Virus record (IMG/VR): IMGVR_UViG_3300010354_000461
Span: 1-28,258 of that record
DNA: 28,258 nucleotides
From: a virus
Strand: one strand, 5' to 3'
Shown here: positions 1-28,258 of the stretch, one piece after another
Layout of the letters: every line of letters starts with the position of its first letter
Numbering within the stretch: the first letter of the stretch is position 1
Made by a program: the position numbers and the translations under genes
Notes under the pieces: model-generated
The model's input: the letters and a program-made list of their open reading frames with translations, nothing else
Database searches by the model: none
Told to the model about the DNA's origin: nothing

Positions 1-1
1 A

Positions 2-3000
2 GGATATAATTCCGATGTTTATGATTATGCCTTGTTTACTTTAGTTGCAATAGATTCAAATATTGGTGGTATTGGTGCTACCGTTGTTTATAATTTATCA
101 AATTATCTTTTACCTGGAGAATCACCAGGAATTCATGATGTAGACAATTCTTTAGGTAGAATTATTCCAGAGAAACATTTCCCAATTTTTAATCCTATTT
201 TAAAGATTAATACTTTTTACGAAGGTGAAGAAATCTTTACTTCATCCAGTTCAGGTATAGTTCAAAGTTGGGATGATAAAAATGGTTATCTAAAAATTAT
301 ATCCTCTGATGATTTTTATATTGATGATAGAATAAAAGGTAGAACTTCTAACTCTCAGGGATTAATTGGAGAAATTATTGCATCTCTTGATGCCATTTAT
401 AACGTAAATTCATCTTCAATAGTTAAAAGTGGGTGGAAAAAAGAAACTGGATTCTTGAGCAATAATTTGCAAAGAACTCATGATAGTGACTATTATCAAT
501 ATTTTTCTTATGCGCTCAAGTCTAAAATTCCATATGATACTTGGGAATCTTCAGTAAGTAACTTAAATCATACATCAGGATTTAAAAAGTTTAGCGATTT
601 AATTATCGAATCTGAACCAGATGTATTTTCGGGAATTGCAACAAACCAAAATTTTGGCGATCTTACTGGTACTTTTGATCTATCTTCCTTCATTGATTTA
701 AATTGCGTTAATGATTTTGATCTTGTAAGAGAAATTTCTTTTAATATTAATAACTCATTAAAGTCTAAAGAAATAATATTCAACTCTAAAACATTGCAAG
801 ATTATTTTGAGTCCGTTGGAAACCGAGTACTTATTTTAGATGATATAAGTAGTCGTTTTAATAGTAATCCCAGATCAACACCATTTTCTGTGGTTGACAA
901 TTTTAGACTAAATTCATCAAGATTTAAGAAATATTTCTTCTTTATTGCTGACAGTAGGTATTCATTAGAAAGACAATTAATGTCAGTGACAATCCTTCAT
1001 AATAATACTGTAGGATTTTTAAATCAATATGCTCCAATTTACACCACTTATGAAATGGGGTATTTTGATTTTGTAGTATTAGGTGATGAAGGAAATATGC
1101 GGTTTTATCCTAATAAAAGTTCTGTAAATAATTTTGATGTTAATTTTATTTCTTATAATATTGAAGATTCTCTCGCATCAAATTCAACACAATATCTTGG
1201 CAGTGTTGCACGAATAACATCAAGTAGTGTTTCTATTCCAGTAGGAACTTCGTCTCCAACAACAGTCGTTGGAATAGCATCTACTTATAGAGCATCTAAA
1301 CTATTAATTACAATTGGTGCAGAAGATGAATCGTATTTTGAATCAACAGAATTAACTGTAATACATGATGGATCTGATGTAAATGTGCTTGAATATGGAG
1401 AACTTGCAACCGATTCTTTAACTCCTTACTCATCTGTTGGATTGGGAACATATGGTGCATACTTATTTGGATCAACCTTGAACATTGATTTTACCCCATA
1501 TACACCATTATCAAAATCTTATTACGTAAATTGCATAAGAACTTCAATTTCCGATGGTTCCTCAACGGGAATAGGAACTGTATCTCTTAGCACAGCAGAG
1601 TTATCTTCAAATTATGTTTCAATAGCGTCTAGTACAGCGCCCGTACAAAATTTAATCTCAACATATACTGTATCTCATGATAGTGCGTATTATTTGGTTT
1701 GTGTTGAAGATACAACAAATAATAGATATCAAATATCTGAAGTTGTAGTCGTTGATGATGAAACAAATGCATATTATTCTGAATTTGGAACTATTGAAAC
1801 ACACACATCACTAGGATCTATTAGTGCAGACGTTTCTGGAACTGATACAAATTTATATTTTACACCAATTCCTGGAATAGATTCTCAAGTAAGAATCGTT
1901 AAGACTGCTGTTGGACTCCTCAATAATTCAATTTCAACCTCAACTTATGTTGATCTTAATAATGCTTCTCTTGAAACAAATAACAGTTCTTATAGTGGAA
2001 CTGAATTTGATGTGAGAAAGTCTTTTGACTTAACTCATAGACAGAATCCAGTTTTTGAAAGATATTTTAATGGTCAAGAATCTGAAAATGTAAATGTTTT
2101 AACTAATCAAATAAAAATACCAAATCATTTCTTTGTAACTGGTGAGGAAGTATCTTATACGTATTCTGGAGCGGATAGTAGTAGAGCAATAGGAATCACA
2201 ACAACTAATATTGCAGGTATAGGATCAACAACTAAATTGCCATCAACTGTCTATATTGTTAAGAATGATGATTTATATGTTCAAGTTGCAGCTTCTGCAT
2301 CAGAAGCCTTAAAAGAAGTTCCTACTGTTTTAGATTTAACGACAACTGGAATAGGAACATTGCATAAGTTTACTTCTAAAAAACAAAATTCTAAAGTATT
2401 AATATCAATTGACAATTTTATCCAATCTCCAATTGTTGCTACATCAGTAACAACAACACTTTTAAGTGATGCTTCTTTAATTGATGGATTTGTTAATCTT
2501 GTAGGAATTACATCATTTTTTAGTGGAGACTTAATTAAGATTGATGATGAAATCATGAGGATATCATCTGTTGGTCTTGGAACTTTATCTAATAGATTGA
2601 CAGTTCAAAGACCTTGGATGGGAACAGGTATTTCGTCACACACAAATGGATCTTTAGTTACTAAGATTGTGGGAGACTATAATATTGTTGATAATGCTAT
2701 AAACTTTAACTCTGCTCCATATGGATTGACACCAATAGGAACAACAACAAATCCTCCAGATGAACGTGATTATGCTGGAATAGGAACTTATTCTACATTT
2801 TCTGGAAGATCATTTATTAGATCTGGACTACAAGATACTACTAATGAAACATATTGGAATAATAATGTCTTTGATGACATATCTTCAAATTTTGTTGGAT
2901 TAAAGACAGAATTTACTCTCCAATATGAAAATTCTAACGTGTCTGGAATAGTTACAAGTAATGCTATTGTTCTTTTAAATAATGTTTTCCAAGGTCCAGC

Positions 3001-5335
3001 AAGATCTGGTGGAATTAAAATTTCTGGAGATTATACTTTAAACGAAACGTCCGGAATCACTAGTATTTCATTTGTAGGATTTGGAACTTTATCAGCATCT
3101 TATGATATTAATACTAAAAATATAGTTCGTGGTGGAATAATAGTTTCTGTTGGATCGACTAGTGGATTTGGATATCAACCTTTAGTATCTGCTGGAGGGA
3201 CAGCAGTAGTTTCTGGACTTGGCACTATCTCATTAATTAGTATTGGTAATAGTGGTTCTGGTTATAGGGCAGGAATTCAAACTGTAAGAGTAGGTGTTAC
3301 TACACTTGGTGTAGGCACTGTTGGCGTTTATTATGTTGGCGTAGCAACTGTAAATAATGGACATATTACAGGTGTTGCAATTACCAATCCAGGTATGGGA
3401 TATACCTCATCCAATCCACCAATTGTTGTTTTTGATGATCCTCTATCTTACTCAAACATACCTTTGGTTTATAGTTCTTCTTCAGCATCTGGTTTAGGAA
3501 CCGAAGCATTAGTTGATATTGTTGTTGGACAAGGATCCAGTGTAATTAATTTTGAAATTAAAAATACTGGATATCGTTATGGGCAAGGAGAAATATTGAC
3601 AGTTCAAACTGGGGGAGCAACTGGCATTCCTACAAATACCACGTTATCTTTTAGTGAGTTTCAAATTAATGTAGATAAAACTTTTACTGATAAATTTAAT
3701 GGATGGAGTATTGGAGATTTGCAAGTTTTTGATCCATTAGATGGTTTGTTTAATGGTACAAGAATTACTTTCCCATTGAAGTATGATGGTGTTCAGACTA
3801 CAATTAGAGCAAAACAAGGATCAAATATTGATATTGAAGCAACACTATTAGTTTTTATTAATGACGTACTCCAAGTACCAGGAAAAGGATACTCATTTAA
3901 AGGTGGTAGCACTATAACGTTTGCAGAACCTCCAAAATTTGGAGATACTTCTAAAATTCTTTTCTACAAAGGAACTGGAGATGTTGATGTTTTAAGTGTT
4001 GATATTCTTGAAACTATTAAAGTAGGTGACAATGTAACAATTAATAACGATTTATTGTCGTTGCAAGAAGAAGAAAGACTCGTAACAGAAATAGTTTCCA
4101 CAGATATTGTCTATACAAATCCATATGCAGGTCCAGGGATTTCTGAAGATCCTAATTTACTAAGACCCGTTTTATGGTGTAGACAAACTGAGGATAAAAT
4201 TATTGATGGGCAACAAGTTGCAAAAGATAGAATTTTATATGAACCAAACATTTTGCCAGTTTCATATTTAATTAATCCAGCATCTTCAACAGATACAAAT
4301 TTATACGTAGATAATTTAAAAACATTTTTTGACTCAACTAATGAATCTAGTGCAGATAAACAGAAAGTAATTACTATCATTTCTCAAAACGCTCTAGTTT
4401 CTGCTTCAGGTACTGCAGTTGTTGCTGACGACGGAACAATTAGTTCTATTGTAATTAATGATGGAGGATCTGGATATACTTTTAATCCTGTTGTTAAAAT
4501 TTCAAATCCAATTGGAATTGGAGAAACCGTAGGAATTGGGCAAACTGCTATTGCTATTGCTGGTGTAGGTGTTGGTGGAACAGTTTTCTCAGTATCACTT
4601 ACTTCTGTTGGATCTGGATATACACATTCAAATCCACCTTCAGTCTTATTCGAATCTCCAAGACCTAAAACCGAAACTATTAAAAATGTTTCATATCAAG
4701 GTGACTTTGGATCCATTGTTGGATTTGGAACAACAACGGTATCAAGTGGAAGTGATTTATTTACTCAAATGATATTTGATTTTTATATTCCTCAGGATTC
4801 ATATTTGAGAGATGGAAGTATTGTTGGATCAGCATATACAGTGAGTTCCATTGCTTCTGGCGACTACTTTATTGTTTATAATTCAAATATTGGATCAGCA
4901 TCAACTACAATTATATCAAGAAATCTTGATGGAACTAATCTTGGTATTGGTACACAGTTTATTGATAACATTTACCAAGTTGATGATAAAAATGTTCTTC
5001 AAACAAATATATCAGGAATTGGAGTTACTTATGTTACAAGAATATTTGCAAGAATTGCCGGTGTTTCTACAGTAAGCTTTGGATCTACATTCATAACTTT
5101 TGATTCTACATTATATACATTTGATAATAATGGAAATGTGGGTCTTGTGACTTATTCTGGCGGAATAACTACTTCAAGATATCTTGGAAATTACAGTTGG
5201 GGTAAAATTACGCTTCCATTTAGAAAAACAACAAATAGTTATGAATCTTATGGGGATGGTAGAATTGGTGGTATTTCTACATCTTCTATTGTAGTTAGAT
5301 ATAATCCACTTAAATATCAAAATTACGTATCATGA
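2..5335 (+). CDS. Giant baseplate wedge protein, gp7-like, 5'-truncated by the window edge
   Basis: The frame is open from the first bases, so the gene begins upstream; the TTG at 32 lies inside the coding frame and is not a credible start. About 1777 residues are visible. Around nt 200-620 there is a stretch resembling the C-terminal part of T4 gp7: a GEEIF...GIVQSW...YIDDRIKG segment followed by DYYQYFSYALKSKIPYDTW and a HTSGFKKFSD motif, matching in layout gp7's SYYVMKIKSNLPSSRW...HPVGF. A very long beta-rich, Gly/Ser/Thr-rich extension follows, with recurring GSGYT..NPP units (nt about 3220-3600 and 4430-4660) and an IDDEIMRI...LTVQRPW module (nt about 2460-2670). gp7 is a baseplate wedge subunit next to gp8 in T4; gp8 lies downstream here after two inserted genes. 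The gp7 link rests on pattern similarity judged by eye. The alternative is an unassigned large tail protein. Confidence 0.6.
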   Translation, partial: GYNSDVYDYALFTLVAIDSNIGGIGATVVYNLSNYLLPGESPGIHDVDNSLGRIIPEKHFPIFNPILKINTFYEGEEIFTSSSSGIVQSWDDKNGYLKIISSDDFYIDDRIKGRTSNSQGLIGEIIASLDAIYNVNSSSIVKSGWKKETGFLSNNLQRTHDSDYYQYFSYALKSKIPYDTWESSVSNLNHTSGFKKFSDLIIESEPDVFSGIATNQNFGDLTGTFDLSSFIDLNCVNDFDLVREISFNINNSLKSKEIIFNSKTLQDYFESVGNRVLILDDISSRFNSNPRSTPFSVVDNFRLNSSRFKKYFFFIADSRYSLERQLMSVTILHNNTVGFLNQYAPIYTTYEMGYFDFVVLGDEGNMRFYPNKSSVNNFDVNFISYNIEDSLASNSTQYLGSVARITSSSVSIPVGTSSPTTVVGIASTYRASKLLITIGAEDESYFESTELTVIHDGSDVNVLEYGELATDSLTPYSSVGLGTYGAYLFGSTLNIDFTPYTPLSKSYYVNCIRTSISDGSSTGIGTVSLSTAELSSNYVSIASSTAPVQNLISTYTVSHDSAYYLVCVEDTTNNRYQISEVVVVDDETNAYYSEFGTIETHTSLGSISADVSGTDTNLYFTPIPGIDSQVRIVKTAVGLLNNSISTSTYVDLNNASLETNNSSYSGTEFDVRKSFDLTHRQNPVFERYFNGQESENVNVLTNQIKIPNHFFVTGEEVSYTYSGADSSRAIGITTTNIAGIGSTTKLPSTVYIVKNDDLYVQVAASASEALKEVPTVLDLTTTGIGTLHKFTSKKQNSKVLISIDNFIQSPIVATSVTTTLLSDASLIDGFVNLVGITSFFSGDLIKIDDEIMRISSVGLGTLSNRLTVQRPWMGTGISSHTNGSLVTKIVGDYNIVDNAINFNSAPYGLTPIGTTTNPPDERDYAGIGTYSTFSGRSFIRSGLQDTTNETYWNNNVFDDISSNFVGLKTEFTLQYENSNVSGIVTSNAIVLLNNVFQGPARSGGIKISGDYTLNETSGITSISFVGFGTLSASYDINTKNIVRGGIIVSVGSTSGFGYQPLVSAGGTAVVSGLGTISLISIGNSGSGYRAGIQTVRVGVTTLGVGTVGVYYVGVATVNNGHITGVAITNPGMGYTSSNPPIVVFDDPLSYSNIPLVYSSSSASGLGTEALVDIVVGQGSSVINFEIKNTGYRYGQGEILTVQTGGATGIPTNTTLSFSEFQINVDKTFTDKFNGWSIGDLQVFDPLDGLFNGTRITFPLKYDGVQTTIRAKQGSNIDIEATLLVFINDVLQVPGKGYSFKGGSTITFAEPPKFGDTSKILFYKGTGDVDVLSVDILETIKVGDNVTINNDLLSLQEEERLVTEIVSTDIVYTNPYAGPGISEDPNLLRPVLWCRQTEDKIIDGQQVAKDRILYEPNILPVSYLINPASSTDTNLYVDNLKTFFDSTNESSADKQKVITIISQNALVSASGTAVVADDGTISSIVINDGGSGYTFNPVVKISNPIGIGETVGIGQTAIAIAGVGVGGTVFSVSLTSVGSGYTHSNPPSVLFESPRPKTETIKNVSYQGDFGSIVGFGTTTVSSGSDLFTQMIFDFYIPQDSYLRDGSIVGSAYTVSSIASGDYFIVYNSNIGSASTTIISRNLDGTNLGIGTQFIDNIYQVDDKNVLQTNISGIGVTYVTRIFARIAGVSTVSFGSTFITFDSTLYTFDNNGNVGLVTYSGGITTSRYLGNYSWGKITLPFRKTTNSYESYGDGRIGGISTSSIVVRYNPLKYQNYVS

Positions 5336-5340
5336 TTTTC

Positions 5341-5348
5341 AATAAATA
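5341..5348 (+). promoter_or_regulatory. T4-type late promoter element (AATAAATA)
   Basis: AATAAATA lies in the 31-base gap between the gp7-like stop and the fibre ATG at 5367. It differs by one base from the T4 late -10 octamer TATAAATA. Transcription would begin a few bases downstream, leaving a leader of about 12 bases. No clear Shine-Dalgarno is visible before 5367. The assignment is by motif and position only. Confidence 0.5.
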
Positions 5349-5366
5349 CTTAAAAACTTTATAAAA

Positions 5367-8300
5367 ATGGCAAAGTTAGGAATAAACACTGGAATTACAC
5401 CAAATGATGGCACTGGCGATAGTTTATTACAAGCTGGCATAAAAATTAATAGTAATTTTGGTGAAATTTATTCTGCCATTGGTGATGGTACAAATATTAC
5501 CAATTCAATTGCTTATGCCACGCTTGCTGGTGTTGCAACTTATGCGCCAACTGCTGGCATAGCAACTTATGCTACAACCGCAGGAATTACTACAAATGCA
5601 TCTTATGCAACTTTAGCAGGATTTGCAACTGCCGCATCCTCTGCCACAAATGCCACAAATGCCACAAATGCCACAAATGCTACTTACGCTACAACTGCAG
5701 GTATAGCGACTTACGCTACAACTGCTGGCATAGCAACTTATGCTCCAACTGCAGGTATAGCGACTTATGCACCAACTGCTGGCATAGCAACTTATGCTCC
5801 AACTGCAGGTATAGCGACTTACGCTACAACTGCTGGCATAGCAACTTATGCAGAAACTGCAGGCATAGCGACTTATGCACCAACTGCTGGTATAGCGACT
5901 TATGCACCAACTGCTGGTATAGCGACTTATGCACCAACTGCTGGTATAGCGACTTATGCGACTTACGCAGAAACTGCTGGAATTGCCACAAATGCGACTT
6001 ATGCTACAACTGCTGGTGTCACTACAAATATTATAGGTGGTGTTCAAGGATCAGTTCCATTTCAATCTGCGACTGATCAGACTTCATTACTTGCACCTGG
6101 TATATCTGGATATGTTTTAATTAGCAATGGATCTGGACAAAATCCTACTTGGGGACCTGTATCTTCCGCAACAGCATTTTTTGGTGGAATTACCGTTCAA
6201 GATGAAGGTGTAACGGTAGGTACTGCCAATAGTGTATCGACATTAAACTTTGTTGGACCTAATGTTGTAGCAATAGCAAATACAGGTGCTGGAGGAATTT
6301 CTACAATTACAATTTCGGATTATGTATCAATTGCTGGTGTTGCTACTTACGCACCAACTGCTGGCATAGCAACTTATGCAGAAACTGTTGGCATAGCAAC
6401 TTATGCAGAAACTGCTGGCATAGCAACTTATGCGCCAACTGCTGGTATAGCGACTTATACGCCTCTCGCTGGTGTTGCTACTTATACGCCTCTCGCTGGT
6501 GTTGCTACTTATGCGCCTCTCGCTGGTGTAGCGACTTATGCACCACTTGCAGGAATTTCTACTTTATCTAACGGGCTTACGGGAACTCCAAACATTGTTG
6601 TTGGTATTATCACAGCAAGTTCCTTCAGAGGTGATGGTTCTTTACTAACAAATATTAATACATCTCAATGGGTTTCTTATGGATTGGGAATTTCAACAAC
6701 ATCTAATGTTGGAGTTGGAACAACAAATCCACTTTATAAATTTAGTGTCTCAAATGATGCAACACCAACGTTTAATTTGGAAAATGTAATCGCAGATTTT
6801 ACAGGAAGTTCTCAAAGTTACACGCAACTTAATATAAGAAATGCATTTCCATCTTCCGCTGCATCTGCAGATTTAATTATTACCTCAGATGATGGTGATG
6901 ATACAACTAATTACATTGATTTGGGAATTAATAACAGTGGTTTTTCAACATCAACATGGACAATTAATGGACCACTGGATGGATATTTGTATAGTTCAGA
7001 CTCTAATTTTTCAATTGGTGTTTCTAGTTCAAACAAATATCTTTCATTTTTCGTTGGTGGAACTTTATCATCAAATGAAAAGGTTAGAATCAATTCAAAC
7101 GGTGTTGGAGTAGGAACCACAAATCCAACAAGTGCTCTTACAGTTAAAGGAAACACTTCTCTTGAAACATTGAATGTATCTGGTATTTCTACATTTGCTG
7201 GTATCACTACAGTTACTGGACCTACTTTATTCTCTAAGCAACTAAGTGTAAGTGGTGTTTCGACTTTTGGTGGAACACTAAATTCAAAAAATATAACAAT
7301 GCTTGATGGCATATTTGCCATGAACTCCACCGCTGATGGTGCTGTTTTTGATATGGTATATTCTTCTGGAACTGACAGTTTTGATATTAGTTGGAAAAAA
7401 ACTGGAAATTTGACTTGGTATATTCCCACGAATAGTAAATTCCAATTCATAAATCCAGGAGGGGGAGCACTTTCTGCTAAATTTACTTCACAGGGTAGTT
7501 CTGCTTTATATTATGCTGGATCTAATAAAATAGAAACCAGCGGCATTGGAGTAACAGTTACTGGAGTAACTTCAACAACAAACTTATATGTGACTGGTGT
7601 TTCTACATTTGCTGGTATTACTACAGTCACTGGATCAACTTTATTTGCCAATCAACTTAATATTTCTGGTGTTACTACACTTGGAAATACAATCGTAGGT
7701 GGTGCAACAACACAACTAATTGTAAATGGTGATGTAAGAATTACAGGTATTCTTACAATTGGATCCTCTTCAATTACATTAAATGGATCTAGCAATACAC
7801 TTAATGTTGGATCTGGTATAACATTTAGTGGAAATACTGGACAAATTTCTGCAGGATCTTTTATTGGAACATCTACAGATTCTGAAAAACTGTCTTCTCA
7901 AGATCCTTGCTTCTATACAAATTATAATAATTTCTATAATACTCCAGAACAAGTTTGGACCAATGTAAGACAAAGTAATGTTGGTTCCGGAACTACTATT
8001 ACTGGTATTACAAGTTCTTATACATTTAGTTCTGCCAGAACTGTTGCTGGAGTTTCTACAAACCAATTAACTGTTACTGGACATTTATATTATCCGACTT
8101 CTAGTTATATTGGACCTGATGTTGATGTTCTTGTATTATATCATGGAACAATTGAAACTGCAGGTGTAAGTCCTTTGGATGCTGCACAGACATTTATGAA
8201 TCTTGCAACAATTCCATCTGGATTAAACATTAGAGATAAAATTATCTTTTCTGTAGCATATCCTCAAGATGCAATTCCAGTTTGGGTTAATAGTATTGAA

Positions 8301-9302
8301 AGTCCTTCAGCAGAATTCCCAGAATTTGCTAGTGTTTTAGATATTAATAATTTCTATCTTGGAGATAATATCTATCACGCCGAAGCAGCACTTCTTTGGG
8401 TGAAAGAGAAATTGAATTCTTACATGAGTTCTGTTGGTATTGCAAAATCAGTTTCAAGAGTCTATACATTTGGACACTCTCAAGGAGGATATTTGGTGCA
8501 TAGGTTAAACACTATGCATCCTGTTGATGGAGTTATTTCAAATGCCCCAGGTCCAATTGATCTGTTAGACAGATGTTCTGGAGTAGCACAAACTTCTACC
8601 TATACTTGCAATAAAATTGGAGTCGGAATAGGAACAACTTTATCAAATCCAGATGCATATGACTCTCGTTCTCTCAAGAGTTACTTATCGGGAACTTTAT
8701 CACCAACATTGTTTACTCAAGCATTAGATGATGATGCATATCAAGTTAACTTGATGCAAACAGTGTTTCAGCCTGGTATTAGTACTTGCACTGAATATGG
8801 TCCAATCCAGTTTAATTACTATACATCTGGAGGACACACATCATTTGCTACAAGTTCTTTTGTTCAAAGAGATGTTCGTAATTATATTAATTCTGGATAT
8901 ACTGGTTCATATACTTTCTATAGTGTTGGAATAGGGACCACAAATCCATCAAGTGCTCTTGAAGTAAATGGAACAATTAAAGATTCTATTGGAAATGTCC
9001 GTGCTCTTCCACAAAATTCTGTTGGTGTTGCATATACACTTGCAGTAACTGATGTTGGAAAGCATGTTGCAATTACAACTGGTGGCATCACAGTTCCTCC
9101 ATCAGTCTTCAGTATTGGTGACAATGTAACTGTCTTTAATAACTCTGATTATAATCAAATGATTACTCCAGGTAGTGGCGTAACTCTTAGACGTGCTGGA
9201 GTTGGAGATACTGGAGCAAGAGGATTGAATGGATATGGATTAGCAACAATTCTTTGTATTAATACAAATAGTTTTGTAATTACTGGGGCAGGGTTAACCT
9301 AA
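5367..9302 (+). CDS. Tail fibre protein with an embedded alpha/beta-hydrolase domain
   Basis: This 1311-residue protein opens with a segment typical of marine T4-like structural proteins (NDGTGDSLLQAG.KINSNFGEIY). Two shaft-like arrays of a 9-residue repeat (AGIATYAPT type) follow at residues about 49-221 and 322-399. Next come GVGTTNP...L.V.G units and paired VSG(I/V)STFAGITTVTG repeats. Residues about 865-1183 do not look like fibre. They read as an alpha/beta-hydrolase: strand-HGT at 926-928 (candidate oxyanion loop), FGHSQGGY with nucleophile Ser1038, acid candidates Asp1121-1123 and GGHTSF with His1157. A GIGTTNPSSALEVNG unit resumes the fibre at once, and the protein ends in a common phage C-terminus (GLATI...VITGAGL). 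The likely role is host recognition plus ester or peptide-type hydrolysis at the cell surface; the substrate is unknown. The stop overlaps the next gene's ATG (TAATG), suggesting coupled expression with a second hydrolase. Confidence 0.82.
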   Translation: MAKLGINTGITPNDGTGDSLLQAGIKINSNFGEIYSAIGDGTNITNSIAYATLAGVATYAPTAGIATYATTAGITTNASYATLAGFATAASSATNATNATNATNATYATTAGIATYATTAGIATYAPTAGIATYAPTAGIATYAPTAGIATYATTAGIATYAETAGIATYAPTAGIATYAPTAGIATYAPTAGIATYATYAETAGIATNATYATTAGVTTNIIGGVQGSVPFQSATDQTSLLAPGISGYVLISNGSGQNPTWGPVSSATAFFGGITVQDEGVTVGTANSVSTLNFVGPNVVAIANTGAGGISTITISDYVSIAGVATYAPTAGIATYAETVGIATYAETAGIATYAPTAGIATYTPLAGVATYTPLAGVATYAPLAGVATYAPLAGISTLSNGLTGTPNIVVGIITASSFRGDGSLLTNINTSQWVSYGLGISTTSNVGVGTTNPLYKFSVSNDATPTFNLENVIADFTGSSQSYTQLNIRNAFPSSAASADLIITSDDGDDTTNYIDLGINNSGFSTSTWTINGPLDGYLYSSDSNFSIGVSSSNKYLSFFVGGTLSSNEKVRINSNGVGVGTTNPTSALTVKGNTSLETLNVSGISTFAGITTVTGPTLFSKQLSVSGVSTFGGTLNSKNITMLDGIFAMNSTADGAVFDMVYSSGTDSFDISWKKTGNLTWYIPTNSKFQFINPGGGALSAKFTSQGSSALYYAGSNKIETSGIGVTVTGVTSTTNLYVTGVSTFAGITTVTGSTLFANQLNISGVTTLGNTIVGGATTQLIVNGDVRITGILTIGSSSITLNGSSNTLNVGSGITFSGNTGQISAGSFIGTSTDSEKLSSQDPCFYTNYNNFYNTPEQVWTNVRQSNVGSGTTITGITSSYTFSSARTVAGVSTNQLTVTGHLYYPTSSYIGPDVDVLVLYHGTIETAGVSPLDAAQTFMNLATIPSGLNIRDKIIFSVAYPQDAIPVWVNSIESPSAEFPEFASVLDINNFYLGDNIYHAEAALLWVKEKLNSYMSSVGIAKSVSRVYTFGHSQGGYLVHRLNTMHPVDGVISNAPGPIDLLDRCSGVAQTSTYTCNKIGVGIGTTLSNPDAYDSRSLKSYLSGTLSPTLFTQALDDDAYQVNLMQTVFQPGISTCTEYGPIQFNYYTSGGHTSFATSSFVQRDVRNYINSGYTGSYTFYSVGIGTTNPSSALEVNGTIKDSIGNVRALPQNSVGVAYTLAVTDVGKHVAITTGGITVPPSVFSIGDNVTVFNNSDYNQMITPGSGVTLRRAGVGDTGARGLNGYGLATILCINTNSFVITGAGLT
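5511..6029 (+). repeat. First 27-base/9-residue tandem repeat array in the fibre
   Basis: The array holds about 18 imperfect copies of a 27-base unit encoding AGIATYAPT, AGIATYATT or AGIATYAET. Inside it, four copies of a 9-base unit (GCCACAAAT) encode a short NATNAT run near 5645-5680. The regular period and small residue choice fit a trimeric fibre shaft. Near-identical copies would allow slippage or recombination to change shaft length. Confidence 0.9.
6328..6561 (+). repeat. Second 27-base/9-residue tandem repeat array in the fibre
   Basis: The same 9-residue period reappears after a non-repeat stretch of about 300 bases. The copies grade from AGIATYAET/APT to AGVATYTPL/APL, so this array has a distinct subfamily (PLAGVATY) at its 3' end. 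Confidence 0.85.
7171..7697 (+). repeat. Pair of direct fibre repeats (STFAGITTVTG unit)
   Basis: Two segments, about 7171-7289 and 7579-7697, encode nearly the same run: VSGISTFAGITTVTG.TLF..QL..SGV(S/T)T(F/L)G versus VTGVSTFAGITTVTG.TLF..QL..SGVTTLG. They are separated by about 290 bases encoding a different, more globular-looking segment. This looks like duplication of a fibre module. Confidence 0.75.
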
Positions 9303-10339
9303 TGGCAATAACAGGTATTCTAGCATCAACTGATAATAATTCTCCAACTATTGGTATTGCATATACAAGCGTTGTTGGTACTGGAGGAACTTCTGGAGAT
9401 TATCAATTAGACATATATCATTTAAATGAAAGATCTAGAGGAAGTCGTCCTGTAGTAATAGGTATTCATGGCGGTGGATGGTGTATTGGTGATAAAAGTT
9501 TATCAGGATTTACAAAATACAAAGCAAACTTTTTTGTTAGAAAAAATAAATGTGTTTATGTTTCTATTAATTATAGATTAAGTCCTGTTGGATTTTTAGT
9601 TGGAGTAGGAACTGCTCTTTGGAGTGCAAGCAGAATTAAATTTCCAGATCATTATAATGATATGGCAATTGCTATTAAATGGATTAGAGATAATATATCA
9701 TCTTATGGTGGAGATCCAGACAAATTGATTTTGATGGGACATAGTGCAGGAGCACAAAGCAGTATCCTTTTAGCAACAAATCATGAATTTATCAATGCTG
9801 TTGGAGTACCAACATCCAGTATTAAGGGTGTTATCTGTGTAGACACTGAAGGTTTTAATATTTTAGATCAAGTTTTAAATCCATCAACAGACACTGATGC
9901 TGGAGATCCTAATCCAAATACTGTAAGAGAAATTTATGAAAATGCTTTTGGGATATATCCAGGAATACACACTGGATTTTTATACCAAACTAAAGATTAT
10001 GCAACTGTTGGTGCAGCAATGTCTGTATATAATCGTGCTTCTCCAGATCAAAACCTTAGTACACCAAACATACCTAAATTGATGATTCTTGGAAGAGGTG
10101 ATTCAGATAGAATGGCTAAAAGTGGTGCATTCTATGCAAGTATGGTTTCTGCTGGAGTTGCGGGTACTTATATTTCTTATCCCAATGCTGTTGATGGTGT
10201 AGTAACAACTTATACTCATGATGAAATATCAGATTCCATTGGTTCCCCAACAGATCCTCCAACTGGAAGATCTTTACCTGTTGGAATAGGAAATGTGAGC
10301 ACGGAAATTATTAATTTTATTTCCAGTCTTAATCTTTAA
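9302..10339 (+). CDS. Stand-alone alpha/beta-hydrolase (esterase/lipase type)
   Basis: This 345-residue protein shows the full signature of the HGGG/GxSxG esterase group (hormone-sensitive-lipase or feruloyl/carboxylesterase-like). HGGGW at residues 56-60 is the oxyanion loop, and an INYRLSP motif follows. FPDHYNDMAIAIKWIRDN...YGGDP is the typical pre-nucleophile helix. GHSAG places the nucleophile at Ser148, Asp267 or Asp269 sits in ILGRGDSD, and His306 is in YTHDE, so the triad is complete. There is no signal peptide or membrane segment. Its ATG overlaps the fibre stop by one base, so the two are probably translated together, and it lies between the gp7-like and gp8 baseplate genes. I infer a virion-associated or late-expressed esterase acting on host surface acyl groups. 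A cytoplasmic metabolic role cannot be excluded, and the substrate cannot be read from sequence. Confidence 0.87.
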   Translation: MAITGILASTDNNSPTIGIAYTSVVGTGGTSGDYQLDIYHLNERSRGSRPVVIGIHGGGWCIGDKSLSGFTKYKANFFVRKNKCVYVSINYRLSPVGFLVGVGTALWSASRIKFPDHYNDMAIAIKWIRDNISSYGGDPDKLILMGHSAGAQSSILLATNHEFINAVGVPTSSIKGVICVDTEGFNILDQVLNPSTDTDAGDPNPNTVREIYENAFGIYPGIHTGFLYQTKDYATVGAAMSVYNRASPDQNLSTPNIPKLMILGRGDSDRMAKSGAFYASMVSAGVAGTYISYPNAVDGVVTTYTHDEISDSIGSPTDPPTGRSLPVGIGNVSTEIINFISSLNL

Positions 10340-10345
10340 ACTCTT

Positions 10346-10353
10346 CATAAATA
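10346..10353 (+). promoter_or_regulatory. T4-type late promoter element (CATAAATA)
   Basis: CATAAATA lies in the 31-base gap between the esterase stop (10339) and the gp8 start (10371). It is one base from the T4 late octamer and in the same relative position as the element at 5341. It would start a transcript covering gp8 and the following giant gene. Confidence 0.55.
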
Positions 10354-10370
10354 GATAAAAAACTCATAAA

Positions 10371-11924
10371 ATGGCAGCAATTATAACTGATCAATTAAGA
10401 ATTTTAAATGCAAAGAGTTTTGTCTCTGTTGCAACTTCAAGTGTTAATTCATTTTATGCTTTTGTAGGACTTACAAATGCTACTGATTATGATTCAAATT
10501 GGAATGTAAATCCTCCTGCACCAAAAGATTGTTTTGATGAAGAAAATAATTATTGGGATAATATGATTGCTTTAAAAAAAATTAAAGCGGATGATGTAAA
10601 ACAAGTTGTCAGAAAAGTTACTTGGTCTTCTGGAACAACTTATGATATGTATCGCCATGACATTAGTAGAACGAATACATCAAAACCTTCTGAAGCGACA
10701 AGTTTATATTCTGCAAATTATTATGTCGTAAATAGAGATTATAAAGTTTATATCTGCCTTCAAAATGGAACTGATCCCGAAAATCCAGAAGGAAGACCAT
10801 CATTAGATGAACCAATATTTACAGATTTGGAACCAAAGTCTGCAGGAACTTCTGGAGATGGTTACATTTGGAAATATTTGTATACAATTAATCCCAGTGA
10901 TATTGTAAAATTTGATTCTATTAATTTTATGCCAGTTCCCAAAAACTGGGAAACTAATTCTGAAAATTCTGCAGTAAGAATTAATGCCGCATCTAGTGGG
11001 CAATTAAAAATTGTAACAATTACAAATCGTGGTGTAGGATTAGGAACTGCAAACAGAACTTATACAAGAGTTCCCATAAAAGGTGATGGAATTGGAGCAG
11101 AGGCAACCATAGTCATTAATAATGATTCTAAAGTAGAATCAATTACAGTATCAAATGGGGGATCTGGATATACATATGGATCTGTAGACTTAGTTGCGGG
11201 TAGTGTGCCTACAGGAAGCACAAGACCTACTTTTAATATTATTATTCCACCTCAAGGTGGTCATGGTGCAGATATTTATCGTGAATTAGGTGCTTATAAC
11301 GTCCTAATTTACTCAAGAATTGAAAATGATAACCAAAATCCAGATTTTATTACGGGAAATCAAATTGCTAGAGCAGGAATAATTGAAAATCCTCAAGCTT
11401 ACAATAGCACATCAATTTTATCACTAGAAAAAGCAAGTGCGTTAAGTGCATTAAAATTAGTTGGCGCTGGATATAGTTCGGCAATTTTTACTCCAAATAG
11501 TCTAATCACACAAACAATTGGTATTGGATCCACTGCAGTTGGTCGAATTGTTTCATACGATCAAAATACTGGTGTTCTAAAATATTGGCAAGATAGAAAT
11601 TTAGCTGGTTTCAATACTAATGGTACACAAAACACTAATCCAACTTATGGATTTAATTTAATTCCATTTACAAATACTATTGGATCTGGTGGAAGTTTAA
11701 CAATTACAGGTGGATCTGTTAGTTTATCAATTGATACTAACTTTACAGGTGTATCTACAGTAATAAATAGTAGAACATATTACCTTGGTCAATCTTTTAA
11801 TGGAGGGGTGGCAAATCCAGAAGTTCAACCATATTCTGGAAAAATAGTATATGTTGATAATAGACCATCAATTACAAGGTCAATTAATCAAAAAGAAGAT
11901 ATTAAAGTTATTTTGCAATTTTAA
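10371..11924 (+). CDS. 8: Baseplate wedge subunit gp8, enlarged
   Basis: At 517 residues it is longer than T4 gp8 (334). The N-terminal portion matches gp8 in pattern: N-terminal strand, VYICLQNG in place of VYRCLDV, and GDGYIWKYLYTINP in place of GDGYVWEYLFEIPP. The extreme C-terminus VYVDNRPSITRSINQKEDIK parallels gp8's MENRPPIIMAMDQTEEIN. Between them, from about residue 205, is inserted beta-repeat material not in T4 gp8: ITVSNGGSGYTYG (the GSGY module shared with gp14 and the gp7-like protein) and GRIVSYDQNTGVLKYW. gp8 is a structural wedge protein of the baseplate. The next gene starts 6 bases after its stop. Confidence 0.87.
   Translation: MAAIITDQLRILNAKSFVSVATSSVNSFYAFVGLTNATDYDSNWNVNPPAPKDCFDEENNYWDNMIALKKIKADDVKQVVRKVTWSSGTTYDMYRHDISRTNTSKPSEATSLYSANYYVVNRDYKVYICLQNGTDPENPEGRPSLDEPIFTDLEPKSAGTSGDGYIWKYLYTINPSDIVKFDSINFMPVPKNWETNSENSAVRINAASSGQLKIVTITNRGVGLGTANRTYTRVPIKGDGIGAEATIVINNDSKVESITVSNGGSGYTYGSVDLVAGSVPTGSTRPTFNIIIPPQGGHGADIYRELGAYNVLIYSRIENDNQNPDFITGNQIARAGIIENPQAYNSTSILSLEKASALSALKLVGAGYSSAIFTPNSLITQTIGIGSTAVGRIVSYDQNTGVLKYWQDRNLAGFNTNGTQNTNPTYGFNLIPFTNTIGSGGSLTITGGSVSLSIDTNFTGVSTVINSRTYYLGQSFNGGVANPEVQPYSGKIVYVDNRPSITRSINQKEDIKVILQF
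11762..11769 (+). promoter_or_regulatory. Possible internal late promoter element (AATAAATA)
   Basis: AATAAATA occurs inside the 3' end of gp8, about 160 bases before the giant DUF4815-type gene, which has only a 6-base gap upstream and no intergenic promoter. In such A/T-rich DNA chance occurrence is quite possible. Confidence 0.25.
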
Positions 11925-11930
11925 AAAACC

Positions 11931-14900
11931 ATGCCACAGGAAACTAATTTAAACGTATCCCCATATTTTGATGATTTTGATGCGGATAAAAACTTTTATA
12001 AAGTTTTATTTAAACCTGGTTATCCGGTTCAAGCAAGAGAATTAACTACATTACAGTCAATTCTACAAAATCAAGTTGAACAATTTGGAAATCATATTTT
12101 CCAAGAAGGATCACCTGTAATTGATGGTCAACTTAGTAATGATAATCCGTTTCCTGCAATACAGATTGAAGAAACTTTTAATGGTGCTCCAATATCACTT
12201 TATTTTGATCAACTTTTAGGTAAAAAAATTAGAGGTGCTACAAGTAATGTTGTAGCGATTGTTCAATATCTTTTAACAAACGTTGATTCTGACAATGATA
12301 ATTATACATTATACTTAAATTATATACAAAGTGGTGGAGATGATTTTACATTAAGAACTTTTATTGATGGAGAAACACTTCTTTTAGAAGAACCTTTAAC
12401 TTATGCAAGTTTTACAATTCAATCTGGACAAGGTGTTTGTAATACAATTTCTACAAATGCATCAGCAAGTGGATCATCTGTGGCGATTAGAGATGGTATT
12501 TATTTTGTAAGAGGATTCTTTGCAAATGTTAATTCACAAAGAATTTTGTTAGATCAATATGATGTTGCTCCTTCATATAAAGTTGGTCTTCAAGTTGTTG
12601 AAAAAGTTGTAACAGCAGATGAAGATGCAACTTTATTTGATAATGCACAGGGATTTTCTAATTATTCAGCTCCAGGAGCTGATAGATTTAAAATAGAATT
12701 AGAATTAACAAAAAAACCATTAAATGATAATGATACTGGAAATTTTATAGAGTTATTAAGGATTATTAACGGCATCCCACAATATTTTACAAAAAAGACA
12801 GCATATAGTTTAGTTCGTGACGAATTGGCAAGAAGAACCTTTGATCAATCAGGTGATTTTTATGTAAAACCGTTTACTCTTTATGTTAGAGACAATTTAA
12901 ATGATAGATTAGTCAACACAAATGGTGTTTACTATGAAGATCAAATTACAGTAGAAGGAAATACGCCATCAGACGATCTAATGGTCTATCAAATTGGACC
13001 TGGAAAAGCTTATGTTAGTGGATATGATACTGAAACAATATCACCAAAACTTTTAGATGTTCCTAAAACAAGAACGACAAAAACTCTCTCAAATCAAGTT
13101 GTTTCCTTTAACGCAGGAAAATTAGCAGTAGTAAACAATTCATTTGGATCAGCAACTATTGGTATTGGAACTACTGCAGTCGTTAGTTTGATGGATTCTC
13201 GTCTTGGATCTTCAAAATGGGTAGCCGCCGGTACAACCATTGGATATGCGAGAGTTTATGATTTTATTCCACAAACAGATTATGTTGATCAAACAAGTCG
13301 ATTAAATTTAAGATTGTTTGATATTCAAACATTTACAAATATTGGATTAACGACAACAATCACACAAACTACTCCAGCATTTATTCAGGGAAAAAGAAGT
13401 AATGCTAGTGGTTACTTAAAAGATAGTGTTTCTTCAAATAGTTCTTTAACTCTTTATCAAGTATCTGGCACATTCTTAGAAAATGAACCAATTGTAATTA
13501 ATGGAATTGATGATGGAAGACTGATTAAAACAGTTACAGATTATTCACTACAAGATGTGAAATCAGTATATTCAAAAATTGGTGTATCTACATTTAATGC
13601 AGATTTGGTTCTTGAAAATAAATTTTATATTACGTCTCCCGGAACTCAATTTAATATTACTGCAGTAAGCGGAGGAATAAGCACAGTTTCTTGTGGATTG
13701 GGAACTAATTTTGTTAATAAAATTTCTTCGGGAGATCTTATTACCTATGCAAACCCCACTTTAGGTGGAAACGTAGTATATAATAAAGTTGAAACAGTTA
13801 GTGCTGGTGGAACTAATTTTACAATTTCTGCTATTACGACTGTCAATGGTGTTTGTGCTGGAAATTTACCTACAACTACATCTACTGTAGTTGATATACT
13901 TAAATTGTCTTCATCATTAAATTCAAATGACTCGTCTTTACTTACAAAATTACAAAGACAAAATATTTCTACAATTGATTTATCTAATAATCAATTAACA
14001 CAAAGAAGACTTTTTTCAAATCAAACATTTGCAGGAAATTCTATTACAGTTACTTTAACTGATTCTGATGTTATTTTTGACTCATTTGATGAAGATAGAT
14101 TTATAGTTACATATTCCGATGGTTCGGTTGAACCATTGAGAAGTGACAAGTATAGTCTTGACACTACAGGAAAACAACTTACTTTTAATGGATTAACAAA
14201 AGGATCTGGAACTGCTAACGTAATTACTACTGTTAAGAATTTAAAACCAAGTTCAAAAATTAAAAAATTAAATAAAGCAAATAATATAATTGTCAATTAT
14301 TCAAAATATTCTTCATCTGGTATTGGAACAACTACATTGAATGATGGATTAACTTATAGTCAAGTTTATGGTGTTAGAGTTCAAGATGATGAAATTTGTT
14401 TAAATTATCCAGATGTTCTTAGAGTTCTTGCAGTTTATGAATCTTCAACTATTGCAGATCCATCTTTACCTTTAATTCAATTAGGATCTTTTACTGGACC
14501 TTCAAATAATAATTCTGACTTTATTGTTGGTGAAGGTATTTTAGGCAAAGAATCAGGAGCTTTGGCAGTAATTGTAAATAAAATTGACACTGATAAACTT
14601 GAATATGTTTATATAAATGGATCACAATTTTCATTAGATGAAACTATAGTTGGTCAAGAATCAACAGTATCAGCTTCAATTGTTTCAAAATCTTTAGGAA
14701 GTAATAACATTACAAAAAACTTTATTTTTGATCATGGTCAAAGAGAAACACATTATGATTATTCTAGGATTATTAGAAAAAAAGGATTTTCGGAACCAAA
14801 AGGAAAATTAAAAATAGTTTTTCAAAACTACACTATAGATTCATCAGACACCGGTGAATTTATAACGGCAAATAGTTATTCTAATAGTTCATACAAGAAT

Positions 14901-17900
14901 GATATTCCTGTTTTTAACAATGTTAGAGTATCAGACTTTATTGATATTAGACCAAGAGTAGCACAATATTCACTCACAACAAGATCTCCATTTGAATTCA
15001 ATTCAAGAAATTTTGCAAATGATGGGCAATATTCAAAATATGTTTTTGCTCCAGGAGAAAATATACAAATTTCATATTCTTATTATTTGCCAAGAATTGA
15101 TAGAGTCTTTTTAAATCAAGACGGAACATTCGATGTTGTACAAGGAATTCCAAGTGATAAACCAATTCCACCATCGTTAAAATCTAATGCATTAGATATT
15201 GCAAAAATTACAGTTCCACCCTACGTTTTCAACGTAAAAAATGTAATTGTGGATATGGCAAAACATAAGAGATATCAAATGAAAGATATCTCATTACTTG
15301 AAGAAAGAATTCTAAGAGTAGAAGAATTTACTACACTTAACGCTTTAGAAAGCAAAACACAAAATTTTGGGATAAAAGACGCAGAAACTGGTCTTGATCG
15401 ATTCAAATGTGGATTTTTTGTTGATAATTTTTCGGATCATCGCTATCAAGACTTAAATAATCCAAGTTTTAGATGTGCAATTGATAGAGAGCAGAGAACT
15501 TTAAGACCTTTGCATTACACAACAATAGTTGATCTACAACTTGGATCTGAACTTATTTCTGGTAACGGAAGCACTTACTCTCCGAATGCTGATGCAAGTT
15601 ATGTAACTGATCTTGGTTCTCCAAATGTTAAGAAGACTGGAGATTTAATTACTTTAAATTACAGTGAAGTTGTATACGCTTCACAACTTCTTGCAACCAG
15701 AACAGAAAGTGTAACTGCATTCTTAGTTGGATATTGGACAGGCACAATACAACTTAATCCATCCATTGACACTTGGTTTGATGAAAAATCTGTAACATCA
15801 ACTTCATATAATGAAATTTCAACAACAGTTATTCATCCAGATGTAAATATAATAGTAACAAATAATATTACTGAAAATGTTACTGCTGTAAATCCACCAA
15901 TAACTCAAGTAGGAGCGCCACCAAAAGATGCATATTTACAAAATGCTTTAAACTTAACAAACGGTGGAAGAGATCAAATCGTTATTGGATATGGTGGACA
16001 CGGCGGGGGTGAGGCAAGAACGTTAGAAATTGTAAATGGAGATACTATTAGAATAAATGGTCTTCATATTAATACAGCTGACTATAATCTTCTTGTACAG
16101 TACATTCCACCAGATGTTGCTGAGCAATACATCAACAGCATGTGGGGTGCGGGTGGATATATTGATTATAAGCCAGGATCTCCTCCCTCTACATCTGTAG
16201 AACAAATATCAAATACAACGACTTCGACAACATCAACTTCACAAACAACTACAACTATAACTCCCGAGCAGATAACTGCCGTAGATACAATATCCCAATC
16301 ACAATCACATTACACTGAACCAGTTCTTTATATAAGAAGTAGAAATATTGAATTTGATGCTTCAAATTTAAAACCAGTTACTAGATTTTATTCATTTTTC
16401 CAGGGAATAGACGTAAGTAAATACATTATTCCCAAACTCCTTCAAGTTACAATGATTTCTGGTAAGTTTCAAACCGGAGAAACTGTTGTAAGTGATCCTA
16501 ATTTTACAGCAGCAAAAATTAGTTTTAGATTATGTTCTACAAACCACAAGTCTGGTCCTTATGATAATCCTATAGAAACATTTTCACTAATTCCTTACAA
16601 TCAACAACCATCTCCAACTAATTACAGTGAATCTTCAACTTTCTTAAATGTAGATACTCGTTCTTTAGAATTATCCACTGAAAGTGATTTTTATGGGCAA
16701 ATTGCGCCAAATATGACATTGATTGGAAAAACTTCTGGAGCTGTTGCAAAAATTTCTGACATTAAATTAGTATCTGACAATGTTGGTAGATTAATAGGTT
16801 CTTTATACATACCAGATCCAAATATTCCTGAGAATCCTATGTGGATAAATGGTGAGAATGTATTTACTCTTACAGATATTTCTTCATTGTCTACTCCCCC
16901 AGGCGCAGTAGATTCCGGAGGTGTTTATTTAAATCAAAGTAGTGGAAATGCAACGTATGGTTCATCTGGAACTTATAATGTAACAGAAACTAATATTTTA
17001 ACTACAAGAAATATTACAATTGTTCCTGCTTGGAATACAAATACAACAACAATAACAAATACGACAACGAATACAACAACAACAACAGATATATTTACTG
17101 TAACACCAGGAGAAGAAGGAAGTGTAACTATTCAACAACCGTATGATCCTCTTGCACAATCATTCTATGTTGGTGAAGATACTGGAATATTTTTAACTTC
17201 CGTTGAAGTTTATTTCAACACAAAATCTGCTGACATGCCAGTTACTTTGCAAATCAGACCAGTTACTAATGGTGTTCCAAGTAACATGGTAATTCCTTTT
17301 TCTGAAGTATCTTTAACTCCAGATAAAATTAATCTTTCAGGAGATGGATCAGTATCTACGAAATTTACTTTCCCATCACCAGTTTATCTCTCTGGTCCAA
17401 GTCAGCAAACAGTGAGGGATGCTCCTATTGCAAGTAGTACTCTTGCAGAGTACGCAATTGTATTACTTTCCAACAGTCCAGACTTTAGAGTTTTTATTAC
17501 AAGACTTGGAGAACCAGATATTACAACTGGAGTTTCTGTTTCCGCACAACCAACTTTAGGAAGTTTATTCAAGTCACAAAATGGATCTACTTGGACACCA
17601 TCACAATATGATGATCTCAAATATAAAATTAATAGAGCTGAATTTGTTAGTGAAGGATTAGTAAGATTCTTCAATCCTAAGTTAGGATTATCTAATAGAA
17701 AAGTCACAGTTACATCACAAAATAGTTTCCAACCTCTATCTAAAAAAATTATTGTTGGATTAGGATCTACCGGATATAATTCAAGTCTTGTTGTTCCTGG
17801 TGTAAATATCTACCAAGGTTCTGCGCGTGGAACTCTTACGGGAATTGCTGGAAGTGTAACAGTAGGAACCGGAGTAACTATTGTTAATGCTGGAGTTGGT

Positions 17901-19643
17901 TATACTGATGGAACTTTTACTGGAATTTCCTTAGTAAGCGAAACTGGATATGGTCAAGGTGCTACTGCAACAGTTATTACATCGTCAAATAAAGTTAATA
18001 GCGTTAACATAACCTCTGGTGGATATGGATATCAAGTTGGTGACTCTTTGATAATTCCTGGATTAGGTCAAAATGTAGGATTTGGTGCAAAACTAGTTGT
18101 TAAAACACTTGGATCTAATAATGCCTTTGTTATTGACAACGTTCAAGGTGCATTTTCTGCTGGTATTAATACTTTAAGTTATCAAACTTCTGCAGGCATA
18201 ACAACTTATGTTGGTGTTGGAGTAACAATTTCAAGTATAACACAAGACCAATATTATGATGGATTGCACATGAAAGTATCTCAAATTAATCATGGTATGC
18301 ATTCACCTACAAATTATGTAAGAATTAGTGAGATGCGTCCTATGAATGATGATACTCATACAACATTATCATCAAGTTTAAGTTCTTCGGAAACTTCTTC
18401 TATTGCTGTGGTATCTGGAGTAGGATTTACAAATTTTGAAGGTCTTACTGTTAGTGCTTCAAATCCAGGTTATGTAATTATTGGAAATGAAGTTATTAAG
18501 TATACTAGTGTGTCTGGAAACACTCTTACAACATTGACAAGATCAATTGATGGCACACAAGCAATTACTTATAATTCTGGAACTTACGTTTACAAGTATG
18601 AATTTAACGGTGTTTCATTAAGAAGAATTAATAAAGTTCATAATTTTGCTGAAACTGATACTACAAATCATCCAATTTCTCTTAATACTTATTTTGTAAA
18701 AATTGATATGGATGATACAGATTTTGATGGTGTTGGAATTGGTTCGAATAGAACAAATGATTTATATTTTAATAAAACCGCGCAAATGGGAGAATCTGGA
18801 ACAGTTCTCACAAATAACATTCAATTTGAATCTATTGAACCAAAAATTACAAAGATAATTCCAGCAAAAACAAACATTACTGGAAAAATTAGAACATTCA
18901 GCGGAACAAGTGTTGGAGGTAATGAACCATCATTTGTAGATAGTGGATTTGAAGAATTTGGATTAAATAACATAACTTATTTCAATTCACCAAGACTAAT
19001 ATGTTCAGATATTAATGAATCTAAATTCATAGATGAAGCTCCAGGAAATCGTTCTCTTACAATGGAATTCTTAATGACATCTACTGATACTAGAGTTTCT
19101 CCAGTCATAGACACAATTGGAGTATCTGCAGTACTTACATCGAATTTAATTAATAATCCTGTTGGAATTTTGACAGCATCAAATTATGCGTTAGATGATA
19201 GCATAAGAAGTCTATATGATGATAAACATAATTCAATTTATATTTCAAAACCAATTAGATTGAAATTACCTGCCAACTCATTAAAAATTCTCCTTTCCGC
19301 AAGTAGGAATAGTACAAATGATATAAGAGTTCTTTATAGATTGTATAGAGATGATTCTACAGATGGATCCCAAAATTATGAATTATTCCCAGGATATTCT
19401 AATTATTATATTGATGGATTTGGTATTAAAAGAGTTATTGATTCATCTATGAATGATGGATCAGCAGATTCTTACATTCAAGAAAGTGAAAATAGAGCGT
19501 TTAAAGACTATGAATATTCAGTTGACGATCTACCAGAATTTAATGCATTTTCAATCAAAATTGTAATGGCAGGCACAAACCAAGCAACTCCACCGTTAAT
19601 TAAAGAATTAAGAGCAATTGCAACGGTTAAACCTACACAATAA
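11931..19643 (+). CDS. Giant virion structural protein (DUF4815-type N-terminus), tail or baseplate
   Basis: At 2570 residues this is the largest gene here. The N-terminus (NVSPYFDDFDADKNFYKVLF, then QARELTTLQSILQNQ.E.FGNHIFQEGS) is the hallmark of DUF4815-type phage structural proteins. Two Thr-rich low-complexity linkers at residues about 1425-1450 and 1703-1722 flank a central part that follows a Gly-rich segment (GYGGHGGGEA). Residues about 1738-1920 form a widespread phage tail domain (YDPLAQSFYV, GIFLTSVEVYF.TKS, LQIRPVTNG.PS, SLFKSQNGSTWT..Q.DDLK). Further on come GVGYTDG and GGYGYQVGD units and an IGNEVIKYTSV...LTRSIDGTQ module related to segments of gp15 and the gp7-like protein. It sits where T4 has genes 9-12, so it probably builds the outer baseplate or fibre attachment; the exact role is inferred. 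Confidence 0.75.
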   Translation: MPQETNLNVSPYFDDFDADKNFYKVLFKPGYPVQARELTTLQSILQNQVEQFGNHIFQEGSPVIDGQLSNDNPFPAIQIEETFNGAPISLYFDQLLGKKIRGATSNVVAIVQYLLTNVDSDNDNYTLYLNYIQSGGDDFTLRTFIDGETLLLEEPLTYASFTIQSGQGVCNTISTNASASGSSVAIRDGIYFVRGFFANVNSQRILLDQYDVAPSYKVGLQVVEKVVTADEDATLFDNAQGFSNYSAPGADRFKIELELTKKPLNDNDTGNFIELLRIINGIPQYFTKKTAYSLVRDELARRTFDQSGDFYVKPFTLYVRDNLNDRLVNTNGVYYEDQITVEGNTPSDDLMVYQIGPGKAYVSGYDTETISPKLLDVPKTRTTKTLSNQVVSFNAGKLAVVNNSFGSATIGIGTTAVVSLMDSRLGSSKWVAAGTTIGYARVYDFIPQTDYVDQTSRLNLRLFDIQTFTNIGLTTTITQTTPAFIQGKRSNASGYLKDSVSSNSSLTLYQVSGTFLENEPIVINGIDDGRLIKTVTDYSLQDVKSVYSKIGVSTFNADLVLENKFYITSPGTQFNITAVSGGISTVSCGLGTNFVNKISSGDLITYANPTLGGNVVYNKVETVSAGGTNFTISAITTVNGVCAGNLPTTTSTVVDILKLSSSLNSNDSSLLTKLQRQNISTIDLSNNQLTQRRLFSNQTFAGNSITVTLTDSDVIFDSFDEDRFIVTYSDGSVEPLRSDKYSLDTTGKQLTFNGLTKGSGTANVITTVKNLKPSSKIKKLNKANNIIVNYSKYSSSGIGTTTLNDGLTYSQVYGVRVQDDEICLNYPDVLRVLAVYESSTIADPSLPLIQLGSFTGPSNNNSDFIVGEGILGKESGALAVIVNKIDTDKLEYVYINGSQFSLDETIVGQESTVSASIVSKSLGSNNITKNFIFDHGQRETHYDYSRIIRKKGFSEPKGKLKIVFQNYTIDSSDTGEFITANSYSNSSYKNDIPVFNNVRVSDFIDIRPRVAQYSLTTRSPFEFNSRNFANDGQYSKYVFAPGENIQISYSYYLPRIDRVFLNQDGTFDVVQGIPSDKPIPPSLKSNALDIAKITVPPYVFNVKNVIVDMAKHKRYQMKDISLLEERILRVEEFTTLNALESKTQNFGIKDAETGLDRFKCGFFVDNFSDHRYQDLNNPSFRCAIDREQRTLRPLHYTTIVDLQLGSELISGNGSTYSPNADASYVTDLGSPNVKKTGDLITLNYSEVVYASQLLATRTESVTAFLVGYWTGTIQLNPSIDTWFDEKSVTSTSYNEISTTVIHPDVNIIVTNNITENVTAVNPPITQVGAPPKDAYLQNALNLTNGGRDQIVIGYGGHGGGEARTLEIVNGDTIRINGLHINTADYNLLVQYIPPDVAEQYINSMWGAGGYIDYKPGSPPSTSVEQISNTTTSTTSTSQTTTTITPEQITAVDTISQSQSHYTEPVLYIRSRNIEFDASNLKPVTRFYSFFQGIDVSKYIIPKLLQVTMISGKFQTGETVVSDPNFTAAKISFRLCSTNHKSGPYDNPIETFSLIPYNQQPSPTNYSESSTFLNVDTRSLELSTESDFYGQIAPNMTLIGKTSGAVAKISDIKLVSDNVGRLIGSLYIPDPNIPENPMWINGENVFTLTDISSLSTPPGAVDSGGVYLNQSSGNATYGSSGTYNVTETNILTTRNITIVPAWNTNTTTITNTTTNTTTTTDIFTVTPGEEGSVTIQQPYDPLAQSFYVGEDTGIFLTSVEVYFNTKSADMPVTLQIRPVTNGVPSNMVIPFSEVSLTPDKINLSGDGSVSTKFTFPSPVYLSGPSQQTVRDAPIASSTLAEYAIVLLSNSPDFRVFITRLGEPDITTGVSVSAQPTLGSLFKSQNGSTWTPSQYDDLKYKINRAEFVSEGLVRFFNPKLGLSNRKVTVTSQNSFQPLSKKIIVGLGSTGYNSSLVVPGVNIYQGSARGTLTGIAGSVTVGTGVTIVNAGVGYTDGTFTGISLVSETGYGQGATATVITSSNKVNSVNITSGGYGYQVGDSLIIPGLGQNVGFGAKLVVKTLGSNNAFVIDNVQGAFSAGINTLSYQTSAGITTYVGVGVTISSITQDQYYDGLHMKVSQINHGMHSPTNYVRISEMRPMNDDTHTTLSSSLSSSETSSIAVVSGVGFTNFEGLTVSASNPGYVIIGNEVIKYTSVSGNTLTTLTRSIDGTQAITYNSGTYVYKYEFNGVSLRRINKVHNFAETDTTNHPISLNTYFVKIDMDDTDFDGVGIGSNRTNDLYFNKTAQMGESGTVLTNNIQFESIEPKITKIIPAKTNITGKIRTFSGTSVGGNEPSFVDSGFEEFGLNNITYFNSPRLICSDINESKFIDEAPGNRSLTMEFLMTSTDTRVSPVIDTIGVSAVLTSNLINNPVGILTASNYALDDSIRSLYDDKHNSIYISKPIRLKLPANSLKILLSASRNSTNDIRVLYRLYRDDSTDGSQNYELFPGYSNYYIDGFGIKRVIDSSMNDGSADSYIQESENRAFKDYEYSVDDLPEFNAFSIKIVMAGTNQATPPLIKELRAIATVKPTQ
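16203..17095 (+). repeat. Two Thr-rich low-complexity linkers in the giant tail protein
   Basis: Two short ACA/ACT/ACG-rich tracts, about 16203-16265 and 17038-17095, encode runs such as TTSTTSTSQTTTT and TNTTTNTTTTTD. They bracket about 770 bases of normal-composition coding sequence and look like flexible interdomain linkers. Confidence 0.7.
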
Positions 19644-19647
19644 AAGT

Positions 19648-19875
19648 ATGAAATATTTAAAAGTAAAAGATCAAGAAAATTTAGTAAGAGACACTTATTC
19701 TAATGCGATTATAAACACTGATATTGATGGTTATAATGAATACATTCAAAACTATAAAAAAGTTTATAATGAAAAACAAAGAATTAAAAATCTTGAAGAT
19801 GATATGAGTCAAATGAAAAATGACTTGAATGAAATTAAAGAACTTTTGAGAGGTCTTTCAAATGGATCCAAATAA
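19648..19875 (+). CDS. Small coiled-coil protein of marine T4-like phages, function unknown
   Basis: The frame is open from an ATG at 19618, but that start would lie within the previous gene. The ATG at 19648, 4 bases after the previous stop, gives a 75-residue protein beginning MKYLKVKDQENLVRDTYSNA, an N-terminus I recognise from small proteins of marine T4-like phages. The C-terminal half (about residues 30-70) is a charged heptad-like helix (KQRIKNLEDDMSQMKNDLNE), probably a coiled coil that oligomerises. Its place between the tail giant and the neck genes hints at a virion or assembly role, but no function can be assigned. Confidence 0.75.
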   Translation: MKYLKVKDQENLVRDTYSNAIINTDIDGYNEYIQNYKKVYNEKQRIKNLEDDMSQMKNDLNEIKELLRGLSNGSK

Positions 19876-20032
19876 AATTACTTTGGAAAATATCTCTAAA
19901 CTATTTGAATATGAAAAACTTGCAAGAGATATAGATAGTATAGATGAAATTGATGTATTGAGAAATTATGCAAAGTCTTACATTAAATTATATCTAAAAC
20001 AACAAGAAGTAGTTGCTAACTTTAAAATCTAA
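19862..20032 (+). CDS. Small conserved phage protein, 56 residues, function unknown
   Basis: ATG at 19862 and TAA at 20030-20032 give a 56-residue, mostly helical acidic/basic protein (LFEYEKLARDIDSIDEIDVL, then YAKSYIKLYLKQQE). It overlaps the upstream small gene by 14 bases, and its stop overlaps the gp13 start (TAATG), so it appears translationally coupled in the chain. I recall similar EYEKL.REID..R....LYLKQQE proteins in marine T4-like phages, without a known role. Confidence 0.7.
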   Translation: MDPNKITLENISKLFEYEKLARDIDSIDEIDVLRNYAKSYIKLYLKQQEVVANFKI

Positions 20033-20877
20033 TGGCACAACCATCTACAAGACAAGAACTAATTGATTATTGTAAAAGAAAACTGGGATATCCAGTTTTA
20101 GAAATTAATGTTGCCGATGAGCAAATTGAAGATCTTGTAGATGATGCAGTTCAATTTTTCCAAGAAAGGCATTTTGATGGTGTTTTTCAAACCTACATGA
20201 AATATCAAATTACACAAGATGATATTGACAGAGGAAGAGCACGAGGTGGAACTAGTAATTCTGTTGGAATTACAACAACAACTGTAAATGAAACCGTTGG
20301 AAATTCAACTTCTTTTAAATTTGAAGAGAATGGTAATTATCTACCTGTTCCCCCATCGGTAATTGGTGTAAATAAGATTTTTCACTTTGATGGTACAAAT
20401 ACCATTACACATAATATGTTTAGTGTTAAATATCAATTATTTTTAAATGATGTCTACTATTGGGGATCCACTGAATTATTAACTTATGCTATGGTTAAAA
20501 CATATCTTGAAGATATTGAATTTTTGCTTACAACTCAAAAGCAAATCAGATTCAATAAACGTCAAGACAGACTTTACTTAGACATTGATTGGGCAAGTTT
20601 AAACGCTGGAACTTATTTGGTGATTGATTGTTTTAGAACCTTGGATCCAAATGATTATTCAAGAGTTTGGAATGATTCTTTTCTAAAACCATATTTGACC
20701 GCATTGATAAAAAGACAGTGGGGACAAAATCTCATTAAGTTTCAAGGAGTAAAACTTCCTGGCGGAATAGAACTTAATGGAAGACAATTGTACGATGATG
20801 CCCAAAGGGAAATAGATGTCATTATGGAAAGAATGTCCAATACTTACGAATTACCACCTCTAGACATGATCGGATAA
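20032..20877 (+). CDS. 13: Neck protein gp13
   Basis: At 281 residues it is close to T4 gp13 (309). The N-terminus (STRQELIDYCKRKLGYPVLE.NV....I.DLVDDA..FFQERHFDG) is the standard opening of gp13 in marine T4-like phages. The C-terminal part includes a WG.NLIKF.GV.LPGG..LNG segment and ends LPPLDMIG. gp13 and gp14 form the neck that closes the filled head and joins it to the tail. It is followed after one base by gp14 and preceded by an overlapping small gene, a compact co-expressed neck block. No inserted repeat module is seen here, unlike in gp14 and gp15. Confidence 0.88.
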   Translation: MAQPSTRQELIDYCKRKLGYPVLEINVADEQIEDLVDDAVQFFQERHFDGVFQTYMKYQITQDDIDRGRARGGTSNSVGITTTTVNETVGNSTSFKFEENGNYLPVPPSVIGVNKIFHFDGTNTITHNMFSVKYQLFLNDVYYWGSTELLTYAMVKTYLEDIEFLLTTQKQIRFNKRQDRLYLDIDWASLNAGTYLVIDCFRTLDPNDYSRVWNDSFLKPYLTALIKRQWGQNLIKFQGVKLPGGIELNGRQLYDDAQREIDVIMERMSNTYELPPLDMIG

Positions 20878-20878
20878 T

Positions 20879-22255
20879 ATGCTCAATCCATTTTTTCTCC
20901 AAGGATCAAAAACTGAGCAATCATTAATTCAGGATCTGGTTAATGAACAACTCCGCATGTATGGAGTTGAAATATATTATGTTCCCAGACAATATATTAC
21001 TAAAAAAACTGTAATTAAAGAAGTTATTGAGTCAAAATTTGAACATGCATATCCGATTGAAGCATATGTAAACACATATGAAGGATATGGTGGACAAGGA
21101 ACTATCCTTTCAAAATTTGGCGTTCAACCATTGAATGATTTAACAATTACAATTTCCAGAGAGAGATACGAAACTTATATTACACCATTAATTAAAAATA
21201 TTCCAAATATTGAATTGCCAACAAGACCTAAAGAAGGAGATCTGATTTATTTTCCTTTAGGTGATAGAATTTTTGAAATTAAATTCGTTGAACACGAGCA
21301 ACCATTTTATCAATTACAAAAAACTTACGTTTACGAATTGAGATGTGAACTATTTCGTTACGAAGATGAAATTATTGATACTGGATTTAATGAACTTGAT
21401 GATAATATTAAAGACGAAGGATATATTCAAACTTTAAATCTGGTCGGATCTGGAGTAACTGCTACAGCAATTACTAGCATAGTAAATGGTGGAATAAGAT
21501 ACATAACAGTTACAAATAGAGGTAATGGATATTCTTCAGCACCTAGAGTTGCTATTTCTTCAGCACCTTCTGGAGGAGTAACTGCCACTGGCATTGCAAC
21601 AATGATAGCAAATATTGTTGATTGTAATGGAACATCATCTCTCAAAGTTCAAGGTGTTGAATTAACTAATCCTGGATATGGATATACTGTTGCTCCTTCC
21701 GTTTTATTTTTTGGTGGTGGAGGAACTGGCGCTGCAGCAACATCAATAATTGGAGATGGTATTGTAGGAGTAGTAACAGTAACTAATGGTGGTTCTGGTT
21801 ATATTTCACCACCAACAGTAACACTCAGCAATGTTGGGGCATCGGTAACTGCTATTGCTAGAGCAAATATCAACAGTGTTGGGATTGTTACACAAATTAC
21901 AATAGTAAACTCTGGTCTAGGATACACAGTTGCACCAACAATTACAATTTCTTCTCCATATATGGTTGGTGTTGGAACTTACATTTACAATGAACTTGTT
22001 AGTGGAAGTGTAAGTAATACAACAGCTAAGGTTAGAAATTGGAATGCTTCTACTGGACAACTTGAAGTTTATGATATTTCTGGAAATTTTGTAAATGGAG
22101 ATCTTATTGTTGGCGCTGCATCTTCTGCAACTTACAAACTAAGAACTATTACTTCTGATAATTTAAGAGATACCTTTGCTGAAAACGACACCATTCAACA
22201 AGAAGCAAATGGTGTTCTTGACTTTTCCGAAGTAAATCCTTTCGGAACTCCATAA
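20879..22255 (+). CDS. 14: Neck protein gp14 with an inserted GSGY-repeat domain
   Basis: At 458 residues it is much longer than T4 gp14 (256). Residues 1-185 are the gp14 core (NPFF..GS..EQ.LIQDLVNEQ...YG.EI.YVPR; then GYGGQGTILSKFG and PKEGDLIYFPL). Residues about 196-360 hold four copies of a beta-repeat of roughly 45 residues whose core is V.NGGSGY..PP.V..S. Then comes a module with VRNWNASTGQLEV...GNFVNGDLIVGA.S, and the C-terminus FAENDTIQQEA...DFSEVNPFG looks like the normal gp14 tail. The extra domain thus appears inserted between core and tail. gp14 works with gp13 in joining head and tail. The added repeats may decorate the neck; that is inference. Confidence 0.88.
   Translation: MLNPFFLQGSKTEQSLIQDLVNEQLRMYGVEIYYVPRQYITKKTVIKEVIESKFEHAYPIEAYVNTYEGYGGQGTILSKFGVQPLNDLTITISRERYETYITPLIKNIPNIELPTRPKEGDLIYFPLGDRIFEIKFVEHEQPFYQLQKTYVYELRCELFRYEDEIIDTGFNELDDNIKDEGYIQTLNLVGSGVTATAITSIVNGGIRYITVTNRGNGYSSAPRVAISSAPSGGVTATGIATMIANIVDCNGTSSLKVQGVELTNPGYGYTVAPSVLFFGGGGTGAAATSIIGDGIVGVVTVTNGGSGYISPPTVTLSNVGASVTAIARANINSVGIVTQITIVNSGLGYTVAPTITISSPYMVGVGTYIYNELVSGSVSNTTAKVRNWNASTGQLEVYDISGNFVNGDLIVGAASSATYKLRTITSDNLRDTFAENDTIQQEANGVLDFSEVNPFGTP
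21464..21958 (+). repeat. Four-copy GSGY beta-repeat inside gp14
   Basis: Four imperfect copies carry the cores TNRGNGYSSAP, TNPGYGYTVAP, TNGGSGYISPP and VNSGLGYTVAP, spaced about 40-50 residues apart, each preceded by a Val/Thr/Ile strand and an Ala-rich or Gly-rich loop. Related units occur in the gp7-like protein, gp8 and the DUF4815-type protein. Confidence 0.85.
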
Positions 22256-22258
22256 ATA
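22251..22258 (+). promoter_or_regulatory. T4-type late promoter element (CATAAATA)
   Basis: CATAAATA overlaps the gp14 stop codon and stands about 43 bases before the gp15 ATG. It has the same octamer and placement style as 10346. It would drive gp15, gp16 and the downstream packaging genes. Confidence 0.55.
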
Positions 22259-22286
22259 GTCTATCTAAAGTTTTTAATAGTAATAT

Positions 22287-22291
22287 AAAGG
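22287..22291 (+). promoter_or_regulatory. Shine-Dalgarno-like AAAGG before gp15
   Basis: AAAGG lies 9 bases upstream of the ATG at 22301 and supports that start. It stands out because several neighbouring genes rely on stop/start overlap and lack an obvious ribosome binding site. Confidence 0.5.
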
Positions 22292-22300
22292 TTCTCTAAA

Positions 22301-23284
22301 ATGTTTGAGTATTTTTATCACGAAATTATAAGAAATACAATCATTGGATTTGGATCTTTGTTTAATAATATCAATATTAAACATACCAATGACTCGGATG
22401 ATGTTGTTAGTGTAATAAAAGTTCCATTGGCTTATGGACCAACTCAAAAATTCTTGGCAAGGTTGGAGCAAGTTCCAAATTTAAATAAACCAACGCAAAT
22501 ATCATTGCCAAGAATGTCATTTGAAATAGTTGGTTTAACTTATGATCCAACAAGAAAAGTTTCAACTACACAAACATTTAAATCATACTTAGAAAGTGAT
22601 AAAACAATAACAACAACTTATATGCCTGTTCCATATAATTTGTCATTTGAATTGAGCATCTTTACCAAATTAAACGATGATATGCTTCAGATTATTGAAC
22701 AGATTTTACCTTACTTTCAACCAGCATATACCTTATCTGTCGATTTGGTTAAAACTATTGGAGAAAAAAGAGATATTCCAGTAATTTTAGAAAGTATTAC
22801 AATGGATGATCAGTATGAAGGTAATTATGATACACGAAGATCATTAATATATACCTTAAAATTTACTGCAAAGACATATCTTTTTGGACCAGTTTCAGAT
22901 GTATCAAAAGATATTGTCAAAAAAGTTTCAATTGGTTTTGTTTCTGGTGGCACAAATGGAAGAGATCTTACTTATTCGATAGAACCAAGAGCAACTAAAA
23001 ATTATACAGGAACAGTTACTACAACATTATTTGAAGACATTGATGCATCATCAACATCAATAACAGTTAATGATGCATCATCTATTCCTGTACAATCTTA
23101 TATTACCATTGATGATGAAGAATTGTATGTAAAATCTAAATCTGGAAATATTTTAACAGTTACAAGAGGTGCAGATAATACAATTGCAACACCGCATGTA
23201 CTTGGGACGGGAGTTAAAAAAATCACAAGTGCAGATAATCTTTTAATTGAACCAGGTGATGATTTTGGATTTAGTGAATTATGA
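22301..23284 (+). CDS. 15: Tail completion / sheath terminator protein gp15 with an added C-terminal module
   Basis: At 327 residues it exceeds T4 gp15 (272). The first about 235 residues follow gp15: N-terminal FEYFYHEIIRNT, then VPLAYGPTQKFLARLE, ISLPRMSFEI.GL.YDP.RK and PYNL.FELSIFTK..DDMLQI.EQILPYFQP. gp15 caps the contracted-tail tube and sheath and binds the neck. Residues about 240-310 form an extra module (SITVNDASSIP...ITIDDEELYV...LTVTRGADNT...H..GT.V) that is also found, in diverged form, in the DUF4815-type and gp7-like proteins. The protein closes with IEPGDDFGFSE, which looks like a native gp15 tail, so the module seems inserted just before it. The stop overlaps gp16's start (ATGA). 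Confidence 0.9.
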   Translation: MFEYFYHEIIRNTIIGFGSLFNNINIKHTNDSDDVVSVIKVPLAYGPTQKFLARLEQVPNLNKPTQISLPRMSFEIVGLTYDPTRKVSTTQTFKSYLESDKTITTTYMPVPYNLSFELSIFTKLNDDMLQIIEQILPYFQPAYTLSVDLVKTIGEKRDIPVILESITMDDQYEGNYDTRRSLIYTLKFTAKTYLFGPVSDVSKDIVKKVSIGFVSGGTNGRDLTYSIEPRATKNYTGTVTTTLFEDIDASSTSITVNDASSIPVQSYITIDDEELYVKSKSGNILTVTRGADNTIATPHVLGTGVKKITSADNLLIEPGDDFGFSEL

Positions 23285-23712
23285 AAATGACAAAGAAATT
23301 TGATAAACTTAATGATACATTCAATGTAAGTAGTGAAATAGTATCTGCTGAAACTGAAAACATAGTTGATAAAATTGAAAAAATATCATCTCCAGTAAGT
23401 GATGTTAAAAAAGATTATGATTATACAAGAGGACATCTGTATTCTTTGATAGAAAAAGGTCAAGAAGCAATCAACGGTATTTTGGAATTAGCACAGGAAA
23501 GCGAAATGCCAAGGGCTTATGAAGTTGCTGGACAACTAATTAAAAATGTTGCTGATGCAACAGATAAATTAATGGATCTTCAAAAAAAATTAAAAGATAT
23601 TGAAGAAGAGAAACAAAAAGGTCCTACAACTGTAAATAATGCTCTTTTTGTTGGTTCTACTGCGGAACTAGCAAAACTCCTTAAACAGCAAACTGAAAAT
23701 GAAGACATTTAA
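23281..23712 (+). CDS. 16: Terminase small subunit gp16
   Basis: At 143 residues it is near T4 gp16 (164). It is helical and charged, with a DYDYTRGHLYSLIEKGQEAI segment, a central E.PRAYEVAGQLIKN motif (T4: SPRHMEVFATLMGQM), a coiled-coil-like LMDLQKKLKDIEEEKQ and a C-terminal NALFVGSTAELAKLL (T4: NATVFMGSPTELMDEI). gp16 assembles as a ring that regulates the gp17 motor and helps recognise DNA ends. The start at 23281 overlaps the gp15 stop (ATGA); a second Met two codons on is an alternative. Unlike T4, gp17 does not follow directly: two other genes lie between. Confidence 0.88.
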   Translation: MKMTKKFDKLNDTFNVSSEIVSAETENIVDKIEKISSPVSDVKKDYDYTRGHLYSLIEKGQEAINGILELAQESEMPRAYEVAGQLIKNVADATDKLMDLQKKLKDIEEEKQKGPTTVNNALFVGSTAELAKLLKQQTENEDI

Positions 23713-23854
23713 ACAGTTTCAAGAAGATTGGACGAATAAATATAAAAAGAATATTGATTGCTCAAATCCAAAAGGATTTTCTCAACGTGCTCATTGTGCG
23801 GGGAGAAGAAAAAGAGCAAAAGGTGAGCAGACTAAATCAAAACCAGTTGAATAA
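23699..23854 (+). CDS. Small basic phage protein, 51 residues
   Basis: ATG at 23699 to TAA at 23852-23854 encodes 51 residues: MKTFKQFQEDW, then CSNPKGFSQRAHCAGRRKRA and a basic tail. It overlaps gp16 by 14 bases, and its stop overlaps the next ATG (TAATG), which supports it being real. The KGFSQRAHCAGRRKR element is one I recognise as recurring in small phage proteins and in larger mosaic proteins; its function is unknown. High positive charge and two cysteines could fit nucleic-acid or metal binding, which is a guess. Confidence 0.7.
   Translation: MKTFKQFQEDWTNKYKKNIDCSNPKGFSQRAHCAGRRKRAKGEQTKSKPVE
23735..23742 (+). promoter_or_regulatory. Possible internal late promoter element (AATAAATA)
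   Basis: GAATAAATATAA lies inside the 51-residue gene, about 110 bases before the 635-residue gene. It matches the octamer seen in the gaps, but an in-gene position and A/T-rich DNA make chance likely. Confidence 0.25.
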
Positions 23855-25761
23855 TGCCTAAGATCAAGTCACATAAAACAGTTGAGCAAATTGCAAAGAA
23901 GCATCGTCTTGATGTTTCTTTTATACAAAAGCAACTTGATATGGGCGAACCTATTGAACATGAGCACACTAAAGATCATGAATTGGCAAGAGACATTGCT
24001 CTTCAACATCTTGATGAAATTCCAGATTATTATACTCGTTTGAAAAAAATGGAAGCAGATGCTAAAAAGCATCATAAAAAATTTAAAGATGTTACCGAAG
24101 AAGGTCTCCGTGATTGGTTTGGAAAATCAAAATCAAAAGATGGAAAACCTGGTTGGGTGAATGTAGTTACGGGTGGTACTTGTGCCAGCGATGAACCTGG
24201 AGAAGGAGTTCCCAAATGCGTATCTTCTTCTAAAAGAGCAAGTATGACAAAAGCAGAAAGACTATCTGCATCAAAAAGAAAAAAATCGGCAGATCCTGGA
24301 CAACAAGAAAAATCTGGTGCGGCAAAACCAACCTATGTTTCAACTGATAGTTCAAGAAAAAACATGAAAAAAGAAGAAGTGCAATTACAAGAAATCAAAG
24401 ATAAAAAAGGTAAAGGCAGTGGAAAAAAAGATGCTTGTTATAATAAAGTAAAATCCAGATATGATGTTTGGCCAAGTGCATATGCTTCGGGAGCACTTGT
24501 TAAATGTCGCAAAGTTGGCGCAGCAAATTGGGGAACTAAATCGGAGGCAACCATGCACGAAGAACAAAGATATTGTCCTTTATGTGACAAAAGAGAAACA
24601 AGATCCGAATGTTCTTATGGTGGAAAAGCATGGGATAAAGTTTCTGTAAAAGATCATGAATATTCAATGGTAAGATCAGAACTTGAAACTCTTATGAATG
24701 CTGCAAAAAGAATACAATCAAAAGTTGGTAAAGGGGAAGGTAGTCTTGAAGCTTGGGTTCAATCTAAGATTACTAAAGCAGCAGATTATATCGATACCGC
24801 AGCAGATTATATTGCAAGTGGAGAAATGGAAGAAGGAGTTAATCCTCTCAAAGATCCAAAAACACAAATTAAAAAGTCTAGTGGTGCTGGGGCATTAACA
24901 CCAGATGCCGCACAACAACTTGGACCTAAAGCAGTTGCTTTACAAAAAGAAAAAGCAAAAAAAGTTGATCTTCCAAAATTTGAAGAAACTCTTGTAGATA
25001 AAATTACAAAAGAAATTCTTGATGAGAAATGTTGGCCTGGTTATAAAAAGAAAGGTATGAAAACCATGTTTGGTAAAAAATATCCAAACTGCGTGAAAGC
25101 GGAAGAAACTATTACTATTGAAGATGCAAATGGAAATACTTTCGTAGAAATTGTAGATTTAGTAAAACCAGAACCACTTAAGTCTAATATCAAACAAGTA
25201 GATGAAGCGACTAGACTTCAAGCACAAACTGGAAATATAATTGCAATTACTTTACTCTGGAGAGGAAAATATTATGCTGTTCGTATGTTCTTCCCACAGA
25301 CAAAACTTCCAAGTCGTCAAGAGGTAACTGCAGAAGTTCAAAAAGTATATCCCGATTCAAGAGTTGTTCATCATTCAGTTTCGGAATTTATTCCAGGACA
25401 ACCTTTAATTCAAGCAGTTGGTCCTCAAGGTGGAAGTGCCGCAAAACTAGGACCGAATAAAAATTATGTAAAACCAATGGGAGAAGAAGTTGAAATTGAA
25501 GAAGACTGGCAAAAAGTTAATCGTCAAGATAGAACTGCGGGATTAAGTCAAAAAGCAGTAAATGCCTATCGTCGTGAGAATCCAGGTTCAAAACTTCAAA
25601 CGGCAGTTACAGAAAAAAATCCATCGGGAAAAAGAGCAGAGCGTCGCAAATCATTTTGTCGTCGTATGTCCGGAATGAAGTCAAAACTAACTTCAGCAAA
25701 AACTGCAAAAGATCCAGATAGCAATATCAATAAAGCACTTCGTCGTTGGAATTGTAATTAA
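23854..25761 (+). CDS. Mosaic Cys-containing phage protein (DUF5661- and DUF6321-like modules), function unknown
   Basis: This 635-residue, Lys-rich protein is a chain of short modules that I recognise from phage proteins. Residues about 8-62 are DUF5661-like (EQIAKKH...HELARDIALQHLDEIPDYY). Residues 84-165 include GLRDWFGKSKSKDGKPGWVN and SMTKAERLSASKRKK. Residues 193-227 hold DACYNKVKSRY.VWPSAYASGALVKCRK. Residues 240-254 (CPLCDKRETRSEC) could be a zinc site, with YSMVRSELETLMNAA...AADYIDTAADYIAS at 270-321. CWPGYKKKGMKTMFGKKYPNC is at 393-413. The C-terminus (about 560-634, DUF6321-like) has GLSQKAVNAYRRENPGSKL and RRKSFCRRMSGMK...DPDSNINKALRRWNC. Family names are from memory. It separates gp16 from gp17; a head or packaging role is plausible but unproven. 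Confidence 0.72.
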   Translation: MPKIKSHKTVEQIAKKHRLDVSFIQKQLDMGEPIEHEHTKDHELARDIALQHLDEIPDYYTRLKKMEADAKKHHKKFKDVTEEGLRDWFGKSKSKDGKPGWVNVVTGGTCASDEPGEGVPKCVSSSKRASMTKAERLSASKRKKSADPGQQEKSGAAKPTYVSTDSSRKNMKKEEVQLQEIKDKKGKGSGKKDACYNKVKSRYDVWPSAYASGALVKCRKVGAANWGTKSEATMHEEQRYCPLCDKRETRSECSYGGKAWDKVSVKDHEYSMVRSELETLMNAAKRIQSKVGKGEGSLEAWVQSKITKAADYIDTAADYIASGEMEEGVNPLKDPKTQIKKSSGAGALTPDAAQQLGPKAVALQKEKAKKVDLPKFEETLVDKITKEILDEKCWPGYKKKGMKTMFGKKYPNCVKAEETITIEDANGNTFVEIVDLVKPEPLKSNIKQVDEATRLQAQTGNIIAITLLWRGKYYAVRMFFPQTKLPSRQEVTAEVQKVYPDSRVVHHSVSEFIPGQPLIQAVGPQGGSAAKLGPNKNYVKPMGEEVEIEEDWQKVNRQDRTAGLSQKAVNAYRRENPGSKLQTAVTEKNPSGKRAERRKSFCRRMSGMKSKLTSAKTAKDPDSNINKALRRWNCN

Positions 25762-25762
25762 T

Positions 25763-25769
25763 AAGTAGG
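25763..25769 (+). promoter_or_regulatory. Shine-Dalgarno-like AAGTAGG before gp17
   Basis: AAGTAGG lies 8 bases before the ATG at 25778 in the short gap after the mosaic gene, supporting this start. No late-promoter octamer is visible in this gap. Confidence 0.4.
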
Positions 25770-25777
25770 TTTTTGTT

Positions 25778-26659
25778 ATGTCAAATGATGTTTATCTTGG
25801 TAATCCACTCTTAAAGAAGGCAAACACGCCTATTGAATTTACACAAGAGCAAATTCTTGAATTTGTAAAGTGTAAGGACGATCCGGTTTATTTTGCAAAC
25901 AATTATGTAAAAATTGTTACTCTTGATCACGGTCTACAAACTTTTAAACCATATCATTTCCAAGAGAAGTTAATCAACAATTTTCATAATCACAGATTTA
26001 ATATCTGCAAGATGCCACGACAGACTGGTAAGTCTACTACTGTGGTATCTTTTCTTTTGCATTATGCAGTGTTCAATGATAACGTTAATATTGGTATTCT
26101 TGCAAACAAAGCAGCCACCGCAAGAGAACTTTTAGATCGTCTCCAAACTGCATATGAGAATCTTCCGAAGTGGATGCAGCAAGGTATTATCTCTTGGAAC
26201 AAAGGTTCTTTAGAACTTGAAAATGGATCAAAGATCTTAGCAGCATCAACCTCTGCATCTGCTGTCCGAGGAATGTCATTCAACATTCTGTTCTTGGACG
26301 AATTTGCATTCGTTCCAAACCATATTGCAGATTCCTTCTTTGCATCTGTTTATCCTACTATTACTTCTGGTAAACAAACAAAAGTTATTATAGTTTCCAC
26401 GCCACACGGTATGAATCATTTCTACCGAATGTGGCACGATGCTGAGAAAGGAAAAAATGAATATGTTTTCACTGATGTTCATTGGAGTGAAGTTCCTGGA
26501 CGTGATGAAGAATGGAAAAAACAGACAATTGCCAATACTTCAGAACAGCAGTTCAAAGTTGAGTTCGAATGTTTAAGTGGAGAAACCAATTTAGAAATAA
26601 TGAATGATGATGGTAAAGTAGAAACTATTACCATGGAAAATTTATATGAAAGAATGTGA
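25778..26659 (+). CDS. 17: Terminase large subunit gp17, ATPase half, fused to an N-terminal split intein
   Basis: Residues 1-264 are the N-terminal motor domain of gp17, which drives ATP-powered DNA packaging. PRQTGKST at 80-87 is the Walker A loop (Lys85), ILFLDE at 170-175 the Walker B strand (Asp174, catalytic Glu175), and STP at 207-209 the coupling motif. The extein ends ...FKVEFE. At Cys265 the sequence changes to a 29-residue N-intein (CLSGETNLEIMN..., then KVETITMENLYERM) that stops at TGA 26657-26659. Cys265 is the expected splicing nucleophile. The missing nuclease half is encoded separately from 27251 behind the matching C-intein. The two pieces should splice in trans to give a full gp17. 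The gene is therefore not simply truncated or frameshifted. Confidence 0.96.
   Translation: MSNDVYLGNPLLKKANTPIEFTQEQILEFVKCKDDPVYFANNYVKIVTLDHGLQTFKPYHFQEKLINNFHNHRFNICKMPRQTGKSTTVVSFLLHYAVFNDNVNIGILANKAATARELLDRLQTAYENLPKWMQQGIISWNKGSLELENGSKILAASTSASAVRGMSFNILFLDEFAFVPNHIADSFFASVYPTITSGKQTKVIIVSTPHGMNHFYRMWHDAEKGKNEYVFTDVHWSEVPGRDEEWKKQTIANTSEQQFKVEFECLSGETNLEIMNDDGKVETITMENLYERM
26570..26656 (+). other. N-intein coding segment (29 residues)
   Basis: The segment runs from the Cys265 codon (TGT 26570-26572) to the last codon before TGA. Cys1, the short GET.LEI.NDDGK strand pair and the I.MENLY helix correspond to splicing block A and the start of an intein fold. The short length places the split close behind block A, before block B, as in atypically split TerL inteins, and unlike DnaE-type inteins, which split near the endonuclease position. 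Confidence 0.92.
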
Positions 26660-26670
26660 GTTCCTAGGAT

Positions 26671-26678
26671 TATAAATA
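26671..26678 (+). promoter_or_regulatory. Exact T4 late promoter octamer TATAAATA before the endonuclease
   Basis: TATAAATA, identical to the T4 late consensus, lies in the 29-base gap between the N-intein stop and the endonuclease ATG (26689). The start site would fall only about 5 bases before the ATG, giving an almost leaderless message, and no Shine-Dalgarno is visible. An 8-base palindrome, TCCTAGGA, stands just upstream at 26662-26669. Confidence 0.5.
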
Positions 26679-26688
26679 AAAATAAAAA

Positions 26689-27258
26689 ATGTATTATATT
26701 TACTTTCTTAAAGATTTGAATGAAAAGGTTCAATATGTTGGACAAACACGGAATTTAAATGCTAGAAAAAGAGAACATAAAAGAAATAAACCTCCTCATA
26801 AGTTTGAAATAAAGGAAAAGACAGAAATTCCAGAAGATGCTAAAGAATTAGAAATTTTTTATATAGAAAAATTCAATACTTATAAAAAAGGATGGAATAG
26901 AACTCCAGGAGGAGAAGGATTTGATGGATATGATAGAGATGGAATTGGTGGTGCTAAAAAAGGAAGCATACCTTGGAATAAAGGAATAAAAAATTGTTTC
27001 TCAGAAGAAACAATAAAAAAGATGAAAAAAACCAGAAAGGGTAGAGTTTTTAGTAGAAAAATTAAAGATGAGCAAATAATAGAGATAAGAAAACTATATA
27101 ATGAACAACCATTTTTACAAGATGTTGGAATGACTATGAAAAATGGAAAAACAATGTCTTATATTCAGGCGTTTTGTAAAGAATATGCTAAAGATTATAA
27201 TTTAACTCCACAGGGATTAAAAAAAATTATATTAAATGAATGTTGGAAAAATGTTTAA
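26689..27258 (+). CDS. Free-standing GIY-YIG homing endonuclease with NUMOD-like DNA-binding tail
   Basis: This 189-residue protein opens with MYYIYFLKD...VQYVGQTRNLNARKREHKR. The YIY and YVG triads (residues 3-5 and 16-18), an Arg-rich helix and Glu in LEIFYIEKFNTY (about residues 54-65) make up the GIY-YIG nuclease fold. GWNRTPGGEG at 68-77 closes the domain. The C-terminal half carries a NUMOD3-like motif (GSIPWNKGIK, then SEETIKKMKKTRKG) and a helix-turn-helix-like QIIEIRKLYNEQ, which usually bind the target DNA. It lies in a different frame from the two gp17 halves, and its last bases overlap the C-intein ATG by 8 bases, so translation of the C-half may be coupled to it. It should cut intein-free terminase genes and spread the cassette. 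Activity is inferred. Confidence 0.92.
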   Translation: MYYIYFLKDLNEKVQYVGQTRNLNARKREHKRNKPPHKFEIKEKTEIPEDAKELEIFYIEKFNTYKKGWNRTPGGEGFDGYDRDGIGGAKKGSIPWNKGIKNCFSEETIKKMKKTRKGRVFSRKIKDEQIIEIRKLYNEQPFLQDVGMTMKNGKTMSYIQAFCKEYAKDYNLTPQGLKKIILNECWKNV

Positions 27259-27559
27259 ACTTAACAAAAATATTAAAGTAAAAACTCCTAGTGGATTTAA
27301 AGATTTTTCCGGAATTCAAAAAGTTTATAAACCATATTATCATTGGATTATATTTGATGATGGTTCCGAAATAAAATGTTCGGATAATCATTCATTTGGT
27401 AAAGAAAGAATTAAGGCATCAACAATTAAGGTTGATGATTTTTTACAAGGAAAAAAAGTAGTATATAATGAAATAGTAGAAGAGGGAATATATCTTTATG
27501 ACTTACTGGATGTTGGTAAGGATAATCTATATTATTCCAATAATATAGTATCACATAAC
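27251..27559 (+). other. C-intein coding segment (103 residues)
   Basis: The segment begins with its own ATG and ends at the Asn103 codon AAC (27557-27559), just before TGT for Cys+1. His102-Asn103-Cys104 is the standard C-terminal splice junction, needed for Asn cyclisation. The long C-part and short N-part together give about 132 residues, the size of a mini-intein lacking any endonuclease domain. Confidence 0.93.
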
Positions 27560-28258
27560 TGTGAATTTCTTGGATCAGTTGATACTTTGATTGCACCATC
27601 AAAGTTAAGGAGTCTCGTATATGACCACCCAAAGACCAGCAGCGGCGGTCTAGACGTTCATGATGATGTTCTAGACAATCATGATTACTTAATCACTGTA
27701 GACGTTGCTAGAGGCGTAGGAAACGATTACTCAGCGTTTACTGTGATTGATATCACATCGTTTCCACATCAAATTGTTGCAAAGTATAGAAACAATGAAA
27801 TAAAACCAATGCTTTTTCCAAGTGTCATTGTTGATATTGCAAAAAATTATAATAATGCATATATTTTATGCGAAGTAAATGATGTTGGAGATCAAGTAGC
27901 ATCAATCATACATTATGATTTAGAATATACTAATCTACTAATGTGTTCAATGAGAGGTAGAGCGGGGCAAATAGTTGGACAAGGATTTTCTGGAAAGAAA
28001 ACTCAACTTGGTGTAAAAATGTCTAAGACTGTTAAAAAAGTCGGATGCCTCAATCTAAAAACTATGATTGAGGAAAGCAAACTCATTTTCAAAGATTATG
28101 ATATTATGAGTGAACTTACTACATTCATTCAAAAACATAATTCCTTTGAAGCAGAAGAAGGTTGTAATGATGACCTTGCAATGTGCTTAGTAATTTATGC
28201 GTGGTTGGTTGCTCAAGATTATTTTAAAGAACTTACTGATCAAGATGTAAGAAAAAGA
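27251..28258 (+). CDS. 17: C-intein fused to the gp17 terminase nuclease half, runs off the window
   Basis: The frame starts at ATG 27251, inside the end of the endonuclease gene, and stays open for 336 codons to the window edge. Residues 1-103 are the C-intein: FKDFSGIQKV and HWIIFDDGSEIK strands, a block-B-like SDNH (44-47), an IYLYDLLDV block F and a terminal IVSHN with Asn103. Cys104 is the +1 extein residue. Residues 104-336 are the gp17 C-terminal nuclease: CEFLGSVDTL, then VDVARG (Asp151), LCEVND (Glu208) and NDDLAM (Asp308), the three metal-binding acids of the RNase H-like headful nuclease. As I remember it, the C-intein closely resembles AceL-TerL. Only a little of the protein's 3' end should be missing, judging from T4 gp17. 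Confidence 0.96.
   Translation, partial: MFKLNKNIKVKTPSGFKDFSGIQKVYKPYYHWIIFDDGSEIKCSDNHSFGKERIKASTIKVDDFLQGKKVVYNEIVEEGIYLYDLLDVGKDNLYYSNNIVSHNCEFLGSVDTLIAPSKLRSLVYDHPKTSSGGLDVHDDVLDNHDYLITVDVARGVGNDYSAFTVIDITSFPHQIVAKYRNNEIKPMLFPSVIVDIAKNYNNAYILCEVNDVGDQVASIIHYDLEYTNLLMCSMRGRAGQIVGQGFSGKKTQLGVKMSKTVKKVGCLNLKTMIEESKLIFKDYDIMSELTTFIQKHNSFEAEEGCNDDLAMCLVIYAWLVAQDYFKELTDQDVRKR

What the first reader, a model, noticed from the sequence alone, without database searches (positions are those of the whole stretch)
26689..27258. GIY-YIG endonuclease, rather than an internal LAGLIDADG domain, as the mobility partner of a split intein
Inteins usually carry LAGLIDADG or HNH domains inside the intein. 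Here the nuclease is a separate gene of GIY-YIG type with a NUMOD-like tail, placed exactly in the break. As I recall, the first reported fractured genes carried a Vsr-like nuclease family, so this pairing may be less common. It suggests an intein split followed by, or caused by, invasion of a free-standing endonuclease.
Basis: partly seen in the sequence, partly recalled or inferred. Interest (0 to 1): 0.75.

Follow-up and report, generated by a model that had tools for sequence, protein, structure and literature searches.

The report
Mobile split-intein cassette with self-regulating nuclease
A T4-like phage DNA-packaging gene is broken in two by a split intein with a homing-nuclease gene in the gap; that pairing is known and is almost fixed at this site, but just before the nuclease gene there is a conserved copy of the nuclease's presumed target beside a promoter, which looks like a built-in off switch.

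Summary
In detail: gp17/TerL N-half plus 29-aa IntN, a 189-aa GIY-YIG/NUMOD3 gene, then 103-aa IntC plus C-half. The intein belongs to the known AceL-TerL/GOS-TerL (Cat) atypical split-intein family. The claim that the GIY-YIG pairing is unusual fails: of 52 distinct occupied loci, 48 carry an intact GIY-YIG, 1 a truncated one, and 3 lost it yet stay split. GIY-YIG fractured genes are already published (AceL NrdHF) and annotated at this same TerL site (Aeromonas phage PX29). Homing is well supported: precise empty sites in all 80 nearest TerL genes, near-identical occupied/empty pairs, nuclease dN/dS about 0.17. The unexpected part is the nuclease's 5' flank. It carries a copy of the intein-free target (E|CEFLG; 16/19 in the window, 19/19 in a distant lineage) abutting the window's only TATAAATA late promoter. 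Although untranslated in that frame, the copy varies only where the exon is synonymous (20 of 20 differences), and it supplies the stop codon that breaks the intein. This is the layout of the I-TevI operator, so I propose an I-TevI-like autorepressed nuclease gene whose insertion split the intein. Binding, cleavage and repression are untested.

The parts
25778..26569 (+). gp17/TerL N-extein (ATPase half)
   Evidence: Pfam PF03237 E 4.7e-24; 90.5% identical to Synechococcus phage S-SCSM1 terminase; 100% aa identity to intein-free loci L093-L095
26570..26659 (+). IntN, 29 aa (CLSGETNLEIMNDDGKVETITMENLYERM) and its stop codon TGA
   Evidence: homologous position in all occupied loci; short N-fragment as in AceL-TerL (25 aa) and Cat (30 aa)
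26652..26670 (+). copy of the intein-free target (GAATGTGAGTTCCTAGGAT vs exon GAATGTGAATTTCTTGGAT): proposed operator; contains the stop codon that ends the N-half
   Evidence: best 19-mer match in the 28-kb window on either strand, 16/19, all three mismatches at codon position 3; conserved in 60 distinct flanks; 19/19 in L232
26671..26678 (+). TATAAATA, T4-type late promoter element abutting the target copy
   Evidence: only copy in the window, 4.4 expected in shuffles; conserved in nearly all relatives
26689..27258 (+). free-standing GIY-YIG/NUMOD3 homing endonuclease gene, 189 aa
   Evidence: conserved Y5, Y16, G18, R26, E55, N70; dN/dS about 0.17
27251..27559 (+). IntC, 103 aa (MFKLNKN...NNIVSHN); ATG overlaps the nuclease stop by 8 nt
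   Evidence: (PDB 6dsl E 1.8e-56)
27560..28258 (+). TerL C-extein (CEFLGSVDTL..., RNase H-like nuclease half), cut by the record end
   Evidence: Pfam PF17289 E 3.4e-14

Best explanation
This is a mobile cassette, IntN - operator/late promoter - GIY-YIG gene - IntC, inserted at a conserved codon junction (E|CEFLG) of phage TerL. The two TerL halves are translated separately and joined by trans-splicing (inferred from close similarity to tested AceL/GOS/Cat-TerL inteins). The GIY-YIG protein binds the intein-free junction through its C-terminal NUMOD3/helical part, probably cuts on the N-extein side, and repair copies the whole cassette (homing; inferred). The same binding part also recognises the copy of its target next to its own late promoter, which lacks the N-extein side, so it shuts off its own transcription without cutting, as I-TevI does at its operator (inferred). 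Because the operator copy brings in the stop codon that ends the N-half, arrival of this nuclease module is what split the intein; later loss of the nuclease leaves the intein split.
For: Shown here: exact architecture and family matches. 48 of 52 distinct occupied loci carry an intact GIY-YIG, 3 lost it and remain split. 80 of 80 nearest TerL genes have the precise empty site, up to 100% N-extein identity. At least 10 changes of occupancy on the extein tree, with near-twin occupied/empty pairs L178/L157, L222/L152, L004/L147. Nuclease dN/dS median 0.166. Operator: 16/19 match, rank 1 in the window for that target. In L232/L233, where GIY is 52% identical and TerL 43-59%, the flank holds an exact 19-nt copy of the spliced junction, against at most 14/19 elsewhere in that locus, while other fractured loci give only 11-13/19 in the flank. 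Flank 89% identical where GIY four-fold sites are 49% identical. Intergenic positions 9-19: 20 of 20 differences fall at positions synonymous in the exon, Spearman 0.93 with exon variability. TATAAATA once in the window. In 2.9 million viral contigs, operator+promoter occurs in 86 stretches; all 80 checked lie between TerL-N and GIY, bar contig ends. Precedent: I-TevI operator, 15/20 match to its homing site overlapping a late promoter, bound but cut about 100-fold less (PMC2988022).
Against: No biochemistry: binding, cleavage, repression and trans-splicing were not tested. The target copy has one origin in the sampled clade, so its conservation is not many independent events; the two lineages that share it are themselves related. 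Other GIY-YIG TerL cassettes (PX29, PSTRCR_127, VP-1, K469) lack the copy, so it is not a general rule. Co-conversion around the site was only suggestive (p = 0.097, 6 pairs). I-TevI's zinc finger is not evident here. Over all 19-mers spanning the junction, one unrelated site in the 28-kb window also reaches 16/19, so the window alone would be weak evidence.
Confidence: 0.72

Rival explanations
1. Same mobile cassette, but the target copy is only a scar of the recombination that put the nuclease gene into the intein, without regulatory function.
For: The copy begins at a GAATGT shared by the intein (AGA-ATG-TTT) and the exon (GAA-TGT), a plausible recombination point, and supplies the stop codon that splits the gene. 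Similarity of ORF flanks to a homing site was read as an invasion trace for I-TevII in sunY (Loizos 1994, via PMC3984707).
Against: A scar should decay like four-fold sites (49% identical) but stays 89% identical and varies only at exon-synonymous positions. The commonest form (TTTTTTGG) is not a sequence seen in the sampled exons, so it is not simply being recopied. In an invasion scar the upstream flank should resemble the upstream exon half; here it is the downstream half.
Confidence: 0.17
2. The nuclease gene is a domesticated part of the packaging module rather than a homing enzyme.
For: Phage HNH proteins next to terminases can act in packaging (discussed in PMC10448857); the gene is intact and under purifying selection.
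Against: All 80 nearest TerL genes lack it together with the intein, and 3 split loci lost only the nuclease. Occupancy flips between near-identical TerL genes.
Confidence: 0.06
3. The conserved flank is simply the late promoter for the C-half of TerL, and its likeness to the exon is fortuitous.
For: TATAAATA is conserved, and GIY and IntC overlap by 8 nt, so one transcript could serve both. gp41-type fractured loci also carry a late promoter, in a hairpin, without an exon copy.
Against: A promoter does not explain an exact 19-nt copy of the exon junction in L232 or exon-synonymous variation. Nuclease-less loci lost the promoter too.
Confidence: 0.05

Closest known systems
AceL-TerL / GOS-TerL / Cat-TerL atypical split inteins (Thiel 2014, Bachmann 2015, cited in PMC11766414)
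   Same: Same host gene, same short-IntN/long-IntC split, IntC matches the Cat consensus at E 1.8e-56.
   Different: No difference that matters for splicing was found; whether the original reports describe a nuclease in the gap could not be read here.
Fractured genes (Dassa et al. 2009) and AceL NrdHF (PMC7891396)
   Same: Gene broken by a split intein with a free-standing nuclease gene between; in AceL NrdHF the nuclease is also GIY-YIG.
   Different: AceL NrdHF splits at the usual nuclease site (98+48 aa, class 3); here the split is 29 aa into the intein and a target copy precedes the nuclease.
Aeromonas phage PX29 genes 17A/17B (GU396103) and Providencia phage PSTRCR_127
   Same: Split intein at the same TerL junction with a GIY-YIG nuclease.
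   Different: SegE-type GIY-YIG (PF19835), fused to IntC in PX29; no target copy found in the flank.
I-TevI in the T4 td intron
   Same: GIY-YIG nuclease with a copy of its homing site beside its own late promoter (PMC2988022); catalytic-domain fold.
   Different: I-TevI is in a group I intron, with proven autorepression and a zinc finger; here the host is a split intein, no zinc finger is evident and no assay has been done.

Membership tests
Fractured gene with split intein (Dassa 2009 type) | Conserved enzyme gene broken by IntN and IntC fragments | tested here: met
   precise empty sites in relatives
Fractured gene with split intein (Dassa 2009 type) | Free-standing endonuclease gene between the halves | tested here: met
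   48 of 52 distinct loci intact
AceL-TerL/Cat atypical split intein | Short IntN (25-37 aa) and IntC of about 104 aa in terminase large subunit, Cys1/Cys+1 | tested here: met
   29 + 103 aa, C1 and C+1; family values
AceL-TerL/Cat atypical split intein | Trans-splicing activity | not testable with these tools
   Inferred from E 1.8e-56 match to CatC
GIY-YIG homing endonuclease | GIY-YIG catalytic domain with conserved Tyr, Arg, Glu, Asn | tested here: met
   PF01541 in 27/27; Y5, Y16, R26, E55, N70 invariant; fold match
GIY-YIG homing endonuclease | Site-specific cleavage of the intein-free allele | not testable with these tools
   Only indirect: empty sites, patchy occupancy, purifying selection
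I-TevI-like autorepressed endonuclease | Homing-site copy adjoining or overlapping the nuclease's promoter | tested here: met
I-TevI-like autorepressed endonuclease | Protein binds the copy and represses transcription | not testable with these tools
   Indirect only: exon-synonymous variation of the untranslated copy
I-TevI-like autorepressed endonuclease | Zinc finger in the linker as distance ruler | tested here: not met
   No Cys pair of zinc-finger type among the conserved residues; so it is not filed as an I-TevI family member, only as working like it

The most novel reading that the evidence does not exclude
A split intein whose homing nuclease both caused the split and regulates itself through a target-site copy: the operator is at once the binding site, the promoter's neighbour and the source of the stop codon that fractures the host gene. 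This would be the first such autorepressor in an intein system that I know of (memory; the key fractured-gene papers were not held).
Probability: 0.6. Interest if true: 0.7.

Novelty: new variant of a known kind. Interest (0 to 1): 0.57.

Why it matters
It replaces a loose claim about nuclease families with a testable account of how inteins become split: a nuclease module carrying its own operator inserts, brings a stop codon, and the intein stays split even after the nuclease is lost. It also gives a sequence signature (target copy plus late promoter) from which a homing nuclease's binding site can be proposed without biochemistry, and it would extend the I-TevI style of self-restraint from introns to inteins.

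Tried and rejected
Group I intron or other structured RNA: no Rfam match. Target copy as a general feature of fractured genes: not found in gp41-type loci, Walker A or Walker B TerL loci, PX29, PSTRCR_127, VP-1 or K469. Co-conversion test: inconclusive. Sequence search of the PDB with the nuclease profile gave only a weak UvrC hit. tblastn of the nuclease against cultured phages at 1e-5: no hit. The first codon-variation test used a pattern that fixed some positions and was replaced by an unfixed extraction. S-SKS1 looked as if it matched into IntN, but its annotated TerL is one intact 1,647-nt gene. Search with the L232 IntC found no further distant loci. Dassa 2009 and Bachmann 2015 were not held.

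Full report
OBSERVATION. The ORF at 26689-27258 is real and is a GIY-YIG nuclease (PF01541 E 9e-6); all 27 aligned relatives match, 15 also NUMOD3, and the model resembles UvrC and I-TevI catalytic domains, though with weak E-values. It lies between TerL N-extein+IntN (25778-26659) and IntC+C-extein (from 27251), all on the + strand. IntC matches the solved consensus atypical split intein CatC (6dsl, E 1.8e-56), so the intein is of the AceL-TerL/GOS-TerL family (25-37 aa IntN, about 104 aa IntC; PMC11766414). No known structured RNA is present. The window is an IMG/VR viral fragment; TerL is nearest to Synechococcus T4-like phages.

A scan of 2.9 million viral contigs with IntC returned 80 loci; wherever the gap was visible it held the same nuclease, 66-92% identical, except L035 and L060. 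Pooling all scans and removing duplicates: 52 distinct loci, 48 intact, 1 truncated (L203, 95 aa), 3 without nuclease. The three without (L060/L334, L035/L359, L327) remain split, and L035 keeps what reads as the 3' end of the nuclease gene, so the nuclease can be lost without rejoining the intein. At the same TerL junction other phages also pair a split intein with GIY-YIG: PX29 (fused to IntC), PSTRCR_127 (free), VP-1 and K469 (fused to IntN). VP-1's nuclease shares the C-terminal part with the window's (27% over 150 aa), whereas PX29 and PSTRCR_127 carry SegE-type domains, so more than one GIY-YIG subfamily has been used there. At other TerL sites different nucleases occur: LAGLIDADG in cis or a DUF559/Vsr-like split version at Walker A, a TnsA-like nuclease at Walker B in HY03/TG1. 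GIY-YIG with split inteins is prior art: PX29 annotation and AceL NrdHF (PMC7891396). The novelty argument of the finding therefore falls.

MOBILITY. The 80 TerL genes nearest by N-extein all have a precise empty junction. On a tree of the exteins (113 rows) occupancy needs at least 10 changes, and near-identical TerL genes differ in it (L178/L157, L222/L152 and L165, L004/L147). The empties were sampled by closeness to the window, so this count is not a population frequency. The nuclease is under purifying selection (median dN/dS 0.166; IntC 0.082; extein 0.089). A co-conversion signal on the N-extein side was only suggestive (p = 0.097).

THE FLANK. Between the end of IntN and the nuclease ATG lies GAATGTGAGTTCCTAGGAT-TATAAATA. 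The first 19 nt match the intein-free junction GAA|TGTGAATTTCTTGGAT at 16/19; the three mismatches are all at third codon positions. It is the best match to that target on either strand of the window, although over all junction-spanning 19-mers one unrelated site also reaches 16. TATAAATA occurs once in the window against 4.4 expected. In the distant lineage L232/L233 (GIY 52%, TerL 43-59%) the flank contains TTGAGTGTGAGTTCTTAGG, an exact 19-nt copy of its own spliced junction, while the rest of that locus reaches at most 14/19, and flanks of other fractured loci reach 11-13/19. In 60 distinct flanks there are 17 forms of the copy; at intergenic positions 9-19, where the copy is not translated, 20 of 20 differences lie at the five positions where the exon is synonymous and none at the six others; per-position variability correlates with that of 46 empty exons (Spearman 0.93). 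These differences are not all independent events. Between pairs whose nuclease four-fold sites are 49% identical the copy is 89% identical. Operator plus promoter occurs in 86 stretches of the whole collection, and of 80 checked all lie at TerL-N/GIY, apart from contig ends.

READING. PMC2988022 describes the same layout for I-TevI: a 15/20 copy of the homing site overlapping the late promoter, bound as well as the homing site, cut about 100-fold less because the cleavage motif is missing, and used for autorepression; the I-TevI binding part covers about 20 bp centred on the insertion site. Here the copy also spans the insertion site and lacks most of the N-extein side. The simplest account is that one protein reads both sites and tolerates the same third-position changes in both. 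The stop codon that ends the N-half lies inside the copy in both lineages (TGTGAG read as ATG TGA in the window; TTCTTAGG read as TCT TAG in L232), so insertion of operator-promoter-nuclease is what broke the intein. The order expected of a pure insertion scar (upstream flank resembling the upstream exon half) is not seen. Established here: architecture, prevalence, empty sites, conservation and its pattern. Inferred: binding, cleavage, repression, homing, splicing.

VERDICT. Known kind of locus and a known nuclease pairing, with a new regulatory feature that merits a bench test.

Noticed in passing
window 9302-10339: Alpha/beta hydrolase gene (carboxylesterase PF00135 E 8e-23; PHROG 'esterase') among tail and baseplate genes of the T4-like virion region.
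   Followed up: no
L005, L013, L015, L039, L061 (cis) and L017, L019, L044 (split), TerL Walker A motif PRQTGK|S: A second TerL intein site: contiguous inteins with LAGLIDADG motifs, or a split intein with a DUF559/Vsr-like nuclease, truncated in L044, in genes that also carry the GIY-YIG cassette.
   Followed up: partly
L236-L285, gap between gp41-1-type IntN and IntC: Highly conserved GTAAGTTATACTTCTTATAAATAATAGTAGTATAACTTAC: a late promoter element inside an inverted repeat at the start of the gap, without an exon copy.
   Followed up: partly
L084 (HY03), L089 (TG1), L088 (JK32), L091 (K469), L082 (VP-1), L092 (PSTRCR_127): Cultured T4-like and Vibrio phages with gp17 fractured by split inteins, several deposited only as 'hypothetical protein' plus terminase; usable for experiments.
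   Followed up: partly
L087 (Vibrio phage vB_VmeM-32), 1102-3216: TerL ORF with what reads as two inteins, a C-fragment at the Walker A end (start of the record) and a contiguous mini-intein at Walker B.
   Followed up: no
L085 (Campylobacter phage CPX), 2995-4323: TerL C-half begins with an IntC although the preceding annotated genes are not the N-half, so the N-half must lie elsewhere or is unannotated.
   Followed up: no
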